Shown here: positions 1 through 64,000 of the stretch, piece by piece | Layout of the letters: the number at the start of each line of letters is the position of its first letter | How positions within the stretch are numbered: the first letter of the stretch is position 1 | Source of the DNA: Eubacteriales bacterium | GTDB taxonomy: Bacteria > Bacillota > Clostridia > Lachnospirales > Lachnospiraceae | Length of the DNA: 64,000 nucleotides | Direction: 5' to 3' | NCBI GenBank assembly: GCA_030537935.1 | Contig: JAUNUY010000002.1 | Location: 1-64,000, forward strand | Position numbers and translations under genes: made by a program | Notes under the pieces: generated by a model | Databases searched by the model: none | Told to the model about the DNA's origin: nothing | The model's input: the letters and a program-made list of their open reading frames with translations, nothing else

Positions 1-8
1 GAATTGTT

Positions 9-28
9 GTGAGACGTCTACGTCTCAC
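9..28. other. Perfect inverted repeat near left edge
   Basis: Two 9-base arms (9-17 and 20-28) pair perfectly around a 2-base centre. On the minus strand they lie downstream of two tRNA-Ser genes and after a segment (about 29-66) that resembles leader or spacer sequence of Firmicutes rRNA operons. There is no clear T-run, so this looks more like a processing stem than a terminator. The function is inferred. Confidence 0.4.
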
Positions 29-91
29 GGGTTTTCAAGGTTTATCTTATTATTCAGTTGTCAATGTAAGGATATTCTCACAAACATCCAG

Positions 92-180
92 CGGAGAAGG
101 AGGGATTTGAACCCTCGCACGGCTATTCACCGTCTACTCCCTTTCCAGGGGAGCCCCTTCAGCCTCTTGGGTACTTCTCC
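92..180 (-). tRNA. tRNA-Ser (anticodon GGA)
   Basis: Read on the minus strand, a 7-base acceptor stem (GGAGAAG/CTTCTCC) encloses a tRNA of 89 nt with a long variable arm, as expected for serine tRNAs. The anticodon loop reads CTGGAAA, giving anticodon GGA, and the T-loop has GGTTCAAATC. The discriminator is G and CCA is not encoded. It lies 27 bases downstream of the tRNA-Ser(UGA) gene and is probably co-transcribed with it. Confidence 0.95.
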
Positions 181-207
181 CGAAATTTGAAGCGTGTCAA
201 TATCCAG

Positions 208-293
208 CGGAGAAGGTGGGATTCGAACCCACGGCCCCTTACGGAGTCACCGGTTTTCAAGACCGGCTCCTTAAACCACTCGGACACCTCTCC
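208..293 (-). tRNA. tRNA-Ser (anticodon UGA)
   Basis: Read on the minus strand, the acceptor GGAGAGG pairs with CTTCTCC (one G-U pair). The D-arm, a long class II variable arm and a GGTTCGAATC T-loop are present. The anticodon loop CTTGAAA gives UGA, which reads TCA and other TCN codons. It is the first gene of a two-tRNA unit with tRNA-Ser(GGA). CCA is not encoded. Confidence 0.95.
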
Positions 294-356
294 AAACGTT
301 TTTGTCACGTTGTAATGTCAAGTGTCGTCGTTGAATTCTCTCAAGCGACGTATGTT

Positions 357-385
357 ATTGTATCAGATTTCCCCTGCGAATGCAA
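357..385 (-). promoter_or_regulatory. Promoter for tRNA-Ser pair
   Basis: On the minus strand TTGCAT (380-385) and TACAAT (357-362) are separated by 17 bases, a good sigma-A match. Transcription would start near 350, about 57 bases before the first tRNA, and would read on towards the left edge. Confidence 0.6.
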
Positions 386-500
386 GTCCTTTATTTGCAA
401 ATTTCCAATTTAAATTTTGACCATCTGCCGTTACCGTTTCCACCCACAAATTGCGGGCTTTCGCCCTCTGAAAACCCAACATTTGCTTCATTATAATAAG

Positions 501-529
501 ATGACTTTTTTTCATCTTTCCCGTATAAT
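501..529 (+). promoter_or_regulatory. Probable brnQ promoter
   Basis: ATGACT (501-506) and a perfect TATAAT (524-529) are 17 bases apart, 38 bases upstream of the brnQ start. The -35 box is only a 4/6 match. Confidence 0.5.
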
Positions 530-566
530 AGTTCTGTTGCAGACAATGATTGGAAAGGGACTAAAT

Positions 567-1799
567 ATGAACTCCGTAAACAAAGAAGCCCGTATCATGG
601 GTTTTGCACTTTTTGCCATGTATTTCGGTGCCGGCAATCTAATCTTTCCGGCGGCCCTCGGTAACCTCGCCGGCTCAGACTGGTTCATCGGCTTTATCGG
701 ATACATGTTGGCGGACGCCGGCCTGGTTATCCTCACGATGCGCGCCATTATGAAATCCGACCGTTCCTATGAAACGTTATTGGCACCGGTCGGTAATGTC
801 CTGAGCAAGATTCTGATTATCGCCATCAGCCTCTGTATCGGACCGATGATTGCCATCCCGAGAACGGCCGCCACCTCATATGAAACCGGCTTTGCCGACT
901 TAATGCCGTTGCCACTTTATTCGGCACTCTACTTTTTGATTGCCATTGCCGTCTGTCTGAACAGCGGCAGACTAGTGAACATCGTCGGTAAAATCATGAC
1001 CCCCGTCCTCGTCGCCGGCTTACTCATCCTCATTGCCGTCGGCATCTTTTCACCCGCCGGTCCCATCGGCGTCGCGTCGACCGACGGTATTTTGGGTATC
1101 GGTGTATTAAACGGTTTCCAAACCTTAGACGGTTTTGCCGCCATTCTGTTCAGCGCCCTTCTGCTGACGGACATCTATCGAAAACAATACGATGACCGGG
1201 AGACAAACCGGATATTTACCGGTGCTGCGATTATCGCCTTTCTCGGTCTGGCTCTCGTATACGGCGGTCTGACCTACTTGGGTGCCACTTCCGGTCAGTT
1301 GCTACCGAATGCGGACAACGGTACCGATATATTGAGCTTTCTGGTGGGCCGTCTCTTTTCCGGTATCGGCATGCGCCTACTGACGATTGTCATGTTTTTC
1401 GCATGCATGACGACCACCGTCGGCTTAATCGCTTCCATCAGCGAACAGATGCATCGTTACTTACCACGTCTTTCGTACAAAATCTGCGTACTGATAATCG
1501 GCGGGGCAGGTTTTCTCGTTGCCAATGTCGGTCTAAATGCCTTGATTGCCATTGCCGCCCCCATCCTCCTGGTACTCTATCCGCCGGTTTTGATGCTCAT
1601 CATTCACGCCTATGCCAAGCGCATACCTTGCGATGTCATCGGCGCACGGGTGGCATTCGTAATCGCCCTCATCGTGGCAACCCTTCTGCTACTTGTCGAC
1701 GGACTGCCACAGTGGCTCAACGGCATGCCGGTCCTCTCCTACTTTCTGGTCAACCTGCCGTTGCGCATTCGGCAGCATCGGATAAACCGTCCATCATAA
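567..1799 (+). CDS. brnQ: Branched-chain amino acid carrier, BrnQ/LIVCS family
   Basis: A 410-residue, very hydrophobic protein that imports leucine, isoleucine and valine with a cation across the cytoplasmic membrane. The N-terminus has the family's hallmark run ALFAMYFGAGNLIFP (about residues 14-28), followed by about a dozen membrane helices. The start is the ATG after GGAAAGGGA (552-560); an in-frame upstream start at 417 lacks an RBS and would add a non-hydrophobic leader. Family members are usually 430-450 residues, so this is slightly short. It is a single gene, convergent with deoD across a shared terminator. The azlCD exporter genes elsewhere in the window act on the same substrates in the opposite direction. 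Confidence 0.93.
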   Translation: MNSVNKEARIMGFALFAMYFGAGNLIFPAALGNLAGSDWFIGFIGYMLADAGLVILTMRAIMKSDRSYETLLAPVGNVLSKILIIAISLCIGPMIAIPRTAATSYETGFADLMPLPLYSALYFLIAIAVCLNSGRLVNIVGKIMTPVLVAGLLILIAVGIFSPAGPIGVASTDGILGIGVLNGFQTLDGFAAILFSALLLTDIYRKQYDDRETNRIFTGAAIIAFLGLALVYGGLTYLGATSGQLLPNADNGTDILSFLVGRLFSGIGMRLLTIVMFFACMTTTVGLIASISEQMHRYLPRLSYKICVLIIGGAGFLVANVGLNALIAIAAPILLVLYPPVLMLIIHAYAKRIPCDVIGARVAFVIALIVATLLLLVDGLPQWLNGMPVLSYFLVNLPLRIRQHRINRPS

Positions 1800-1820
1800 T
1801 GCCCGTTCAAACGAACAATC

Positions 1821-1868
1821 AAAAAATGCACTGCATCTCCCGATTGCCGGGGGATGCAGTGCATTTTA
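1821..1868. terminator. Bidirectional terminator between brnQ and deoD
   Basis: A long hairpin (arms about 1825-1841 and 1849-1864) is flanked by A-rich sequence on the left and T-rich sequence on the right, so it can end transcription from both convergent genes. It runs into the deoD stop codon. Confidence 0.85.
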
Positions 1869-2576
1869 TATTACGGACAACGCCGTTTCAATCATATCCG
1901 TCAATGACTGCTCCCGGTCACGGGCGTCCATCGACGCGCCGGTGAAGGGCAAATCCGAAATCGTACACATGGCCGCCGCCTCTTTGCCGGCCGCCGTGGC
2001 CGTCATAAACAGAGCCGCCGCCTCCATTTCCACCGCCAAGACATGCATTTCGGCCCAGCGTTTCAGCTCATCCTCGCGGGCACTGTAAAATGTATCTGAT
2101 GAAAGTACATTGCCCACCTTCACCCGGAAATCGTGTGCCGCAGCTGCATCCGCCAAGCGGCGGCTCAAGTCAAAACTCGCAATCGGCGCATAAATACCGG
2201 GTAAGTCGAACTGGTCGGCAAAGTTACCGTTCGTACAAGCCGCTTGAGCGATGACCAAATCGCCCACGGCGACATCTTCCGCCAAACCACCGGCCGTACC
2301 GATACGGATAATCCGTTGCACATCATGGCCATGATATAATTCATAGGCATAGATACCCATGGACGGCATCCCCATGCCGCTGCCCATCACGCTGACACGC
2401 TTTCCACCATACGTCCCAGTAAAACCGAACATATTTCTCGTACGGTTAAAACAACGTGCATCCTTCAAATAATGTTCCGCAATGAACTTCGCACGCAACG
2501 GATCACCCGGCATCAAAACCGTTTCCGCAATCTCACCCCGTGTCGCTTCGATATGCGGCGTCGGTATTTTCATCAT
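1866..2576 (-). CDS. deoD: Purine-nucleoside phosphorylase, DeoD type
   Basis: A 236-residue hexameric-type purine nucleoside phosphorylase that splits (deoxy)nucleosides with phosphate into base and (deoxy)ribose-1-phosphate. Visible landmarks are the N-terminal PHIEA, the phosphate-loop region around MPGDPLRAKF, GSGMGMPSMGIYAYEL, RIGTAGG and the purine-site VEMEAAALF. The length is typical. The ATG is 7 bases after GGAGG and overlaps the tcdA stop codon, so it is translationally coupled as the last gene of a three-gene minus-strand unit. Its sugar phosphate products can feed DeoC, encoded in the ribose operon at 14 kb. Confidence 0.95.
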   Translation of the reverse strand: MMKIPTPHIEATRGEIAETVLMPGDPLRAKFIAEHYLKDARCFNRTRNMFGFTGTYGGKRVSVMGSGMGMPSMGIYAYELYHGHDVQRIIRIGTAGGLAEDVAVGDLVIAQAACTNGNFADQFDLPGIYAPIASFDLSRRLADAAAAHDFRVKVGNVLSSDTFYSAREDELKRWAEMHVLAVEMEAAALFMTATAAGKEAAAMCTISDLPFTGASMDARDREQSLTDMIETALSVI

Positions 2577-3286
2577 CCTGCTTCCTCCCTTAGTAAATCT
2601 CGAATTACCGCACCGGCCACCGTCAATCCGCAGAGACCGGGCACATACGATATGCTGCCCGGTACGCGATCGTCCGCTTCTTCCGCCGGAAGTACCGGTT
2701 GAATTGCCTTTTCCGTCGAATAGACCACCTTCACATCCGTAATACCTTCTTCCTTCAGCCGCTTCCGCAAGGCCTTTGCCAGCGGGCAGGTGTGTGTCTC
2801 GGCAATGTCCGCAATGACGAATGGCTCCGTACCGAGCTTATTACCCGCACCCATGGCCGATATGACCGGCTTACCGCAAACCTTTGCACGGTGGATGACG
2901 GCCAACTTGGCCGCTACCGTATCGACGGCATCGACAATGTAATCATATGGTGTGAAATCGATGACATCCGCATTGTCCGGTAAATAGAACAAGGGATAGA
3001 CGTCCACCGTCGCCGCGGGATTGATGGATAGGACCCGTTCCCGTAAGACGTCCGTTTTCAGACGCCCCGTTGTATTCGTCGTCGCAACCAGTTGCCGATT
3101 CCGATTGGATTCACTGACCGTATCATTGTCTACCAGACCGATACGGCCGACCCCTGCACGAGCCAAGGCCTCCACCGCGTAGCCGCCCACACCGCCAACA
3201 CCAAAAACCAATACCGAAGAGGACGCCAACCGCGCCACGCCGGCTTGACCGACAATTCGTGCCGTCCTTCCCGTCCATGCTTCCAT
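2573..3286 (-). CDS. tcdA: tRNA threonylcarbamoyladenosine dehydratase
   Basis: A 237-residue E1-like (ThiF/MoeB superfamily) enzyme that cyclises t6A37 to ct6A in ANN-decoding tRNAs using ATP. The nucleotide-binding GVGGVGGYAVEALARAG (about residues 29-45), the LVDNDTVSESNRNRQ segment, the catalytic-region GAGNK and the Cys in HTCPLAKALRK fit TcdA/CsdL. The start overlaps the stop of the upstream glycosyltransferase (TAATG), and its end overlaps deoD. An activating enzyme for another small protein is less likely, because no carrier protein or sulfurtransferase gene is nearby. Confidence 0.92.
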   Translation of the reverse strand: MEAWTGRTARIVGQAGVARLASSSVLVFGVGGVGGYAVEALARAGVGRIGLVDNDTVSESNRNRQLVATTNTTGRLKTDVLRERVLSINPAATVDVYPLFYLPDNADVIDFTPYDYIVDAVDTVAAKLAVIHRAKVCGKPVISAMGAGNKLGTEPFVIADIAETHTCPLAKALRKRLKEEGITDVKVVYSTEKAIQPVLPAEEADDRVPGSISYVPGLCGLTVAGAVIRDLLREEAG

Positions 3287-4302
3287 TAATTAAACCCGTA
3301 AAACTTTCTTGAAATCTTGTAACCCGTCAGTGTCAGTTTTCGTCCCACCTTTGAACGAAGCAGCGACAGCCGCCCCATCACACTCCGTCGGATATGGCGA
3401 TAAAGCCGCGGATTTTTCCGTCGTAGATAACGCCACATCGCATCCTTTTTCGTCAATGCTTCCCGTGTCCCGATCCGATTGAGAAGAATGGACGACACCG
3501 TCAGAATAATCGTCTGATAGTGAATCAAGTAGGTCCGCTGCTTCTGTTCCCGCACATCAAACGGATTGCAACAGTCAATCATAAGACAGGTGACCTTGAT
3601 TTGCTGGTCAATCCGGGAACACATGACCGCCTCATTGACACTCTGATCCTCCCGACCGATGTAGTAATAGTAGAGATCCGTATCAATATAATAAATTGTA
3701 CGGACATATTGCATGGGATGGTAGACAAAAATATTATCGACGTAAAACGTATGCTCCGGCAATGTCAACCCGCAATCCGTCAATAACGTCCGACGATACG
3801 TCACCGAATGCATCAGGATATATTGTCCGAGTTTGAATCGTCGCATATCCGCCCAGCGCACCATGGTACGCTCCGGAAAAAGATTTGCATACCGCATGGT
3901 CTTCTTCCTACTCTTACCTTCTTTATCATAGATGAAGTTTGTCAGTATGAGATCCGGAATCTCCCCTGCCGCAACGAGGGTTCGCATCTCCCGAAGCACC
4001 TCTTTCAGAGCTTCTTCCCCGACGCGGTCATCGCTGTCAACCACGCGGAAAAAGATACCGGTCGCCGCCCGCAGACCGGCCATGACCGCACCACCGTGCC
4101 CTTTATTTTCCTGGTCCACAACAATAACCGTGCCGGGATACATTTCTTCATAGTCACGGGCAATCGAAAGAGTCTCATCTTTTGAACCGTCATTGACGAT
4201 GATGATTTCAATATCCGGCCCGCCCGTAAGCAAGCTCTCAATGGCATGCATCATATAGTCACGCGAATTATAACAGGGGACCGCCACAGATAACAGCTTC
4301 AT
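3286..4302 (-). CDS. Glycosyltransferase family 2 protein
   Basis: A 338-residue GT-A fold glycosyltransferase. LSVAVPCYNSRDYMMHAIES opens the nucleotide-sugar domain, IIIVNDGSKDET and a VDSDDRV metal-binding (DxD-like) motif follow, and the C-terminus is basic (residues about 290-338). It probably transfers a sugar from a nucleotide donor to a cell-envelope acceptor; the substrate cannot be read from the sequence. The start is the ATG 5 bases after GGAGG, because an upstream in-frame extension carries the promoter sequence. It is first in a unit with tcdA and deoD, an odd mix suggesting co-transcription for convenience rather than a pathway. Confidence 0.85.
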   Translation of the reverse strand: MKLLSVAVPCYNSRDYMMHAIESLLTGGPDIEIIIVNDGSKDETLSIARDYEEMYPGTVIVVDQENKGHGGAVMAGLRAATGIFFRVVDSDDRVGEEALKEVLREMRTLVAAGEIPDLILTNFIYDKEGKSRKKTMRYANLFPERTMVRWADMRRFKLGQYILMHSVTYRRTLLTDCGLTLPEHTFYVDNIFVYHPMQYVRTIYYIDTDLYYYYIGREDQSVNEAVMCSRIDQQIKVTCLMIDCCNPFDVREQKQRTYLIHYQTIILTVSSILLNRIGTREALTKKDAMWRYLRRKNPRLYRHIRRSVMGRLSLLRSKVGRKLTLTGYKISRKFYGFN

Positions 4303-4342
4303 TTTTCCTCCGTTCATATGCTGTCTGTTCTTATCGCTTCCT

Positions 4343-4370
4343 ATTATATCACAACCTTTTCGGAAAACAA
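4343..4370 (-). promoter_or_regulatory. Promoter of glycosyltransferase-tcdA-deoD unit
   Basis: On the minus strand TTGTTT (4365-4370) is followed after 16 bases by a perfect TATAAT (4343-4348), placing transcription start about 35 bases before the glycosyltransferase ATG. Confidence 0.6.
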
Positions 4371-4480
4371 TATCCGCTTTTTTGTCGTTTTTGCAAAGGT
4401 CGATTGTCAGGCAGTCGGTCGGAATCCGGCATACAGCATCGCCCGATGACATATTTGACGGTACTTTCCGCACGTATTCC

Positions 4481-4509
4481 TTGACAAGCGGGTGCTTTTG
4501 TCGTATCCT
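4481..4509 (+). promoter_or_regulatory. rpsT promoter
   Basis: A perfect TTGACA (4481-4486) and TATCCT (4504-4509) are spaced by 17 bases. The leader to rpsT is about 65 bases. Confidence 0.75.
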
Positions 4510-4582
4510 ATACAAGCACGTTTACATTAGAGCGTCCGTGTCCGATTTTAATGTAGGCAAATATAAAATTGGAGGTGTACAA

Positions 4583-4846
4583 ATGGCTAATATTAAATCT
4601 GCAAAGAAGAGAATCCTGGTAAACCGTACCAAGGCGGCTCGGAATAAGGCAGTTCGTACCGGCGTCAAGACGGCCATCAAAAAAGTTCACGCGGCTATAG
4701 AACTTGGACAGATGGATGAAGCGGTCGTACTGTTGAATCAGGCCAAAAAAGCCATCAATATGGCTTGTACAAAGGGCGTTTATCATAAGAATAATGCAGC
4801 CAGAAAAATTTCCAGATTGACGAAGGCCGTCAATGCTGCGAAATAA
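4583..4846 (+). CDS. rpsT: 30S ribosomal protein S20
   Basis: An 87-residue, lysine- and alanine-rich helical protein beginning MANIKSAKKRILVNRTKAARN, typical of S20, which binds 16S rRNA early in 30S assembly. The start follows a strong GGAGG (4571-4575) by 7 bases. It is transcribed alone from its own promoter, with a tRNA-Lys gene 33 bases downstream that may share the transcript. Confidence 0.97.
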   Translation: MANIKSAKKRILVNRTKAARNKAVRTGVKTAIKKVHAAIELGQMDEAVVLLNQAKKAINMACTKGVYHKNNAARKISRLTKAVNAAK

Positions 4847-4853
4847 CAAGCTT

Positions 4854-4876
4854 TTCATGGAGAGATTCTCCATGAA
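4854..4876 (+). other. Hairpin between rpsT and tRNA-Lys
   Basis: A perfect 10-base stem (4854-4863/4867-4876) with a 3-base loop lies directly after rpsT. No T-run follows and a tRNA begins 4 bases later, so a processing or mRNA-stabilising stem is more likely than a terminator. Confidence 0.5.
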
Positions 4877-4879
4877 CAC

Positions 4880-4952
4880 GGGATATTAGCTCAGTTGGCA
4901 GAGCACTTGACTTTTAATCAAGTTGTCCGGGGTTCGAATCCCCGATATCTCA
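4880..4952 (+). tRNA. tRNA-Lys (anticodon UUU)
   Basis: A 73-nt tRNA with acceptor GGGATAT pairing with ATATCTC (one G-U), a standard D-arm (GCTCAGTTGGCAGAGC), anticodon loop CTTTTAA giving UUU, and T-arm CGGGGTTCGAATCCCCG. The discriminator is A and CCA is not encoded. There is no separate promoter, so it is probably co-transcribed with rpsT and ended by the hairpin at 4971. Confidence 0.96.
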
Positions 4953-4970
4953 CGGCAGATACAAAATCGA

Positions 4971-4997
4971 AGGGACGGTTAAGAACCGTCCCTTTTT
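4971..4997 (+). terminator. Terminator after tRNA-Lys
   Basis: A 10-base stem (AGGGACGGTT/AACCGTCCCT) with a 3-base loop is followed by a T-run, a clear intrinsic terminator. Confidence 0.85.
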
Positions 4998-5003
4998 GTG
5001 CCG

Positions 5004-5043
5004 AAAAAAACAACCGCCGAATCAATCGGCGATTGTTTTTTTC
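5004..5043. terminator. Bidirectional terminator
   Basis: An A-run, a stem around CGCCGA/TCGGCG and a T-run give a symmetric hairpin. It mainly ends the minus-strand membrane protein gene whose stop lies at 5047 and backs up the tRNA-Lys terminator. Confidence 0.8.
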
Positions 5044-5046
5044 AGA

Positions 5047-5730
5047 TTATTTCAAAAAATCCATCATATCCGAAGGAACACCTGATGTCTTCAAATACCA
5101 TTTTCCGTCTTTTTGGATCAACTCCATATCGTCGATCTTTTCCTCTTCATTCCCCATAAAGGACATCTTCATTTTGACGGATACCGTCGCGGTGCCGTCA
5201 CCGTGATCCTCCGAATCGAGAATCTCAAACTCCATGTTTTTAAGGAGACCCTTGGCCAGATCCATGCCCAGCTTCATTTCGGGTGTCTCCATCTCCGCTA
5301 AGACTTTCTCTCTTTCCTCCGGTGATATGTCCGTACAGTCCATCACCTTTTTGATATCGGCATCTTTCAACGCCGTTAAAGCCGCTTTTACCGTTGCTTC
5401 CGGTGTCGTTCCGGCCTTGCCGCCACCCTTCAAAAAAACAATCAAAAGGACGACAACGGCGATAATCGCTACCGCGCCGACTGACAGACCGATAATCAAA
5501 CCCTTTTTCGACTTCTTCGGTGGTCCGCCCGCATTGGGATGACCCTGCTGTCCGTATCCCTGCGGCGGCATGCCCTGAGGCGGCATACCTTGCGGTGCCA
5601 TGCCTTGTTGTGGCATGCCCTGCGGTGCCATACCCTGAGATGCCTGATTGGGCGGCATACCCTGCGGCGGTACTTGATTCGGCGGCATGCCTTGTGGCGG
5701 ATATCCGCCGTTCATGTTGTTATTGTTCAT
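5047..5730 (-). CDS. Pro/Gln/Gly-rich membrane protein with DUF4878-like domain (paralogue A)
   Basis: A 227-residue protein in three parts. The N-terminus (residues 9-72) is a low-complexity tail of PPQGM/APQGM units. A basic PPKKSKKG stop precedes one membrane helix (about 78-100). The C-terminal domain (about 108-227) has a helical start (ATVKAALTALKDADIKKVMD) and a beta-rich end finishing QKDGKWYLKTSG, resembling DUF4878/lumazine-binding-like lipoprotein domains. The tail is probably cytoplasmic and the folded domain outside. The start is the ATG after AGGGGGTTACAG; in-frame sequence upstream covers the promoter. A second copy with the same plan lies immediately upstream. The function is unknown. 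Confidence 0.8.
   Translation of the reverse strand: MNNNNMNGGYPPQGMPPNQVPPQGMPPNQASQGMAPQGMPQQGMAPQGMPPQGMPPQGYGQQGHPNAGGPPKKSKKGLIIGLSVGAVAIIAVVVLLIVFLKGGGKAGTTPEATVKAALTALKDADIKKVMDCTDISPEEREKVLAEMETPEMKLGMDLAKGLLKNMEFEILDSEDHGDGTATVSVKMKMSFMGNEEEKIDDMELIQKDGKWYLKTSGVPSDMMDFLK
5551..5700 (-). repeat. Degenerate 15-base coding repeats (PPQGM units)
   Basis: This stretch encodes about ten imperfect five-residue units of the PPQGM/APQGM/PPNQ type in the N-terminal tail of paralogue A. Such 15-base repeats can expand or contract by slippage without shifting the frame. Confidence 0.8.
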
Positions 5731-5767
5731 CTGTAACCCCCTGTTTCTATAGTATTTTGACACTTTT

Positions 5768-5795
5768 ATTATAGCAAACATCATCACTTTGTCAA
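5768..5795 (-). promoter_or_regulatory. Promoter of paralogue A
   Basis: On the minus strand a perfect TTGACA (5790-5795) and a perfect TATAAT (5768-5773) are 16 bases apart. The sequence around the -35 box (an A-run then ATTGACAAA) is almost identical to that of the paralogue's promoter. Confidence 0.8.
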
Positions 5796-5926
5796 TTTTT
5801 TTATGAAAATTTCGTGTATATTCAGAGTACTTCGTCACTTTCGAATATTATGACCGCATTTGAGCATCATATCCTATCAGATTCGGTTGGTAATTATAAA
5901 AACAAAGCCGACTTTTTGCAATGCCG

Positions 5927-6562
5927 CTATTTAAACTCATTCGTCATTTCGGTAAATGCTCCTTGCGTTTTCATCAGCCATTTACCGTCTTTTTGAACCA
6001 TCTCCACATCGGTGGTTCTTTTTTCCTCCTTACCAAATAGAGACATTTTCATTTCAACGGACACCACCGCCGTACCGTCGCCATGATTCTTGACATCGAG
6101 AATTTCATACTCTACATCCTTCAACATGACCTTTACCATTTCCAGTCCGGCCTTCACGTCCTCCTTCTCATACTCTTTCCGTGCTTTCTCCTTATCCGCC
6201 GCCGACATATCCATGTAATCAAGCATTTTGTCTAAATCGCCATTCTTTAACGCCTTAAAAAAGTCGTGGACCGTGTCCTCCGGCTTTACCTCGACAACAG
6301 GTGTCTCTGTCGGTAAAGTCTTGGATTCACTTTCAGCATCACCTCTGAAAAAGATAACCAAAAGGACGATGGCGGCAATAATCACCACTACACCGATTGA
6401 TAGACCGATTACCAATCCTTTTTTCGACTTCTTCGGCGGCATGCCGCCCGCGGGATAATACGGCTGACCGTACCCCGGCGGTGTTTGATTCGGCGTTCCC
6501 TGTGGTGTCTGATTCGAGGACGCACCTTGTGGCGTATCGTCGCCATTTACTTTGTTGTTCAT
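5927..6562 (-). CDS. Pro/Gln/Gly-rich membrane protein with DUF4878-like domain (paralogue B)
   Basis: A 211-residue paralogue of the next gene downstream with the same layout: a shorter Gln/Thr/Pro-rich N-terminal tail (residues 8-40), MPPKKSKKG, one membrane helix (about 49-72), then an acidic linker and a DUF4878-like domain (about 90-211). Shared landmarks with paralogue A are EILD.(E/K)(N/D)HGDGTA.VSV.MKMS and QKDGKW..KT. The start is the ATG after AGAGGTTTTAAG. It has its own promoter, so the two copies can be expressed independently. Probably a tandem duplication followed by divergence of the tail. The function is unknown. Confidence 0.8.
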   Translation of the reverse strand: MNNKVNGDDTPQGASSNQTPQGTPNQTPPGYGQPYYPAGGMPPKKSKKGLVIGLSIGVVVIIAAIVLLVIFFRGDAESESKTLPTETPVVEVKPEDTVHDFFKALKNGDLDKMLDYMDMSAADKEKARKEYEKEDVKAGLEMVKVMLKDVEYEILDVKNHGDGTAVVSVEMKMSLFGKEEKRTTDVEMVQKDGKWLMKTQGAFTEMTNEFK

Positions 6563-6598
6563 CTTAAAACCTCTTTTTCTACTGTACTGTGTTCTTCC

Positions 6599-6628
6599 AT
6601 TATAATAAAATTTGACTTGTTTTGTCAA
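6599..6628 (-). promoter_or_regulatory. Promoter of paralogue B
   Basis: On the minus strand perfect TTGACA (6623-6628) and TATAAT (6599-6604) boxes are 18 bases apart. It shares the A-run plus ATTGACAAA block with the promoter of paralogue A, supporting duplication of gene plus promoter. Confidence 0.75.
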
Positions 6629-6716
6629 TTTTTTTATGAATTACACGTATACCCGACAACAAGCTTTTTCAATTCGAACAACAACGACACTGAACAAACG
6701 CCGACAGTTAACGGCC

Positions 6717-7613
6717 TCATGACGATGCATGAATGCCCGCGACGGCACCGTCCGCCACGGCCGTTGCCACCTGTCGCACCTGCTTCACCGTAATATCTCC
6801 CGCGGCATAGACACCGTGAATGGCCGTCTCCTGTCGCGCATTAACCGGAATGTATCCGTTCTCTAAAATCAAGTCCGAGAACATCTTCGTATTCGGCGTT
6901 GCACCGGCATAGACGAAAATACCGCAACCGGAATCCGCCACGGTCCGTATCCCGTCCGTCTCCACATCGATAAACGTTAACACTTCCACTGCATCGGCCC
7001 CCTGCACATTCAGCAAGCGGGTGTGCGGTATCACGGTAATATTTTCCGTCACGGCGACCTTCTCCCGAAATTCGGCGATGCATGCCAACTCGTCTTCCAC
7101 ACAGACGATGTGTACCGTCGCGGCAAACTGCGAAAGATAGATGGCTTCCTTGACGGCACCGTCCGCACCGCCGATGACGTACACATTCTTCCCTTTATAA
7201 CGCACACCGTCTCGTGCCGCATTCATTCCCATACCTTTTCCGGCCAACATCGCCTCGCCGGGAATCCCCAGCTTCCGCGGTGTCGTGCCCGCTGCGATAA
7301 TCAACCGTTCCGCCTCATAGGTGGCAGTCGCCGTTTCAACCTTTTTTACATCGCCCGTCAAATGAACGTTCGTCACCGCTTCATAGCGAATTTCCGTCCC
7401 GGTCGCCGTCAACTGGTCCGACATCCGACCGGCAAAACTGTCCCCCGTCTCATTCGCCGTCAATGCCGTATAATGTGTCACCGTGGAAACGGTACCGATC
7501 ATCCCGCCAATGCGATTGCGTTCCAACATCAAAACTTTTTTTCCCCGGCTTCGTGCATAAACGGCCGCACTGACACCCGCCGGTCCACCGCCGATGATGA
7601 TGATATCGTACAT
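6717..7613 (-). CDS. Thioredoxin-reductase-like FAD/NAD(P) oxidoreductase lacking CxxC
   Basis: A 298-residue flavoprotein of the low-molecular-weight thioredoxin reductase fold. FAD-binding IIIGGGPAGVSAAVYA (about residues 5-20), the IIAAGTTPRKLGIPGE segment, the second dinucleotide fold VYVIGGADGAVKEA (about 144-157) and the C-terminal FAD motif GVYAAGDI are all present. Where the family carries the redox CxxC (usually CATCDG), this protein reads NAARDG (about 131-136), so it cannot reduce thioredoxin by the usual mechanism. It could be a ferredoxin/flavodoxin-NAD(P) reductase-like or other one-electron partner enzyme. The ATG follows AGGAGG. No thioredoxin gene is adjacent; the gene stands alone. 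Confidence 0.85.
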   Translation of the reverse strand: MYDIIIIGGGPAGVSAAVYARSRGKKVLMLERNRIGGMIGTVSTVTHYTALTANETGDSFAGRMSDQLTATGTEIRYEAVTNVHLTGDVKKVETATATYEAERLIIAAGTTPRKLGIPGEAMLAGKGMGMNAARDGVRYKGKNVYVIGGADGAVKEAIYLSQFAATVHIVCVEDELACIAEFREKVAVTENITVIPHTRLLNVQGADAVEVLTFIDVETDGIRTVADSGCGIFVYAGATPNTKMFSDLILENGYIPVNARQETAIHGVYAAGDITVKQVRQVATAVADGAVAGIHASS

Positions 7614-7764
7614 TTCTACCTCCTATCCACTTTTATTAGCCAATCCTAATCCCATGAGAATATCTTACACCCATCGCCCCGAAAATAAAAGAGTTTCCCG
7701 TCATTTAAAAGAAAAACAAACCATCTCAACCTCAAATCGTCTTCACGGAACGGTAAATGCTATC

Positions 7765-7793
7765 TGGTTTTTCCACCTTTTTTGCATTATAAT
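7765..7793 (+). promoter_or_regulatory. Promoter of Asp-box membrane protein gene
   Basis: A perfect TATAAT (7788-7793) is preceded after 17 bases by a weak -35, TGGTTT (7765-7770). The start codon is 29 bases downstream. Confidence 0.5.
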
Positions 7794-7822
7794 ATGGCCA
7801 TCTATAAACAAGGAGTACCATT

Positions 7823-9301
7823 ATGAACAATGAACAAAGTCCGAAATATCCCTTGAAATGGAAAGTTTGCATCAAGGTCATGACCCTTGCGATGTACACC
7901 CTATTGCTGCTGAATCTCCGTCAGTTCGCACAATACGGCGGTTTACGCAGGTATATCATCCCGATAACCGTCTTTTTTCTGTTAACCGTCGGCGGCTTCA
8001 TATGCAGACTGATACTAAGACATAAAATACCGGAAACGGTTCGGAAGAATACCGGACGACGAATCCGCGTCCTGTTATCACCGCTTGCCTATATCATCGT
8101 TACGCTTCTCTTCGGCGGCATGATTCTCTACAGCGCCATTCCCTACAATGGATACCTCGCTTGGAAAATCGATGCTTTCTTGAAGGAAAAAAAGGTTCCT
8201 CTGCGTCATGATAATCTGTCCCGGTACGGCATCGCCGGCATACTGGACGATTTACGACAATCGCTCGACCTGCCGGAAGAATTATATATGGCCGATGACT
8301 TCACCCTCCGCTATGACACGAACGGCAATCTGCTCTCGCTGGAAACCGCTCTCTATTACAAGAACGACGATGGCCATTTAAAAACCATGCTTATCAGCTA
8401 CGACCCATCAAAAGATCATGCCGTCTCCGTACATAAGAACGTTTTTATCCATACGGATTTTCACCCGGATAAGAAACTCTCTCCCTTTCTGCAACTTGCA
8501 AATGCCGAAATTATCACCGAGGATTTGCAACGCCATCCGGGAGAAGTCCGTACCCTGCAATATGTCGGAAAAAAATGTTTCGACGCCGCCGACCGGGTGA
8601 TGGCCGCACCGGGTGATACCGAAACGGCAAACTGTATCGCCGGGGTAAAATCTCATGACCACATCTGCGGTTATACGGCCATCTTTAATAACCCGGACAA
8701 TCCGGATGAGCAACCCGTCCGCTACATCACCGGCGCGGAACGCCCGTCACCCGGACAATTACAAGCAATGGAAAATGAAACGTCCGATACACCAAACACC
8801 AATACTTCGGACGACATCTGCTATTTTTTGCCCGGGCACGAGGACATCGGATACCGACTCAAAGTTTCGGATGCCGCCCTGGGCAGTCGTTTTTATGTTC
8901 TGGAAATAACGGAGAACGGAGGAAAGACTTGGTCCATGCGTAATGCCGATCCCTTCGAGGGCCACACGGGTATTGCAAGCGGTATGATTTTTACCGATAT
9001 GCAACATGGCTTTCTCCGCCTATCCGGTGCCGGCGGCAACCATGCAGCCGTCTATGTCACCTTTGACGGCGGAAAAAGTATCAGCCGGATACAACTTCCA
9101 CCCGAAGCACTGACACAATCGACGAAGGCCATGATGGAAGCCGGTCTGAAACCTTCAGATTTCACTGTCGAACAATTGCCCGAATTACACGGTAATCGCT
9201 GGACCTTACAGTTGACTTCGGAGGAATTTAGCACATTTTCCCTTTCTTTCTTCTCCGATGACGGCGGCAAACATTGGCAATATACTCCCACCCCCGAATG
9301 A
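7823..9301 (+). CDS. Membrane-anchored protein with Asp-box (BNR-like) repeats
   Basis: A 492-residue protein. Three hydrophobic helices occupy roughly residues 14-33, 44-65 and 82-105. The long remainder is hydrophilic and, after an odd number of helices, lies on the opposite side of the membrane from the N-terminus, probably outside. In the C-terminal third, segments such as ENGGKTW, FDGGKS and SDDGGKHW match the S/T-x-D/N-x-G-x-T/K-W Asp-box pattern of sialidase-like beta-propellers; too few are seen for a full catalytic propeller and no sialidase arginine triad was identified. The start is the ATG after AGGAGTACC. It is a monocistronic gene ending in a terminator. The function is not recognised. 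Confidence 0.75.
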   Translation: MNNEQSPKYPLKWKVCIKVMTLAMYTLLLLNLRQFAQYGGLRRYIIPITVFFLLTVGGFICRLILRHKIPETVRKNTGRRIRVLLSPLAYIIVTLLFGGMILYSAIPYNGYLAWKIDAFLKEKKVPLRHDNLSRYGIAGILDDLRQSLDLPEELYMADDFTLRYDTNGNLLSLETALYYKNDDGHLKTMLISYDPSKDHAVSVHKNVFIHTDFHPDKKLSPFLQLANAEIITEDLQRHPGEVRTLQYVGKKCFDAADRVMAAPGDTETANCIAGVKSHDHICGYTAIFNNPDNPDEQPVRYITGAERPSPGQLQAMENETSDTPNTNTSDDICYFLPGHEDIGYRLKVSDAALGSRFYVLEITENGGKTWSMRNADPFEGHTGIASGMIFTDMQHGFLRLSGAGGNHAAVYVTFDGGKSISRIQLPPEALTQSTKAMMEAGLKPSDFTVEQLPELHGNRWTLQLTSEEFSTFSLSFFSDDGGKHWQYTPTPE

Positions 9302-9338
9302 AAATGAGCGTACCTGTTAAGGTACGCTCGTTTTCATT
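9301..9338. terminator. Bidirectional terminator between Asp-box gene and rbsB
   Basis: A perfect 10-base stem (9306-9315/9320-9329) with a 4-base loop is flanked by AAAA on the left and TTTT on the right. It serves both convergent genes and ends the ribose operon. Confidence 0.85.
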
Positions 9339-9365
9339 ATCACATCTTATCTCCGACGGGCTTTC

Positions 9366-10325
9366 TTATTCATTCGGCTTTTTCGGATCAAAGCTGTCCA
9401 CATTTTCTTTCGTCAACACCTTGTTCTTCAAAACAACATCTTTTTCCACCTTTTCGCCTTTAAGGTGCTTCACGGCCGTGTTCATGATACCACGACCCAA
9501 GACAAACGGCGGCTCCGCAATGGTTGCCTCCACCTTGCCGTTTTTGATGGCATCAATCGTCTCATCCAATGCATCGCAGCCGATCATCACGATTTTATCC
9601 TTACGCCCTGCTGCATTCACCGCTTCCAGTGCCCCCAAAAGCATTTCATCGTTTGCACAATAGATACCGTCGATTTCCGGATTACCCTGCAGAATATTCT
9701 CCATTACCGACAGACCTTCCGTCCGGTTGAAATTGGCCGTTTGACGGGCCACAATTTCGATATCCGGATTTTTATCCATGATTTCATTAAAGCCTTTGGA
9801 ACGTTCCTGTGCCACATTTGATCCCAGGATACCCTGTAATTCCACGACCTTTCCCTTGCCACCCAAGCTTTTGGCAAGAAACTCCCCGGCCAGATTCCCG
9901 GATTTGACCGCATCATAACCGACATGGGCAATCACTTCACCCCCGTTGGCACGGCGATCCATGGTAAACACAGGAATATTCGCCGCATTACAAGCCTCGA
10001 CGGAAGAAATAATGGCGTCCGAATCACAGGGGTCAATCAAGATGGCCGCCGGCTTCTTCGTAATCAAGTTTTCAATATCCTTCTGCTGCGTGGTCGGATT
10101 ATCCTGTGCATCCGTAACAATAACCTCATATCCCTGTTCCGCCGCCTCTGCCTTACAGCCCTCCACGACCGAAACGAAAAACGGATTGGATAAGGTATTC
10201 ATGGACAGGGCAATTACTTTTTCCCCGCCCTTCTCACCGGTATCTGCGGATTCCCCGCCTTTGTTTGCGCCGCAACCGCTAAAAATCAAGGTCGCCGCCA
10301 TGAGACATGCCAGAAGTTTTTTCAT
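9366..10325 (-). CDS. rbsB: Ribose ABC transporter substrate-binding lipoprotein
   Basis: A 319-residue periplasmic-binding-protein-type lipoprotein. The signal sequence ends in the lipobox LIFSGC (lipidated Cys about residue 18). The mature part starts with IALSMNTLSNPFFVSVVEGC and contains the DAQDNPTTQQKDIENLI and CANDEMLLGALEAV segments typical of RbsB. It delivers D-ribose (or a related pentose) to RbsC/RbsA. The start is the ATG after AAAGGAG; an in-frame start 7 codons earlier has no RBS. It is the last gene of the operon, where transporters are often boosted separately. Confidence 0.93.
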   Translation of the reverse strand: MKKLLACLMAATLIFSGCGANKGGESADTGEKGGEKVIALSMNTLSNPFFVSVVEGCKAEAAEQGYEVIVTDAQDNPTTQQKDIENLITKKPAAILIDPCDSDAIISSVEACNAANIPVFTMDRRANGGEVIAHVGYDAVKSGNLAGEFLAKSLGGKGKVVELQGILGSNVAQERSKGFNEIMDKNPDIEIVARQTANFNRTEGLSVMENILQGNPEIDGIYCANDEMLLGALEAVNAAGRKDKIVMIGCDALDETIDAIKNGKVEATIAEPPFVLGRGIMNTAVKHLKGEKVEKDVVLKNKVLTKENVDSFDPKKPNE

Positions 10326-10346
10326 GATATTCTCCTTTCGTATCAT

Positions 10347-11306
10347 CTATGCCTTCTCCGACACTTTCTTTAACTTACGGTCCAGTACGACCGCTAAAAT
10401 GATAACAATACCTTTCACAATCTTTATCGCCAGTGCATTGACATTCAACAGCACTAAAATATTATCGATAATCCCCATAATCAATGCACCGATAACGGTC
10501 GGCAGTACGAAACCGCTGCCGCCGCTCATGGATGTACCGCCCAATACAACGGCCGCTATGGCATCCATTTCAATGCCTTCCCCGCAGGTCGCCTGCGCCG
10601 AACCCAAACGGGCCACCAGAACGATACCGGCTAGAGCAGCGCAAAGGCCGCTGAGAATGTACGCCTTCCACTCCGTCCGAACGACGTTGATACCGGCCAA
10701 CCAGGCCGCATCACGATTACCGCCGAAAGCGTATACTTTCCGACCGAACGTGGTATGTTTGATGACGATATGCAACACGACATACAACACAATCAGTAGG
10801 ATAATCGGTATCGGAATGCCGGCAATACTGTCTTTGCCGATTGCCTTGAATACGTCACTCTTTACCGGAATCGGCGAGCCCTTCGTATACACGAGAATGA
10901 TGCCCCGCAACATCGTCATGGTGCCCAGTGTAATGATGAACGGCGGCAACTTCAATAAACTGATGAAAGCACCGTTCACCATACCGCATATCAGACCGGT
11001 CGCCAAGCCGGTCAATATCGCCAACACGACACTGCCCGTACTCGCCAGTACGCCCGCTGAAAGAACACCGGAAAGACCGACGATGGAGCCGACCGACAGG
11101 TCAATGCCGCCCGTCAGAATCACGACCGTCATACCGCCCGCCACAATGCCCGCCACGGCCACCTGCTTGATAACGTTAAAGAAGTTGGACAGACTCAAAA
11201 AGTCGGATGACAAGGCCGTTCCTGCAATACAAATGATGACAAACAGGATAACCGACCGGTAGGTGCTCAACTTCCGTGCTACGCCGGTTTTATGCTTCAT
11301 TTTCAT
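10347..11306 (-). CDS. rbsC: Ribose ABC transporter permease
   Basis: A 319-residue polytopic membrane protein of the RbsC/XylH family, with about eight to ten helices. GGIDLSVGSIVGLSGV and the EAA-like segment GRKVYAFGGNRDAAWLAGI are diagnostic, as is GGTSMSGGSGFVLPTVIGA near the C-terminus. It forms the pentose channel with RbsA. The ATG lies 5 bases after GGAGG inside the 3' end of rbsA, a 17-base overlap implying coupling. Confidence 0.95.
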   Translation of the reverse strand: MKMKHKTGVARKLSTYRSVILFVIICIAGTALSSDFLSLSNFFNVIKQVAVAGIVAGGMTVVILTGGIDLSVGSIVGLSGVLSAGVLASTGSVVLAILTGLATGLICGMVNGAFISLLKLPPFIITLGTMTMLRGIILVYTKGSPIPVKSDVFKAIGKDSIAGIPIPIILLIVLYVVLHIVIKHTTFGRKVYAFGGNRDAAWLAGINVVRTEWKAYILSGLCAALAGIVLVARLGSAQATCGEGIEMDAIAAVVLGGTSMSGGSGFVLPTVIGALIMGIIDNILVLLNVNALAIKIVKGIVIILAVVLDRKLKKVSEKA

Positions 11307-12792
11307 TCACTCCTCCCGATGCATACGATAAAATCGTCTGCTGATTGATTTTATCTGCCGCCAACTCCGTGACGATTCTTCCCTTTCGCATGACCAGTAC
11401 CCGATCGCTGACACCCACAATTTCCGCCAAATCACTGGAAACCAGGATGACACTGCGCCCCGCCACCGTCATGTCATTGATGAGCGCATAGATTTCCGCC
11501 TTTGCACCGACATCCACGCCGCGGGTAGGCTCCGCCAGAATACAGATGTCCGGTGCGCCCATCTCCAGCCGCGAAAAAACCACCTTCTGCTGATTGCCGC
11601 CGCTCAGATGCCTTGTCTCCTGCAGGGGGGAACGGGCCTTAATGCGAAACTTTTTCATGAAGCGGTCAATGGCCGCCGCTTCCTTCTCGGCACGGATAAA
11701 ACCGCCACCGGAAATTTGCTTCAAGGATGAGAGCGAAATATTTTCTTTGATGCTCCTTCCGGTCAACAACCCTTCCCGCTTCCGGTCATCAGAGACAAAA
11801 CCGATGCCGCACCGTAAGGCCTTGGCCGGCGTGTCCGGATGAATCTCTTCTCCATTCTTGTATATCGTTCCACCACGTGCCGGATATGCTCCGTAAAGGG
11901 TCTTTGCCAACTCGACCGTTCCCGAACCGAAAAGGCCGGTAATCCCCAGGATTTCACCCTCCTGTAATGTAAATGAGATGTCTTCGATCTTCTCGCCGCT
12001 GATATTGCGGACCTCGTAAACCACTTGACCGCCCGGAAACGATCTCTCCGGATATAAGTCCCCCACATCCCGGCCGATCATCATGTGGATGAGCTCTTCG
12101 TAGTTTGTCTCCGCCACCCGCTTCGTACCGATGAAATCTCCGTTTCGAAGTACGGTAATCCGGTCCGCCACCTGAAAGATTTCATCCATCCGGTGAGAAA
12201 TATAGAGAATCGTCACCCCCTGCTCCTTCAAATCACGGATAATATCAAAGAGGGTTTCCGTCTCCTTTTCAGTCAGCGCCGCCGTCGGCTCATCCATAAT
12301 CAGGATGCGCGTTCCGGGCCGTAGGCATTTTGCAATCTCCACCATCTGTGCCTGCGCGACACTCAAACTCTTCATGGGCAACCGGGGATCGATATCCGCT
12401 GACACCCGCTTCAGTAAATTCTCCGCCTCGCACCGCATCGCCGACCTGCTGACAAAGTACTTTCCGCGTGCCGGATAACGCCCCAGAGAAATATTTTCCA
12501 TGACGCTCAGTTCCGGCACGAAATTCAGTTCCTGATGAATCATGTACACGCCCTTGGCTTTGGCATCATTGGTAGAATGGAACTTGCAAGTCGATCCGTC
12601 CACGATGATTTCACCCGTCGTTTGACGCAACGCACCGGCAATGATTTTCATCATCGTCGATTTGCCGGCACCGTTTTCACCGCAAATGGCATGTACCTCG
12701 CCCCGCTCAAAGGCCAAGTTGATATCCCGTAATACTTCGACACCGGAAAAAGATTTTGCTATCTTTTTCAGGCTGAGTACCTTGTTTTCCAT
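11290..12792 (-). CDS. rbsA: Ribose ABC transporter ATP-binding protein (two ATPase domains)
   Basis: A 500-residue tandem ABC ATPase. The first domain has Walker A GENGAGKST, a variant signature LSVAQAQMVEIAK and Walker B LIMDEPTAALTEKE. The second has the degenerate Walker A of this family (GLFGSGTVELAK), signature LSGGNQQKV and Walker B LAEPTRGVDVGAK. This asymmetry is normal for RbsA/MglA types. It energises pentose import with RbsC and RbsB. The ATG follows AGGTG; the stop overlaps rbsC. Confidence 0.95.
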   Translation of the reverse strand: MENKVLSLKKIAKSFSGVEVLRDINLAFERGEVHAICGENGAGKSTMMKIIAGALRQTTGEIIVDGSTCKFHSTNDAKAKGVYMIHQELNFVPELSVMENISLGRYPARGKYFVSRSAMRCEAENLLKRVSADIDPRLPMKSLSVAQAQMVEIAKCLRPGTRILIMDEPTAALTEKETETLFDIIRDLKEQGVTILYISHRMDEIFQVADRITVLRNGDFIGTKRVAETNYEELIHMMIGRDVGDLYPERSFPGGQVVYEVRNISGEKIEDISFTLQEGEILGITGLFGSGTVELAKTLYGAYPARGGTIYKNGEEIHPDTPAKALRCGIGFVSDDRKREGLLTGRSIKENISLSSLKQISGGGFIRAEKEAAAIDRFMKKFRIKARSPLQETRHLSGGNQQKVVFSRLEMGAPDICILAEPTRGVDVGAKAEIYALINDMTVAGRSVILVSSDLAEIVGVSDRVLVMRKGRIVTELAADKINQQTILSYASGGVNENEA

Positions 12793-12799
12793 AAATCAC

Positions 12800-13204
12800 C
12801 TAGTAGGCACATCCCATTCGAAGAATCACGTTCGTATAACCCGTAAATTCTCCGGTTAAAATGATGGCCTTTGCCCCTTTCATCTGCTCCTTCAACGTGG
12901 CATGGGGAACATAGGAAACGGGTATGTCACCGAGCAGGGCCAATGTCTCCCGATGGATGGCTGCCGTTGCTTCGCCGTTTGTCTTTGCTTCATCCGCAAA
13001 GGTTGCCGCTTCCACCGCCAGAACCGATTGAACCGCTGAAAAAACCTCGAGAAAACGCGGTGAATTTTCTATCCAGCCCAAGTCCACGCGCTCAACGCCT
13101 TCGGGCACGGGTAAGCCCGCATCCCCAATGACCAGTAAATCCATATGCCGCAACTCGCCCAGTATCCGCAACAGTTGCGGATGAAAAATGCCTTTCTTAA
13201 TCAC
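12800..13204 (-). CDS. rbsD: D-ribose pyranase
   Basis: A 134-residue RbsD/FucU family protein that interconverts the pyranose and furanose forms of ribose so that ribokinase receives its substrate. MIKKGIFHPQLLRILGELRH with the catalytic-type histidine near residue 20, GDAGLPVP and the C-terminal GEFTGYTNVILRMG fit RbsD. The start is GTG, 6 bases after GGAGGGG, overlapping the 3' end of rbsK by 8 bases. Confidence 0.95.
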   Translation of the reverse strand: MIKKGIFHPQLLRILGELRHMDLLVIGDAGLPVPEGVERVDLGWIENSPRFLEVFSAVQSVLAVEAATFADEAKTNGEATAAIHRETLALLGDIPVSYVPHATLKEQMKGAKAIILTGEFTGYTNVILRMGCAY

Positions 13205-14126
13205 TTGACCCCTCCTTTAACAATGCGTCAATAGCCGCCCGATCCGCCATCGAATTGGTCGTTCCGAGTTTTTGAACGGACAGTGCGGCCGCCGCATTGG
13301 CAAAGCGGACCGCCGCTTTCAAATTACATCCTTCCGCCAATGCCGTAACCAATGCACCGTTAAATGCATCCCCTGCTCCGGTCGTATCCAATGCCTTCAC
13401 GGGCACGGGCGGAATAATTTCATCCAACGTATCATCCAGGACATAAGCCCCCTTGTCACCCCAGGTGATAATGACGTGTGGTACCCCCATTGCCCTTATG
13501 GCTGCAGCCGCCACGCGAGCATTTTCCGCCGTATCGACGGTCGTGCCGGTTAATCCGCAGGCCTCAATTTCATTCGGCGTAATGATATCCACGTATGCCA
13601 AGATGTCCCGGTCAAATGGCGAATAAGGCGCCGGATTCAATACCACGGTGGCACCGCGTTCCTTAGCCGCCCGTATTACCTGATAGACCGCCGGCAAATT
13701 AATCTCCAACTGCGTCAACAATATCGTATTTTCATCGATATGTGCTATAACCTGATTCACCTCGTCTTCCGTAAAGGTTTCCGCTGCACCGGGCACGACC
13801 ATGATGGCATTTTGCGAAGAATGCTCATCCACCAAAATCAACGCCGTACCGGTCGCCCGGTCGTTCGCATAAAAGAGGTAATCCTTGGCCAGTCCCAGCT
13901 CATCCATCGTATATTCCGCCACTTGTCCGAATATGTCCCTGGCAATTTTGGTTGACATCAGTACATCGCCGCCCGCTTTACGGGCCGCAACCCCCTGGTT
14001 GAATCCCTTCCCGCCGGGACCGCTTTGAAAATACGTACCCCGGACGGTCTCTCCGGGGGCGGGCAAATGGTCCGCACGAGACATGAGGTCTACCACGAAA
14101 CTGCCCATTACCACGATTTTTTTCAT
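13197..14126 (-). CDS. rbsK: Ribokinase
   Basis: A 309-residue PfkB-family kinase that makes ribose-5-phosphate from ribose and ATP. The substrate-binding GGKGFNQGVAARKAGG (about residues 38-53) and the anion-hole/catalytic DTTGAGDAFNGALVTAL (about 247-263) with the base Asp are intact. The length is standard. The ATG follows AGGAGAATGAA. It sits between deoC and rbsD in the operon, and its 3' end carries the RBS of rbsD. Confidence 0.96.
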   Translation of the reverse strand: MKKIVVMGSFVVDLMSRADHLPAPGETVRGTYFQSGPGGKGFNQGVAARKAGGDVLMSTKIARDIFGQVAEYTMDELGLAKDYLFYANDRATGTALILVDEHSSQNAIMVVPGAAETFTEDEVNQVIAHIDENTILLTQLEINLPAVYQVIRAAKERGATVVLNPAPYSPFDRDILAYVDIITPNEIEACGLTGTTVDTAENARVAAAAIRAMGVPHVIITWGDKGAYVLDDTLDEIIPPVPVKALDTTGAGDAFNGALVTALAEGCNLKAAVRFANAAAALSVQKLGTTNSMADRAAIDALLKEGSSD

Positions 14127-14135
14127 TTCATTCTC

Positions 14136-14774
14136 CTATATCAACAGCACGGCATTGCCTACGCCCAGGGTGTCCGCTCCGGCCGCAATCAAAGCCTCCG
14201 CCTGCTCTTTCGTACGAATACCTCCGCTTGCCTTCACCTTCAAACGACCACCGGCGGCTTCCCGCAGCAAACGGACATCCGCCTCCGTCGCCCCACCGGT
14301 ACTGAACCCCGTTGATGTCTTGACATAATCTGCACCGCCCTCGACAATGCATGCCACCGCCCGTCGCTTTTCCTCATCCGTCAACAGACAAGTTTCGATA
14401 ATCACCTTCACGACGCAGTCATTCGGCACAGCATCGACCACCGCCCGAATATCCGCCGTCACCACATCCCACCGGCCCGCCTTCGCCGCACCGATGTTCA
14501 TCACCATGTCTATGTCCCGGGCCCCGTCATTCGCCGCACCGGCGGCTTCCGCAGCCTTCATCACCGAGGTCATCTGCCCCAACGGAAATCCAACGACACA
14601 ACCCGTCAGTACATCTGTCTCCGCCAATGCCCCCGCCACCGTTTTTACGTGACATCCGTTGACCATGACCATCCGGAATCGATGTTGCTTTGCTTCCTCA
14701 CAATATCGTAATATCATCTCTTCCGTGGCATCCGCTTTCAACATCGTATGTTCCAACCGTTCGTTTAATCCCAT
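14136..14774 (-). CDS. deoC: Deoxyribose-phosphate aldolase
   Basis: A 212-residue class I aldolase that splits 2-deoxyribose-5-phosphate into acetaldehyde and glyceraldehyde-3-phosphate. The Schiff-base lysine lies in DYVKTSTGFSTGGAT, and GCVVGFPLG, MVMNIG and KASGGIRT are the other conserved blocks. The ATG follows GGAGG. It is the first gene behind the operator at 14788-14801 and heads the ribose genes, so the operon appears to serve both ribose and deoxyribose salvage. Confidence 0.96.
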   Translation of the reverse strand: MGLNERLEHTMLKADATEEMILRYCEEAKQHRFRMVMVNGCHVKTVAGALAETDVLTGCVVGFPLGQMTSVMKAAEAAGAANDGARDIDMVMNIGAAKAGRWDVVTADIRAVVDAVPNDCVVKVIIETCLLTDEEKRRAVACIVEGGADYVKTSTGFSTGGATEADVRLLREAAGGRLKVKASGGIRTKEQAEALIAAGADTLGVGNAVLLI

Positions 14775-14787
14775 AACGCCTCCTTTG

Positions 14788-14801
14788 TGTAAACGTTTAC
14801 A
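14788..14801. promoter_or_regulatory. LacI-family operator / cre site
   Basis: TGTAAACGTTTACA is a perfect 14-base palindrome with the central CG of LacI-family sites. It fits both a likely RbsR operator and the CcpA cre consensus TGWAANCGNTNWCA. It lies 4 bases upstream of the deoC RBS, between rbsR and deoC, so a bound repressor would block initiation or act as a roadblock for read-through from rbsR. Confidence 0.85.
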
Positions 14802-14842
14802 TATTCTGCCAAAAAAGAAACGGTATCATGTGCCCGCTCCTA

Positions 14843-15856
14843 TCATTTTTCCGATCCGCGAAGTACCAACGTACATTTCAACATGACCCGTTCCGGTGAT
14901 TTTCGCGCCGTACGGACACGCATTTCTCCACATAACAGTTCCATCGCTTTGATACCCTGCTGATAGGCGTCCCGACGAACTACGGAAAGCGGAATGCCCA
15001 ATCGGTTCAACACGTCGATGTCATCAAAACCGATAAGTGCAATATCCCGTCCCGGTTGTAAATCATGCGCCATCATATACTGTAAAAAACCGATACTGGT
15101 CAAGTTGTTGGAGAGAAAAACCGCCGTCGGTCGCCGATTCCCCGGCATGGCAAAAATAGCTTCTGCCGCCCGGTAGCCGCCGTCCCACTTGAAATTTCCG
15201 GGAATAACATATGCCGGATTCAGGGACATCCCCCTATCCGCCAAAGCACGCTTATATCCTTCCGTCCGTTCCCTTCCCGGTGTGGATGAATAAGGACCCG
15301 TTACAATGGCAATCTGCTGATGACCGTTTTCAATCAATGCCCCTACCGCTTCGTACGAGGCATCGAAATTGTCCACGAAAACACCGCTAAAATCTGATTC
15401 GGCAATGTCCCGATCAATCAAAACCACCGGCACACCCATCCGACGCACCTGTGCCAACATATCGGCTGTCCGTGCCGAATGTTCGGATACGGGCGTCATC
15501 AACAGCCCGTCCACCCGCTGCCTCATAATTGTATCCAGCAACCGGACCTCGTCGGTCGGATGCTCAAAACTCGAAAGGGTTGCCGCCGTATAGCCATGTT
15601 TCTTGGCAACATGAGATATACCCGCAATGACCTTGGCAAAGAACTCATTCTCCAAATCCGGTACAATCACGGCAACCATCTTTGTCAGATTCGTAATCAA
15701 ACTTCTCGCCACGGCATTGGGCTTGAAATTCGTCGCCTCAATCACGGCCAAAACCCGTGCCCTCGTTTTTTCGCTGACATAACCGGAAGAATTGATAACC
15801 CGCGAAACGGTCGCAGTGGATACGTTCGCCATTCGTGCGATATCCTTTATCGTCAT
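14843..15856 (-). CDS. rbsR: Ribose operon repressor, LacI family
   Basis: A 337-residue regulator. The N-terminal helix-turn-helix TIKDIARMANVSTATVSRVIN is followed by the hinge NFKPNAVARSLITN and a periplasmic-binding-protein-like effector domain (about residues 60-337). It most likely represses the ribose genes and releases on ribose or a phosphate. The start is the ATG after GAGGGG; an upstream in-frame extension spans the promoter and is not conserved-looking. It is upstream of deoC on the same strand with a 68-base gap holding the operator, so it may be transcribed with the operon at a low level. Confidence 0.92.
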   Translation of the reverse strand: MTIKDIARMANVSTATVSRVINSSGYVSEKTRARVLAVIEATNFKPNAVARSLITNLTKMVAVIVPDLENEFFAKVIAGISHVAKKHGYTAATLSSFEHPTDEVRLLDTIMRQRVDGLLMTPVSEHSARTADMLAQVRRMGVPVVLIDRDIAESDFSGVFVDNFDASYEAVGALIENGHQQIAIVTGPYSSTPGRERTEGYKRALADRGMSLNPAYVIPGNFKWDGGYRAAEAIFAMPGNRRPTAVFLSNNLTSIGFLQYMMAHDLQPGRDIALIGFDDIDVLNRLGIPLSVVRRDAYQQGIKAMELLCGEMRVRTARKSPERVMLKCTLVLRGSEK

Positions 15857-15880
15857 AATGACACCCCTCTCTTGTAGAAA

Positions 15881-15909
15881 ATTATAACACTCTCTTTTTA
15901 TTATGTATA
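15881..15909 (-). promoter_or_regulatory. rbsR promoter
   Basis: On the minus strand TATACA (15904-15909) and a perfect TATAAT (15881-15886) are 17 bases apart, 24 bases upstream of the rbsR start. No copy of the 14-base operator is seen here, so autoregulation through that site is not evident. Confidence 0.6.
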
Positions 15910-15994
15910 TTGATAGACGGAATGAATTTTTGAAAAAATAATTGGCTACTTTGTCTGTGACAAGCTCACAAATAGGACACATTCCTTTGCCGAT

Positions 15995-16023
15995 TTGATT
16001 TTTTTCATTCCATTTGCCATAAT
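15995..16023 (+). promoter_or_regulatory. Promoter of aldo/keto reductase gene
   Basis: TTGATT (15995-16000) and CATAAT (16018-16023) are spaced by 17 bases, 42 bases before the start codon. Confidence 0.55.
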
Positions 16024-16065
16024 AAACTTACAAACAAAACCGTTACCCGAAAGAAAGGAGGCGCT

Positions 16066-16911
16066 ATGTATAAAACATTGCATGGTGACGATGTCGGTCG
16101 TATGGGTATGGGCACTTGGCGCATGGCCGAACGTCGCGAAAATTACAACGCCGAGCGGGATGCTCTGCGTGCCGGCCTGGAAGCCGGATTACGCTTGATT
16201 GACACGGCGGAAATGTATGCGGACGGTCGGGCCGAAGCACTGGTCGGCGACGCAATCCGCCCCTTTGACCGTGCATCGTTGTACATCGTTTCAAAGGTCT
16301 ATCCCTACAACGCCGGGGCACCCGATATCTACCGAGCCTGCGAAGCAAGTCTGCGTCGTTTGCATACCGACTATCTGGATATGTATCTCCTGCACTGGCG
16401 CGGCAAGGTCCCGTTGGCCCACACCGTCGAATGTATGGAAACGCTGAAAAACCGTGGTCTTATCCGCGACTGGGGTGTCTCAAACTTTGATGCGGACGAT
16501 ATTGACGAGCTCTATCGACTGGATAATGCAAAACATTGCCGAACCAACCAGGTCCTTTATCATTTAGGCAGCCGGGGCATTGAATACGATCTCCTGCCTA
16601 AAATGGCGGCACGTAATCTCTCTCTGCAAGCGTACTGTCCGCTGGCACAGGGCGGCAGACTCCGACAGAAGCTCATTGATTCGCCCGTCCTGCAAGAGAT
16701 GGCGGCGACACATGGTGTCGGTATCTACGCCCTTCTTCTCGCCTTTCTCCTGAAACATCCGCTCGTACTGCCCATCCCCTGTTCCGGCAAGCGAGCACAT
16801 GTCCTGGAAAATCTGGCGGCGCTGAATGTCTCCCTCAATGATGCGGAGCGAAAGAAACTGGATGAAAGCTTCCCGCCGCCGACCCGAAAGGAACCGCTCG
16901 ACATCGTATAA
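16066..16911 (+). CDS. Aldo/keto reductase
   Basis: A 281-residue NADPH-dependent TIM-barrel oxidoreductase. The catalytic tetrad is visible: Asp and Tyr in LIDTAEMYADG (about residues 45-55), Lys in IVSKVYP and His in LLHWRG. WGVSNFD and the C-terminal IPCSGKRAHVLENLAAL bind the cofactor. It reduces aldehydes or ketones; the physiological substrate is not clear. The ATG follows AAAGGAGG. Divergent from rbsR, but not obviously part of the ribose pathway. Confidence 0.92.
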   Translation: MYKTLHGDDVGRMGMGTWRMAERRENYNAERDALRAGLEAGLRLIDTAEMYADGRAEALVGDAIRPFDRASLYIVSKVYPYNAGAPDIYRACEASLRRLHTDYLDMYLLHWRGKVPLAHTVECMETLKNRGLIRDWGVSNFDADDIDELYRLDNAKHCRTNQVLYHLGSRGIEYDLLPKMAARNLSLQAYCPLAQGGRLRQKLIDSPVLQEMAATHGVGIYALLLAFLLKHPLVLPIPCSGKRAHVLENLAALNVSLNDAERKKLDESFPPPTRKEPLDIV

Positions 16912-16985
16912 AAAACATCCCCCGCAACCGGCAACATCCCCCGCAACCGGCAACAGGCGCCGACCGCAGGGGATGTTTTTATTGT
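16912..16985 (+). terminator. Terminator with internal tandem repeat
   Basis: AAAACATCCCC at the left pairs with GGGGATGTTTT at the right, followed by a T-rich stretch, so the unit can end the aldo/keto reductase transcript. The loop is unusually long because it includes a duplicated 19-base segment. Confidence 0.75.
16915..16952 (+). repeat. Perfect 19-base tandem duplication
   Basis: Positions 16915-16933 and 16934-16952 are identical 19-mers in direct tandem. The left arm of the terminator stem is therefore present twice, giving two alternative pairings with the single right arm. Confidence 0.95.
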
Positions 16986-17019
16986 TTTATTCTTTCTGAA
17001 TCTTCACTCCTGGAAGCCG

Positions 17020-19329
17020 CTATTCATTTCGATGGCGTGCTCCCCGTACCCGTTCATTCACACGGACAATTCGCTGATACACCCATTCTACTGAAAAATA
17101 GATGAGCGTCATCATAATCCCCGCCGTCAAATAATCCCAGACGGAAAGGATGCTCAAACTGAAGAAGCCGGCAAACACCGTTACGGCCACCATGCTCAAG
17201 CCGATAATCAAGGCGAACAAGCCCGTCTTATATCGGTTGAACGGTTTTAAGACACTGTGTAACATGAGAATCCCGTTTAAGAGCGTCAAGATGACAATCA
17301 AATCACCAACCCGTTCCTTCTCCAAATGTAACATGTTGACCACGATAACCGCCGCCACCAACCGTGCCGCCGAAATGCCGGAGCGGGTAAATACCTCGCG
17401 GATGAAGTTATCCTTGATACGCTCCTTACTCCGTTCAAACGTAATGAAAAATGATGGTGTGCCGACCGTCAAAGTGCTGATGAGCGTCAGCTGAATCGGC
17501 AGGAACGGATAAATCAAGGTGGTGAAAATGGACAACAAGGCAATGGCCGCCGAATAGAAAGTCTTCACCAAGAATAATGATGCCACCTTCTGAATATTAT
17601 TGATGACGCGCCGTCCTTCCATCAGAATCGCATAAAAATTCGAGAAATCACCGTTTAAAAGTACAATATTCGCAATCTGCTTCGCCGCAGCACTGCCGTT
17701 TGCCATGGCCACGGAAATATCCGCTTCTTTTAAGGCGAGTACGTCATTGACGCCATCACCGCTCATAGCGACCTTGTGACCCGCCTCCTTCAATGTCTGT
17801 ACCATCAACTTCTTTTGTTCCGGCTTCACCCGGCCGAAGACCTGATACGCATCGACCGCCGCCCGCAGTTCATCATCCGTCATGGCACTCACATCCACGG
17901 CACGTCCGTCTTCCGCAAGACCCGCCCGTTTGGCAATCTCAAGTACGCTGATATGATTGTCCCCGGAAATAATCTTAATGTCCACGTCCTGAGAACGAAA
18001 ATATTCAAAAATCTCGTTCGTATTCGGCCGGATTTCATCCTCCAAAATGATGAACGCCGTCGGTTCCGACAATGTCCCGATGAATTCTTCCGTCGGCCGT
18101 CGGTCCGTCCACCCCAAAGTCAAGACGCGCTTACCTGCCGCCAATGCTCGATGCATCACGGGATAGCTCTCCGCATCCGCCGTCGGATAGAGATATTCAA
18201 ATGCCCCCATCACGTAAGTTCCTTCTCCCTTAAACGCAACGGCGGAATACTTACGCCGGGAGGAAAACGGCAACGTGGCCGTTACCGTCCGTTTTCCGGT
18301 ACCTTCCGTATACTTGGCAATGGCCGTGGCCGTCGTATTCATATCGCCGAAAGCACGGACATAGTCGCCCAAAATCCCCGAAACGGATGCATCGCCCGTA
18401 ATCTCCGCCACGCGCATCTCACCCGTCGTAATCGTACCCGTCTTATCAAAACAGAGGGTGTCCACTCGTGCCAAGGTTTCGATGCAGAACAGTTCCTGCA
18501 CCAATATCCGCTTACGCGCCAACTGAATGCTCGACACGGCCAGACTGACCGAGGTCAATAAAATCAATCCTTCCGCAATCATACCGACCAGCGCCGCCAC
18601 GATACGAAGAATCGTATCGTTCAAGGGATTCCCCATGATAAAGTATCCCTTGATGAACAATGCGACACCGATGGGTGCGATTAAAAATGAGGCCATTTTT
18701 AAGATGAAGTTCAGACTGTCCCGTAGCTTGGACGGATGCTTCCGAAAGACCTTCGCCCGCTCGGCGAGCCGATTGATATAATTATCCGCCCCCACCTTCT
18801 CAACCTGCATGATACCCGTGTCCGATGTTACGAAACTGCCCGACAACAACGCATCACCGACATTCTTCGTAATCATATCACTTTCACCGGTCAACAGGGA
18901 CTCGTCGACCTCCAAATGGCCGGACACCAGCTTGCCGTCACAGACAATCTGTTCACCCGTTTTCAGATGAATATATTCTCCCACCACGACCTCATCCGGC
19001 GGCACTTCTGTGATTTGTTCATCCCGAACCACACGGACCTTCGCCGCAACCAAAAGAGAGAGGTCGTCCAGAATCCGTTTGGCCTTAATTTCCTGATAAA
19101 TACCGATGGCCGTATTGATGACAATAACGAGCAGAAACAACAGGTTTCTATAGCTGCCCGTAAAGATGACCAATCCGCCCAAAATGAGGTTGATACAGTT
19201 AAACAGCGTAAAAATATTGGCTATGATAATATCTTTCGTACGACGATTCGCCTTTAATTCAAACCGATTCACCGCACCGACGGTCTTTCGCTCTTCGACC
19301 GTCCGTGAATCTAATGAAAATGTTTCCAT
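17020..19329 (-). CDS. Cation-transporting P-type ATPase, CtpE-like
   Basis: A 769-residue P-type ATPase. The actuator loop VDESLLTGES (about residues 141-150), phosphorylation motif CFDKTGTITTGE (Asp about 295), nucleotide domain and hinge SGDGVNDVLALKEADISVAM are intact. The membrane segment before the DKTGT reads AEGLILLTSVSLAVSSIQLAR, resembling the CtpE group, for which calcium uptake has been reported, rather than the PEGL signature of SERCA types. Eight to ten helices are seen. It has no N-terminal metal-binding domain. The ATG follows AAAGGATG. Ion specificity remains inferred. The gene stands alone with its own promoter. Confidence 0.9.
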   Translation of the reverse strand: METFSLDSRTVEERKTVGAVNRFELKANRRTKDIIIANIFTLFNCINLILGGLVIFTGSYRNLLFLLVIVINTAIGIYQEIKAKRILDDLSLLVAAKVRVVRDEQITEVPPDEVVVGEYIHLKTGEQIVCDGKLVSGHLEVDESLLTGESDMITKNVGDALLSGSFVTSDTGIMQVEKVGADNYINRLAERAKVFRKHPSKLRDSLNFILKMASFLIAPIGVALFIKGYFIMGNPLNDTILRIVAALVGMIAEGLILLTSVSLAVSSIQLARKRILVQELFCIETLARVDTLCFDKTGTITTGEMRVAEITGDASVSGILGDYVRAFGDMNTTATAIAKYTEGTGKRTVTATLPFSSRRKYSAVAFKGEGTYVMGAFEYLYPTADAESYPVMHRALAAGKRVLTLGWTDRRPTEEFIGTLSEPTAFIILEDEIRPNTNEIFEYFRSQDVDIKIISGDNHISVLEIAKRAGLAEDGRAVDVSAMTDDELRAAVDAYQVFGRVKPEQKKLMVQTLKEAGHKVAMSGDGVNDVLALKEADISVAMANGSAAAKQIANIVLLNGDFSNFYAILMEGRRVINNIQKVASLFLVKTFYSAAIALLSIFTTLIYPFLPIQLTLISTLTVGTPSFFITFERSKERIKDNFIREVFTRSGISAARLVAAVIVVNMLHLEKERVGDLIVILTLLNGILMLHSVLKPFNRYKTGLFALIIGLSMVAVTVFAGFFSLSILSVWDYLTAGIMMTLIYFSVEWVYQRIVRVNERVRGARHRNE

Positions 19330-19353
19330 AATTCATCCTTTCCGATTACCCCC

Positions 19354-19382
19354 ATCATACTATAAACGAGGTCCGCTGACAA
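19354..19382 (-). promoter_or_regulatory. Promoter of P-type ATPase gene
   Basis: On the minus strand TTGTCA (19377-19382) and TATGAT (19354-19359) are exactly 17 bases apart, 25 bases before the ATG. Confidence 0.65.
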
Positions 19383-19519
19383 TGAAATTATGAGAAGCAC
19401 GTCGAGCTGTACTACTGCGGCGCTGCCCACCTGTTACGACCGCTTTCGCACCGGCAGCCCGCAACCGCGAAAAGAAACGGCAGCGGACAAATTTCGTTCG
19501 CACCCGCATCGTAAATGCC

Positions 19520-19548
19520 TTGCCGAACGGTTCGACATATTGTAAAAT
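19520..19548 (+). promoter_or_regulatory. Promoter of PepT-like peptidase gene
   Basis: TTGCCG (19520-19525) and TAAAAT (19543-19548) are 17 bases apart, 26 bases before the start codon. Confidence 0.55.
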
Positions 19549-19573
19549 GGGGTTAGATTGGAAAGGAAACATT

Positions 19574-20686
19574 ATGGAACTGAACGAAGAACGAATTATC
19601 AAGCGATTTACCGATTACGTAAAAATTACAAGCCCCTCCCGCAAGGAGGCCGGCTTTGCCAACGTCCTCATGAACGAACTACGGGCCTGCGGCTGTACCG
19701 TATTCATGGATAATGCGGGCGAGGCGGTAGACGGCAACTGTGGCAATCTCATCGCCTACAAGGGTGGTAGCCTGCCCGGCGACCCGATTCTTTTTTCCGC
19801 ACACATGGACACGGTGACGCCCTGCGAGCACATCGAACCGCAGATTGACGACGGTATCTTCCGCTCGGCCGGCGATACCATTCTCTCCGGTGACGATAAG
19901 GCCGGCGTGGTAGCCATCTTGGAAGCCTTACATTACCTCAATGAACATGACATCCCCCACCGCAATCTGGAAATCGTTTTTACGATTTGCGAAGAGGTCG
20001 GTCTGTTGGGCTCCAAACACTTGGATGTCGACCGGCTGTTTGCAAAGACGGCCTATGTACTGGACGGGGACGGCGCACCGGGGGCCGTGACGGTTCAATC
20101 TCCGGCCCACGGATTCATTCGCGCAGATTTCACGGGGCTTGCCAAGCATGCCGGTCTGGAGCCGGAAAACGGTATCAGCGCCATTCAGATGGCGGCGGAT
20201 GCCATCAGTCGAATGACGCTCTTGCGCATCGATTCGGAAACCTCGGCCAACGTCGGTACAATTCACGGCGGCGCCGCAGACAATATCGTCGCCGAATCCT
20301 GTACGGCGACCTTTGAAGCCCGCAGCCTGGACAACGATAAAGTCAAGATTCAAATGGCAAAGATGAAAGATATTCTGAAGCAGTCGGCGGAACGGTTCGG
20401 CGGCAACGTTGACATCCATGCCGTCATTGAATATCCCGCCATTGCTTTACAGGAAGAAGATCCCGTCCTTATTCGCTTTCGCGCCGCTTGTGAAGAAGCG
20501 GGCTTTACGTACCGACCGGAATCTTCCGGTGGCGGTGCCGATGCCAGCAACTTCGTACAGCACGGCATCCCCGCCGCGACCGTTGGCGTCGGCATGAAAA
20601 ATGTGCACAGCGTGGATGAATACCTCGCCGTGCAGGACTTATTGGACAGTGTCCGTCTGACCGTCGCGCTGATGCGACTGCCATAA
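19574..20686 (+). CDS. M20 family metallopeptidase, PepT-like
   Basis: A 370-residue dizinc aminopeptidase/tripeptidase-like enzyme. Metal ligands are visible in FSAHMDTVTP (His, about residue 77), SGDDKAGVVAILEAL (Asp) and ICEEVGLLGSK (catalytic Glu-Glu); GGADASNFVQHGIP and the final VHSVDEYLAVQDL complete the site. A dimerisation lid lies in the middle. The size matches the short PepT-like group (about 370) rather than PepT proper (about 410). The start is the ATG after GAAAGGAAAC; the in-frame TTG at 19520 is part of the promoter. It is cytosolic and digests small peptides. Confidence 0.92.
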   Translation: MELNEERIIKRFTDYVKITSPSRKEAGFANVLMNELRACGCTVFMDNAGEAVDGNCGNLIAYKGGSLPGDPILFSAHMDTVTPCEHIEPQIDDGIFRSAGDTILSGDDKAGVVAILEALHYLNEHDIPHRNLEIVFTICEEVGLLGSKHLDVDRLFAKTAYVLDGDGAPGAVTVQSPAHGFIRADFTGLAKHAGLEPENGISAIQMAADAISRMTLLRIDSETSANVGTIHGGAADNIVAESCTATFEARSLDNDKVKIQMAKMKDILKQSAERFGGNVDIHAVIEYPAIALQEEDPVLIRFRAACEEAGFTYRPESSGGGADASNFVQHGIPAATVGVGMKNVHSVDEYLAVQDLLDSVRLTVALMRLP

Positions 20687-20693
20687 TAAACGC

Positions 20694-20739
20694 AAAAACG
20701 GCGTCGATGAGATCGCATATCTCACCGACGCCGTTTTTT
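20694..20739 (+). terminator. Terminator after PepT-like gene
   Basis: A long stem (about 19 base pairs, with small mismatches) around a CGCAT loop, followed by TTTTTT. The A-rich left flank would also work on the minus strand for the operon ending at 21014. Confidence 0.85.
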
Positions 20740-21013
20740 CGCACATCCTGCACCATATATCATTGATCCCCGTTATATCGGAAACAAAAAGAGAACCCGA
20801 CTTCCCGTACGGCAAACTGCCGGGGACCATGCCCCGTAAGTTTCCCATGCGTGAAATCGAGTTCCGTATATATGCACCCATCTATGCCGCAATGCGTGCA
20901 ATCTACTTCACCAAGCCATCTCCGTTTATATCCTTATGGTATCACCCGTTATCAGGAATGTCAACGGAATGGCCCGATTGTGAGCAGTAAGTAACTGTAC
21001 TTTATTTAATACA
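20740..21013. other. Intergenic sequence with small hairpins, no recognised gene
   Basis: This 274-base stretch lies between the PepT-like terminator and the DUF1934 gene. It contains adjacent short hairpins (CGGCA-aac-TGCCG and CGGGG-accatg-CCCCG, about 20809-20835). Open frames exist on both strands (a 75-codon plus-strand frame from a TTG at 20763, an 80-codon minus-strand frame) but neither has a convincing RBS. It could be a remnant or a structured RNA; nothing was recognised. Confidence 0.4.
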
Positions 21014-21463
21014 CTAATGTTCGTGCCCGTAATCACGTCGTACCAAGGCGGAAATCTTCATCCGATTGTCCCCCACCAGCCGGGAAGACAACAAAAGTCG
21101 GTATTCCAATTCCAAAATGAACAATCCCCGAATCTCAATACAATCATATCGCTTGGAAATAATCTTCATCGGAAACGTACCGTACGGTGTCTGATACACG
21201 CCCTCCGCCGTACCGCCATCACAATCGATGGTCATCACGGTATTGATATGGCCGGTTTTCCGGATGATGATGTTTTCATCGTCGAAGTCAAGCACGACCT
21301 GTGTCTCCGCCGCATCTTCCATATCAAACTCGGTATAAGCGATACGATGCCGCCCGTCCCGCTCCTCGTACGTGCCGTTGAGCGTAAACTCCATCGGATC
21401 ATCCTGTTGGTAGACCATCTGCTGCTTGATTTTTATCATCGCTTCATGAACTTCGCCCATCAT
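21014..21463 (-). CDS. DUF1934 family beta-barrel protein (YwiB-like)
   Basis: A 149-residue small soluble protein with alternating beta strands. The DUF1934 pattern is visible: an N-terminal QQ..YQ.DDPMEFTLNGTYEERDG, the central ETQVVLDFDDENIIIRKTG, the TPYGTFPMKI turn and a final ELEYRLLLSSRLVGDN. The family is a calycin-like barrel of unknown role found in Firmicutes. The start is ATGATG after GAGAGG, overlapping the rsmA stop; the second ATG has the better spacing. It is the last gene of the metG-rsmA unit. Confidence 0.85.
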   Translation of the reverse strand: MMGEVHEAMIKIKQQMVYQQDDPMEFTLNGTYEERDGRHRIAYTEFDMEDAAETQVVLDFDDENIIIRKTGHINTVMTIDCDGGTAEGVYQTPYGTFPMKIISKRYDCIEIRGLFILELEYRLLLSSRLVGDNRMKISALVRRDYGHEH

Positions 21464-22331
21464 ATCCTCTCTTTTCTGAAATAAACCGTGTTACCGCCTC
21501 ATAATCCGCAGACGTCAGCATCTCGCCTCGTACATTTGCAGGATATCCGACGGCCGCCAATGCCGCCGTCAGCTCCGCCACCGTAATGTCCGTCGCGCCG
21601 CTTTTACAAACGGCATTTACCATCGTTTTCCGTCGCCGATTGAACGCCGCCCGGATGATACCGAACATCATCCGTTCCATCCCGACATCCGTCATGCGCC
21701 GCGGACCGACATCCAAGCGAATCACTGCCGAAGAAACCGCCGGTCGCGGGACAAAGCAATTCGGTGATACCGTAAATTGCAAGTTTGCCGTCGTATAATA
21801 CTGTACCGCCAACGACAGGGCACCGTACGCCTTGCTCCCCGGTCCGGCCTGCATTCGCTCCGCCACTTCCTTCTGTACCATCACCGTAATGGATGACCAG
21901 GTGATATCACCTTCCAGCAGCGCCATAACCACCGGTGTCGTAATGTAGTATGGCAGATTCGCCACAATCTTCAACGGCCGGTCGCCGTAAGGTGCCGTCA
22001 AGGCGGCAAGATTCGTCTTTAAGATATCACCGCAATGAATTGTCACGTTCGGACGGTCTGCAAACCGCTCCGTCAATGCCGGTATCAACGATTCGTCAAT
22101 CTCCACGGCCGTCACGCCATAGGCCGCATCCGCCAACCTCGCCGTCAATGCACCGATGCCCGGACCGATTTCAATCACCGCATCCGCCGAATCGATCTGT
22201 GCCGCCGCCACGATTTTATCCAAAATATTATCGTCAATCAGAAAATTCTGACCATATCGTTTCTTTAAATGAATGTCATGTGCACGCAAAAGTCGGCTCG
22301 TCGTCGTTGCCGCATTTTCTTCTTTCATCAT
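21444..22331 (-). CDS. rsmA: 16S rRNA (adenine1518-N6/adenine1519-N6)-dimethyltransferase
   Basis: A 295-residue SAM-dependent enzyme that dimethylates two adjacent adenines near the 3' end of 16S rRNA late in 30S assembly. RYGQNFLIDDNILDKIV, the SAM motif EIGPGIGALT and the catalytic NLPYYITTPVV are all intact. The chosen ATG overlaps the tatD stop (ATGA) and lies 7 bases after CGGAG; an in-frame GTG at 22346 is possible but has no RBS. The order tatD-rsmA matches Bacillus, without the intervening RNase M5 gene. Confidence 0.95.
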   Translation of the reverse strand: MMKEENAATTTSRLLRAHDIHLKKRYGQNFLIDDNILDKIVAAAQIDSADAVIEIGPGIGALTARLADAAYGVTAVEIDESLIPALTERFADRPNVTIHCGDILKTNLAALTAPYGDRPLKIVANLPYYITTPVVMALLEGDITWSSITVMVQKEVAERMQAGPGSKAYGALSLAVQYYTTANLQFTVSPNCFVPRPAVSSAVIRLDVGPRRMTDVGMERMMFGIIRAAFNRRRKTMVNAVCKSGATDITVAELTAALAAVGYPANVRGEMLTSADYEAVTRFISEKRGYDGRSS

Positions 22332-23134
22332 ATCGATGCTCCGCACACGCGTTGACGGTCCAAACCGTATAACCGCAGTGCATTCTCAAACGTCTGTTCA
22401 CAAACCGTCGCCACATCCGTCCCCTTAATCTTCGCAATGGCTTCCGCCACGTAAATCAGATGGGCCGATGAGTTCCGCTTTCCCCGATAAGGACTCGGCG
22501 TCAGATAGGGACTGTCCGTCTCCAACACGAGGTGCTCCAGCGGTATCGCCTCAACGACCGCCTTCACCGTCTTCGCGTTCTTAAACGTCACCACCCCGCC
22601 AATACCCAGCATGTAGCCGCGCTTGATATATTCTCGCGCCATCTCGGTACTGTAAGCGTAGCAGTGCATAACACCGCGACCGACACCGTGTCCCCGCAGA
22701 ATATCGAAGGTGTCCTGCGCCGCTTCCCGGCTGTGAATGACCACCGGCAAGTCCATGTCACGTGCTAAATCCAGTTGACGGATGAACATCTCCTGCTGCA
22801 CGGCACGAGGCACGTCATCCCAATGATAGTCCAAACCGATTTCTCCCACAGCCACGACCTTCTCGTTTGCCGCCCGTGCCCGCATCGTATCAAAATGTGC
22901 ATCCGTCAAACCGCCACAATCACAGGGATGATAACCGACCGTCGCAAACACATAGGGATAACGTTGTGCCAATGCGAACGCCCGGGCGTTGCTCTCTTCA
23001 TCACAGGCGATGTTTACAATAGCCGCAATACCGCTCTCATGTAAGAGCGGCAGCAATTCCTCACGGTCACCGTCATACTGTTCATCATCATAGTGGGCAT
23101 GGGTTTCGAATAATAACATCTCAGACTTTTTCAT
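22328..23134 (-). CDS. tatD: TatD family metal-dependent DNase/hydrolase
   Basis: A 268-residue TIM-barrel hydrolase. Metal ligands appear in FETHAHYDD (His-x-His, about residues 12-14), GEIGLDYHW (Glu), VIHSREA (His), MHCYAYS (His) and LETDSPYL (Asp). TatD proteins act as 3'-5' nucleases or D-aminoacyl/nucleic acid hydrolases in repair. The start lies inside the end of glmM (14-base overlap) after AAAGG with short spacing; an ATG five codons in is an alternative. Confidence 0.93.
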   Translation of the reverse strand: MKKSEMLLFETHAHYDDEQYDGDREELLPLLHESGIAAIVNIACDEESNARAFALAQRYPYVFATVGYHPCDCGGLTDAHFDTMRARAANEKVVAVGEIGLDYHWDDVPRAVQQEMFIRQLDLARDMDLPVVIHSREAAQDTFDILRGHGVGRGVMHCYAYSTEMAREYIKRGYMLGIGGVVTFKNAKTVKAVVEAIPLEHLVLETDSPYLTPSPYRGKRNSSAHLIYVAEAIAKIKGTDVATVCEQTFENALRLYGLDRQRVCGASI

Positions 23135-24473
23135 GGCCTTTATCTTTTATCTTTTGAATCACGCTGTTGACGTGCCGCGTGCATATTTCATCCGTCTCCG
23201 CCTCAACCATGACGCGGATGACGGGTTCCGTCCCACTCTGCCGAACCAAAATCCGGCCATCGTCTCCCAATGCCGCTTCGACCTCGGCGACAGCCGCCCG
23301 GACATCCGGATCTGCCAGCGTCTCCGGCTTGCTCTTTACCCGGATATTTTGGAGGAGCTGCGGATAGGTCCGGAATTCCTCACAAAGTTTTGCCAGACTT
23401 TCTTTCTTTTCCGCAAGGACCTCCATCACTTTCAAAGCCGTCAGTACACCGTCCCCGGTATTGGCGAACTTGCTGAAAATGATATGGCCGCTCTGCTCAC
23501 CCCCCAGGCGGTTGCCCGTTCGCCGCATATTTTCGGACACGTACTTATCACCGACATCCGTCACGTCGACCTTGATACCGATTTTTTCACACGCCTTGAA
23601 CAGGCCCATATTCGACATCACCGTCGCCACGAGGGTGTCATTTTTCAGTTCGCCCTTTTCCATCATGTACTTTCCGCAGACGTAGAGAATCTTGTCACCG
23701 TCCACGACATTGCCTTCGTGGTCAACGGCCAGACAGCGGTCGGCATCCCCGTCAAAAGCAAAGCCGATGTCCAACGATTCCCGTTGTACCAAATCAAGCA
23801 AACCGAATAGATGAGTTGACCCGCAATCGCGATTGATATTGACCCCGTCCGGGTTATTGTTGATGACGTAGGTTTTTGCCCCCAACGCATCAAAGACGGA
23901 CTTGGCAATCATAAATGCACTGCCGTTTGCACAGTCCAGCCCCACTCGCATGTTCTTGAAAGAACGGGTGGCGAGGGAAATCAGATAGCCGATGTATCGA
24001 TTCCTGCCCATAGCATAATCGACCGTCCGCCCGATTCCATCCCGTGTCGCCAGAGGGATTTCACCGATTGCACCGTCAATATATTGTTCAATTTCCGCTT
24101 CCACCTCGGGCTCGATTTTATAGCCCTTGGCATTAAGCAATTTGATACCGTTGTCGTAATACGCATTATGGCTGGCGGAAATCATGATGCCGCAATCAAA
24201 ATCATCCGTCCGCGTCACATAGGATACGGATGGGGTTGTCGTTACATGTAACAGAAAACAGTCCGCACCCGAGGCCGTCAGCCCGGAGGAGAGCGCATCC
24301 TCGAACATGTAAGAACTGCGGCGGGTATCTTTGCCGATGACCACGCGCGCCTTCCCGTTTTTCCGCTCCTTCAGGTAATAGCCGAGATAACGACCGATTT
24401 TATATGCATGTTCTACGGTCAGGGAGACGTTCGCCTCCCCGCGGAACCCGTCCGTCCCGAAATATTTCCCCAT
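23121..24473 (-). CDS. glmM: Phosphoglucosamine mutase
   Basis: A 450-residue enzyme converting glucosamine-6-phosphate to glucosamine-1-phosphate for UDP-GlcNAc, hence peptidoglycan. The phosphoserine loop GIMISASHNAYYDNGIK, the metal loop FAFDGDADRCLAVD, the sugar loop GGEQSGHI and the phosphate-binding RQSGTEPVIRVMVEA are intact. The usual GTDGFRG N-terminus is present. The length is standard. The ATG follows AGGTAAG one base after the metG stop, so the two are coupled. Confidence 0.97.
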   Translation of the reverse strand: MGKYFGTDGFRGEANVSLTVEHAYKIGRYLGYYLKERKNGKARVVIGKDTRRSSYMFEDALSSGLTASGADCFLLHVTTTPSVSYVTRTDDFDCGIMISASHNAYYDNGIKLLNAKGYKIEPEVEAEIEQYIDGAIGEIPLATRDGIGRTVDYAMGRNRYIGYLISLATRSFKNMRVGLDCANGSAFMIAKSVFDALGAKTYVINNNPDGVNINRDCGSTHLFGLLDLVQRESLDIGFAFDGDADRCLAVDHEGNVVDGDKILYVCGKYMMEKGELKNDTLVATVMSNMGLFKACEKIGIKVDVTDVGDKYVSENMRRTGNRLGGEQSGHIIFSKFANTGDGVLTALKVMEVLAEKKESLAKLCEEFRTYPQLLQNIRVKSKPETLADPDVRAAVAEVEAALGDDGRILVRQSGTEPVIRVMVEAETDEICTRHVNSVIQKIKDKGHEKV

Positions 24474-24474
24474 T

Positions 24475-26418
24475 TTAACTTACCTCACTTCCGCTGATGA
24501 TGGCCTTGTCCGTCGTCGCCAATACCAAATTTCCGTTATCGTCACTCGCCGCCAAAATCATCCCCTCGGACAATTCGCCGCAGAGCTTCACGGGTTTCAA
24601 ATTCGTCACAACAAGTACCCGTTTACCGACCATCTCTTCCGGCGTATAATATGCCGCAATACCGGATACGATTTGTCGTACATCTTCACCGACACGTACT
24701 TTTGATACCAACAACTTCTTCGACTTCTTCACCTTCTCACAGGCAAGCACTTCGCCTACTTGAATCTGTGATTGGAAAAACGTGTCGATGTCGATTGCCG
24801 GCCGTGCTTCGACCGCGGGATATTGTTCTTCCGCTGCCGCCGCTTTCTGCTGCTCGAAAATTTCGTTCAACTCGTCCAATTCCTTCTCCATGTCCAGACG
24901 TGGAAAGAGTGCCGCGCCCTTGGTTACGCTGACACGGGCGGGTAGTCCGCCCCAATTTGCCAGACTCTCCCATGTCCATAAATCATCCGACGCGGGCAGT
25001 TGTTCCCGTACCTTGGGGAGCACCGTCGTCATGACGGGAGAAATCATCACCGTGACGTAACGAATGCCCTCGGCTAAGTGGTACATGACGGCCGCCAGCG
25101 TATCCCGTGCCGAAGCATCTTTCGCCAGAATCCAAGGCTCGTTCTCGTCGATATACTTATTCAGACGACGGATAAACGTCCATATATCTTTCAATGCCGC
25201 TGTCATCCGCATCTCATCCATGTGCTGTTCCACGGATGCCACGGTCGCGATGGCCATCCCTTCAATTTCGTCATCATGCGCCGCCGTGCCGATTTCTTCC
25301 GGCAAGGTGCCGTCGAAATATTTTTCAATCATACCGACCGTCCGGGACACGAGATTGCCATAGTCGTTCGCCAAATCTGAATTAATACGCTGTATCAGGG
25401 CCGAATTCGTAAAACTGCCGTCCTGACCGAATTGCATCTCCCGTAACAGAAAGTAGCGGATGGCATCCACGCCGTATCGTTCTTCCAACATGAGGGGGTC
25501 GACCACATTCCCCTTGGACTTACTCATCTTATCATCACCAAACATCAGCCAGCCGTGACCGAAAATCTGCTTTGGCAGCGGTTCACCCAACGCCATGAGC
25601 ATGGCAGGCCAGATAATGGTATGAAAACGTAAGATGTCCTTGCCCACCAGATGAACGTCCGCAGGCCAATAACGCTCGTAATCCGATGTGTCTTCCGAAC
25701 CGTAGCCCAGCGCGGTGATATAATTGCTTAGAGCATCGACCCAAACATACACGACATGGTCCGGATCGAAGGTAACGGGAATCCCCCATTTGAACGAGGT
25801 CCGGGACACGCAAAGGTCCTCCAGCCCCGGTTTGAGGAAGTTGTTAATCATCTCATTTTTTCGGGAAACCGGTTGGATGAATTCCGGATGACTTTCAATG
25901 TACTCAATCAGGCGGTCCTGATACTTCGACAGACGGAAGAAATAGCTCTCCTCCTTCGTCGCCTCTACCGGGCGACCGCAGTCCGGACAGCAACCGTTTT
26001 CCACATCCCGTTCACTGAAAAACGTTTCACACGGGGTACAGTACAAGCCATCGTATTCCCCCTTGTAAATATCGCCTTGGTCATAGAGCCGCTTAAATAT
26101 CTCTTGAACGGCACGCTCATGGTAGTCGTCCGTGGTCCGGATAAAGATATCGTAATCGATGTCCAATACCTTCCAGAGATTCTTAATCCAGTCGCAGATG
26201 TCGTCAAGATAAACCTTCGGCGCCAAGCCCGCTTCCTTTGCCACGCGCTCAATCTTTTGACCATGCTCATCCGTTCCGGTCAGAAACTTCACGTCATAGC
26301 CGCGCAACTTCTTATACCGGGCCATGGCGTCTGCCGCGACCGTCGTATAAGCATTGCCGATATGCAATTTTGCACTCGGATAATAGATTGGCGTCGTAAT
26401 ATAGTAGGTTTTTTTCAT
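24475..26418 (-). CDS. metG: Methionine-tRNA ligase with C-terminal tRNA-binding domain
   Basis: A 647-residue class I synthetase. The HIGH motif is KLHIGNAY, the zinc knuckle is CTPC...CCPDC (about residues 125-147) and the KMSKS loop is DDKMSKSKGNVVDP. An anticodon-binding helical domain follows, and a C-terminal OB-fold EMAP/Trbp111-like domain (about 545-647) aids tRNA binding and dimerisation. The start is the ATG after GAGGAG; an earlier in-frame start has no separate support. It sits between rsmI and glmM, as in a Bacillus-like order. No T-box leader is seen upstream. Confidence 0.96.
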   Translation of the reverse strand: MKKTYYITTPIYYPSAKLHIGNAYTTVAADAMARYKKLRGYDVKFLTGTDEHGQKIERVAKEAGLAPKVYLDDICDWIKNLWKVLDIDYDIFIRTTDDYHERAVQEIFKRLYDQGDIYKGEYDGLYCTPCETFFSERDVENGCCPDCGRPVEATKEESYFFRLSKYQDRLIEYIESHPEFIQPVSRKNEMINNFLKPGLEDLCVSRTSFKWGIPVTFDPDHVVYVWVDALSNYITALGYGSEDTSDYERYWPADVHLVGKDILRFHTIIWPAMLMALGEPLPKQIFGHGWLMFGDDKMSKSKGNVVDPLMLEERYGVDAIRYFLLREMQFGQDGSFTNSALIQRINSDLANDYGNLVSRTVGMIEKYFDGTLPEEIGTAAHDDEIEGMAIATVASVEQHMDEMRMTAALKDIWTFIRRLNKYIDENEPWILAKDASARDTLAAVMYHLAEGIRYVTVMISPVMTTVLPKVREQLPASDDLWTWESLANWGGLPARVSVTKGAALFPRLDMEKELDELNEIFEQQKAAAAEEQYPAVEARPAIDIDTFFQSQIQVGEVLACEKVKKSKKLLVSKVRVGEDVRQIVSGIAAYYTPEEMVGKRVLVVTNLKPVKLCGELSEGMILAASDDNGNLVLATTDKAIISGSEVS

Positions 26419-26420
26419 CG

Positions 26421-27263
26421 TTATCTCCTCTTCCACTCTGAATAGATTGCACGTTTCGATACGCCTCGCTCGCGGGCAACGGCCTTCATGGCCTCCTTCT
26501 CCGTCAGGCCGGCGTCCATGTGTCGTCGCATGTCTTCCGATAAATCACCGCGTCGGGCCGCTGCGTACCGTTCTTCCGTCAATGCCCGTTCACTGCGCCC
26601 CGCCACGACCAATACATATTCGCCACGTGGCATCCGTTCGCCGTATCGGGCCGAAGCATCCCCCAAGGTCGTATATTCAAATTCCTCATGCGCCTTCGTC
26701 ATTTCCCGACATAAAGTCACCTGCCGTTGTGCACCGAATACTTCCGCCATCTCTTCCAAAGTCTGCTGCAACCGATGTGGTGCCTCATAGAATATCATAG
26801 TCCGCACCTCCTCGGCATTCCGTGATAGAATGCGCCGGCGATTCCGGTTATCCGTCGGCAAAAAACCCTCGAAAACAAAGGCCCGCGTACTGCAACCGGA
26901 GGCGATGAGCGCCGTAATGACCGCCGCCGCCCCGGGCAACGGTACCACCCGTATGCCCGCATCGATGGCCGCCCGGACCAAATCCTCCCCCGGGTCGGAA
27001 ATGGCGGGGGTCCCGGCATCCGTAATCAAGGCGATGTCTTCGCCCCCGCGCAAACGCTCCAGCAACTGCGGTATGCGCTGCACGCTGTTATGCTCGTGAA
27101 AACTCAACAGCGGTCGTTCAATATTATAGTGCCGCAGCAGTCGCAGGCTGTGCCGCGTATCCTCCGCACAAATCAAATCCGCCGCCGCCAGTGTCCGGAC
27201 CGTCCGATAGGTAATATCGTCCAGATGCCCGATGGGGGTCGGACAGAGATACAGTGTACCCAC
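26421..27263 (-). CDS. rsmI: 16S rRNA (cytidine1402-2'-O)-methyltransferase
   Basis: A 280-residue tetrapyrrole-methylase-fold enzyme that 2'-O-methylates C1402 in the decoding centre. LYLCPTPIGHLDDITYR, CAEDTRHSLRLLRHY, LITDAGTPAISDPGEDLV and PGAAAVITALIASG are diagnostic. The start is a GTG six bases after AAGGAGG; the in-frame ATG further upstream lies in the preceding gene and lacks an RBS. The stop is 2 bases before the metG start codon. Confidence 0.95.
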   Translation of the reverse strand: MGTLYLCPTPIGHLDDITYRTVRTLAAADLICAEDTRHSLRLLRHYNIERPLLSFHEHNSVQRIPQLLERLRGGEDIALITDAGTPAISDPGEDLVRAAIDAGIRVVPLPGAAAVITALIASGCSTRAFVFEGFLPTDNRNRRRILSRNAEEVRTMIFYEAPHRLQQTLEEMAEVFGAQRQVTLCREMTKAHEEFEYTTLGDASARYGERMPRGEYVLVVAGRSERALTEERYAAARRGDLSEDMRRHMDAGLTEKEAMKAVARERGVSKRAIYSEWKRR

Positions 27264-27273
27264 GCGATCCTCC

Positions 27274-27981
27274 TTACATATTATAGATACGGCGTACCTC
27301 ATCCGTGTAGATGCCCGCCGCCTCATATACAATCAAATCGGGCGCCACCGTCAGAAACGGCCGCCCGCCTTTTACAAATGTCATCAATACCATGGTCGGC
27401 GCCTTGTCCGGATATGGCTTAATCATCCGCATATGTTTGGCTTCCATCCGATGTGACCGGGCTGCGTAGAAAATATCACCCAGTCGGTCCGGCCGATGAA
27501 TCATGTAGATACGACCGTGCTCTTTGAGCAGATGGCCGGCCGCCCGGAATACATCATCCACCGTCATACAAATCTCCGTGCGTGCCTTTGCAATACACGG
27601 TTCGTTAACCGTCCGGCCGCTGCCGACCCGCATGTAGGGCGGATTTGTCACCAGTACGTCATAGGGCCGCTCATCCCGATGGGTTCTGATGTCCCCGTGA
27701 ATGATACGAATATGCTCCGTCAAACCGTTCATCGCGATACTGCGCCGTGCCAAATTGACCGCCGGCATCTGAATCTCCAGCCCGTCAATACACGCTCCCT
27801 TGCCGCGACCATGGAGGAGCAGGGGGAGAATCCCCGTCCCGGTTCCGATGTCGAGCACCCGTTCCCGCTTACCCGCACGGACATAATCCGCCAGCAGGAC
27901 GGCATCAATCCCGTAACCGAACAGATCGTCATCTTGGATGATACGCAGACCGCGCAACATCAGGTCATCGATTCTTTCCAT
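27274..27981 (-). CDS. tRNA1(Val) (adenine37-N6)-methyltransferase-like protein
   Basis: A 235-residue SAM-dependent methyltransferase of the YabB/TrmN6 type. DDLFGYGIDAVLLADYV at the N-terminus, the SAM motif LDIGTGTGILPLLL and the catalytic VTNPPYMRVGSG (N6-adenine NPPY) are intact. TrmN6 methylates A37 of valine tRNA in Escherichia coli; the substrate here is inferred. The start is the ATG after AAGGG, overlapping ricT by 17 bases, as expected for the ricT-yabB-rsmI order of Firmicutes. Confidence 0.9.
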   Translation of the reverse strand: MERIDDLMLRGLRIIQDDDLFGYGIDAVLLADYVRAGKRERVLDIGTGTGILPLLLHGRGKGACIDGLEIQMPAVNLARRSIAMNGLTEHIRIIHGDIRTHRDERPYDVLVTNPPYMRVGSGRTVNEPCIAKARTEICMTVDDVFRAAGHLLKEHGRIYMIHRPDRLGDIFYAARSHRMEAKHMRMIKPYPDKAPTMVLMTFVKGGRPFLTVAPDLIVYEAAGIYTDEVRRIYNM

Positions 27982-28792
27982 GGCAACCCTTGATTTCATC
28001 GACGTCGCACTGGATGATATTCTTCTCATCTCCCTCGTCAATTAATACCCGCAGTTGTCGACGCAATACATCGACACTCTGCACGCGACCGACTTCACCG
28101 CTCTCTTTGAGACGTACGGTGGCGCCGACCTTCGGTACGCCCTTGTTCAATTCCTTATACGTTTCATGCTCATAGGAGAGACAACAACGAAGCCGGCCGC
28201 AGTGCCCGGATATCTTCGCCGGATTGAGGGACACGTTCTGTGCCCGCACCATCTTGATGCTGACCGGTGCAAACTCCGGCAAGAAACTGCGACAACAGAG
28301 TACCCGTCCGCAGGTCCCTAGGCCGCCGATTTTTTTCGTCGCATCCCGAGCTCCGATTTGTCGCAACTCGATTCGTGTCCGAAACCGGGCCGCCAAACGC
28401 CGAACCAGGTTTCGGAAATCAACCCGACCTTCTGCTGAAAAATAAAACAGTAACTTCCGTCCGTCAAAGGTGTAGACCGCCTTCACCATTTTCATGTCCA
28501 GCTGTTCTTCCACCACGATTTTCTTACACTCTTCCAGGGCAATCTCCGCCTGTTCGAGACAACGCTCGTGCGTTCGGTCGTCATAAGCATCCGCCTTTCG
28601 CATCATGCCTTTTAAGGGCTTGCGGATATCCGACGACGGGACCTCGTGCGGTGGTTGAACCACCTCGCCGTATTCCACACCGCGGACCGTTCGAACGATA
28701 ACATGGTCGCCTACCGTCAACGGACTGTCGTCCGGCTTAAAGTAATATATTTTACCGGCCGGTTCAAACCGGACGCCGATGACTGATTCCAT
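27965..28792 (-). CDS. ricT: RicT/PSP1 family regulatory iron-sulfur protein (YaaT)
   Basis: A 275-residue PSP1-domain protein. The family's cysteine cluster is visible as GTCGRVLCCRSFLPEF and GHCGRLRCCLSYE (about residues 174-220), which in Bacillus binds Fe-S clusters in the RicAFT complex. That complex stimulates RNase Y-dependent mRNA maturation and affects phosphorelay and competence. RicA and RicF partners are not seen in this window. The chosen ATG is 7 bases after AAAGGAG; an ATG two codons earlier is too close to the RBS. It overlaps the end of holB. Confidence 0.93.
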   Translation of the reverse strand: MESVIGVRFEPAGKIYYFKPDDSPLTVGDHVIVRTVRGVEYGEVVQPPHEVPSSDIRKPLKGMMRKADAYDDRTHERCLEQAEIALEECKKIVVEEQLDMKMVKAVYTFDGRKLLFYFSAEGRVDFRNLVRRLAARFRTRIELRQIGARDATKKIGGLGTCGRVLCCRSFLPEFAPVSIKMVRAQNVSLNPAKISGHCGRLRCCLSYEHETYKELNKGVPKVGATVRLKESGEVGRVQSVDVLRRQLRVLIDEGDEKNIIQCDVDEIKGCHGKNR

Positions 28793-29726
28793 TCCCATAC
28801 TCCTTTATGGTCAGCAACAAAATCTCGAACACGGTGGCCCGGTTGGCATTCGCCTCCAGGCGACGAATGGCTTCCGTTATAGCGTCCACCGATTCGTACA
28901 TGTTCTTATAAGACATCGTTCTGACATTGTTCATGACCGACCGCTGCAACTCCGGCAGCACCAGGTCGTTAATTTCATTTGACAGCTTATAATACAGCAT
29001 GTCCTTATAATAGGTATAGAGGACGGAGAGAAACAAGTCCGTCGAATCGTCATCCAACCCTTTTACGAACGACAGGATTTCATGTGTCTTCATCTCCCCG
29101 AGGTGGGTCAAGACGTAGATGATGTCCGCCCACGGTTTCCCCTCTTTATAGCGTTCGGCAAACTTCAGCGCCCGTCCGATGTTCGCATCCGTAATACGTA
29201 CCAGCTTGACCGCATCCGCCCGCGACAAATCCTCGACCGCCATCAAATGTGCAACAGCCTCTTCTTCCGACGGGGCGGAGAACTGCAACATGACACAACG
29301 GGATTTCACCGTTTCCGTCAGCTTTCGCTCATCGTTCACCAAAAGAATGATGACTGCATACGCCGGCGGTTCTTCCAGCGTCTTCAACATGGCATTTTGT
29401 GCTTGCAAGGTCAACTTCTGCGCATTTCTGATGATGTATATCTTCCATTGTTTACTGAACGGCGCAATCTGCACATCTTCCACAAGCTGCTCCCGAATCA
29501 CGTCCACGCCGATGCTCTTTCCCTGCGTGTCGATGATACGGCAGTCACTCAAGGTCGTTTCCGACGTCTTTTGCAGTAAGGCCGCAAACCCCATCGCCAC
29601 CCGACGCTTGCCCAATCCGCGACTCCCGGCAAAGATGTATGCATGAGCGGGATTTTCCGCGGCCGCCACCCGGCTCAAATAACTCTTTTGCCGCTCATGT
29701 CCGATTATATTCTCAAAGCCTTTCAA
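28764..29726 (-). CDS. holB: DNA polymerase III subunit delta'
   Basis: A 320-residue clamp-loader AAA+ subunit. MKGFENIIGHERQKSYL, AYIFAGSRGLGKRRVA (P-loop-like), QNAMLKTLEEPPAYAVIILL and TVKSRCVMLQF (SRC motif) fit delta'. The four zinc-binding cysteines seen in many relatives are absent. The start is a TTG 9 bases after GGAGGTGAG, which would lower expression. It sits between a Gmk-like kinase and ricT, the usual Firmicutes position after tmk. Confidence 0.92.
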   Translation of the reverse strand: MKGFENIIGHERQKSYLSRVAAAENPAHAYIFAGSRGLGKRRVAMGFAALLQKTSETTLSDCRIIDTQGKSIGVDVIREQLVEDVQIAPFSKQWKIYIIRNAQKLTLQAQNAMLKTLEEPPAYAVIILLVNDERKLTETVKSRCVMLQFSAPSEEEAVAHLMAVEDLSRADAVKLVRITDANIGRALKFAERYKEGKPWADIIYVLTHLGEMKTHEILSFVKGLDDDSTDLFLSVLYTYYKDMLYYKLSNEINDLVLPELQRSVMNNVRTMSYKNMYESVDAITEAIRRLEANANRATVFEILLLTIKEYGNGISHRRPV

Positions 29727-29732
29727 AACGTC

Positions 29733-30317
29733 TCACCTCCGCATGGCGTCTATGTCCGCACAGACCGCTTCCGTGCATGCCGCAAAGTCATCATTGACAT
29801 AGGCACGCTCTACCCCGCAAGCCGCCAGTGCCTCCGGGGAAAAATCCGCTTCATCCGCCAAAAAACGGCGGCATATTTCATCATACTTGGGCGTTGCTTC
29901 CGCCTGTTCCCGACGAACGGCACGAATCAACCGCTCCCCGTCATCCACGGTCAGATAGATAGGGTGCACCCGGTCACAGCCGAAGTGGCGTCGTAACTGC
30001 AGGCAGGATGCCGGCGTGCCGATGGCCAGATAAAATGCATCCGCATCAAACTGTCCGTCATCCACCGTGGCATAGTACCAAGGCCCATAGCATGTCTGAT
30101 AGCAACGTTTTTCGATGACGCGTCCCGCCGCTGCCAAACGTGCCAGCTCCGCCTCATTGATAAAATGATATTCGCTACCGTCCGTTTCACCACATCGGGC
30201 CGGTCTTGTCGTATACAGAACCACTCGGTGAAAATCGGGCAGACGGGACTGCAAAGTGCAAAAGAGGCGATCCTTTCCGGATGCACTTTTGCCCATAATA
30301 TAAAACAAACCTTTCAT
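29733..30317 (-). CDS. Guanylate kinase-like P-loop kinase
   Basis: A 194-residue nucleoside monophosphate kinase fold. The P-loop is MGKSASGKD (about residues 8-16, in place of the GPSGSGKST of Gmk). The GMP-binding region is recognisable in LYTTRPARCGETDGSEYHFI, and CYGPWYYAT replaces the usual YGTP segment. It occupies the place normally held by thymidylate kinase (tmk) between the yaaO-type decarboxylase gene and holB. It may be a divergent guanylate kinase; no Tmk DR(Y/H) motif is seen. The ATG follows GGAGG by 4 bases. It is the first gene of the holB-ricT operon. Confidence 0.8.
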   Translation of the reverse strand: MKGLFYIMGKSASGKDRLFCTLQSRLPDFHRVVLYTTRPARCGETDGSEYHFINEAELARLAAAGRVIEKRCYQTCYGPWYYATVDDGQFDADAFYLAIGTPASCLQLRRHFGCDRVHPIYLTVDDGERLIRAVRREQAEATPKYDEICRRFLADEADFSPEALAACGVERAYVNDDFAACTEAVCADIDAMRR

Positions 30318-30380
30318 ACGTCCTCCGTCATGCCGCCATACCGTTCCCAATGCCGAACATCCCTCGTCAAAATCATACTG

Positions 30381-30409
30381 ATAATACCATATTTCCCGCT
30401 TGAAAGCAA
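30381..30409 (-). promoter_or_regulatory. Promoter of gmk-like-holB-ricT operon
   Basis: On the minus strand TTGCTT (30404-30409) and TATTAT (30381-30386) are 17 bases apart, directly after the decarboxylase gene's terminator. Confidence 0.6.
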
Positions 30410-30413
30410 GAAA

Positions 30414-30430
30414 CGGCGGAGTGCCCGCCG
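30414..30430 (-). terminator. Terminator after decarboxylase-like gene
   Basis: On the minus strand a perfect 6-base GC stem (CGGCGG/CCGCCG) with a 5-base loop is followed by a T-rich run (TTTCTTGCTTT). The T-run overlaps the next promoter's -35 box. Confidence 0.6.
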
Positions 30431-30471
30431 CTCAAAAACTCGTAAGAAGAACAACCTTTTCACCACTGTTT

Positions 30472-31821
30472 TCACTTCAGTACCTGTACGCACCGCGTCG
30501 ACAAGAGACCAAGTGAATCATAAGCGGTCAAACATGCCGTTACCGCCGGCGTATACCGTTCTCCGTAGCTTACAATCGGTACGCCGGGCGGGTACAAATA
30601 AACCGGTGCCGCCGCAATGCGCCCCGTTGCATCAGCAATATCGACAGTTGTTTGCGAAGCATGGACGGCAATGGACGGGGCAATTTCCGGTGTCATGATT
30701 TGTATCGCCTGGTGCGGCAACTGCCGTAACGGCGCCGCTGTCATCGACGCATCCACCGCCGTCACGCAATCCGCAAACGCATACAGACACGCCTGCCGAT
30801 CGGCGGCGCTCGTCATGGCGATAACATAGGTGTCTGCAGCCATCTCAAGCGTAAAGCCGGCCTCATACAACCGTTCGTACAACTCCGGCCCCGTCCCGTT
30901 CGTGCCGTTGGTAACGAACACGAGCTTATAATCATCATAATCCGCCGTTTCAAACAGCCGTATATGTTTCAGCCCGCGAAACCGCTCCCGTAACACCGAC
31001 AGGGTTGCCCGATGCGCCCTGTCCGCCGCCGCACCCTCGGTCTTCAGATAGCGAAGACAGCGGGCGATGGACGATAAAAGAATGTATGACGGGCTGGATG
31101 TCTGAAACATCCGCATCCCCGTCCGCAGTGCCGCCGCCGTTGCCTGCGGAGTATCCGCATGAACATGTACAACGGCCGTGGCGGTCAAGGCCGGGAGCGT
31201 CTTGTGCAAGCTCTGAATCACGATATGTGCCCCTTGCGCCAACGCCGTCCCGCCCGTCCGGAAAATCCGGTGCGCCCCGTGGGCTTCATCCACGATAAGC
31301 AAGGTGTCCGTCTCATCCGCAATCTCGCGCAGACGGACAATATCCACACAAACACCTTCGTAGGTGGGTGACGTAAAGACCATGCTCCCGATTTCCGGAT
31401 GCCGGTGCAACACATCCGCCAAGGCCTCGTAGTCATATCCCGTGACGATACCGCTTATCGGATCCGTCTTCGGATAAAAGAAACGCGGTCGCAAATCATG
31501 GATGGCCGTAGCATCATACACGGAGCGGTGACATTGTCTGCCAATCAGCACATCCGCGCCATGCTGTTTAGCGGCAAACAATGCCGCCAAAACGCCGGCC
31601 GTCGAACCGTTTACGCTAAGACCGGTATAGGCGGCTCCGTACAGTGCGGCATAGCCCGCCATCAGCTCGGCAATCGGTCCCGTCGGCTGATGCAAATCGT
31701 CAAAGCCGGGGATTTCCGTAATGTCATAAGTATGGACGCCGCCGCCCCGTCTCTTGTGACCGGGCATGTGCAGCGGATAATGCGCTTCGAAATCATATCC
31801 GTACAGCAATTCGTCTAACAT
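30472..31821 (-). CDS. Orn/Lys/Arg decarboxylase-family PLP enzyme (YaaO-like)
   Basis: A 449-residue fold-type I PLP enzyme, short like Bacillus YaaO/SpeA. PLHMPGHKRRGG near the N-terminus, VNGSTAGVLAALFAA, LIVDEAHGAHRIF and the PLP lysine in QSLHKTLPALTATAV are diagnostic. It probably decarboxylates a basic amino acid towards a polyamine; which one is not clear. The favoured ATG follows GAGAGGGG; an ATG six codons earlier (31839) after AAGGA is possible. It is divergent from the LCP gene, with overlapping promoters. Confidence 0.9.
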   Translation of the reverse strand: MLDELLYGYDFEAHYPLHMPGHKRRGGGVHTYDITEIPGFDDLHQPTGPIAELMAGYAALYGAAYTGLSVNGSTAGVLAALFAAKQHGADVLIGRQCHRSVYDATAIHDLRPRFFYPKTDPISGIVTGYDYEALADVLHRHPEIGSMVFTSPTYEGVCVDIVRLREIADETDTLLIVDEAHGAHRIFRTGGTALAQGAHIVIQSLHKTLPALTATAVVHVHADTPQATAAALRTGMRMFQTSSPSYILLSSIARCLRYLKTEGAAADRAHRATLSVLRERFRGLKHIRLFETADYDDYKLVFVTNGTNGTGPELYERLYEAGFTLEMAADTYVIAMTSAADRQACLYAFADCVTAVDASMTAAPLRQLPHQAIQIMTPEIAPSIAVHASQTTVDIADATGRIAAAPVYLYPPGVPIVSYGERYTPAVTACLTAYDSLGLLSTRCVQVLK

Positions 31822-31849
31822 GCGTCCCCTCTCAAACATTGTCTATTCC

Positions 31850-31878
31850 TTGACTTTTCAGCTTTTTTCCTTTATATT
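31850..31878 (+). promoter_or_regulatory. Promoter of LCP gene
   Basis: TTGACT (31850-31855) and TATATT (31873-31878) are 17 bases apart, giving a leader of about 60 bases. The -10 box coincides with the -10 box of the divergent promoter on the other strand. Confidence 0.6.
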
Positions 31879-31902
31879 ATAACAAGCCGAAACCCCTGTC
31901 AA
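31874..31902 (-). promoter_or_regulatory. Promoter of decarboxylase-like gene
   Basis: On the minus strand a perfect TTGACA (31897-31902) and TAATAT (31874-31879) are 17 bases apart. A TATAAT at a 15-base spacing overlaps it. It shares its -10 region with the plus-strand LCP promoter. Confidence 0.65.
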
Positions 31903-31944
31903 GACAGCGGGATATACGCATTCGGCGGCGAAAGGAACTCATTT

Positions 31945-33702
31945 ATGAACGGAAAATTAAAACTGGTACTCCGCTCGAAAACGACGTGGCTCTGTGTCCT
32001 GTACTTATTGGTTTTCGGGCTTTCTTTATTTCGCGTTTGGCAACTGGGCCTCATGCCCGTTAAATATCTGGCCATCTTCGGCGTTATCGGCCTCTTGCTT
32101 TTTCTCATTATCTTACGCCTGGTGACCTATCATCTGAAGCGGATAAAAGTCGGCGGGTTTCTCCTACTGCTGATAAGCGTCCTTGCCATGTTCTGGGCTA
32201 CGCTTCAGGCATCCGGTATCGGTGATTTCTTTTCCTCACAAAAAACGGCAGTGCAGAAACGCACGATTGAAATCATCGTGTTGAAAAAAGCTCCTTATCA
32301 GAGTGTAACGGAGTTAAAAAAAGAAAACATTGCCGCGCCGTCCGAAGTCGATGCGGAAAATATCAAAAAGTTGGAGCAAAGTATTGAACGGGACTTTTCC
32401 GTTCAGCTACGATACAAAAAGACCAACTCATACGTCGATGCGGCGAATGCCCTGATGAGCAAAGAGTCACCCGCCATGGTGCTAAACAGCGATTATCGTG
32501 CCATGGTGGAAAATGCCATTCCGAATTTTGCGGACAAGACGCGAATCCTTTATTCCATTTCTTTAGAGGAAGAAGTGCACCTGACACATAATATCGGTGA
32601 CATCGCGACGGAACCGTTTAACATTTATCTGAGCGGTAACGACCAATTCGGTGATTTGACGGCGGAGGGCCGCAGTGACACGAATATCATCGCTTCGGTT
32701 AATCCCAAAACACGGGAAATTCTCCTGACCTCCGTGCCGCGCGACTATTATGTGGAAATGGCCATTTCCCAGCCGGGGGCCTATGATAAGTTGACGCATG
32801 CATCGAACTTCGGTACGAAGGCTTCGGTGGAAACCTTGGAAAACCTTTTGGATATCAAGATTTCCTATTATATCAAGATAAACTTTTCTTCCTTGATTAA
32901 AATCGTCGATGCCGTAGACGGTATCCGCGTCGATAATCCGGAGGCATTCAATACTTACGACATCAGCGAACTGCCTTTCGATTTTCCTAAAGGTAATATC
33001 GAGCTCTCGGGCAAGCAGGCCCTTGCCTACTCTCGTGAACGGTACTTCTTCGGCGACGAAAGGGTCCGCGGACAGAATCAGCAACGTGTTATTGCGGGAC
33101 TCATCCAAAAGATTACGTCCCCCGAATACATCATCAACTTCGGCACCATCCTGAGTAACCTCGGTAATATCTACGAGACCAACTTAACGCAGGATGAAAT
33201 CGGTTCCCTCATTCGCATGCAGCTGGATGATAACCGGCCTTGGAAGATTCAAAGCATCAGCCTAAACGGTGCCGGTGCCACCGGCTACTACAGCTATATG
33301 ATGCCGGATGCCGCACTCTATGTCATGATGCCTTACAAGGAAACCATTGACTACGCAAAAGAGTGTATCGAAAAAATATTTAAAGGGACGGCTTTTACCG
33401 TAACGGACAAATATTACGAACCCGTCAATCCGACCATCCTGGACGGCAATACGAATGCCCCCGTCACCCCCTATTCGCCGCCCACATCACCGGAACCGGA
33501 GACGAACTATTATCAACCGCCGACACCGACCCGGCCGGTTGAAACACCGGACGTACCGGTAGAACCCGCACCTGCCGTGGAGCCGGAAACACCGTCCGCA
33601 ACGCCGGTTGAACCCCCGGCACCGACACCTACAGAACCGCAACCGCCCGTGGCACCCGTAACACCGCCGCCGGAATCACCGGTTGCACCCGACGGAAACT
33701 AA
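31945..33702 (+). CDS. LytR-CpsA-Psr (LCP) family cell-wall polymer ligase
   Basis: A 585-residue membrane protein. Three hydrophobic helices lie in about residues 14-95, then an extracellular region with an accessory domain and the LCP domain (about 215-480). The LCP core shows GRSDTNIIASVNPKTREILLTSVPRDYYVE and LSGKQALAYSRERY...RGQNQQRVI with conserved arginines for the polyprenyl pyrophosphate. A proline/glutamate/threonine-rich tail (about 495-585) probably spans or contacts the wall. LCP proteins attach teichoic acids or capsules to peptidoglycan. The ATG follows AAAGGAAC. Confidence 0.93.
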   Translation: MNGKLKLVLRSKTTWLCVLYLLVFGLSLFRVWQLGLMPVKYLAIFGVIGLLLFLIILRLVTYHLKRIKVGGFLLLLISVLAMFWATLQASGIGDFFSSQKTAVQKRTIEIIVLKKAPYQSVTELKKENIAAPSEVDAENIKKLEQSIERDFSVQLRYKKTNSYVDAANALMSKESPAMVLNSDYRAMVENAIPNFADKTRILYSISLEEEVHLTHNIGDIATEPFNIYLSGNDQFGDLTAEGRSDTNIIASVNPKTREILLTSVPRDYYVEMAISQPGAYDKLTHASNFGTKASVETLENLLDIKISYYIKINFSSLIKIVDAVDGIRVDNPEAFNTYDISELPFDFPKGNIELSGKQALAYSRERYFFGDERVRGQNQQRVIAGLIQKITSPEYIINFGTILSNLGNIYETNLTQDEIGSLIRMQLDDNRPWKIQSISLNGAGATGYYSYMMPDAALYVMMPYKETIDYAKECIEKIFKGTAFTVTDKYYEPVNPTILDGNTNAPVTPYSPPTSPEPETNYYQPPTPTRPVETPDVPVEPAPAVEPETPSATPVEPPAPTPTEPQPPVAPVTPPPESPVAPDGN

Positions 33703-33725
33703 TCCGTAATTGAAAGGAGAATGAA

Positions 33726-34970
33726 ATGAAGCCCAAGAAAGTACTTGGCTACCTTGCCGCCCTGGGTTATGCGGCAATCATCGGATTTTCTTTTATCTTT
33801 GTAAAAGGGATCCTGAATTATGCGGACGTCATTGACGTATTGATGTTCCGTTTCGCCCTGGCATTTATCCCCCTGCTCATCCTCTATCCGCTACGCAGGA
33901 AACAATGCACTTTCACCTGGAAGCGCGTGAAAGTGTTGCTCTTTCTCGGTCTGTTCTATCCGCTGATTTTCTTCGGTATGCAGACGGTGGCGCTGAGTGT
34001 CTCCTCTTCCATTGAAATCAGTGCCGTACAGGCGACGGCACCCGTATTCACGTTGATTTTAGCGGCCGTCATTCTGAAAGAGCACACGAACCTCTTGCAG
34101 AAGTTCTCCGTCCTCCTCTGCGTGGGTGGCGTGGTCTACATCGTCGTGATGAAGTTCTTGAAAAATACCTCTCCGCGTATGGAAGGACTGGCCATCGCCC
34201 TAATTTCAACACTGGCGTTCGCCATCTATACCGTATTGGCGAAGAAACATAAGAAGAACTATACGAACTATGAAATGCTGTTTGTAACGGTCGGTTCGGG
34301 CTTTTCATATCTCCTGGTCATTTCTCTGATAAAGAACACCGCCATGGGCACGCTCAATCAGCTGTTTACGCCATGGACCAACGCGGAATTCTCCGTCGGT
34401 CTCATCTATCTGTCGATACTTTCGACCTTAATCAGCGGTTTCCTCATCAACTTCGCGCTGGCGAATATTGATGCATCCAAGATGGTCGTATTTAACAACC
34501 TCGGTACTGTTATTCAGATTCTGGCCGGTGTCATTATCCTGAGTGAAACGCTGTTTCCGTCCCATATCGTCGGATCGATTATGATTATTCTCGGTCTTTT
34601 GGGTGTGAACCTCTTGGGACAGGTGGACGACGTAAAGAACTATGTTCCGATTTTCTGGGTCATCGGTTCCGTGGTGTCATTCATCACCGCCATCTTTACC
34701 TTCTTCATGGGATCGCAGAACATGAGTTACTACTACTTGGATATGGATACGTTGCGGACCTTGTCACTGGCGGACTCCAACCTGGCCTCGGTCGGTTCAA
34801 ATTATGCCATTTCGTTCTATGTCATCACCATGATCTTTACACTGGTCGGTATCGGCTTCGCCATTCTCTATTACCTCTCATCCAAACGACTGGCAGCCAT
34901 CAAACGTAACGAGATGGAAGGACGCATCAGCTATCCGCAGTATCCGAAGGATGCGACGTCCGGACACTAG
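33726..34970 (+). CDS. EamA/DMT family transporter with C-terminal membrane extension
   Basis: A 414-residue membrane protein. Two EamA repeats of five helices fill about residues 5-300 (KPKKVLGYLAALGYAAIIGFS at the start; a repeat junction near residue 155). Unlike typical members of about 300 residues, a further two helices lie at about 308-330 and 365-385, followed by a basic tail. DMT transporters export or import amino acids and other metabolites; the substrate is not evident. The ATG follows AAAGGAG 23 bases after the LCP gene, so the two are probably co-transcribed. Confidence 0.88.
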   Translation: MKPKKVLGYLAALGYAAIIGFSFIFVKGILNYADVIDVLMFRFALAFIPLLILYPLRRKQCTFTWKRVKVLLFLGLFYPLIFFGMQTVALSVSSSIEISAVQATAPVFTLILAAVILKEHTNLLQKFSVLLCVGGVVYIVVMKFLKNTSPRMEGLAIALISTLAFAIYTVLAKKHKKNYTNYEMLFVTVGSGFSYLLVISLIKNTAMGTLNQLFTPWTNAEFSVGLIYLSILSTLISGFLINFALANIDASKMVVFNNLGTVIQILAGVIILSETLFPSHIVGSIMIILGLLGVNLLGQVDDVKNYVPIFWVIGSVVSFITAIFTFFMGSQNMSYYYLDMDTLRTLSLADSNLASVGSNYAISFYVITMIFTLVGIGFAILYYLSSKRLAAIKRNEMEGRISYPQYPKDATSGH

Positions 34971-35037
34971 TTCCTGTAAAAATGACAGTGATTCAATCAT
35001 CAAATACAAAAACGACGGGTCTTTAAGAAACGACCCT

Positions 35038-35078
35038 GAAAAAATCGTCTTTCTCTGAGCGGAAAGACGATTTTTTAT
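35038..35078 (+). terminator. Terminator after EamA gene
   Basis: A 13-base stem (AAAATCGTCTTTC/GAAAGACGATTTT) with an 8-base loop and T-run. A smaller hairpin (GGGTC/GACCC, about 35017-35036) precedes it. Confidence 0.8.
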
Positions 35079-35146
35079 TGATGCTTCGTTGGCCGGTATC
35101 GTTGAATCCTTCCGAAATTCGACTATGTTTCACCTTGCACCGCAAC

Positions 35147-35175
35147 TTGACACCTAGCACATTTCGGGGTATCAT
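35147..35175 (+). promoter_or_regulatory. mecA promoter
   Basis: A perfect TTGACA (35147-35152) and TATCAT (35170-35175) are 17 bases apart, leaving a very short leader (about 15 bases) before the ATG. Confidence 0.75.
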
Positions 35176-35197
35176 AAACCGTAAGGAGGGATGGCAT

Positions 35198-35932
35198 ATG
35201 AAATTGGAAAAATTGAATGACAACCAAATCAAATGCACGCTTCATCCGACCGATCTTATCGAGCGGAAGCTGACACCGGAACATCTCTCGTACAACTCTG
35301 ACGGGATACAGGAATTGTTCCGGGATGTGCTGCATCTTGCCCGTGATAAATACGACTTTAATACGGAGGCCTCCCCGTTGATGGTGGAAGCCATTCCGTC
35401 CAAGAACTTCGTGTTGACCCTGCTCATCAGCAAGATTGACAATATCGAAGAGATTGATAATCGTTTCTCCACCTTTACGGACCGAATGCACAGTCTGTCC
35501 GTAAACATGACGGCGCCGAAGGGGAGCGAAAAATCGTTTGCGGCCCCGATAAAGGGGCCCGTGGGCGGTCCGACCGTAAAACGGCCGGGAGAGGCGGATG
35601 AGGCGGCCTACGAATTTGAAGGGATTCGAGATGTCTACCATCTTGCAAAGGTAGCACGCCATCTGGGTCATTTGGATAACTATCTGTATCAAAATCCGAA
35701 GAACAGGCATTATATCCTCTATGTTTGCAACAAATACTTCAACCAAAAACATTTTAACCACTATCTGGACTTTATCAGTGAGTACGGCAGACGCCTCTCC
35801 AATGAAAAAGTAAACGTAGGTTTTTTTGAAGAAAGTTACCGTTGCATCATACGACGTAATGCGCTGCAGGCCGTCAAAAACTACATCAATGCGGATGAAT
35901 CCGTAGAAAATATGAAACACCCCGTATCCTAA
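35198..35932 (+). CDS. mecA: Adaptor protein MecA
   Basis: A 244-residue Clp adaptor. The N-terminal substrate-binding domain starts MKLEKLNDNQIKCTLHPTDL and continues through FRDVLHLARDKYDF; a low-complexity linker (about residues 110-150) leads to a C-terminal ClpC-binding domain with HLGHLDNYLYQNPKNRHYILYV. MecA directs unfolded or specific proteins to ClpCP. The start is the ATG 8 bases after AAGGAGG; a nearer ATG (35191) is out of frame. It is monocistronic. Confidence 0.92.
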   Translation: MKLEKLNDNQIKCTLHPTDLIERKLTPEHLSYNSDGIQELFRDVLHLARDKYDFNTEASPLMVEAIPSKNFVLTLLISKIDNIEEIDNRFSTFTDRMHSLSVNMTAPKGSEKSFAAPIKGPVGGPTVKRPGEADEAAYEFEGIRDVYHLAKVARHLGHLDNYLYQNPKNRHYILYVCNKYFNQKHFNHYLDFISEYGRRLSNEKVNVGFFEESYRCIIRRNALQAVKNYINADESVENMKHPVS

Positions 35933-35950
35933 GATACGGGGTGTTTCATA
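35911..35950. terminator. Bidirectional terminator between mecA and murG
   Basis: A perfect 18-base stem (35911-35928/35933-35950) with a 4-base loop overlaps the mecA stop codon. T-rich sequence flanks the right side and A-rich sequence the left, serving both convergent genes. Confidence 0.85.
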
Positions 35951-35964
35951 TTTGCACCGACAGC

Positions 35965-37062
35965 TTATGCCTCCGGTACGGCATTTCCCTTTGTACGTTC
36001 CACAATCAGGTCATCGAACAAATCCAGCAAGATATCAACCGCCCGTCCGGCACCGGCTGCAACCATCTTCTCCACGTATTCACCGGCATGGGTCGTAACA
36101 TGCGTCAATGCTTCCTGCAAAGAATTGATGGTCAATTGCTCCTCCGGAAGTACGTAAGCAAAGCCCGCCCGCTCGAAGGCGGCGGCATTCAGGATTTGGT
36201 CGCCGCGACTGGCTGCCTTTGTCAGCGGTATGAGAATGTGCGGCTTCTTCAATGCCAACAATTCGCCGATGGCATTGGCCCCGGCACGGGAAATGACAAC
36301 ATCCGCCACGGCCAACAGATGCGGCAACTCCTCATTTACATATTCATACTGTACATACCCGTCCATCCCCGTCAAATCCGTCCGCAACTTGCCGCGACCG
36401 CAAAGATGAATAATATCAAATGATGCAGACAACACGTCCAAGTGACGATGAATGACCTTGTTGATATTCAAGGCACCTTGTGAACCGCCCATAATCAACA
36501 AGACGGGCTTCTTCCCCTGCAAGCCGGTCAATACCCGACCTTCCGCGGCATCTCCCTGCAGCAACGTTTCCCGGATGGGCAGGCCCGTCAGCATGGCACG
36601 TTCTTCGGGTAAATAACGCAAGGTCTCCTCGAAGTTACAGCATATTCGATCCGCCTTCGGTATGGACAGTTTGTTGGCCAATCCGGGCGTAAGGTCCGAC
36701 TCGTGTATGACAATCGGTACCTTGTATTTTTTTGCGGCAAAAATAACCGGTACCGTGACGAACCCGCCTTTGGAGAAGACAATATCCGGTTGCAATTCCC
36801 GGATAATCCGCTTTGCCTGATGAAGTCCTCGGAAGACACGAAAGCCGTCCGTAATGTTCTTCATGGCAAGTTGACGCCGCAGTTTGCCGGAAGAAATGCC
36901 GATGTATTCAATCCCTTCGCGCGTAACGAGATCCCGTTCAATGCCTTCATAGGAGCCGATGTAGGTGATGCGGTATCCCCGATCACGAAGTCCCGGCAAC
37001 AGTGCCAGATTCGGTGTGACATGACCGGCCGTCCCGCCACCGGTTAAGATGATGTGCTTCAA
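35965..37062 (-). CDS. murG: UDP-N-acetylglucosamine transferase MurG (undecaprenyl-PP-MurNAc-pentapeptide)
   Basis: A 365-residue GT28 enzyme that adds GlcNAc to lipid I to make lipid II on the inner membrane face. ILTGGGTAGHVTPNLAL (N-terminal glycine loop), FSKGGFVTVPVIFAA, IHESDLTPGLANK, LLIMGGSQGALNIN and SRAGANAIGE are intact. The start is a TTG after AAAGGGG, giving the usual MKHIILTGGG N-terminus; the ATG six codons upstream has no RBS. It lies outside any mur/dcw cluster. Confidence 0.93.
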   Translation of the reverse strand: MKHIILTGGGTAGHVTPNLALLPGLRDRGYRITYIGSYEGIERDLVTREGIEYIGISSGKLRRQLAMKNITDGFRVFRGLHQAKRIIRELQPDIVFSKGGFVTVPVIFAAKKYKVPIVIHESDLTPGLANKLSIPKADRICCNFEETLRYLPEERAMLTGLPIRETLLQGDAAEGRVLTGLQGKKPVLLIMGGSQGALNINKVIHRHLDVLSASFDIIHLCGRGKLRTDLTGMDGYVQYEYVNEELPHLLAVADVVISRAGANAIGELLALKKPHILIPLTKAASRGDQILNAAAFERAGFAYVLPEEQLTINSLQEALTHVTTHAGEYVEKMVAAGAGRAVDILLDLFDDLIVERTKGNAVPEA

Positions 37063-37119
37063 AATTTCGCCCCTTTCCATCCGTCGTCCGTCGTGATATA
37101 ATGACGATGACGGTACAGT

Positions 37120-37149
37120 TTGCCCCTGTCGTGATGTATGATGTATTAT
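37120..37149 (+). promoter_or_regulatory. Promoter of nucleosidase gene
   Basis: TTGCCC (37120-37125) and TATTAT (37144-37149) are 18 bases apart, about 48 bases before the mtnN start. Confidence 0.45.
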
Positions 37150-37197
37150 ACCACGCAACGGGGGCCTTTGCAATTTTCAGGGAGAGGACGGATACGA

Positions 37198-37890
37198 ATG
37201 AAAACGGGAATTATCGGTGCCATGGCACAAGAAGTGGAAGCCCTGACAGAGGGCATGGAAAGCGTAACGATACGGGAAATCGCAGGTCGGAAATTTTATG
37301 TCGGCCGTTATCACGGATGTGATGTCGTGGTCGTGGAATCGGGCATCGGGAAGGTGAATGCCGCCGTAACGGCACAGATTCTCATCGACCGCTTTGAAAT
37401 ACGCAGCCTTATCAATACGGGGATTGCGGGGGCCCTTTCTCCCCGTGTAAATATCGGAGACGTCATCCTCAGTACGGACGTCGCGCAATATGACGTGGAC
37501 GTCACCGCCTTCGGTCATGCACCGGGACAGATTCCCGGCATGGCAATGCGCACTTGGACCGCCTCGGATTTCTTGCGGGAAGCGGCCGCCGGGGTACAAA
37601 TCGGCGGCGGACGCATCTATGCCGGCCGTATCATCACGGGCGATCGCTTTCTGGCGGACGATACGGAAAAGCGACATCTCTACCAACTTTGGCAGGCCGA
37701 TTGCGTGGAAATGGAGGGCGCGGCCATCGCACAGACGGCTTCTATGAACAATATCCCCTTTCTCGTCGTCCGTTCCATCTCTGATAAAGCGGACGGCACG
37801 GCGGATATGGACTACGACCGTTTTTGCGGTATCGCTTCGGCAAATTCCCTTGCGGTCATCAATCATCTCTGCAATACAAACACCATATAA
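37198..37890 (+). CDS. mtnN: 5'-methylthioadenosine/S-adenosylhomocysteine nucleosidase
   Basis: A 230-residue PNP-fold hydrolase that removes adenine from methylthioadenosine and S-adenosylhomocysteine, recycling SAM by-products. TGIIGAMAQEVEAL, ESGIGKVNAAVTAQ, NTGIAGALSP, VEMEGAAIAQTA and the catalytic aspartate in RSISDKADG are present. The start is the ATG after GGGAGAGGA, at the usual MKTGIIGAM N-terminus. Confidence 0.95.
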   Translation: MKTGIIGAMAQEVEALTEGMESVTIREIAGRKFYVGRYHGCDVVVVESGIGKVNAAVTAQILIDRFEIRSLINTGIAGALSPRVNIGDVILSTDVAQYDVDVTAFGHAPGQIPGMAMRTWTASDFLREAAAGVQIGGGRIYAGRIITGDRFLADDTEKRHLYQLWQADCVEMEGAAIAQTASMNNIPFLVVRSISDKADGTADMDYDRFCGIASANSLAVINHLCNTNTI

Positions 37891-37897
37891 GCAAATA

Positions 37898-37935
37898 AAG
37901 GCATCGACCGCATGAACTGTGGCCGATGCCGTTTC
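37898..37935 (+). terminator. Hairpin after mtnN
   Basis: GGCATCG...CGATGCC with an inner mismatch forms a stem followed by GTTTCC. It is a modest terminator between two convergent genes (mtnN and azlD). Confidence 0.55.
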
Positions 37936-37940
37936 CTGTC

Positions 37941-38267
37941 TCAGACAATACGTAATAGTATCATATATACCGCCGTACCGCCACCGATGGACAGCAACAT
38001 GTTGTGAAAACGTCGGTGGACGACCACCACGAAGAGGGCGGCCGCCAAATGAATCCCGATCTCCCGAACATTCAAGGTAATGTCCTTAAAACAAAATACC
38101 ACCAACATGGCGATGACCGCAAAGGGCAGCACCTTCCCCAGATAGACGATGGCTGGCGGTAACTGTTGTGCATTCCGAAAGATGGTAAACGGCAGCAGGC
38201 GAATCAGGTAGGTCAATCCCGCCACAATAGCCACAACAGCCACGGACTCGTTAAACGGCAGTCTCAT
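37941..38267 (-). CDS. azlD: Branched-chain amino acid transport protein, AzlD family
   Basis: A 108-residue protein with four hydrophobic helices and a conserved LTYLIRLLPFTIF near the N-terminus. AzlD is the small partner of AzlC in an exporter of branched-chain amino acids and analogues. The start is the ATG after GGGGAGGGG, overlapping the azlC stop by 17 bases. The pair may protect against excess imported leucine-type substrates. Confidence 0.88.
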   Translation of the reverse strand: MRLPFNESVAVVAIVAGLTYLIRLLPFTIFRNAQQLPPAIVYLGKVLPFAVIAMLVVFCFKDITLNVREIGIHLAAALFVVVVHRRFHNMLLSIGGGTAVYMILLRIV

Positions 38268-38958
38268 AATCGTCCCCTCCCTTCTGAATCTGCGGTTTGA
38301 AGATAAAGAGGGCAACTATGATGCCGACCATGGAGACCGCAACAAAATATGCCCGTCCGAAAATCGGCAGACAGATAAGCGGAACGATGAAACCGATGAC
38401 GGCGGGCAGATGGCGTTTTACACTCTGCCACTGATCCACCGCAATGACGATAAACAGGGCCGTCATCGTGAAATCAATCCCCGTCGTGTCAAATGGAATG
38501 CGGTCGCCCAGCAGGGCGCCAATCGTACAACCGCCAATCCAATATAGATGATTCAGTCCCGCCACCGCGAGGCGAAATGCCTTTTCATCAATGTCCGGCA
38601 AAATCCGGGCCGTACACTGGATGGAATACGTTTCGTCCGTAATCGTATGAATCATGTACGGTTTCAGCCAGCGAAAATCCCCGTACTTGTCCAAGAGGGA
38701 AATTCCGTAAAACATATAGCGGCAATTGACCGTCAATGTCAGCATCACGCAGGCCAGGGGGTCGTAACTCATACTCAACAGCCCCAAGGCGACAAACTGC
38801 ATGCTCCCGCCGAAAATGGTCACCGCCATCAGCACGGCCCACGGCACGCCGTAGCCCAGCTTACTCAATAATATTCCGAACGCCATCCCCATGAAACCGT
38901 ACCCCAGTAATATGGGCACGGTGAAGGGAAAAGCGTACCGCAACGCTCTCCTCACCAT
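38251..38958 (-). CDS. azlC: Branched-chain amino acid exporter, AzlC family
   Basis: A 235-residue polytopic membrane protein. AFPFTVPILLGYGFMGMAFGILLSKLGYG, the GGSMQFVALGLL segment and NCRYMFYGISLLDKY with TDETYSI identify the AzlC/YgaZ family. It lies 14 bases after birA on the same strand, so the azlCD pair probably belongs to the birA transcript. The ATG at 38958 is only 3 bases from GGGAG; the next codon (GTG) has better spacing. Confidence 0.9.
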   Translation of the reverse strand: MVRRALRYAFPFTVPILLGYGFMGMAFGILLSKLGYGVPWAVLMAVTIFGGSMQFVALGLLSMSYDPLACVMLTLTVNCRYMFYGISLLDKYGDFRWLKPYMIHTITDETYSIQCTARILPDIDEKAFRLAVAGLNHLYWIGGCTIGALLGDRIPFDTTGIDFTMTALFIVIAVDQWQSVKRHLPAVIGFIVPLICLPIFGRAYFVAVSMVGIIVALFIFKPQIQKGGDDYETAV

Positions 38959-38972
38959 CTTCTCCCATTTCG

Positions 38973-39965
38973 TTACATGTCATCCGCTCCCCCATGCGGC
39001 GGTCGAATGAAAAACTCCCCGTAAGACATGATCCGACGCTTCCCGCCCATGGAAAGAATCAAACGGAAATGTTCGTCAATCCCCTCCACGACGGCCGCCG
39101 TCCAGGGATCTTTCTCCCGCAGACGACAGTCGATCTGCTGTCCTTTTTTATACAACTTCCCGTCATAGTAACGTACCAAATGCGGATCTGCCAAATCCCG
39201 ATAGTATTTTTCGACACGGCGGACAATGGCGGCCGCCAACTTCGCCTTGACGGCCGCATGACCGCCGCTTGGAAACAGAGCCGTCGCCGTCGGACGTACC
39301 GCCTCGGACAGCTCTTCGGGCCGCTCCGTATTAATACCGATACCCAAAATGATGTATTCCGGTCTGCCGCTTTCCAGATTGACGCTGCTTTCCGTCAAGA
39401 TGCCGGCCACCTTTGCATCACCGATATAGATATCGTTTACCCACTTGATGTGCGTCGCCAAGTCCGTCACCTCTTCAATACTCTCGGAGACCGCGACCGC
39501 GGCCATCGTCGTAATGACAAGGGATTTATCCAGCTGATAGTCCGGTGGCAGAAGGAATGACATATAAAGTCCGCAATCCGCCGGGGAATCGAAGCTGCGT
39601 CCCGTCCGGCCCCGACCTGCCGTCTGTGCCCTTGCAATCAGGACCTTGTTGACCGTCGGGTCGAGTCGATATGCATCCCGTAATACGTCATTCGTCGATG
39701 TCACCGTATCCAGTACTGTCAGGTCATAAGGCAGTGCCGCCATCCCGTAAGCATCCGCCACATCCGACGCCGTAATAATATCCAGACCATCCGGCAGGCG
39801 GTAACCGGTTCGCCCCGATTCCACCGGAATGCCGCGTTCCCGCATTCGCTTCACGGCCTTCCATACACCGGTCCTGCTGACGCCGAACGCCTCCGCCATC
39901 ATCTGCCCGGAAACGTAATCATCCTGCTTCTTCAAATAACGATAAATTTTTTCCGATAATTCCAT
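38973..39965 (-). CDS. birA: Biotin-[acetyl-CoA-carboxylase] ligase, bifunctional BirA type
   Basis: A 330-residue protein with an N-terminal winged helix-turn-helix (about residues 1-62, FGVSRTGVWKAVKRMRERG) and a biotin ligase domain: ARAQTAGRGRTGRSFDSP (biotinyl-AMP loop), HIKWVNDIYIGDAKVAGILTE and LGIGINT. It biotinylates carboxylase carriers and can repress biotin genes, as in BirA of Bacillus and E. coli. The start is the ATG after AAAGGAAACGGGG. It lies just downstream of the ribosomal operon terminator. Confidence 0.95.
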   Translation of the reverse strand: MELSEKIYRYLKKQDDYVSGQMMAEAFGVSRTGVWKAVKRMRERGIPVESGRTGYRLPDGLDIITASDVADAYGMAALPYDLTVLDTVTSTNDVLRDAYRLDPTVNKVLIARAQTAGRGRTGRSFDSPADCGLYMSFLLPPDYQLDKSLVITTMAAVAVSESIEEVTDLATHIKWVNDIYIGDAKVAGILTESSVNLESGRPEYIILGIGINTERPEELSEAVRPTATALFPSGGHAAVKAKLAAAIVRRVEKYYRDLADPHLVRYYDGKLYKKGQQIDCRLREKDPWTAAVVEGIDEHFRLILSMGGKRRIMSYGEFFIRPPHGGADDM

Positions 39966-40004
39966 CCCCGTTTCCTTTCCCGTGATGTCGTTACATTTCA
40001 TTTA

Positions 40005-40045
40005 AAACACAAAATCTTCGTCTGCGAGCAAACTCACAAACGAAG
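40005..40045 (-). terminator. Terminator of the ribosomal protein super-operon
   Basis: On the minus strand CTTCGT(t)TG(t)GAG pairs with CTC(g)CA(g)ACGAAG around a short loop and is followed by ATTTTGTGTTTT, 16 bases after the rplQ stop. Confidence 0.8.
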
Positions 40046-40060
40046 TTCCGTGTCGATTTG

Positions 40061-40591
40061 TTATACCAATTCCAGTAAAACTTCCATCGCGCCGTCGCCC
40101 TTGCGTTGTCCGATTTTAATAATACGGGTATATCCGCCGTTACGACCTTCATATTTCGGTGCAATCTCCGTAAACATCTTATCTACCATGTCTACGTACT
40201 GTGCACTCTTCTTCTTACCGTCTTCGGCAAGTTCCTTAACCGGATACAGGACTTTCATCATCTTGCGACGTGCGTGCAGTCGGGAAGCCTTATCTTTACG
40301 CACTTCCTTTTCCACTTCATCATAAACGGTTACTTTTTTACCGTCTACCACTTCGCTCACGCGTTTTCCGTCCTTGTCCTTACGTGCAACTTTTGCCTTC
40401 ACCGTAACCGTTTCAAAATTATCTTTTTCTTTTACGGCCATCGTAATCAATTTTTCCGCTTGTTTGCGAACTTCTTTCGCTTTCGCTTCCGTCGTTACGA
40501 TTTTTCCGTTATACAGAAGGTTGGTTACTTGATTGCGAAGTAAGGCTTTCCGCTGGCCGGAATTTCTGCCGAGCTTTCTGTACTTTGCCAT
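40061..40591 (-). CDS. rplQ: 50S ribosomal protein L17 with central insertion
   Basis: A 176-residue L17, about 50 longer than the usual 120-130. MAKYRKLGRNSGQRKALLRNQVTNLL and the C-terminal GGYTRIIKIGQRKGDGA are standard. The extra lysine- and valine-rich block lies at about residues 56-105, before HARRKMMKVLYP. Inserts here are known in some Clostridia. It is the last gene of the alpha unit, 21 bases after rpoA. Confidence 0.97.
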   Translation of the reverse strand: MAKYRKLGRNSGQRKALLRNQVTNLLYNGKIVTTEAKAKEVRKQAEKLITMAVKEKDNFETVTVKAKVARKDKDGKRVSEVVDGKKVTVYDEVEKEVRKDKASRLHARRKMMKVLYPVKELAEDGKKKSAQYVDMVDKMFTEIAPKYEGRNGGYTRIIKIGQRKGDGAMEVLLELV

Positions 40592-40612
40592 TACGACCTC
40601 CTAATGTGCTGA

Positions 40613-41569
40613 TTATTCTTCTGAGCTTGCGAACGACAGGCCCAGCTCATCCAATTTATTCGTGACCTCTTCAAGAGACTTGCGACCCAGGTTTCTCACC
40701 TTCATCATATCCTCTTGCGTTCTGCTGATCAACTCTTCCACGGTATTGATATTGGCCCGCTTCAGACAGTTGAACGAACGGACGGAGAGTTCCAATTCAT
40801 CGATGCTCATTTCCAGAGCCTTCTCTTTTTCCGTCTCTTCCTTCTCAACCATCACCTCGGCGACACGTGCATGCTCGGAGAGGTCGATGAACAAGCTCAA
40901 ATGCTCACTCAACACCTTCGCCGCCAGACTGACCGCCTCACTCGGTTCCAAAATCCCGTTGGTATATACGTCCAATGTCAGCTTGTCAAAGTCGGTAATC
41001 TGACCGACACGGGTGTTCTCCACCTCCATATTGACACGTTCCACCGGGGTATAGATGGAGTCGATTGCAATCATGTTGATCGGATCGTCCTCCGTCTTGT
41101 TTTTATCGGCGCTGTTGTAACCGCGTCCCTTCGTGATAATCATGTCAATGCGCAACTTGCTGTTCTCGTTATCCAGCGTGGCGATGACCGTCTCGGGATT
41201 GAGAATCTCAATGTCGGAATCCGTCTGGATATCCGCACCCGTTACGACACCTTCTCCTTTTACATCGAGGACGGCCGTCTTCGGCTCCCCGTTGTTGCTG
41301 TTATCACGGATGGCGAGTTCTTTAATATTGAGGATGATTTCGGAGATATCCTCCTTGACGCCCTCGATACCGCCGAACTCGTGCAATGCACCTTCCACCT
41401 GAATGCGACTGATGGCCGCACCCGGTAAAGAGGAGAGCATGATACGACGCAGGGAATTTCCCAACGTGATGCCGTACCCGCGTTCCAACGGCTCTATCAC
41501 GAATTTTCCGTAGCGTTTGTCGTCGGACTCTTCCAGGATGGTTAACTTCGGTTTCTCAAATTCAAACAT
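40613..41569 (-). CDS. rpoA: DNA-directed RNA polymerase subunit alpha
   Basis: A 318-residue alpha subunit. The N-terminal assembly domain has [13 protein letters not shown]-type and [19 protein letters not shown] motifs; a linker with glutamates/lysines (about residues 226-245) leads to the C-terminal domain ([21 protein letters not shown]) that contacts UP elements and activators. The start follows AGGAGGG. It lies between rpsD and rplQ as usual. Confidence 0.98.
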
Positions 41570-41607
41570 ACGCCCTCCTTATGGGTACTTCTGAGGGTCA
41601 TAATCTA

Positions 41608-42201
41608 TTATTTAGAATACAACTCTACGATAAGCATCTCATTGACGGGAACATCAATCATGTCGCGATCCGGTACCTGTTTCACTTCCACCTTCAGCGC
41701 TTCCTGATCCGCATTTAACCATTCCGGCACGATCCGTCCGCCGGTCTCATCCAAGATTAACTTGTAACGTGTTCCGTTCTTATATTTCTCCGCAACTTCC
41801 ACGACATCGCCCGGTTGTACGGTATAGGACGGAATATCCACCCGCTTACCGTTGACTCGGATATGCTGATGTCTGACGATCTGGCGCGCTTCCGCACGCG
41901 TTCTGCCGAATCCGGCACGGAATACAACGTTGTCCAGACGACGCTCCAGTAATTGCATCAAGTTTTCACCGGCCTGTCCCTTCATCTTGGACGCCTTCTT
42001 GAAGTAATTCCGGAACGGTTTTTCCAGTATACCGTAAATGAATTTTGCTCTCTGCTTTTCACGCAGCTGGAGGCCGTATTCACTCATTTTCCGGTTACCC
42101 CGTCTGCTCTGTCTGAAAGACTTTTTATCAATTCCTAAAACCTGGGGCTCTAATCCCAAGACCCTGCATCTTTTCAGTACAGGTCCTCTATTTCTGGCCA
42201 T
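41608..42201 (-). CDS. rpsD: 30S ribosomal protein S4
   Basis: A 197-residue S4 of the zinc-free (C-minus) type: it begins MARNRGPVLKRCRVLGLEP and lacks the four N-terminal cysteines. The S4 RNA-binding domain (RLDNVVFRAGFGRTRAEARQIVRHQHIRVNGKRVDIPSY) is intact. It nucleates 30S assembly and often represses its own operon. It lies in the alpha unit after rpsK. Confidence 0.97.
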   Translation of the reverse strand: MARNRGPVLKRCRVLGLEPQVLGIDKKSFRQSRRGNRKMSEYGLQLREKQRAKFIYGILEKPFRNYFKKASKMKGQAGENLMQLLERRLDNVVFRAGFGRTRAEARQIVRHQHIRVNGKRVDIPSYTVQPGDVVEVAEKYKNGTRYKLILDETGGRIVPEWLNADQEALKVEVKQVPDRDMIDVPVNEMLIVELYSK

Positions 42202-42215
42202 TCACTACACCTCCA

Positions 42216-42611
42216 TTACACTCTTCTACGCTTTGGCGGACGGCATCCGTTATGCGGTACCGGCGTGACATCCTGAATACTCAAAATCTCCAGGCCACAT
42301 GCGGATAATGCACGGATTGCCGCTTCACGTCCCGAACCGGGACCCTTTACCTTGACATCTACCTTCTTCAGTCCATGAACTAAAGCTGCTTTCGCCGCAG
42401 TTTCAGCTGCTACCTGAGCTGCATAAGGAGTAGATTTCCTTGAACCTCTAAATCCGAGACCGCCCGCACTTGCCCAAGACAATGCATTGCCCCGGGTGTC
42501 CGTCAACGTAACAATGGTGTTGTTAAAGGATGACTGGATGTGAGCTTGTCCATGTTCAACGTTTTTCTTGACACGTCTTTTTGTCACTTTTTTCGTAACT
42601 TTTTTAGCCAT
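42216..42611 (-). CDS. rpsK: 30S ribosomal protein S11
   Basis: A 131-residue S11 with a lysine-rich start ([21 protein letters not shown]) and the conserved [31 protein letters not shown] and C-terminal [18 protein letters not shown]. It forms the 30S platform near the mRNA exit. It lies between rpsM and rpsD. Confidence 0.98.
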
Positions 42612-42646
42612 ATTTAAACTAACCTACCCTACGGGTTCCTTTCATA

Positions 42647-43018
42647 TTATTTCTTTTTGTTTGCAACTGTTCTTTTCGGACCTTTTCGCGTACGTGCATT
42701 GGTCTTTGTTTTTTGACCACGTACGGGAAGGCCTTTACGATGACGAATTCCGCGGTAGCATCCGATCTCGCGCAGCCGCTTGATATTTAGCGCTACGTCA
42801 CGTCGCAAATCACCCTCTACGAGGAGACCCGTGGTCTCAATTGCTTCACGAATCTTACCGACTTCTTCATCCGTCAAGTCGCGGACACGTGTATCCGGGT
42901 TTACACCCGCCACTGCCAACAACTTGTTCGAGCTCGATCTGCCTACACCGTAAATATAGGTCAAACCGATTTCAACTCTTTTTTCTCTTGGTAAATCTAC
43001 ACCAGCGATACGAGCCAT
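42647..43018 (-). CDS. rpsM: 30S ribosomal protein S13
   Basis: A 123-residue S13 with [43 protein letters not shown] and the basic tail [18 protein letters not shown] that reaches the P site. It sits on the 30S head. The gene follows rpmJ by 82 bases. Confidence 0.98.
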
Positions 43019-43100
43019 CTACGTTTTACACCTCCATGTTTTTTATTTGTATAGTACGTCTTATCGACCGGTTGCATGTCTTGACATTACAACCCGGGTT

Positions 43101-43214
43101 TTAGCCCTGTCTTTGTTTATGTTTCGGATTCTCGCAGATTACTCTGACGGAACCCTTTCTCTTGATAACTTTGCATTTTTCACACATAGGTTTAACAGAT
43201 GATCTTACTTTCAT
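43101..43214 (-). CDS. rpmJ: 50S ribosomal protein L36
   Basis: A 37-residue L36 read directly on the minus strand: it begins [19 protein letters not shown] and ends KHKQRQG. The zinc ligands are Cys, Cys, Cys and His (C-x2-C...C...H), so this is the zinc-bound form. The ATG follows AAGGAGG. It is too short for many gene callers; the infA-rpmJ-rpsM position is canonical. Confidence 0.97.
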
Positions 43215-43281
43215 CGTAATACCTCCTTCCACAAAAAAGCTATCGATTATTATAGCATGTAACCATGCCCTTTACAAGTAA

Positions 43282-43500
43282 TTACTTGTCTCGCCAGATA
43301 ATTCGGCCCTTGGTCAAGTCGTAGGGTGACAGTTCCATGGTCACCTTATCACCCGGTAAAATCCGAATGTAATTCATCCGTAATTTGCCGCTGATATGGG
43401 CCAGGACGACGTGTCCGTTTTCCAGCTCCACGCGAAACATCGCATTGGGCAACTTTTCCACCACTTTTCCTTCGACCTCGATAACATCCGACTTCGCCAT
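43282..43500 (-). CDS. infA: Translation initiation factor IF-1
   Basis: A 72-residue OB-fold protein, [20 protein letters not shown] with the [19 protein letters not shown] core, which blocks the 30S A site during initiation. The ATG shares its A with the map stop codon (TAATG), with GGAGG just upstream inside map. No KOW-domain ribosome-associated gene lies between map and infA, unlike in some Clostridia. Confidence 0.98.
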
Positions 43501-44270
43501 TATTTCCCTCCGTTTCCTCTGATTGAAAGTATTTCAGGTTCTCCTTCGGTAATCAGAATTGTATTTTCGTAATGTGCCGACAATGAACCGTCCCGTGTAC
43601 GAACCGTCCAGCCGTCATATTCGTCAAAATCCACCTCGTATGTGCCGACATTCACCATCGGTTCGATCGCCAAGGTCATGCCCGCGCGCAGTTTCATGCC
43701 GCGTCGACCTTGTTCAAAATTCGGAACCTGCGGATCCTCATGTAATTCCCGACCGATGCCGTGGCCCACCAACTCGCGAACGACGCCGTAGCCCCGTTCT
43801 TCACAATAGTTGCCGATGGCCTTCGAAATATCGTAGAGATGGTTGCCGGCTTTCGCCTGTGCAATCCCCCGATAAAAGCTCTCCTTCGTCGTGCGGATCA
43901 GCTCGGCGGCCTCATCACTGATTTCGCCGACCCCCCACGTACGGGCCGCATCGGATTGGAAACCCTTATAAATCACACCGCCATCAATGCTGACGATGTC
44001 TCCGTCCCGGATAATACGCTCATCCGTCGGAATGCCGTGAACGACTTCATCGTTGACGGACACACAAACACTGGCGGGGAAGCCTCCGTATCCCTTGAAA
44101 GAAGGGATACAGCCATAGCTTCGAATAATTTCTTCCGCCCGCCGATCCAGGTCCGCCGTTGTCAGGCCGGCCCGCAGATATTTCTCCAGTTCTTCATGAA
44201 CAATGGCCAATATCCGACCGGCCTCACGCATTAACTCGATTTCACGTGCTGATTTAATGGTTACGGCCAT
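43500..44270 (-). CDS. map: Type I methionine aminopeptidase
   Basis: A 256-residue enzyme that removes the N-terminal methionine of nascent proteins. The five metal ligands are visible: two Asp in [16 protein letters not shown], His in [12 protein letters not shown], Glu in AIEPMVNVG and Glu in HYENTILIT. It is the short type without a zinc-finger extension. The ATG lies one base after the adk stop and uses AGGGG inside adk. Confidence 0.97.
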
Positions 44271-44271
44271 A

Positions 44272-44916
44272 CTAATCCCCTAAATGTTCTTCAATCTCGG
44301 AAAAAACGTCATCCGTGGAACGGGTGCCGTCCACTGCGAAGAGAATCTCTTCCTTTTTGTAATAGTCAATCAACGGCTGCGTCTGTGCATGATAGACATT
44401 CAAGCGCTTCAGCACCGTCTCCGGTTTATCGTCATTTCTGAGAACGAGTTCGGAACCGTCCGTATCACAGATACCTTCCCGTTTGGGCGGTTGGAAGTCG
44501 ACATGGTAGATGGCCGCACATTGCGTACATGCACGGCGTCCGGAAATCCGCTTGATAATCACTTCATCCGGTACCTCTACGTCGATGGCATAATCCAAGA
44601 CCATCTTTTCTCTCGCCAACGCTTCCGTCAGGCTCTCCGCCTGCGGAATCGTGCGGGGGAATCCGTCGAGGATAAATCCGTCCGCACAGTCATCGGCCTT
44701 AATCCGATCTACAACCAACTTTACAACCACTTCGTCCGGTACCAGCTCGCCGCGGTCCATGTAACCCTTTGCCAGTTTGCCCAAGTCCGTTCCGTTCTTG
44801 ATGTTTTCCCGAAAGATATCGCCCGTCGAAATATGCGGAATCGCATATTTCTTCGCGATCAACTTCGCCTGTGTCCCCTTACCGGCACCGGGCGCACCCA
44901 ACATAATAATCTTCAT
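44272..44916 (-). CDS. adk: Adenylate kinase
   Basis: A 214-residue long-form adenylate kinase (ATP + AMP = 2 ADP). The P-loop GAPGAGKGT, STGDIFRENI, DGFPRTIPQAE and a LID with a zinc site C-x2-C...C-x2-D (about residues 126-149) are visible. The start is the ATG after AAGGAG; an in-frame start 11 codons upstream lies in the secY spacer. It sits between secY and map as usual. Confidence 0.97.
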   Translation of the reverse strand: MKIIMLGAPGAGKGTQAKLIAKKYAIPHISTGDIFRENIKNGTDLGKLAKGYMDRGELVPDEVVVKLVVDRIKADDCADGFILDGFPRTIPQAESLTEALAREKMVLDYAIDVEVPDEVIIKRISGRRACTQCAAIYHVDFQPPKREGICDTDGSELVLRNDDKPETVLKRLNVYHAQTQPLIDYYKKEEILFAVDGTRSTDDVFSEIEEHLGD

Positions 44917-44950
44917 CGACAAACTCCTTCTGTCCGACCAGGTCGGCAAA

Positions 44951-46288
44951 CTAATTTAACGAAAACCCTTTATAATTTCTCTCTACAACCTGTGACTCAA
45001 TCTGCTTCAACGTCTCAATCACGACACCGACAATAATAATCAATGAGGTACCGCCGAACGATACATGTGCACCGAATACGCCGGAAAAGATGATCGGAAT
45101 AATGGAAACAATCACCAGGCCTACCGCACCGATAAAGATTACTTTACCGAGCATACCGTTGAGATAGTCCACCGTAGGACGACCCGGACGGCGACCCGGA
45201 ATCGCACTACCCGATTTTTTCAGGTTGTCCGCAATCTCCATCGGATTAAATGTTACGGACGTGTAGAAATAAGCAAAGAAAATAATCAGCAAAACATATA
45301 TCAGCAAACCGATGCTTAACAGCGGTCTTTGCGGATTCGCCCAGTTTTGCTGGGATAATACATCCATAATCTTACGGCCCCAACCGTCGGGTGACAATGT
45401 CATGAAACTGGCGATTACCACCGGTGTCTGTAACAGGGACTGTGCAAAGATAATGGGAATAACGCCCGCCGTGTTCACTTTCAAAGGAATGGAACCGCCG
45501 GCACCGCCGACCTGTCGCCGGCCGGCCATCTTCCGGGAATGCTGAACGGGTATCTTCCGAACACCGTCCTGCAGGAAGATGACAAATACCACCATGGCCA
45601 AAACAACGGCCAAAATGATGAGCCCCGCCAAAATGGCATAGGGTACGGACTTGCCGCGCATGAACTTTTCGTACAGACCGATAAAGTCGTGCGGCAAGCG
45701 GGAAATGATATTTACCAACAAGATGATGGAAATACCGTTACCGACACCGTTTTGCGTGATACGTTCGCCCATCCACATCAACAATGCGGAACCGGCCGTC
45801 AAAATCAACGCCATAAACAGTACGGTAAATACCTTCTGGCCGAGTCCGGTCTGACCCGGCACCCAACCGTGAATGTAACCTTGGCGACCGAAACCGATCG
45901 CAATAGCCACACCTTCGAGCAGAGATAAACCGACCGTGAGTACACGGGTGATTTGTTGAATTTTCTTTCTGCCCTCTTCGCCTTCCTTCTGCATTTCTTC
46001 CAAACGGGAGAACGCAATCGTAAGGAGCTGCATGATAATCGATGATGTGATGTACGGCGTAATGCTCAACGCGAAAATGGATACCCGTTGAAACGATCCG
46101 CCGGTGATGGCATCAAAGAAACTGAATGCGTCCCCCATCTCCTTAAACATATTGGAGAAGGCCGCGGCATCAACCAACGATATCGGCAGTTGTGAACCGA
46201 TTCGTACCAAAACGATCATCAACAGTGTGTATAGTAGTCTCTTACGGATGTGTTGAATCTTCAACGCATTTTTCAAAGTAGATAACAC
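44951..46288 (-). CDS. secY: Protein translocase subunit SecY
   Basis: A 445-residue, ten-helix channel of the Sec translocon. SLPISLVDAAAF-type N-terminus, FALSITPYITSSIIMQLL, the plug region GGSFQRVSIF and QGGVGNGISI-like NGVGNGISIILLVNI segments are present. The start is a GTG overlapping the rplO stop (TAGTG) after AGAGGTG, so translation is coupled. It carries exported proteins such as the surface protein at 56-59 kb. Confidence 0.96.
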   Translation of the reverse strand: MLSTLKNALKIQHIRKRLLYTLLMIVLVRIGSQLPISLVDAAAFSNMFKEMGDAFSFFDAITGGSFQRVSIFALSITPYITSSIIMQLLTIAFSRLEEMQKEGEEGRKKIQQITRVLTVGLSLLEGVAIAIGFGRQGYIHGWVPGQTGLGQKVFTVLFMALILTAGSALLMWMGERITQNGVGNGISIILLVNIISRLPHDFIGLYEKFMRGKSVPYAILAGLIILAVVLAMVVFVIFLQDGVRKIPVQHSRKMAGRRQVGGAGGSIPLKVNTAGVIPIIFAQSLLQTPVVIASFMTLSPDGWGRKIMDVLSQQNWANPQRPLLSIGLLIYVLLIIFFAYFYTSVTFNPMEIADNLKKSGSAIPGRRPGRPTVDYLNGMLGKVIFIGAVGLVIVSIIPIIFSGVFGAHVSFGGTSLIIIVGVVIETLKQIESQVVERNYKGFSLN

Positions 46289-46728
46289 TAAATCACCTCT
46301 ATATTTCCGCCTGCACTTTTGATTTTCTCTTCTGCCGACTTGCTAAAGGCACTTGCCTTCACCGTCAGTTTTTTCTCGAGCTCGCCGTTACCGAGTATTT
46401 TAATCCCATCGCGGGGATTCTTAATAACGCCGGCGGCAATGAGCTCTTCCGTACCGACTACGGCGTCATTTTCAAAGCGATTCAACATGGACACGTTGAT
46501 GCCCACGATATCCTTCGAATTTCTGCATGTGAAGCCCCGTTTCGGGATTCTTCTGTACAGCGGCATCTGACCGCCTTCAAATCCCGGACGAACACCGCCG
46601 CCGCTACGGGCCTTTTGGCCTTTATGTCCTCTGCCGGCCGTTTTACCGCTTCCGGCACCATGACCGCGTCCCACTCTGGTCCGCGTCTTCTTGGCACCTT
46701 CCGCCGGGCTCAAGTTTGATAAATTCAT
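46288..46728 (-). CDS. rplO: 50S ribosomal protein L15
   Basis: A 146-residue L15 beginning [41 protein letters not shown], with the RRIPKRGF core. The start is the ATG after GGAGGCGAAT; an upstream in-frame start covers the spacer. The stop overlaps the secY start. Confidence 0.97.
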
Positions 46729-46741
46729 ATTCGCCTCCAGC

Positions 46742-46924
46742 CTATGCTTCTTCAACTTTTACCATGTGTCGAACCTGCTGAATCATACCGCGCGTTGCGG
46801 CATTGTCCGGCAGTTCAACCGTCTTGTGCATTTTATTCAAGCCGAGCGCTACCACCGTTTTGCGATGCTTCGGGATTGCGCCGATGGGCGACTTGATTAA
46901 TGTAATTCTTAACTTATCCGCCAT
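46742..46924 (-). CDS. rpmD: 50S ribosomal protein L30
   Basis: A 60-residue L30 with [25 protein letters not shown] and the helical [13 protein letters not shown] end. It is the expected small gene between rpsE and rplO. Confidence 0.97.
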
Positions 46925-46934
46925 GATGTCCTCC

Positions 46935-47444
46935 CTAGCCTACAATTTCTTCTACGGTTTTACCGCGCAGCTTCGCCACCTCTTCCGGGGTTTTGATGCT
47001 CTGCAGTCCCTGCAAAGTCGCATAAACGACGTTTTGCTTATTACGGGAACGCATACATTTCGTATAGATGTTCTTCACGCCTGCCAGCTCCAGTACGGCA
47101 CGTGCCGGTCCGCCGGCGATAACGCCCGTACCTTCCGGTGCGCTCTTGAGCAACATTCTGCCGCTGCCGTATGCACCTGTCACGTCATGTGCAATGCTGC
47201 CGTTCTCGTTGATGTCCACCTTGATGAGGCGTTTCATCGCATCTTCCTTGCCTTTGCGGATGGCTTCGGGGATTTCCGCCGCCTTGCCGAGTCCCGCACC
47301 GACATATCCGTTTCCGTCGCCGACAACGACCAAGGCGGAGAACCGGAAATTACGACCGCCCTTGACTACTTTCGTAACACGTTTGATCGTAACGACTTTT
47401 TCGTTTAATTCCATTTGACTCGTGTCAATGTTTGTACGTTTCAT
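46935..47444 (-). CDS. rpsE: 30S ribosomal protein S5
   Basis: A 169-residue S5. The double-stranded RNA-binding domain ([27 protein letters not shown]) and [24 protein letters not shown] and C-terminal [15 protein letters not shown] are conserved. It supports decoding fidelity and mRNA unwinding. The ATG follows AAGGAGGAG. Confidence 0.98.
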
Positions 47445-47458
47445 CGCGCTCCTCCTTC

Positions 47459-47821
47459 TTAGAACTTCAAGCCGGCTTCGCGTGCCGCATCCGCCAACGC
47501 CTTCACCTTGCCGGCATAAATCATGCCGCCTCTGTCGAATACGACCGTTTCAATGCCTTTTTCCATGGCACGCTTGGCAATCATGGTACCGACTTCCGTT
47601 GCCGCAGCAATGTCGTTCGTTTTTTCCGGCGTAAAGGCCTTGTCCAGTGTAGAAGCACTTACGATTGTATTGCCGACCGTGTCATCGATAACCTGAGCGT
47701 AGATGTGGTTATTGCTCCGGAAAACCGCCAAACGGGGTCTTTCGGGCGTTCCGCTGTAACTCTTGCGGAGTTTTCTATGCTTGAGGCGACGAACCTCGGT
47801 TTTTGATTTTTTATTAATCAT
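47459..47821 (-). CDS. rplR: 50S ribosomal protein L18
   Basis: A 120-residue L18 with [34 protein letters not shown] and [26 protein letters not shown], which binds 5S rRNA. Located between rplF and rpsE. Confidence 0.98.
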
Positions 47822-47838
47822 GTTCCGTCACTCCTTAA

Positions 47839-48378
47839 TTATTTCTTACCGGTCTTGCCGACTTTACGACGAATGTGTTCGTTTTCATATTTCACACCCT
47901 TGCCCTTATAGGGTTCCGGTCTTCTCTTGTCGCGAACTTCCGCCGCAAACTGGCCGACCAATTCCTTGTTGATGCCCGTAATGTGAATCTTGTTTCCCTC
48001 TACCTTTGCTTCCAGTCCGGCCGGAACTTCCATTTCCACCGGATGGGAGAAACCGAGGTTCAGCGTCAGCTTTTGACCGGCCGCCTGAACACGATAACCG
48101 ACACCGTTTACTTCCAAGGTCTTGGTAAAGCCGTTTACCACGCCGTCAACCATGTTGAACACGAGGGTTCTGGTCAGACCGTGAAGTGACTTCATTTTCT
48201 TTAAATCGTTCGGACGTTTGACAACGATGGTGTTGTCCTCCATCGCAACTTCCATTTCTTTTGGAAGATCTCTCTCTAAGGTTCCCTTCGGACCCTTTAC
48301 TGTTATATGATTTCCGTCTGCGAGTTTCACCTCGACGCCGGCGGGAATCTCAACAGGTAATCTACCAATTCGTGACAT
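47839..48378 (-). CDS. rplF: 50S ribosomal protein L6
   Basis: A 179-residue L6 made of two homologous domains: [17 protein letters not shown] at the start, GVGYRVQA at the second domain and the conserved [28 protein letters not shown] end. Located between rpsH and rplR. Confidence 0.98.
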
Positions 48379-48399
48379 TTCGTTCCTCCTCTAAATTTC

Positions 48400-48804
48400 T
48401 TACCAGACGAACGCCAGGACTTCGCCGCCCACGTTCTGTTTGCGGGCTTCCTTATCGGTAATGATGCCCTTGTTCGTTGATACGATGGCGATGCCGAGTC
48501 CGCCCAGGACATAAGGCATGTCCGTTGCGCTCGCGTGAACTCGCAGGCCCGGTTTGGAAATCTTCTTCAGGCCGGTAAGAACTCGTTCACTTTTATCTTT
48601 GTTGCTGTATTTCAGCGTAATTTTAATGTCTTCGAAGTTTCCGTTGGAAACGACTTCAACACCCTTTATATAACCTTCGTCCAGAAGAATATCAGCGATT
48701 GCTTTTTTCATCTTGGAGCCGGGAATGATCACATCATCATGTTTCGCGGTATTCGCATTACGAATTCTTGTCAGCATATCTGCTACAGGATCGCTCATTG
48801 TCAT
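48400..48804 (-). CDS. rpsH: 30S ribosomal protein S8
   Basis: A 134-residue S8 with [15 protein letters not shown] and the C-terminal [32 protein letters not shown]8 binds central-domain 16S rRNA and in E. coli regulates the spc unit. The ATG is 8 bases after GGAGG; the ATG two codons later is the more conserved N-terminus. Confidence 0.97.
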
Positions 48805-48830
48805 GTGTGTTGCCTCCTTCTTATATTATT

Positions 48831-49016
48831 TTACCAGCTGGCTTTTTTCACGCCCGGAATTTCACCCTTGTAGGCCAATTCGCGGAAACAAATTCTGCAA
48901 ATACCGTACTTACGCAGATATGCGTGCGGACGACCGCAGATTTTGCAACGATTATATTCTCTACTGGAGAACTTTGCTTTACGCTTTTGCTTTTCGATCA
49001 TCGATCTCTTCGCCAT
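48831..49016 (-). CDS. rpsZ: 30S ribosomal protein S14, zinc-binding type Z
   Basis: A 61-residue S14 with the zinc ribbon C-x2-C...C-x2-C in [26 protein letters not shown]. The short, zinc-binding form is typical of Firmicutes; no zinc-free long S14 is seen in the window. Located between rplE and rpsH. Confidence 0.97.
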
Positions 49017-49026
49017 GTCTTCCTCC

Positions 49027-49569
49027 TTATTGCTTCTTAAACGGCATGTTGAACAATGTCAGCAATGCACGAGCCTCTTCGTCCGTCTTAGCAGTCGTTA
49101 CGAAGATGACGTCCATACCACGCACCTTATCCACCTTATCATATTCGATTTCGGGGAAGATAAGTTGTTCTTTAATGCCCAGTGCAAAATTTCCGCGTCC
49201 GTCAAACGCATTCGGGTTTACCCCGCGGAAGTCACGTACACGCGGCAATGCCAGGTTGATCAGACGATCCATAAATTCATACATTCTCTTACCGCGCAGG
49301 GTCACCTTACAGCCGATGGCCTGACCTTCACGCAGTTTGAAGTTTGCGACGGATTTCTTGGCAATGGTCTTGATCGGCCGTTGACCGGAGATGATTTCCA
49401 AATCGCCCATGGCCGCATCCAATAACTTTGAATTTTCCTTCGCCTCGCCGACACCCATATTGATGACGACTTTTTCCACTTTGGGAATCGCCATTTCATT
49501 CGTATATCCGAACTTCTCTTTCATGGCGGCTTTGATTTCGCCGTCATAGAGTTCTCTTAATCTACTCAA
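49027..49569 (-). CDS. rplE: 50S ribosomal protein L5
   Basis: A 180-residue L5, with [53 protein letters not shown] and the [18 protein letters not shown] end. It binds 5S rRNA and contacts P-site tRNA. Located after rplX. Confidence 0.98.
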
Positions 49570-49583
49570 GTCATGCCCTCCTT

Positions 49584-49889
49584 CTAATCAATCACGTTTC
49601 CGGTCTGCTTGGCAACACGGACTTTTTTTCCGTCCCGGATTTCAAATCCGACACGAACCGCCTTGTCGCCGTCCATCAGCATCACATTGGAAATATGAAT
49701 CGGGCCCTCTTTTTCGATAATGCCGCCGGCTTGATTCTGCATGGAAGGCTTGCTGTGCTTCTTAATCATGCCGCATCCTTCCACGATAACCGTATTCTGC
49801 TTCGCATTCACGGCCAGCACCTTGCCCACCTTATCTTTATCTTTACCGGCAATCACTTTTACCTTGTCATTCTTTTTAATCTTAAGCAC
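49584..49889 (-). CDS. rplX: 50S ribosomal protein L24
   Basis: A 101-residue L24 with the KOW motif [21 protein letters not shown]. The start is a GTG after GGAGGTAAC, giving [10 protein letters not shown]. It initiates 50S assembly. Located between rplN and rplE. Confidence 0.97.
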
Positions 49890-49900
49890 GGTGTTACCTC

Positions 49901-50269
49901 CTACAGTACTTCCGGTGCAAGAGAAACGATCTTCATATAATGTTTCTCTCTCAATTCTCTGGCGACCGGTCCGAAGATACGGGTGCCCTTCGGGTTCTTG
50001 TCATCTTTAATGATAACCGCAGCGTTTTCGTCAAACTTGATATAGGAACCGTCACGTCTTCTCGCGCCCTTCTTGGTACGAACGATGACCGCTCTCACGA
50101 TATCGCCTTTTTTAACAACTCCGCCGGGTGTTGCTTCTTTGACGCTGGCAACGATTTCATCACCGATGTTCGCATATCTTCTCGTCGAACCGCCAACTAC
50201 ACGGATGCAGAGGATTTCCCGCGCGCCCGTATTATCAGCGACGACCATTCTACTTTCCTGCTGAATCAT
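49901..50269 (-). CDS. rplN: 50S ribosomal protein L14
   Basis: A 122-residue L14 beginning [24 protein letters not shown] and ending [11 protein letters not shown], including the [13 protein letters not shown] segment. It lies at the subunit interface and binds the silencing factor RsfS. Located after rpsQ. Confidence 0.98.
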
Positions 50270-50281
50270 GGTCTACCTCCT

Positions 50282-50536
50282 CTATTTCGCTCTTTCCACG
50301 ACATTGACCAGTCTCCATCGTTTGCTCTTGGACAGAGGTCTCGTCTCCATGACTTTTACCGTGTCACCGATGTTACATTCGTTGTTTTCATCGTGTGCCT
50401 TCAGCTTATATGTCTTCTTGATAATCTTTTTATATAACGGATGTTTTACGTTATCGATAACTGCAACCGTGATGCTCTTGTCCATCTTGTTGCTTACCAC
50501 TTTACCGACACGAACTTTTCTTTCGTTTCTAGCCAC
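50282..50536 (-). CDS. rpsQ: 30S ribosomal protein S17
   Basis: An 84-residue OB-fold S17: [21 protein letters not shown] and [30 protein letters not shown]. The start is a GTG after GGAGGAAC. Located between rpmC and rplN. Confidence 0.97.
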
Positions 50537-50558
50537 CGTTGTTCCTCCTTCCCAAGGT

Positions 50559-50771
50559 TTAGCGTTCCGCTACTGCCTGCTTCTCCGTAATCTTCGTCTG
50601 AATACGGGCAATATTTCTGCGAACTTCTTTAATTCGACCGGTGTTTTCCAATTGATTCGTCGCATTCTGGAATCTCAGGTTGAACAATTCCTTCTTTGCA
50701 GCGACTAAATCTTCTTGTAATTGGCCGATTTCCTTGGCATCCAATTCCTTAACAAAATCTCTACTTTTCAT
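50559..50771 (-). CDS. rpmC: 50S ribosomal protein L29
   Basis: A 70-residue two-helix L29 with [34 protein letters not shown]. It sits near the peptide exit tunnel where trigger factor and SRP dock. Its start overlaps the end of rplP by 11 bases. Confidence 0.97.
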
Positions 50772-51198
50772 TGTTCACACCGCCTTCCAGTTCCTCTTTG
50801 GAAGCAATTTTACATTTCACCGGCAATTTATGCATCGCCAGACGCAGTGCTTCTCTCGCCGTAGCCTCGGGAACTCCCGCAATCTCAAACATAACACGTC
50901 CCGGTTTTACAACGGCCACCCAATATTCGGGGGCACCCTTACCTTTACCCATACGTACGCCGATCGGCTTACTCGTTACCGGCTTATCCGGGAAAATCTT
51001 AATCCATACCTTACCGCCACGCTTGATGTGACGCGTCATGGCGACACGGGCCGCCTCGATTTGATTGGAGCGAATCCATACCGGCTCCTGAGCGACCAGA
51101 CCGAATTCGCCGTAGGAAATCTTATTTCCACGCAACGCGCGTCCCTTCATGGAACCGCGAAATTGCTTTCTGTGCTTAACTCTCTTAGGCATTAACAT
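50761..51198 (-). CDS. rplP: 50S ribosomal protein L16
   Basis: A 145-residue L16 with [23 protein letters not shown] and [38 protein letters not shown]. Two in-frame ATG codons lie at the start (51198 and 51192); the second gives the standard N-terminus. The gene starts 3 bases after rpsC. Confidence 0.97.
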
Positions 51199-51200
51199 GG

Positions 51201-51866
51201 TTATCTGTCTCTCCCTTCCTTCTCATTAGATCTTTGAGGAAGAACTTCTCCTTTGTAAATCCAGACCTTCACACCCAGCTTACCATAGGTGGTGTCCGCT
51301 TCTGCAAAGCCGTAGTCGATGTCCGCGCGCAGGGTTTGCAGAGGAATGGTTCCTTCACTGTAAAACTCCGTACGAGCCATGTCCGCACCGCCCAGTCGAC
51401 CGGCAACGGCCGTCTTGATACCCAGTGCACCGGCACGCAAGGTTCTGCCTATGCAGCCCTTCATTGCGCGACGGAAGGAGATACGATTTTCCAGTTGCTG
51501 TGCGATGTTTTCCGCCACCAGCTGTGCATCCATATCCGGCTTCTTTACTTCTTTAATATCGATAAAGAGACGCTTGGCTGAAATCAGCTTTGCGCATTCT
51601 TTTCTGATTTTTTCAATCTCAACGCCGCCCTTACCGATAACGACACCGGGCTTCGCCGTATAAACAATCACCTTTACCTTGTCCGTCGAACGCTCGATGT
51701 CGATCTGAGAGATACCGGCATTGTAAAGTTTATTCTTTAAGAATTTTCTGATTTTGTGGTCCTCAACCAACAGATCGGCAAAGTCCTTCTTGTCTGCATA
51801 CCATCTGGTACTCCAGTCTTTGATGACGCCGACTCTCATGCAATGAGGATTAACTTTCTGTCCCAT
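51201..51866 (-). CDS. rpsC: 30S ribosomal protein S3
   Basis: A 221-residue S3 with [29 protein letters not shown], the KH domain ([19 protein letters not shown]) and the C-terminal domain [19 protein letters not shown]. It lines the mRNA entry channel. Located between rplV and rplP. Confidence 0.98.
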
Positions 51867-51875
51867 GATTCCCTC

Positions 51876-52262
51876 CTATCTTTCGTTCAATACAACCGTA
51901 ATGTGACTCATTCTGTGCTCAATGCGATATGCACGACCCTGTGCGCGCGGTTTGATGCGCTTCATGGTCGGGCCCTTATTGGCATAACATTCTTCCACGA
52001 AGAGATTCTCCGCCGACATGCCGTTGTTGTTTTCCGCATTGGCAATGGCCGATTGTAATAACTTAAGAATGAGTGAACTTGCGTATCTGGGGTTGTACTT
52101 CAGAATGGCAATCGCCGCGTTGACGTCTTTTCCCCGGATGGCATCCAAGACAAAGCATGCTTTCGTGACGGACACGCGAGCGTACGACAGGGTTGCCGAC
52201 GGTCTGGTATCCTTCTGCGCATTTCTTTCTCTCTTTATTCTGGATCTATGTCCCTTAGCCAT
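51876..52262 (-). CDS. rplV: 50S ribosomal protein L22
   Basis: A 128-residue L22: SYARVSVTKACFVLDAIRGKDVNAAIAIL and the loop GPTMKRIKPRAQGRAYRIEHRMSHITVVL, which lines the exit tunnel (macrolide-resistance site). The N-terminus has about 25 extra basic residues. Located between rpsS and rpsC. Confidence 0.97.
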   Translation of the reverse strand: MAKGHRSRIKRERNAQKDTRPSATLSYARVSVTKACFVLDAIRGKDVNAAIAILKYNPRYASSLILKLLQSAIANAENNNGMSAENLFVEECYANKGPTMKRIKPRAQGRAYRIEHRMSHITVVLNER

Positions 52263-52286
52263 AGATTAACCTCCTTTTAATTCCCG

Positions 52287-52562
52287 CTACTTCGATGATT
52301 TCTCATCTTTGCCATGGCCTCTGTACGTTCTCGTCTGAACGAATTCGCCCAATTTATGGCCGACCATGTCTTCCGTAATGTACACCGGCACGTGTTTTCT
52401 TCCGTCGTGGATGGCAATCGTATGGCCTACCATGGACGGAAAGATGGTCGAACGACGTGACCATGTCTTAATAACCTGTTTATCATTGTTTTCGTTTAAC
52501 TGATCGATCTTCTTCAGAAGATGCGCATCGGCAAACGGTCCTTTTTTCAGTGAACGAGCCAT
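52287..52562 (-). CDS. rpsS: 30S ribosomal protein S19
   Basis: A 91-residue S19: [61 protein letters not shown]. It binds the 30S head with S13. Located between rplB and rplV. Confidence 0.98.
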
Positions 52563-52574
52563 TCCTACCTCCTA

Positions 52575-53417
52575 TTACTTAACGCTCTTGCCATCTCTTC
52601 TGCGGACGATCAAACGGTTGGACGCTTTATTTCTCTTACGCGTCTTCAGACCGAGTGCCGGTTTACCCCAAGGCGTTGCCGGTCCCGGACGTCCAATACC
52701 GCATTTACCTTCACCACCACCGTGCGGATGGTCGTTAGGGTTCATGGCAGAACCACGGACCGTCGGACGAAAGCCCATGTGACGTTTCCGTCCCGCCTTA
52801 CCGATGTTAATCAGCTCATGGTCGATATTACCGACCTGACCGATTGTCGCCTTACAGTTCAGAAGTACCATTCTCATTTCACCGGAAGGTAGTCTCAGCG
52901 TTGCATACTTGCCTTCCTTCGCCATCAGCTGTGCGGAGTTCCCTGCCGCACGTACCAACTGGCCGCCGCGATTCGGATACAGCTCGATGTTATGAACCGT
53001 CGTACCGATGGGAATGTTTGCCAACGGCAGACAGTTGCCCACGCGGATTTCCGCTTTTTCACCGCTCATGACCGTGGCACCCGTTTTCAAACCGTTCGGT
53101 GCCAGGATATAGCGCTTTTCGCCATCCGCATAGGCCAGCAGTGCGATGTTCGCCGTTCTGTTCGGATCGTATTCGATACCGACAACCTTTGCGGGAATGC
53201 CATCTTTGTTTCTCTTAAAATCGATGATACGGTATTTTTTACGTGCACCGCCACCGCGATGTCTTACCGTAATCTTACCCTGATTGTTCCGACCGGAACG
53301 CTTTTGTATGGTTACAAGCAAGGATTTTTCGGGGGTCGTTTTCGTTACTTCCGCAAAATCGGAGCCTGTCATATTTCTTCTAGACGGTGTATACGGGTTA
53401 TAATGTTTAATGCCCAT
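52575..53417 (-). CDS. rplB: 50S ribosomal protein L2
   Basis: A 280-residue L2: [43 protein letters not shown] and the peptidyl-transferase-associated [16 protein letters not shown] with its conserved histidine. The ATG follows AAAGGAG. Located between rplW and rpsS. Confidence 0.98.
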
Positions 53418-53469
53418 AATCTACACTCCTTTCACATTTTATCCTCATGCTAAGTTAATTTCTTCCGGC

Positions 53470-53769
53470 CTAGAGACCTTGGAAGATTTCAATATCGGCG
53501 CTGTCTTCCGTTAACTGAACAATCGCCTTTTTCTTTTTTGCGGTTTTTCCGGATGTCATGCCGCGTCGTCTCGTTTTTCCGGGCAGGTTCATGGTATTGA
53601 CCTTTTTCACCTTGGCACCTTCAAACATTTTCTCGACTGCTTCTTTGATTTGACCCTTCGTCACTTCCGGGCGCACGTAAAAGGTGTACTTTTTGTTCAC
53701 CATTTCACCCATGCTCTTCTCCGTAACGACCGGTTCGATGATTACATCGTAATACTTGATATCCGCCAT
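53470..53769 (-). CDS. rplW: 50S ribosomal protein L23
   Basis: A 99-residue L23: DVIIEPVVTEKSMGEM, KYTFYVRPEVTKGQIKEAVEKMFEG, KVNTMNLPGKTRRRG. It forms the docking site for SRP and trigger factor. The ATG overlaps the rplD stop (TAATG). Confidence 0.98.
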   Translation of the reverse strand: MADIKYYDVIIEPVVTEKSMGEMVNKKYTFYVRPEVTKGQIKEAVEKMFEGAKVKKVNTMNLPGKTRRRGMTSGKTAKKKKAIVQLTEDSADIEIFQGL

Positions 53770-54386
53770 TATGCGTACACCTCCTCGATTTTAGATACGA
53801 GTGCCTTATCCACAACGACGTTGTCGAACTTCAACATATCGAATGCGTTAATCGTCCGTACATTGGCCGTCTTTACCGTGGGCAGGTTCTTGCCCGCTCT
53901 TTCAATCTTCTCGTCATTGGCCGTAACAACCAATGCCTTTGCGGCCTTCAAGTTCTCCAGAACCCGTACCAGCTGCTTCGTCTTCGCTTCTTCAATCGCC
54001 AGATTGTCAACAACGATGAACTTACCGTCATTCACTTTCTGCGTGAAAATGGCACGCAAAGCCGCCATCTTTTCTTTCTTGTTCATTTTGAACGAATAAT
54101 CTCTGGCCTTCGGTGCAAAAACGACACCGCCGCCCTTCCATTGCGGAGACCGGATGGAGCCTTGTCTGGCATGACCCGTTCCCTTTTGACGCCAGGGTTT
54201 TCTACCGCCGCCGCGTACTTCCGCGCGCGTCTTCGTACCCTTCGTTCCTTGACGACGTTCCGCCAAGTAATGAACTACCGCTTTATGAATGAGATGTTCA
54301 TTCACGTTTGCCGCGAACACCCCGTCGTTCAATTCGATATCGCCGACTTGTTCGCCTTCTATATTAAATACAGATACTTTTGCCAT
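53769..54386 (-). CDS. rplD: 50S ribosomal protein L4
   Basis: A 205-residue L4: MAKVSVFNIEGEQVGDIEL, the tunnel loop RAEVRGGGRKPWRQKGTGHARQGSIRSPQWKGGGVVFAP and DNLAIEEAKTKQLVRVLE. The start is the ATG after AAGGAGGAC. In E. coli L4 represses the S10 operon by binding its leader; the leader hairpin reported here may be a counterpart, but this is inference. Confidence 0.98.
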   Translation of the reverse strand: MAKVSVFNIEGEQVGDIELNDGVFAANVNEHLIHKAVVHYLAERRQGTKGTKTRAEVRGGGRKPWRQKGTGHARQGSIRSPQWKGGGVVFAPKARDYSFKMNKKEKMAALRAIFTQKVNDGKFIVVDNLAIEEAKTKQLVRVLENLKAAKALVVTANDEKIERAGKNLPTVKTANVRTINAFDMLKFDNVVVDKALVSKIEEVYA

Positions 54387-54411
54387 CTGAATGTCCTCCT
54401 TCCGTTGCCGA

Positions 54412-55041
54412 TTAAGCCTTGCAAGACTCTTTAACCGTAACCATGGCCTTCTTCGGTCCGGGAATGGCACCCTTCACGAGAATCAGGTTCTTGTCCGCAT
54501 CTACTCTGACAACTTCCAGATTCTGTACCGTAATCTGCTTGTTGCCCATCTGTCCCGGCATCTTCTTACCCTTGGGTACACGGCCCGGATCTGCCGCCAT
54601 GGCGTTTGCACCGGCGTGACGATGAAACTTGGAACCGTGAGACATCGGTCCGCGGGATTGGCCGTGGCGTTTAATGGCGCCCTGGAAACCCTTACCCTTG
54701 GATACGGCCGTGGCGTCAATTCTGTCACCTGCCGCAAAGATGTCCGCCTTGATTTCATCTTTCACGTTATATTCGCCCGCATTCTCAAAACGGAACTCGC
54801 GAACGAAACGCTTGTAATCTACTTCGGCCTTATCGAAGGCACCACGCTGCGGCTTGTTGAGCAGCTTCTCGCGGATGTCGCCGAATCCGACCTGAACGGC
54901 ATTGTAACCGTCCTTTTCTTCCGTCTTCACGGCCGTCACCACACAGGGACCTGCTTGAAGAACGGTAACCGGTGTCAATACACCGTTATCATCAAAAATT
55001 TGTGTCATACCGATTTTTGTTGCTAAAATCGCTTTTTTCAT
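54412..55041 (-). CDS. rplC: 50S ribosomal protein L3
   Basis: A 209-residue L3: [58 protein letters not shown] and [24 protein letters not shown]. It nucleates 50S assembly and reaches the peptidyl transferase centre. Located between rpsJ and rplD. Confidence 0.98.
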
Positions 55042-55106
55042 TTCTTTCCTCCATTTCTACAGCGGATTGCCATGCAATCATACTAGAAGACCGTAACTGC
55101 GGTCGC

Positions 55107-55421
55107 TTATTTCTCCTTCATCTTAATGTTGATGTTGATGCCGGCCGGCATGTCCAGCTTACCTAAAGCCGCAACCGTGCTCGATGTCGGAGCGATAACG
55201 TCAATCAGACGTTTGTGCGTTCTCTGCTCAAATTGTTCACGGGAATCCTTGTACTTATGTACCGCACGGATGATTGTAACCACTTCCTTCTTCGTCGGCA
55301 GCGGTACCGGCCCGCTGACTTGAGAACCCGTGTTCTTCACCGTCTCCACAATTTTCTTCGCGCACTGATCGATCAACTGGTGATCATAAGCCTTTAATGT
55401 TAATCGCATTATTTGACCCAT
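55107..55421 (-). CDS. rpsJ: 30S ribosomal protein S10
   Basis: A 104-residue S10: [70 protein letters not shown]. The ATG after GGAGGAG adds four residues (MGQI) before this usual start; both start codons are in frame. It is first in the 31-gene super-operon and is also a Nus factor family member (NusE). Confidence 0.97.
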
Positions 55422-55453
55422 AAAAAAAGTCTCCTCCTTTTCGTACTTATAGC

Positions 55454-55535
55454 ACGACAAGTGGCGACTGTACACTTATCCGGGCGTATCGCGATGTTAC
55501 ACCCGAAGATATAAAACGGTACAGTGACTTGTCGT
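55454..55535 (-). promoter_or_regulatory. Large hairpin in the S10 operon leader
   Basis: On the minus strand the outer arm at 55519-55535 (ACGACAAGT-cACTGTAC) pairs with the arm at 55454-55473 (GTACAGT-cgcc-ACTTGTCGT), apart from a small internal loop. Between them CGGGTGT and ACGCCCG (55499-55505 and 55481-55487) form an inner stem with one G-U. The structure ends about 30 bases before the rpsJ start. Placement and size fit a ribosomal protein autoregulatory leader; the ligand is unknown. Confidence 0.6.
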
Positions 55536-55632
55536 CAGTTTTACACAGACATTCGCTCCACGGAAAAACCCATGAGAAACCTACTCTCCCATGACAACCT
55601 CCGCTTCACAGCTATCATGTCACAACTCCGTC

Positions 55633-55661
55633 ATTATATCGCAACCGTGTTCAAAAAGCAA
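55633..55661 (-). promoter_or_regulatory. Promoter of the S10-spc-alpha super-operon
   Basis: On the minus strand TTGCTT (55656-55661) and a perfect TATAAT (55633-55638) are 17 bases apart. Transcription from here gives a leader of about 205 bases containing the 55454-55535 hairpin. Confidence 0.65.
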
Positions 55662-55763
55662 GAAACAAGCAAGAAAAAGTATGATTTTTTTGTGAATCCT
55701 CTTATCCTGTAGCCAATCGAGCGGTAATGCATTCATTGAGCCGGACTCACGATACACAGCGAC

Positions 55764-55800
55764 GCAAAAGCCCCGCACGACCAATCGCCGTACGGGGCTT
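55764..55800 (-). terminator. Terminator of the surface protein gene
   Basis: On the minus strand AAGCCCCGTACG pairs with CGTGCGGGGCTT around a 9-base loop, followed by TTTGCG. It lies 46 bases after the stop codon. Confidence 0.75.
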
Positions 55801-55845
55801 CCATCAGACATAATATCATCCGTGCTCTTTATATTATGGAATCGC

Positions 55846-58800
55846 TTAGCGAACCACACCGTTCGCATCGGCAAAATACCATGTCCCTTTCACACATATC
55901 CATTGCTTCTGGGCTATCGCACCGCTCTCCGTCGCATAGTACCATTCGCCGTTCACGTATACCCATTGATTTTGGGCTATCGCACCGCTCTTGACTGCAT
56001 AATACCATACACCGTTCACGTACACCCATTGATTTAACGCAATGCGTCCGCTGTTCGTCGCATAATACCATACGCCGTTCACGTACACCCATTGATTCTG
56101 GGCTATCGCACCGCTCTTTCCGGCATAGTACCAATCACCGTCTACATATACCCATTGGCTCTGTGCAATAACACCGGTACTCTTTGCATAGTACCATAAA
56201 CCGTCTACCAGCACCCATTGATTTTGAGCCAGTACACCGGTATTCATGGCATAATACCATGCACCGTCATCATACACCCATTGATTTTGGGCCATTACGC
56301 CGCTGTTGCCGACCCAGCGCATGGCACCGTCTGAAATGACCATGGTATTGCGATCCATCTGTCCGCTGCCCGCTACGTGATACCACTGACCGTCGGTTTC
56401 AATCCAGGCATTCGTCTTTACGCCACCCTGACCGTCGGCATAGTACCACTCGTTATCTGCGGTAAACCAGCCTTCCGCCGGTATCTCGTCTTTTTTATTT
56501 TCCTTGTCCGCGATAGCTTTTTCCAGCGCATCGATAGTCTTGCCATGCTTTAATGCATCTTCCGCCTTGTCCACGGTCACCTGATCCGTGTCACAGTCAT
56601 CAAAGACTTGCTTCGCATGCTCGATGGCCGCCGTCAATACGGCGCCCGGATTTTCCACGGTTTCCGCATCCGCGATGGCTGCACGCAAATCAGTTTTATC
56701 ATAGATTAAGGTTGCATGCTTGAAGTCACACTTCAATTCCGCTTCCGGTGTCCATGTATTAAACTTGATTCTGTCGTACAGATTCAAGTCCTCAATTGGA
56801 TTTACTTCGCCCGGTTTTGGCTTTACACTTTGCATCGCATCCATGGCATCGACAACCATTTGCATGGCTATCGTGTAACCCCATGCTTTTTCCGATGCTG
56901 TCGCCATATCAAAGTTATCATCAAACAGACGGAAGGTGTGCGGGAATTCTCGAACCATGTGCTCGAATGATGCACCCTTCACCGTATAATTCACCGGATA
57001 ATGCTCAGGATTAGCCTTTCTTGCTATTAAGCTGATGTCACGGAAATACTCCCCAGCTTGTGCAAAAACTAGCGACTCTTCCCAAGCATCTGTTTCTCCA
57101 TCTGCCGGCATCGACGGATCACCTTCTTTATATTTTATACCCCAAAGATGACCCATAAAGCCCAACACGGAAATACTTTCTGTACGGAGATCCAAACTAC
57201 CTTTGCCGTCTTCTTCATAGAAGTAAGATGTGGACGCTAAACCGCCGGCGCCCATGGATAGATATTTATCATCTTTCCATTGATGCAAACGAACGGGCAC
57301 CTCATATTTTTTCATCTTATAAGCCGGCTTAGCCTCACCTTCCCGGAAATGCGGTTCTACCATCATCGCTTCATGAACAAAATCACCGACATTCGCCTCT
57401 ACATACTCACCCTGGTCAAGACGCCACGCGTTTGTAAAGAAACCAAGCAAAGGACCCTGCGTTTCTTTAAGCCATTGTTCAACCTCTTTTTGTGACATCT
57501 CTGGTTTGTTATGTTTAGCTGACCACTCAGCGAGAAAATTATCATTTGCTCCCACCCATGCCGGCTTGAGTTTCGACTTATCTCTCAAGTTATCATAAAT
57601 AAATTGGATATCATCCATCGTTTTACGGAATTGTTCACGCATAGGGGCATCCATACTATACCAATATACCGCATACAGTGTTCTATCCTTAGCAACTGTG
57701 AACGGGAATTCTTCCGCTTTGTTTGAATTAGCACGTTTTGCCCAATGTGCAAATGTATTATTCGGCTTTGCCGCCGGCTCCTCCGGCGCTTCAAACGGAT
57801 CCCCAACAAAAGCCTGTACCTGTTTTATTTCCGGTCCGTCCGAATCTTTCAAGGTGATTGTCACTTCGTCCGGTGTGGCATCCGTCACCTTTTTCAGTGC
57901 GGCGTCCACCGCCGGCTGGATGGCATTCGGATTGGCCAATACCTGCTCCGCCTCATCCAAGGCCGCTACCAACTCGGCCGACTTATTGATGACCTTCTTT
58001 GCTTTGTCAACCGCCGCCTGCAGGTCATCCGTCGATGCCGGAATCACCTTCCAGCCCGCCTTCAACTCCAAGGGACCCGTCACCGGTTGCGTGAAATCAT
58101 AGAGCACGTCATTCGCATACCAGCCCGTAAACTCATGGTACTCCTTTGTCGGTGCCGTCGGCTCCGCAACCGTTTCTCCCTCTTTCACGGTTACACTCGT
58201 TGTCGCCTCACCATTATCCGGATTGAATTTCACCACGTACTTGGCCCATGTTTTCTTTGCATTGGCCACATCAAACTGCAGTCTGGCAAACTGTGCACCA
58301 TCATTCGGATCACTCGGATCATAGGGATCGCCGCCGCTCAAAGCCTTCATCGCATCCACAACAACAGCAATCCGAATAAACGTATTGTACGACTCGGTCG
58401 AATTGAGGGCCGCATCCATATCAAAGTTGTCATAGGTCATGCGCAGCAGATGCGGGAACTCCCGAATTTCACCAAACTTTGCCTCGTCCCGATTCGGATA
58501 GTTGGCCGGCAATGCATCAATCTCTTCCGCCGTCGCTTCTCTGGTGTTCAGGGAGAAGTCCGTCCGATAATGGACGACATCTGCGACAGTTGTCAGATCC
58601 GACGTTTTTGCCGGCTGTGCCGTCGGGTCCTGCGGATTATAACTCATCTGCAGCAAATGACCGTACATGCCCAGGAATTTAAGACCGATAAGGCGAACCT
58701 CGAAGTACGTCTTATCCGGTGTCACGACAATTTGACCCGTCTGGGACATCGCACCGTTACCCATTGAGGCACGGTCCTCGTAGTTGTTCCATAAACGAAC

Positions 58801-59040
58801 CGGCACCTCGTATACGGCCGTCGCATCCGCCGGAACCTCCTCAACGTCACCGTCACGGAATGTATATACCAGGGTGTCCGCCGTCGGCATATACTCCCCT
58901 GCCGGTGTTTGCATTTCACGTGGCGTGTATCCTCCCGACGGGTCTTGCGCCGCTGCCGGAACAACCCCTGCAAATGTGGAGAAAACCATCAACCATGCCG
59001 TAATAACGGCTGTGAAACGTTTCCTTGCTTTCTGTTTCAT
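55846..59040 (-). CDS. Surface protein with duplicated NEAT-like module and cell-wall-binding repeats
   Basis: A 1064-residue exported protein. A signal peptide (about 1-31, cleavage near AAA-QD) is followed by module 1 (77-268), an InlB B-repeat/Flg_new-like domain (268-331), a FIVAR-like helical segment (338-388), a second beta-repeat-like domain (393-460), a linker, module 2 (579-772) and another helical segment (780-850). The C-terminus (857-1064) has ten units of 21 residues of the QWVYVNGxWYYA type. The two modules share YEVPVRL, SMGxG, LGMYGHL/LGFMGHL, REFPH, DNFDM and VVDAM, and loosely resemble NEAT (heme-binding) domains. There is no LPxTG; attachment would be by the repeats. The ATG follows AGGAGG. 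Confidence 0.85.
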   Translation of the reverse strand: MKQKARKRFTAVITAWLMVFSTFAGVVPAAAQDPSGGYTPREMQTPAGEYMPTADTLVYTFRDGDVEEVPADATAVYEVPVRLWNNYEDRASMGNGAMSQTGQIVVTPDKTYFEVRLIGLKFLGMYGHLLQMSYNPQDPTAQPAKTSDLTTVADVVHYRTDFSLNTREATAEEIDALPANYPNRDEAKFGEIREFPHLLRMTYDNFDMDAALNSTESYNTFIRIAVVVDAMKALSGGDPYDPSDPNDGAQFARLQFDVANAKKTWAKYVVKFNPDNGEATTSVTVKEGETVAEPTAPTKEYHEFTGWYANDVLYDFTQPVTGPLELKAGWKVIPASTDDLQAAVDKAKKVINKSAELVAALDEAEQVLANPNAIQPAVDAALKKVTDATPDEVTITLKDSDGPEIKQVQAFVGDPFEAPEEPAAKPNNTFAHWAKRANSNKAEEFPFTVAKDRTLYAVYWYSMDAPMREQFRKTMDDIQFIYDNLRDKSKLKPAWVGANDNFLAEWSAKHNKPEMSQKEVEQWLKETQGPLLGFFTNAWRLDQGEYVEANVGDFVHEAMMVEPHFREGEAKPAYKMKKYEVPVRLHQWKDDKYLSMGAGGLASTSYFYEEDGKGSLDLRTESISVLGFMGHLWGIKYKEGDPSMPADGETDAWEESLVFAQAGEYFRDISLIARKANPEHYPVNYTVKGASFEHMVREFPHTFRLFDDNFDMATASEKAWGYTIAMQMVVDAMDAMQSVKPKPGEVNPIEDLNLYDRIKFNTWTPEAELKCDFKHATLIYDKTDLRAAIADAETVENPGAVLTAAIEHAKQVFDDCDTDQVTVDKAEDALKHGKTIDALEKAIADKENKKDEIPAEGWFTADNEWYYADGQGGVKTNAWIETDGQWYHVAGSGQMDRNTMVISDGAMRWVGNSGVMAQNQWVYDDGAWYYAMNTGVLAQNQWVLVDGLWYYAKSTGVIAQSQWVYVDGDWYYAGKSGAIAQNQWVYVNGVWYYATNSGRIALNQWVYVNGVWYYAVKSGAIAQNQWVYVNGEWYYATESGAIAQKQWICVKGTWYFADANGVVR
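55849..56472 (-). repeat. Ten 63-base coding repeats (cell-wall-binding units)
   Basis: The 3' end of the surface protein gene encodes nine 21-residue units and a final one of 19. The central units are most alike (QWVYVNGVWYYA.xSGxIAQN), while the first three are degenerate. Such aromatic- and glycine-rich units resemble choline/cell-wall-binding repeats (as in LytA or clostridial toxins). Unequal crossing-over could change copy number in multiples of 63 bases. Confidence 0.9.
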
Positions 59041-59061
59041 TGTACCTCCTTACACAAACTT

Positions 59062-59075
59062 GAAGTAATTACTTC
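59062..59075. promoter_or_regulatory. Perfect palindrome in the surface protein leader
   Basis: GAAGTAATTACTTC is a perfect 14-base palindrome between the transcription start (about 59081 on the minus strand) and the RBS of the surface protein gene. The position fits an operator for a dimeric repressor that would block elongation. The regulator is unknown. Confidence 0.55.
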
Positions 59076-59087
59076 GGTTACCCTATT

Positions 59088-59116
59088 AGTATACATTAAC
59101 CAACCCATCGGTTCAA
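59088..59116 (-). promoter_or_regulatory. Promoter of surface protein gene
   Basis: On the minus strand TTGAAC (59111-59116) and TATACT (59088-59093) are exactly 17 bases apart, about 48 bases before the start codon. Confidence 0.65.
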
Positions 59117-59495
59117 GTATTATTTGATATTTCGTCATATTTCATACACAAAACCTCGGAATAGAGGAAACTCCTTTTTATAATTGTATTTTATGCCTTA
59201 TTATATCTATAATATCAAAAATAGTGCATAATTCTACGATTTTTTCATCATTTCCGCTTACCCGCAACAATACCGGACACCCCCTCCATTCTTGTCCCGA
59301 AGTCTCCGGCCGCCCTTAAAATAGTTAACGCTAACTCCTTTATGCTATATACGCCCACTATCGCGGATTATTCGTTCAAAATATTCATAAGACAATTCTC
59401 CTCTCCAACGCTTCACGACCGGACGATAGACTGTCAACTTGCATTGATGACCGGAACAACGTGTCTCAGCATCTCAACGAACCGCGGGCACTACA
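59117..59495. other. AT-rich intergenic region, no gene
   Basis: Between the surface protein promoter and the ridA terminator no gene is supported. About 59117-59260 is much richer in A and T than the rest of the window, with runs such as TTATTATATC. A near-palindrome AGTTA-acgc-TAACT lies at about 59324-59337. Short open frames lack ribosome binding sites. Confidence 0.6.
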
Positions 59496-59545
59496 CAAAA
59501 AAACGGCCCCCGCCGGAACGCAGTGCGTCCCGGAGAGAACCGTCC
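59496..59545 (-). terminator. ridA terminator
   Basis: On the minus strand ACGGTTCTC.CCGG.ACGC pairs with GCGT.CCGG.GGGGCCGT around a 3-base loop, then TTTTTTT. It is a strong, slightly imperfect intrinsic terminator. Confidence 0.8.
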
Positions 59546-59566
59546 TATCAAACTGTCGTATATTTA

Positions 59567-59953
59567 CTATTTACACGGTTTTACGGCAATGGCTTCAATC
59601 TCCACCAAACCGCCCGCCGGTAATGCCGCTACCTGAAAACAGGAACGTGCCGGTGCGCCGCCTTCAAAGAATTTACCGTAAATTTCGTTTACCGTCGCAA
59701 AGTCATTAATGTCCGCCAGGAAAATCGTCGTCTTTACGACATCCTTCGCATCACATCCCGCTTCGTTCAGGATTGCTTTCAAGTTCTTCAACGATGCTTC
59801 CGTCTGTGCGGCAATACCGTCTGCCATGCCGCCTTTTTCCACATCAATACCCAACTGACCGGATGTAAATACCAAATCACCTGCCTGTACCGCATGTACA
59901 TACGGTCCGATAGCCGCCGGTGCGTTCTTTGCTTCAATTACTTTTCTTTCCAT
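59567..59953 (-). CDS. ridA: RidA family 2-iminobutanoate/2-iminopropanoate deaminase
   Basis: A 128-residue trimeric enzyme that hydrolyses reactive imines made by PLP-dependent dehydratases. KNAPAAIGPYVHAVQAGDLVFTSGQLG, the catalytic-region arginine in PARSCFQVAALPAGGLVEIEAIA and NEAGCDAKDVVKTTIFLADINDF are typical. The ATG follows AGGAGG. It lies 50 bases downstream of the U32 gene but has its own promoter candidate and a terminator. Confidence 0.95.
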   Translation of the reverse strand: MERKVIEAKNAPAAIGPYVHAVQAGDLVFTSGQLGIDVEKGGMADGIAAQTEASLKNLKAILNEAGCDAKDVVKTTIFLADINDFATVNEIYGKFFEGGAPARSCFQVAALPAGGLVEIEAIAVKPCK

Positions 59954-59984
59954 GTTCTACCTCCTAAAAAAAATGTCTGCACTT

Positions 59985-60013
59985 ATTCTAACACAAACCG
60001 CTCCTAATGTACA
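59985..60013 (-). promoter_or_regulatory. Possible ridA promoter
   Basis: On the minus strand TGTACA (60008-60013) and TAGAAT (59985-59990) are 17 bases apart, overlapping the end of the U32 gene. Confidence 0.45.
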
Positions 60014-61245
60014 GAATTCGCCCCGCTTTTTTTCATCCGGATGACATCACCGGTCTCCGCCGGCTCATCCAGTAAGACATAAATCACCTGCTTTGCGTGT
60101 GGTGCACTCTCTTGTACCGCACCCTCTTCATCGATGATTTCCCGCACGATACACTCGACATTCCGACCGTCCGGCTTCATGATTTCCACAGCATCCCCCG
60201 TACTGAACTTATTCCGCTGCGTCAGACGTGTACGGCCGCAAGCATCCGTGCCCTCCGCAATGCCCAAATACACATAGTTGGTCACATAGGTGTTGCTGTC
60301 ATAGATTTGTGCGTCATCCGGATTCCCGAAGAAAAACCCGGTGGTAAAATTCCGATATGTGCACTTACCGATTTCCCGCTTGTAATATTCCAGATTCTTC
60401 TCGTACATCTCCGGACTCTCCAGAAAATCGTCGATGGCTCGTCTGTAGGTCCGCGCTACCGTCGCTACGTAAAGTGCCGTCTTCATCCGACCTTCAATCT
60501 TAAAACTGTCGATACCGGCTTCCACCATCTCCGGGATATGCTCTATCATACACAAATCTTTCGAATTGAATATATAGGTCCCTTCATCATCCTCATAGAC
60601 GGGCATGTACTCCCCGGGCCGCTTCTCCTCCACCACATGGTACTTCCAACGACACGGATGGGTACAGGCACCTTGATTGGCATCTCGCCCGGTGAAAAAG
60701 TTACTGAGCAGGCAGCGACCCGAAAAAGACATGCACATGGCACCATGCATGAAGGCCTCGATTTCCATCTCTTCGGGAATATTCGCCCGGATGGTTCGTA
60801 TCTCCGCCAGGGATAGTTCCCGGGCGGCTACGACACGTGCCGCCCCCAATTCGTGCCAAAAACGGAAGGTCTGATAATTCGTATTGTTGGCCTGGGTGGA
60901 GATATGAATATCAATATCCCCCAAATATCGTTTTGCCAACATGAACATCCCGGGATCACCGATGATGACCGCATCGGGCCGAATTCTCGCCAGCAATTGA
61001 AAATATGCCGCCGCTCCTGCCAAATCATCGTTTCGCGCCATGACATTCGCCGTCACAAAGACCTTGACCCCTCGCTCATGTGCATAGAGAACCGCTTCCG
61101 CCATTTCCGCTTCTGTAAAATTCTTCGCTTTCGCCCGCAAGCCGTACATCTCACCGCCGATATAGACCGCATCCGCACCGTATCGTACCGCAATACGAAA
61201 CACTTCCAAGTTATTTGCGGGAATTAATAATTCCAACCGCCTCAT
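60004..61245 (-). CDS. U32 family protein, tRNA 5-hydroxyuridine synthase TrhP-like
   Basis: A 413-residue U32 (collagenase-like) protein. LELLIPANNLEVFRIAVRYGADAVYIGG opens the TIM barrel. The family signature EAFMHGAMCMSFSGRCLLSNFFTGRDANQGACTHPCRW (about residues 168-205) has four cysteines that in relatives bind an Fe-S cluster. Recent work on Bacillus and E. coli relatives assigns prephenate-dependent hydroxylation of U34 in tRNA, not proteolysis. The ATG overlaps the trmR stop (ATGA). The pairing with trmR supports the tRNA role. Confidence 0.9.
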   Translation of the reverse strand: MRRLELLIPANNLEVFRIAVRYGADAVYIGGEMYGLRAKAKNFTEAEMAEAVLYAHERGVKVFVTANVMARNDDLAGAAAYFQLLARIRPDAVIIGDPGMFMLAKRYLGDIDIHISTQANNTNYQTFRFWHELGAARVVAARELSLAEIRTIRANIPEEMEIEAFMHGAMCMSFSGRCLLSNFFTGRDANQGACTHPCRWKYHVVEEKRPGEYMPVYEDDEGTYIFNSKDLCMIEHIPEMVEAGIDSFKIEGRMKTALYVATVARTYRRAIDDFLESPEMYEKNLEYYKREIGKCTYRNFTTGFFFGNPDDAQIYDSNTYVTNYVYLGIAEGTDACGRTRLTQRNKFSTGDAVEIMKPDGRNVECIVREIIDEEGAVQESAPHAKQVIYVLLDEPAETGDVIRMKKSGANSVH

Positions 61246-61886
61246 CCCTTACTCCGTTTCCGACTGAGCGCCACCCCGTCTCCGACAGGGACAATGACAC
61301 TATGCCACTGATCATCATGCATGATTTCATATAAAAAATCCCGCATCCGCTTATGTACCGTCCGTTCCCGGCGCGGCAACATGAACCGACTCTGCAATAC
61401 CGCGCCATCCTGTAATACGTTATCCGTAACCAGAATGCCGTCCGGTCGCAACAAATCGTAAAGACGGGGAAGATAGATGCCGTACTGCGCCTTCGGTCCG
61501 TCTAAAAATATCATGTCAAACGGCCCCCGCAATTGCCGTATCACATCGGCGGCATCGCCCGGCAACAAGGTGATACCGTCCGCATAGGCTGCCAGATTCT
61601 TCGTCGCTGCAGCGATACGCGGCGGATAATTTTCCACCGTCAAAATATCCGGTCGCCCATAGGACTGCACCGCTCTGTACATCACAACGGCGGAAAAGCC
61701 CGTCGCCGTTCCGATTTCCAGAATGCGCTCGGGCTTCTCCGCCATGACGGTCCATGTCAGAAACTGCTGCGTCGTCCGCCGGATAACGGGCACATCATCC
61801 CGTTCCGCTTCTTCGCGAAATGGTCGTGCCCAGTCCTCGTCGGGGACCAGAAATTCCAAATACCGTTCCGTTTGTTCTCTATTCAT
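61242..61886 (-). CDS. trmR: tRNA 5-hydroxyuridine methyltransferase (O-methyltransferase)
   Basis: A 214-residue class I O-methyltransferase (YrrM type). The SAM motif ERILEIGTATGFSAVVMY (about residues 53-70), FDMIFLDGPKAQYGIYLP (metal-binding Asp) and DGILVTDNVLQDG are visible. Bacillus TrmR methylates ho5U34 to mo5U34. The neighbours fit: an MltG-like gene upstream and the U32 protein downstream match yrrL-yrrM-yrrO of Bacillus. It overlaps its upstream neighbour by 8 bases. Confidence 0.9.
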   Translation of the reverse strand: MNREQTERYLEFLVPDEDWARPFREEAERDDVPVIRRTTQQFLTWTVMAEKPERILEIGTATGFSAVVMYRAVQSYGRPDILTVENYPPRIAAATKNLAAYADGITLLPGDAADVIRQLRGPFDMIFLDGPKAQYGIYLPRLYDLLRPDGILVTDNVLQDGAVLQSRFMLPRRERTVHKRMRDFLYEIMHDDQWHSVIVPVGDGVALSRKRSKG

Positions 61887-62346
61887 TCTTCACTTCATTC
61901 GTTTCCTGCACTGCAATCCCTTCGCTGGACAACGATCTGAGAATCTCCTCCGCCGTCATAAAAGAATTCACCTTATGACTACCCGTTCGGATACTCTTTT
62001 CCAAACCGCCCAACTTGGCCTGAATCTTAAACTGCAGCTTATCCTTGACGATACCGTTCACATAGAGGATGTCCGTAATTCGTTCCATATCCATCCCTTG
62101 CTCCACGTTAATGGTGTATTCCCGTTTCTCGCCCGTCAAGTTCGGTTTGTCACTGAAAATATTGTAGGCCGTCCGATAGGTGAAGGTTGTCACTTTAATC
62201 AATACAATGCTCAACAAAACGATGATGACCAGTTTGATAACACCCTTCGTGGCCAATATCGACGCCTGCTTCGCCGCTTTCCGCGGAGCACGCCGCCGTG
62301 CCGGCTTGCCCGACCGTACCGGCCGTCTTCCCTTCGGACTGCTCAT
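61879..62346 (-). CDS. MltG-like N-terminal domain protein (short)
   Basis: A 155-residue protein with a very basic cytoplasmic start (about residues 1-34), one membrane helix (about 35-52) and an outside LysM-like domain in which YTINVEQGMDMERITDILYVNGIVKDKLQFKIQAKLGGLEKSIRTGSHKVNSFMTAEEILRSL matches the N-terminal part of endolytic transglycosylase MltG. The catalytic domain with its glutamate is absent; full MltG is about 340-380 residues. It occupies the yrrL (mltG) position. It may bind glycan or regulate without cutting. The ATG follows GGAGG, which overlaps the rnj stop. Confidence 0.8.
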   Translation of the reverse strand: MSSPKGRRPVRSGKPARRRAPRKAAKQASILATKGVIKLVIIVLLSIVLIKVTTFTYRTAYNIFSDKPNLTGEKREYTINVEQGMDMERITDILYVNGIVKDKLQFKIQAKLGGLEKSIRTGSHKVNSFMTAEEILRSLSSEGIAVQETNEVKNE

Positions 62347-62347
62347 A

Positions 62348-64000
62348 CTATACCTCCATAATCATGGGAATAACCAGCGGATCCCGCTTCGTCTTCTTCC
62401 ACATAAACTTACTTAATCCGTCACGCAAGTCGTTTTTGATGACACTCCATTCCATCCGCCGGCCCTTGTCAAGACCCAGCTTGATACAGATATCTTTGGA
62501 TACCTTCCGTGCCTCTTCCATTAACGACTCCGATTCCTTCACGAATACGAAACCGCGGGATACAATCTGCGGTCCCGATACCAGCTTATTACTGCCGCGA
62601 CGTAAGCCGACCACGATGACAATGACACCGCCCTCCGCCATGCGTTGACGGTCTCGAATAACCAGGTTGCCGACATCGCCGACCCCTAGACCGTCCACAT
62701 AAACGCCACCGGCAGGTACCTGCCCGATAACTTTGCCGCTTTTCTGGTTCAGACTTAACACGTCACCGGAATGCAGGATGAAAATATCCTTGTTGTCATA
62801 TCCCAGTGTCCGTGCCAAACGGCCGTGTTCTATCAAATGCCGGAACTCGCCGTGCGCCGGAATGACGAACCGCGGTTTCAAGAGATTGTAAATCAACTTA
62901 ATCTCTTCCCGACAAGCATGCCCTGATACGTGCGTATCTTGAACGATCACCTTGGCCCCCGCCATGGATAACTCGTTGACGACCTTCGTAATACTCTTTT
63001 CATTACCCGGAATCGGCGACGAACTGAATACGACGCAATCGCCCGGCTTAATCTTCACCTTGCGATGAATATCCGCCGCAATCCGTGATAGAGCCGCCAT
63101 CGATTCACCCTGGGAGCCGGTCGTAATCAGGACAATTTTTTCGTCCGAATACTTCTTCATATTCTCCGTCGGTTCGATGACGTTCTTGTGTAAATTCAAA
63201 TAGCCCAAATCCGATGCCACGGCAATGATGTTGACCATGCTCCGGCCTTCCACGAAGACCTTCCGACGGTATTTATACGCCATGTCCACGATTTGTTGCA
63301 CCCGATCCACGTTGGATGCGAAGGTTGCAACGATAATCCGCCGTTTCCGGTTCTCTGAGAAAATCGTGTCCAGCTTCTTGCCGACCGTCTTTTCCGACTC
63401 CGTATAACCCGGCCGTAACACGTTTGTGCTGTCACACATAACGGCCAGAACGCCCTTCTTCCCGATTTCCGCCAACCGACTCAGGTTCATGGGATCCCCG
63501 AATACGGGTGTATAATCAACCTTGAAATCACCGGTATGCACAATGGTACCCGCCGGTGTATGGATGGCCAACATGGCCGAATCCTGAATCGAATGGGTAC
63601 TGCGGATAAACTCCACGCGGAAGTCCCGCAGAATCACGGAATGTCCGTACTGTACCACCTTCCGTTTCGTTTTATCCAGCAGGCGATGCTCCGCCAACCG
63701 GTTCTCAATAATGGCCATGGTCAATCGTGTCGCATATATGGGGATGTTCAGCTTCTTCATGAAGTACGGAATTGCCCCGATGTGATCCTCATGACCGTGG
63801 GTTATAAATAAACCCTTGACCTTATATGCATTGTCTACCAAATACGATATGTCCGGAATAACTCTGTCCACACCCGGCATATCATCACTTGGAAAGGCTT
63901 GACCGCAATCGACCACGATAATCTGGTTGTCATACTCAAAGGCGGTAATATTCATACCGATTTGCTCCATACCGCCGAGCGGGATAACCTTTATTCCCGG
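62348..64000 (-). CDS. rnj: Ribonuclease J (5' end beyond window)
   Basis: A metallo-beta-lactamase/beta-CASP RNase J missing only its first few codons beyond the right edge. Reading starts in GIKVIPLGGMEQIGMNITAFEY; motif 2 is FITHGHEDHIGA, and SSSPIPGNEKSI, DTHVSGHA and VIPAHGEFRHL mark the beta-CASP and later metal motifs. It combines endonuclease and 5'-3' exonuclease activity in mRNA decay and rRNA maturation. About 551 residues are seen, so nearly full length. It heads the unit with the MltG-like gene, trmR and the U32 gene. Confidence 0.96.
   Translation of the reverse strand, partial: PGIKVIPLGGMEQIGMNITAFEYDNQIIVVDCGQAFPSDDMPGVDRVIPDISYLVDNAYKVKGLFITHGHEDHIGAIPYFMKKLNIPIYATRLTMAIIENRLAEHRLLDKTKRKVVQYGHSVILRDFRVEFIRSTHSIQDSAMLAIHTPAGTIVHTGDFKVDYTPVFGDPMNLSRLAEIGKKGVLAVMCDSTNVLRPGYTESEKTVGKKLDTIFSENRKRRIIVATFASNVDRVQQIVDMAYKYRRKVFVEGRSMVNIIAVASDLGYLNLHKNVIEPTENMKKYSDEKIVLITTGSQGESMAALSRIAADIHRKVKIKPGDCVVFSSSPIPGNEKSITKVVNELSMAGAKVIVQDTHVSGHACREEIKLIYNLLKPRFVIPAHGEFRHLIEHGRLARTLGYDNKDIFILHSGDVLSLNQKSGKVIGQVPAGGVYVDGLGVGDVGNLVIRDRQRMAEGGVIVIVVGLRRGSNKLVSGPQIVSRGFVFVKESESLMEEARKVSKDICIKLGLDKGRRMEWSVIKNDLRDGLSKFMWKKTKRDPLVIPMIMEV

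What the first reader, a model, noticed from the sequence alone, without database searches (positions are those of the whole stretch)
5047..6562. Tandem pair of Pro/Gln/Gly-rich single-pass membrane proteins
Two adjacent genes, each with its own near-identical promoter, share a low-complexity tail, KKSKKG, one helix and a DUF4878-like domain. The tails differ strongly: one has about ten PPQGM-type units and the other a short QTP-rich stretch. Diverging tails on a conserved outer domain suggest two different cytoplasmic partners or length variation by slippage.
Basis: partly seen in the sequence, partly recalled or inferred. Interest (0 to 1): 0.5.

Follow-up and report, generated by a model that had tools for sequence, protein, structure and literature searches.

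The report
Paired membrane proteins with disordered tails
Two neighbouring genes encode sister membrane proteins, each with a small pocket-type domain probably outside the cell and a floppy proline/glutamine/glycine-rich tail probably inside; this is a known but little-studied kind of bacterial envelope protein, here with strong-looking promoters and unequal tails.

Summary
Confirmed: two adjacent minus-strand genes, A (5047-5730, 227 aa) and B (5927-6562, 211 aa), about 50% identical, each tail – KKSKKG – one helix – outer domain, each behind a perfect TTGACA/TATAAT promoter. The outer domain is NTF2-like: B passes Pfam cut-offs for MecA_N and, domain alone, DUF4878; the AlphaFold model of B's domain (pLDDT 87) matches the solved DUF4878 structure 3K7C at Z 10.2. 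An outside position is supported by lysines before the helix, lipoprotein-like and zinc-ribbon–TM relatives, and published surface detection of Rv0361. The tail is predicted disordered. Its repeats differ mostly at third codon positions, so recent slippage is unlikely in A; it is likelier in a paralogue on contig C35 (78-bp units, 97% matching). No close orthologue was found in 298 other genomes sampled from its family, but another genus holds a tandem pair of zinc-ribbon versions, also with a repeat tract in only one copy. Best reading: envelope sensor/scaffold proteins built like TcaA or Rv0361 but without a zinc ribbon, the tail being a cytoplasmic interaction segment. Ligand, partner and function are untested. 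New member of a known kind; modest interest.

The parts
5047..5730 (-). Gene A, 227-aa single-pass membrane protein (long PPQGM-type tail)
   Evidence: ORF with a Shine-Dalgarno-like GGGGG just upstream; 50% identical to gene B
5518..5730 (-). Gene A N-terminal tail, 71 residues, 90% P/Q/G/Y/N/M, no charged residue, 8 xxQG(M/Y) units
   Evidence: 15-bp tandem array 5558-5637, 76% matches; coil only, block-mean pLDDT about 50-58, in the full-length model
5428..5517 (-). Gene A KKSKKG plus membrane helix
   Evidence: KKSKKG at residues 72-77; helix at residues 83-99 in the model, local pLDDT low
5050..5415 (-). Gene A outer domain, NTF2-like, DUF4878-like (22.1 bits, just under cut-off)
   Evidence: same order of helices and strands in the full-length model
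5768..5795 (-). Gene A promoter: TTGACA-16-TATAAT with extended TG
5927..6562 (-). Gene B, 211-aa single-pass membrane protein (short QTP-rich tail)
6434..6562 (-). Gene B N-terminal tail, 43 residues, 72% P/Q/G/Y/N/M
6344..6433 (-). Gene B KKSKKG plus membrane helix
5930..6298 (-). Gene B outer domain, NTF2-like: above Pfam cut-offs for MecA_N (29.5 vs 22) and DUF4878 (25.5 vs 24.1)
   Evidence: AlphaFold model pLDDT 87.2, Z 10.2 to 3K7C and up to 9.5 to PBP5fm chains
6599..6628 (-). Gene B promoter: TTGACA-18-TATAAT
5788..5807 (-). 20-nt block TTCATAAAAAAATTGACAAA shared by both promoters (gene A copy)
   Evidence: 15-nt core has no third exact copy in the genome
6621..6640 (-). 20-nt block TTCATAAAAAAATTGACAAA shared by both promoters (gene B copy)
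   Evidence: 15-nt core has no third exact copy in the genome

Best explanation
A and B are tandem-duplicated bitopic envelope proteins. SHOWN by sequence or model: N-terminal low-complexity tail, basic KKSKKG, one hydrophobic helix, C-terminal NTF2-like domain; each gene has its own perfect consensus promoter. INFERRED: tail inside, domain outside the membrane; the NTF2-like pocket binds a wall component, small ligand or envelope protein; the uncharged, disordered tail offers repeated weak contacts to cytoplasmic or membrane partners, or to other tails, so the protein clusters or couples an envelope state to the inside. The same outer domain elsewhere sits on lipoprotein-like anchors or behind a cytoplasmic zinc ribbon plus a similar linker, so here the tail stands where the zinc ribbon plus linker stand in relatives. 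The works-like models are TcaA (zinc ribbon inside, wall-affecting part outside) and actinobacterial Rv0361-type proteins. Unequal tails would tune the valence or partner of two otherwise similar sensors.
For: NTF2-like domain by profile and fold: 3K7C, the solved DUF4878 structure, Z 10.2, rmsd 2.8, 98 residues; PBP5fm chains up to Z 9.5; PBP2a among the top Foldseek hits. Lysines directly before the helix. Of 14 foreign loci fetched at E<=1e-5 match in the outer domain; by eye 5 have a lipobox-like signal (L029, L030, L031, L032, L035), 2 a bare N-terminal helix (L034, L038), 4 a zinc ribbon plus linker plus helix (L033, L036, L040, L042); zinc ribbons of all 4 exceed the Pfam cut-off. Rv0361 was found on intact M. 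tuberculosis with peptide sera (PMC2891697, passages). PMC3924330 reaches the same extracellular ligand-binding view for DUF4878 (passages). Tail repeats differ mainly at third codon positions. The tail is coil in the model.
Against: No ligand, partner or phenotype evidence. Only one tryptophan is invariant in the outer domain across 14 sequences, so no shared binding site is visible. Gene neighbours (an S20-like gene, tRNA-Lys, a thioredoxin-reductase-like gene; the two gene names are recalled from the ORFs) give no pathway. The pair has no close orthologue in 298 other sampled family genomes, so it could be a dispensable lineage-specific gene. The Rv0361 sera also saw off-size bands in cytosol and culture filtrate.
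Confidence: 0.55

Rival explanations
1. The tail is a passive cytoplasmic leader: its sequence drifts freely, and only helix and outer domain do work. Tail differences between A and B are neutral.
For: Tails align only with large gaps; linkers in relatives vary widely in length and composition (0.35-0.77 P/Q/G/Y/N/M).
Against: P/Q/G/Y/N/M-rich, charge-poor composition recurs in four proteins of this genome (A, B, L003, L004), in Amycolatopsis and in several zinc-ribbon relatives; repeat units in A differ mostly at third codon positions.
Confidence: 0.3
2. Length-variable tails: repeat-unit gain and loss by slippage generate strain-to-strain variation.
For: 15-bp array in A; 78-bp units matching 97% in the C35 paralogue, ending at the contig end; tandem pair in another genus with a TPYGQ tract in one copy only.
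Against: In A the units are only 76% alike as DNA and differ mostly at third positions; no array was reported in B; a 15-bp unit cannot switch the frame.
Confidence: 0.1
3. The pair was acquired from Actinobacteria, being a transferred Rv0361-type gene that duplicated.
For: B passes the NCBIfam Rv0361_Cterm cut-off (37.9 vs 37); both organisms confirmed in the genome-contig scan were actinobacteria, best match Amycolatopsis, 44% over residues 59-137; no close family orthologue.
Against: A fails the cut-off (30.6), and without the helix B scores 22.5 and A is not listed at E<=0.01, so part of the match rests on the K-rich/helix segment; that scan used two short peptide patterns; tail-helix-domain relatives with zinc ribbons exist in the same family. 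No tree was built.
Confidence: 0.12

Closest known systems
Rv0361 family membrane proteins (NCBIfam NF051431; actinobacterial, e.g. Amycolatopsis L014)
   Same: Tail, PPKKSK junction, helix, NTF2-like domain; L014 has a Q/G/Y-rich tail and GGPPKKSKTGLWVGL
   Different: B barely passes and A fails the family cut-off; L014 carries further C-terminal sequence after the first domain
DUF4878 (PF12870) NTF2-like domain, solved as 3K7C
   Different: A stays just below the Pfam cut-off; PMC3924330 describes zinc ribbons, kinases, signal peptides and lipoboxes as partners of the domain, with no mention of low-complexity tails found
Zinc-ribbon, linker, TM, outer-domain proteins of related bacteria (L033, L036, L040, L042, L047)
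   Same: Same order after the zinc ribbon; linker often Q/G/Y-rich; L047 is also a tandem pair with unequal tails
   Different: A and B lack the zinc ribbon
TcaA (S. aureus teicoplanin-associated membrane protein)
   Same: Bitopic, zinc finger inside, most of the protein outside; affects wall teichoic acids (PMC10328498, abstract and passages seen)
   Different: TcaA has a zinc ribbon and is 454 residues (PMC10611510, one passage); no TcaA model is listed for A or B
MecA_N, the NTF2-like domain of PBP2a/PBP5fm
   Same: B passes the Pfam MecA_N cut-off; structural match to PBP5fm
   Different: No transpeptidase domain follows

Membership tests
NTF2-like superfamily | NTF2-like alpha+beta fold | tested here: met
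   Model of B's domain pLDDT 87.2; 3K7C Z 10.2, PBP5fm up to 9.5, CaMKII hub up to 9.6; MecA_N cut-off passed by B
DUF4878 (PF12870) | Domain score above Pfam gathering cut-off 24.1 | tested here: inconclusive
   Domain alone: B 25.5 (met), A 22.1 (just below); whole proteins 23.3 and 20.8
Rv0361 family membrane protein (NF051431) | Score above NCBIfam cut-off 37 | tested here: inconclusive
   B 37.9 met, A 30.6 not met; domain alone B 22.5, A not listed at E<=0.01
Rv0361 family membrane protein (NF051431) | Single-pass protein with outer domain exposed at the surface | not testable with these tools
   Sequence fits; surface exposure seen only in print for Rv0361 itself (PMC2891697)
Zinc-ribbon/TcaA-type membrane proteins | N-terminal CxxC zinc ribbon | tested here: not met
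   No zinc-ribbon family listed for A or B; neither protein has a Cys motif in its N-terminal part
PBP2a-type transpeptidases | MecA_N followed by a transpeptidase domain | tested here: not met
   Proteins end right after the NTF2-like domain

The most novel reading that the evidence does not exclude
P/Q/G/Y/M-rich cytoplasmic tails on NTF2-like envelope receptors are valence-tuned 'stickers' that cluster the receptor at the membrane, and tandem paralogues with unequal tails (A/B here, the L047 pair in another genus) recur because selection favours a long-tail/short-tail pair.
Probability: 0.1. Interest if true: 0.6.

Novelty: new member of a known kind. Interest (0 to 1): 0.27.

Why it matters
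DUF4878/NTF2-like envelope proteins are widespread and functionally blank. A compact paralogue pair with matched architecture but different tails is a natural test of what such tails do. If the tails set clustering or partner choice, this would be a simple bacterial example of tail valence tuning a membrane receptor.

Tried and rejected
Ubiquitin and amyloid-precursor matches in the PDB sequence search come from repeated short stretches and from the helix; rejected. GltJ, ZipA, FlhF and similar NCBIfam hits follow low-complexity or K-rich composition; rejected. Single-sequence PDB search with A's domain found nothing significant. Viral contigs: 487 pattern stretches, no relative. Matches L037, L039 and L041 rest mainly on the basic/helix segment, with unrelated outer parts, and were left out of the architecture count (3 of 14 dropped); L036 matches only the helix and first part of the domain and was kept. 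Weak hits of the earlier searches, L010, L011, L012, L017, L018, L019, L021, were not counted; L019, lipoprotein-like, was used only as a row of alignment A5. Organism: no named relative was found; the breadth of the family (299 genera sampled) and gene content suggest Clostridia, possibly Lachnospiraceae, which is my inference only. Literature searches: Rv0361, DUF4878, TcaA/NTF2/zinc ribbon, tails and disorder, zinc ribbon/NTF2/low-complexity, family names; no paper on the function of such tails was listed there. PMC11237479 (one passage) and PMC12457691 (passages) were looked at; the RagB disordered region is extracellular, so it is not a close model.

Full report
Observation. The window lies on contig C37 of a 1.37-Mb, 42-contig genome, 85% complete. 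Gene A (5047-5730, minus) encodes 227 aa and gene B (5927-6562, minus) 211 aa. They are 50% identical in alignment A1. Each has a tail, KKSKKG, one hydrophobic helix and a C-terminal domain. In an in-frame comparison the helix region is 21 of 31 identical, the outer domain 55 of 125, and the alignable tail 24 of 43, the last inflated by low complexity.

Promoters. Both genes carry perfect TTGACA and TATAAT hexamers, spacer 16 with extended TG (A) and 18 (B). Perfect pairs with spacer 15-19 occur 3 times in the window against 0.02 expected and 28 times in the genome against 2 for the reversed control. A 20-nt block, TTCATAAAAAAATTGACAAA, is shared; a match that long was reached in 0 of 2000 mononucleotide shuffles. 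Its 15-nt core has only these two exact copies in the genome, plus one with a mismatch. The promoter evidently duplicated with the gene. High expression is an inference.

Tails. A's tail has 71 residues, 90% P/Q/G/Y/N/M and no charged residue; B's has 43 and 72%. By best 43-residue stretch they rank first and second among 96 open frames of at least 150 aa in the window (0.91, 0.72; next 0.58). The eight xxQG(M/Y) units of A differ at codon positions 1/2/3 by 29/14/77 pairwise changes, and 47 of 82 differing codon pairs are synonymous. This is what an old repeat kept at protein level looks like, not fresh slippage. In the full-length model of A the tail is coil with block-mean pLDDT of about 50-58.

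Outer domain. Whole-protein Pfam scores: A DUF4878 20.8 and B 23.3 (cut-off 24.1), B MecA_N 27.6 (cut-off 22). Domain alone: A DUF4878 22.1; B DUF4878 25.5 and MecA_N 29.5. The model of B's domain with 14 aligned sequences has pLDDT 87.2 and pTM 0.76. VIA-align gives YchJ Z 11.5, 3K7C (the published DUF4878 representative) Z 10.2 with 98 residues at 2.8 A, and PBP5fm chains up to 9.5. Foldseek's 13 matches with E<=0.001 are a designed NTF2 protein, PBP2a, YchJ and an NTF2-like protein. Only one tryptophan is invariant among 14 sequences, which argues against a conserved catalytic site, as PMC3924330 also states for DUF4878 (passages).

Relatives in the same genome. Two further paralogues: C34 (L003, 292 aa, QQGYPQQG tail, weak DUF4878 hit) and C35 (L004, GYGQ-rich repeats of 78 bp at 97% match reaching the contig end). 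So this genome holds at least four tail-helix-domain proteins.

Relatives elsewhere. With the helix+domain profile, 8 of 299 family genomes and 8 of 398 phylum genomes match at E<=1e-5, each count including the window's own genome; the best foreign E values are 3.4e-7 and 8.2e-9. No searched foreign genome holds a near copy of the pair. Of the 14 foreign loci, 11 match in the outer domain: 5 lipoprotein-like, 2 with a bare helix, 4 with zinc ribbon plus linker plus helix (signals judged by eye; zinc ribbons by Pfam). The other 3 match mainly in the basic/helix stretch. A search with the C34 paralogue (2 of 299 genomes match, own included) found L047, a tandem pair in another genus of the family: both have a zinc ribbon, they are 37.5% identical over their length, and only one has a TPYGQ repeat tract. 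In Actinobacteria, Amycolatopsis L014 and Williamsia L015 score above the Rv0361_Cterm cut-off (42.3 and 90.4 bits against 37), and L014 shows the same Q/G/Y-rich tail and PPKKSK junction; the N-terminal part of L015 is acidic and quite different.

Topology. Support: lysines before and few after the helix; lipoprotein-like relatives; and published detection of Rv0361 on intact M. tuberculosis with sera to two peptides, though the serum also saw off-size bands in cytosol and culture filtrate (PMC2891697, passages). One of those peptides ends in a stretch that resembles the end of this domain (my reading).

Interpretation. The best-supported model is an envelope receptor or scaffold: NTF2-like binding domain outside, disordered charge-poor tail inside. 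It is built like TcaA or Rv0361 but without a zinc ribbon. TcaA is described as a single-span protein with an intracellular zinc finger, affecting wall teichoic acids (PMC10328498, abstract and passages). Ligand, partner and phenotype are unknown.

Membership. NTF2-like: met. DUF4878: B met (domain alone), A just below. Rv0361 family: B met only with the helix segment included, A not met, so I do not file the pair as members. Zinc-ribbon/TcaA type: not met.

Novelty. The components and the general architecture are described (PMC3924330 for DUF4878 with zinc ribbons and lipoboxes, passages). New are this particular pair, its duplicated consensus promoter, and the parallel with L047. I score it as a new member of a known kind, interest 0.27.

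Noticed in passing
L047 (G604 contig 3), 210-1049 and 1174-2139 minus: Independent tandem pair of zinc-ribbon, tail, helix, outer-domain paralogues in another genus; only one has a TPYGQ repeat tract.
   Followed up: partly
L004 (own genome, contig 35), 1841-2075: Paralogue with 78-bp tandem units, 97% matching, that run off the end of the fetched sequence; a candidate for length variation.
   Followed up: partly
L026 (own genome, contig 34), 877-1695 plus: A multi-helix membrane protein with a P/Q/M-rich C-terminal tail: a different architecture with a similar tail.
   Followed up: no
window 55846-59040 minus: 1064-aa protein with choline-binding-type wall repeats at its C-terminus and a Listeria-Bacteroides repeat; probably a large surface protein.
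   Followed up: partly
window 9366-14126 minus: Ribose-type ABC transporter and ribokinase-like gene set (read from the ORFs; names from recall).
   Followed up: no
window 16914-16955: A perfect 19-bp tandem repeat, 2.2 copies.
   Followed up: no

Follow-up and report, generated by a model that had tools for sequence, protein, structure and literature searches.

The S10 operon leader and its surroundings

The window, a stretch of 64,000 nucleotides from a Lachnospiraceae genome, carries rpsJ, which heads the S10 operon, on the minus strand (Table 1). By protein similarity, the named best matches of its S10 protein also come mostly from Lachnospiraceae. The gene upstream (55846-59040, minus strand) encodes a 1064-aa protein with C-terminal repeats of the cell-wall-binding type and is followed, at 55764-55804 on the same strand, by a strong GC-rich hairpin and a T run, so that the S10 leader is apparently transcribed as a unit of its own. 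The predicted promoter of this unit has a perfect −10 element, a weak −35 element that agrees at three of six positions, and a 17-nt spacer, and the pair is not listed by a strict promoter scan. A transcription start near 55626, as given in a first-pass annotation made from the sequence, fits the predicted TATAAT. Were transcription to begin there, both arms of the long-range hairpin described below would be contained in the transcript.

Table 1. Features of the rpsJ leader, with window coordinates and the basis of each assignment.
Feature	Position	Strand	Basis
Predicted promoter: TTGCTT (55661-55656), 17-nt spacer, TATAAT (55638-55633)	55633..55661	minus	read from sequence
RF03136 (S10-Clostridia r-protein leader), with stems P1 and P2	55617..55529	minus	cmscan, 59.5 bits
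P2, last RF03136 stem: UGUC (55551-55548) / GACA (55533-55530)	55530..55551	minus	Rfam alignment
Hairpin H, 5′ arm: CGACAAG-TC-ACUGUAC	55534 to 55519	minus	sequence, conservation, class-wide complementarity
Hairpin H, inner stem: CGGGUGU (55505 to 55499) / ACGCCCG (55487 to 55481)	55481..55505	minus	folding, partner test
Conserved core GAUACGCCCGGAUAAGU, consensus GAHACRCNCGG-N4-GUG	55474..55490	minus	alignments
Hairpin H, 3′ arm: GUACAGU-CGCCA-CUUGUCG	55473 to 55455	minus	sequence; single site in each of 174/200 Lachnospiraceae genomes
Hairpin T, terminator-like, Shine-Dalgarno-sequestering: AGUCGCCACUUGUCGUGCU-AUA-AGUACGAAAAGGAGGAGACU	55469..55428	minus	−16.6 kcal/mol; covariation; tie to the U-tract
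rpsJ Shine-Dalgarno sequence AAGGAGG, in the 3′ strand of T	55439-55433	minus	sequence
U7 tract, immediately 5′ of the rpsJ start codon	55422..55428	minus	sequence; U census of relatives
rpsJ, encoding ribosomal protein S10 and opening the operon	55107..55421	minus	ORF list; 77-82% identity to Lachnospiraceae S10

The upstream half of the leader belongs to RF03136

The first-pass annotation had raised the possibility that this was an undescribed r-protein leader. That can be ruled out: cmscan against Rfam returned a full-length match to RF03136 (positions 1-81 of the 81-nt model) that spans the upstream half of the leader and scores well above the gathering cut-off of 35.1 bits. It was the only significant Rfam match at the leader, and by score and place the window leader is a member of this family. 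An S10 r-leader in Firmicutes was already established, and many Clostridia examples had been added, according to PMC7247131; together with the Rfam match, this means that the leader had been described before. The family matched 97 of 100 Lachnospiraceae genomes, as well as Bacillus subtilis and Lactococcus lactis, which were included as control genomes. The S10-Clostridia leader is thus catalogued, yet we found no description of its mode of action.

Some 108 nt separate the end of the RF03136 match from the ATG of rpsJ. In P2, its last stem, UGUC and GACA pair, and the Rfam alignment places non-standard pairs in the inner part of the stem in the window sequence; TGTC/GACA or compensated forms of it recur in most relatives. 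The GACA strand of P2 is also part of the 5′ arm of a second structure, hairpin H, and the Rfam model stops within that arm. The window leader and RF03136 are therefore the same RNA, matched in full upstream of rpsJ, but the model lacks the remainder of H, the conserved core and hairpin T, all of which belong to the leader as analyzed here. This suggests that the Rfam model is truncated, and alignments from which it could be extended now exist.

A long-range hairpin is conserved upstream of rpsJ

Hairpin H had been described from the sequence as a large nested hairpin with long arms, an internal loop and an inner CGGGTGT/ACGCCCG stem, ending about 30 bases before rpsJ, and this description holds. 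The outer stem consists of 7+7 bp around an asymmetric internal loop, and the structure ends at 55454, 32 nt before the ATG at 55421. The segment from 55540 to 55420 folds at −38.0 kcal/mol, compared with a mean of −27.0 for shuffled sequences (z = −3.1; 2/200 shuffles as good).

Leaders from 218 rpsJ loci were compared. The 19-mer of the H 3′ arm, allowing at most one mismatch, occurs in 174/200 Lachnospiraceae genomes at one site each, and its reversed control in none of the 200. A covariance model, R1, built from 22 relatives with the window left out, recovered H in the window at 103.4 bits (E = 3e-25), and all 23 matches that it gave in 147 Clostridia genomes lie directly upstream of rpsJ. 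Within the Lachnospirales the arms are nearly invariant, with 97% of cells pairing as against at most 39% in slid versions of the alignment, and just two double changes were seen. Because most arm positions are invariant within the order, invariance alone is no proof of pairing, and the fraction of canonical pairs is uninformative for H when set against a tree-based null.

Such invariance would also be compatible with arms conserved for reasons other than RNA structure, whether as a DNA-level site, as a small RNA target or through chance complementarity. Leaders outside the set that bears hairpin T argue otherwise, in that their H arms often have other sequences and are still complementary. 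Their own duplexes average −15.1 kcal/mol and swapped duplexes −12.1, and 0/10,000 permutations did as well as the true partners. In one such leader (L121), UGAGAGGACUU/AAGUCCGCUCA takes the place of the CAAG..ACUGUAC/GUACAG..CUUG found elsewhere. The inner stem behaves alike: for 20 of 24 strand classes, the native partner gives better pairing than swapped ones do. As the fixed place directly upstream of rpsJ and the covariation of hairpin T also speak against an unstructured explanation, we consider it very hard to credit. At the level of sequence, the S10-operon leader structure posited in the first-pass annotation is upheld and is conserved, with complementarity that survives sequence change in relatives. 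The compensatory change for which a test was proposed there is found in part, being evident across the class but scarce among H arms of the Lachnospirales.

Distribution of the leader parts

In our alignments the core is found in Clostridia leaders even where T is absent. The H domain occurs in many Clostridia, and T with its U-tract in the Lachnospirales of this sample; the order in which H and T were gained is something we infer from a limited sample. Several leaders from other Bacillota (among them L222, L223, L224, L233, L240 and L246) have P1/P2 directly before the rpsJ Shine-Dalgarno sequence and no H domain. Some others (L105, L116, L043, L144, L146, L154 and L188) have the GAHACRCNCGG core enclosed by a short stem, with no RF03136-like part evident by eye. 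The RF03136 domain and the core/H domain may thus be separable. In many Clostridia outside the Lachnospirales (such as L143, L148, L185 and L193), a GC-rich hairpin followed by T's sits in the H loop, between the arms, and looks like a separate intrinsic terminator. We also considered rRNA mimicry by comparing the core, the arms and the P1 strands with 16S and 23S rRNA of a complete relative. Nothing convincing emerged, the one exact 10-mer in 16S having a nominal P of 0.01 among 18 comparisons.

A second, predicted hairpin covers the Shine-Dalgarno sequence

The 3′ arm of H has a second partner that the first-pass annotation missed, namely the Shine-Dalgarno region downstream. The resulting hairpin, T, has the consensus AGUCRCCRCUUGUCGUACU, into which the H 3′ arm runs, paired with AGURCGAAAAGGAGGNGRCU, the Shine-Dalgarno region; the ribosome-binding site consequently lies inside T, in its 3′ strand. 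Eight pairs of T changed on both sides, compared with 2.8 in shuffles (0/500), and canonical double changes fell on 10 branches where tree-based simulation led us to expect 1.2 (0/1000). The fraction of canonical variants was not separable from the tree null (112/1000), so we base the claim of covariation on the double-change counts and not on that fraction. One leader (L125), with AGUAACC/GGUUGCU, gives a clear single case of compensation.

T is also tied to the U-tract. When leaders were chosen by the T 5′ arm and not by the U-tract itself, every one of the 116 with the arm has five or more U ahead of the start codon, and 107 of these have exactly seven; among leaders lacking the arm, five or more U were found in 4/99. 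The spacing between Shine-Dalgarno sequence and AUG is 11 in 94/112 T leaders, and its mode elsewhere is 7.

These features could be taken to mean that control is translational only, with T sequestering the Shine-Dalgarno sequence without ever terminating transcription and the U7 tract serving as a spacer or ribosome-standby sequence. T does cover the Shine-Dalgarno sequence, and its base is weak, consisting of 4 bp (AGUC/GACU) followed by a conserved mismatch; T is moreover absent from a strict terminator scan, which omits it because the stem is interrupted. A mere spacer, though, need not track T as the U run does, and the U run lengthens the usual distance between Shine-Dalgarno sequence and AUG. 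On balance we regard purely translational control as unlikely.

At the conserved mismatch, position 55465 faces 55432 (AGUC[x]CC versus GG[y]GRCU), with A.C in 88 leaders, G.A in eight and A.G in five; a G-C pair was never seen there in the window or its relatives. A perfect T helix is seemingly avoided at this position, perhaps letting H compete.

H and T are alternative structures of similar predicted energy

H and T share AGUCGCCACUUGUCG and cannot coexist. In leader-only folds with either hairpin imposed, the two differ by 0.8 kcal/mol on average (sd 3.3), and by less than 5 kcal/mol in 90/108 leaders; for the window leader the energies are −70.3 with H and −68.8 with T.

Taken with the pairings and their conservation, these near-equal energies lead us to propose that H probably acts as an antiterminator and anti-sequestor, and T as both a terminator and a sequestor of the ribosome-binding site, the two forming part of the S10 r-leader's expression platform. 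With H formed, CGACAAG..ACUGUAC would pair with GUACAGU..CUUGUCG and keep AGUCGCCACUUGUCG off the Shine-Dalgarno region. Should H fail to form, the same bases would pair downstream to give T, whose terminal U7 immediately precedes the AUG. Transcription would be expected to stop there, and any transcripts escaping T would have their ribosome-binding site buried. Since GACA belongs both to P2 and to the 5′ arm of H, a protein that stabilizes P1/P2 should favor T; an excess of r-protein might in this way weaken H and bring about negative feedback on the operon, although the ligand and the direction of control are our supposition.

Points that count against the proposed switch are the weak base of T, the scarcity of double changes in H within the Lachnospirales, and the occurrence of H-like stems in Clostridia that lack T, where H has at least one other role. 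The H stem and core in leaders with neither T nor U-tract could indicate that H serves chiefly in a protein-binding domain, a long-range stem around the GAHACRCNCGG core, and not in a switch, its pairing to the Shine-Dalgarno region being of secondary importance. This explanation fits poorly with the Lachnospirales, where the same bases stay constant in each of the two pairings, T shows covariation, and the energies of the two hairpins are close to equal; a protein-binding role is in any case compatible with a switch. As the main account of H we find it improbable.

More speculatively, the long-range stem and the GAHACRCNCGG core might form a second conserved RNA domain beyond RF03136 that senses a ligand of its own, with both domains feeding one terminator/Shine-Dalgarno switch in the Lachnospirales. 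We consider this less likely than not; were it true, the S10 operon would be under two-input RNA control.

The switch between H and T, which we favor, is stated in testable terms, for it names the competing bases, the site at which transcription would stop and the bases that would hide the ribosome-binding site. The bases that make it up are kept across a large, gut-associated family, and the operon that it precedes is a major one for ribosomal proteins.

Comparison with known systems

No published description of H or T was found in the text of the papers within our reach, and an earlier drawing of H is possible. Within those limits, H and T constitute an extension of the RF03136 leader with no prior description found.

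Another RNA in the 5′ UTR of rpsJ in Clostridia is the rpsJ motif RLC-47-1, proposed as a ribosomal leader in three genera of Peptostreptococcaceae (PMC11109978). By that description, it shares its genomic position with the window leader and differs in family. In Escherichia coli the S10 leader is controlled by L4, which acts on transcription, by attenuation, as well as on translation (PMC10931766). It too precedes the S10 operon, but it appears to be a different RNA, as RF03136 was the only significant match that cmscan gave at the window leader; the L4 mechanism of the E. coli type to which the first-pass annotation pointed finds no specific support here.

A likeness in architecture is offered by the dual expression platforms of riboswitches (PMC2258182), where a terminator lies so near the gene that the ribosome-binding site falls within its 3′ side. 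T resembles these platforms: it is a terminator-like hairpin with a U-tract, its 3′ strand contains the ribosome-binding site, and H competes with it from upstream as another pairing does there. The platform in the window differs from them in that it serves an r-protein leader, is nearly invariant across the family and presumably answers to a protein ligand.
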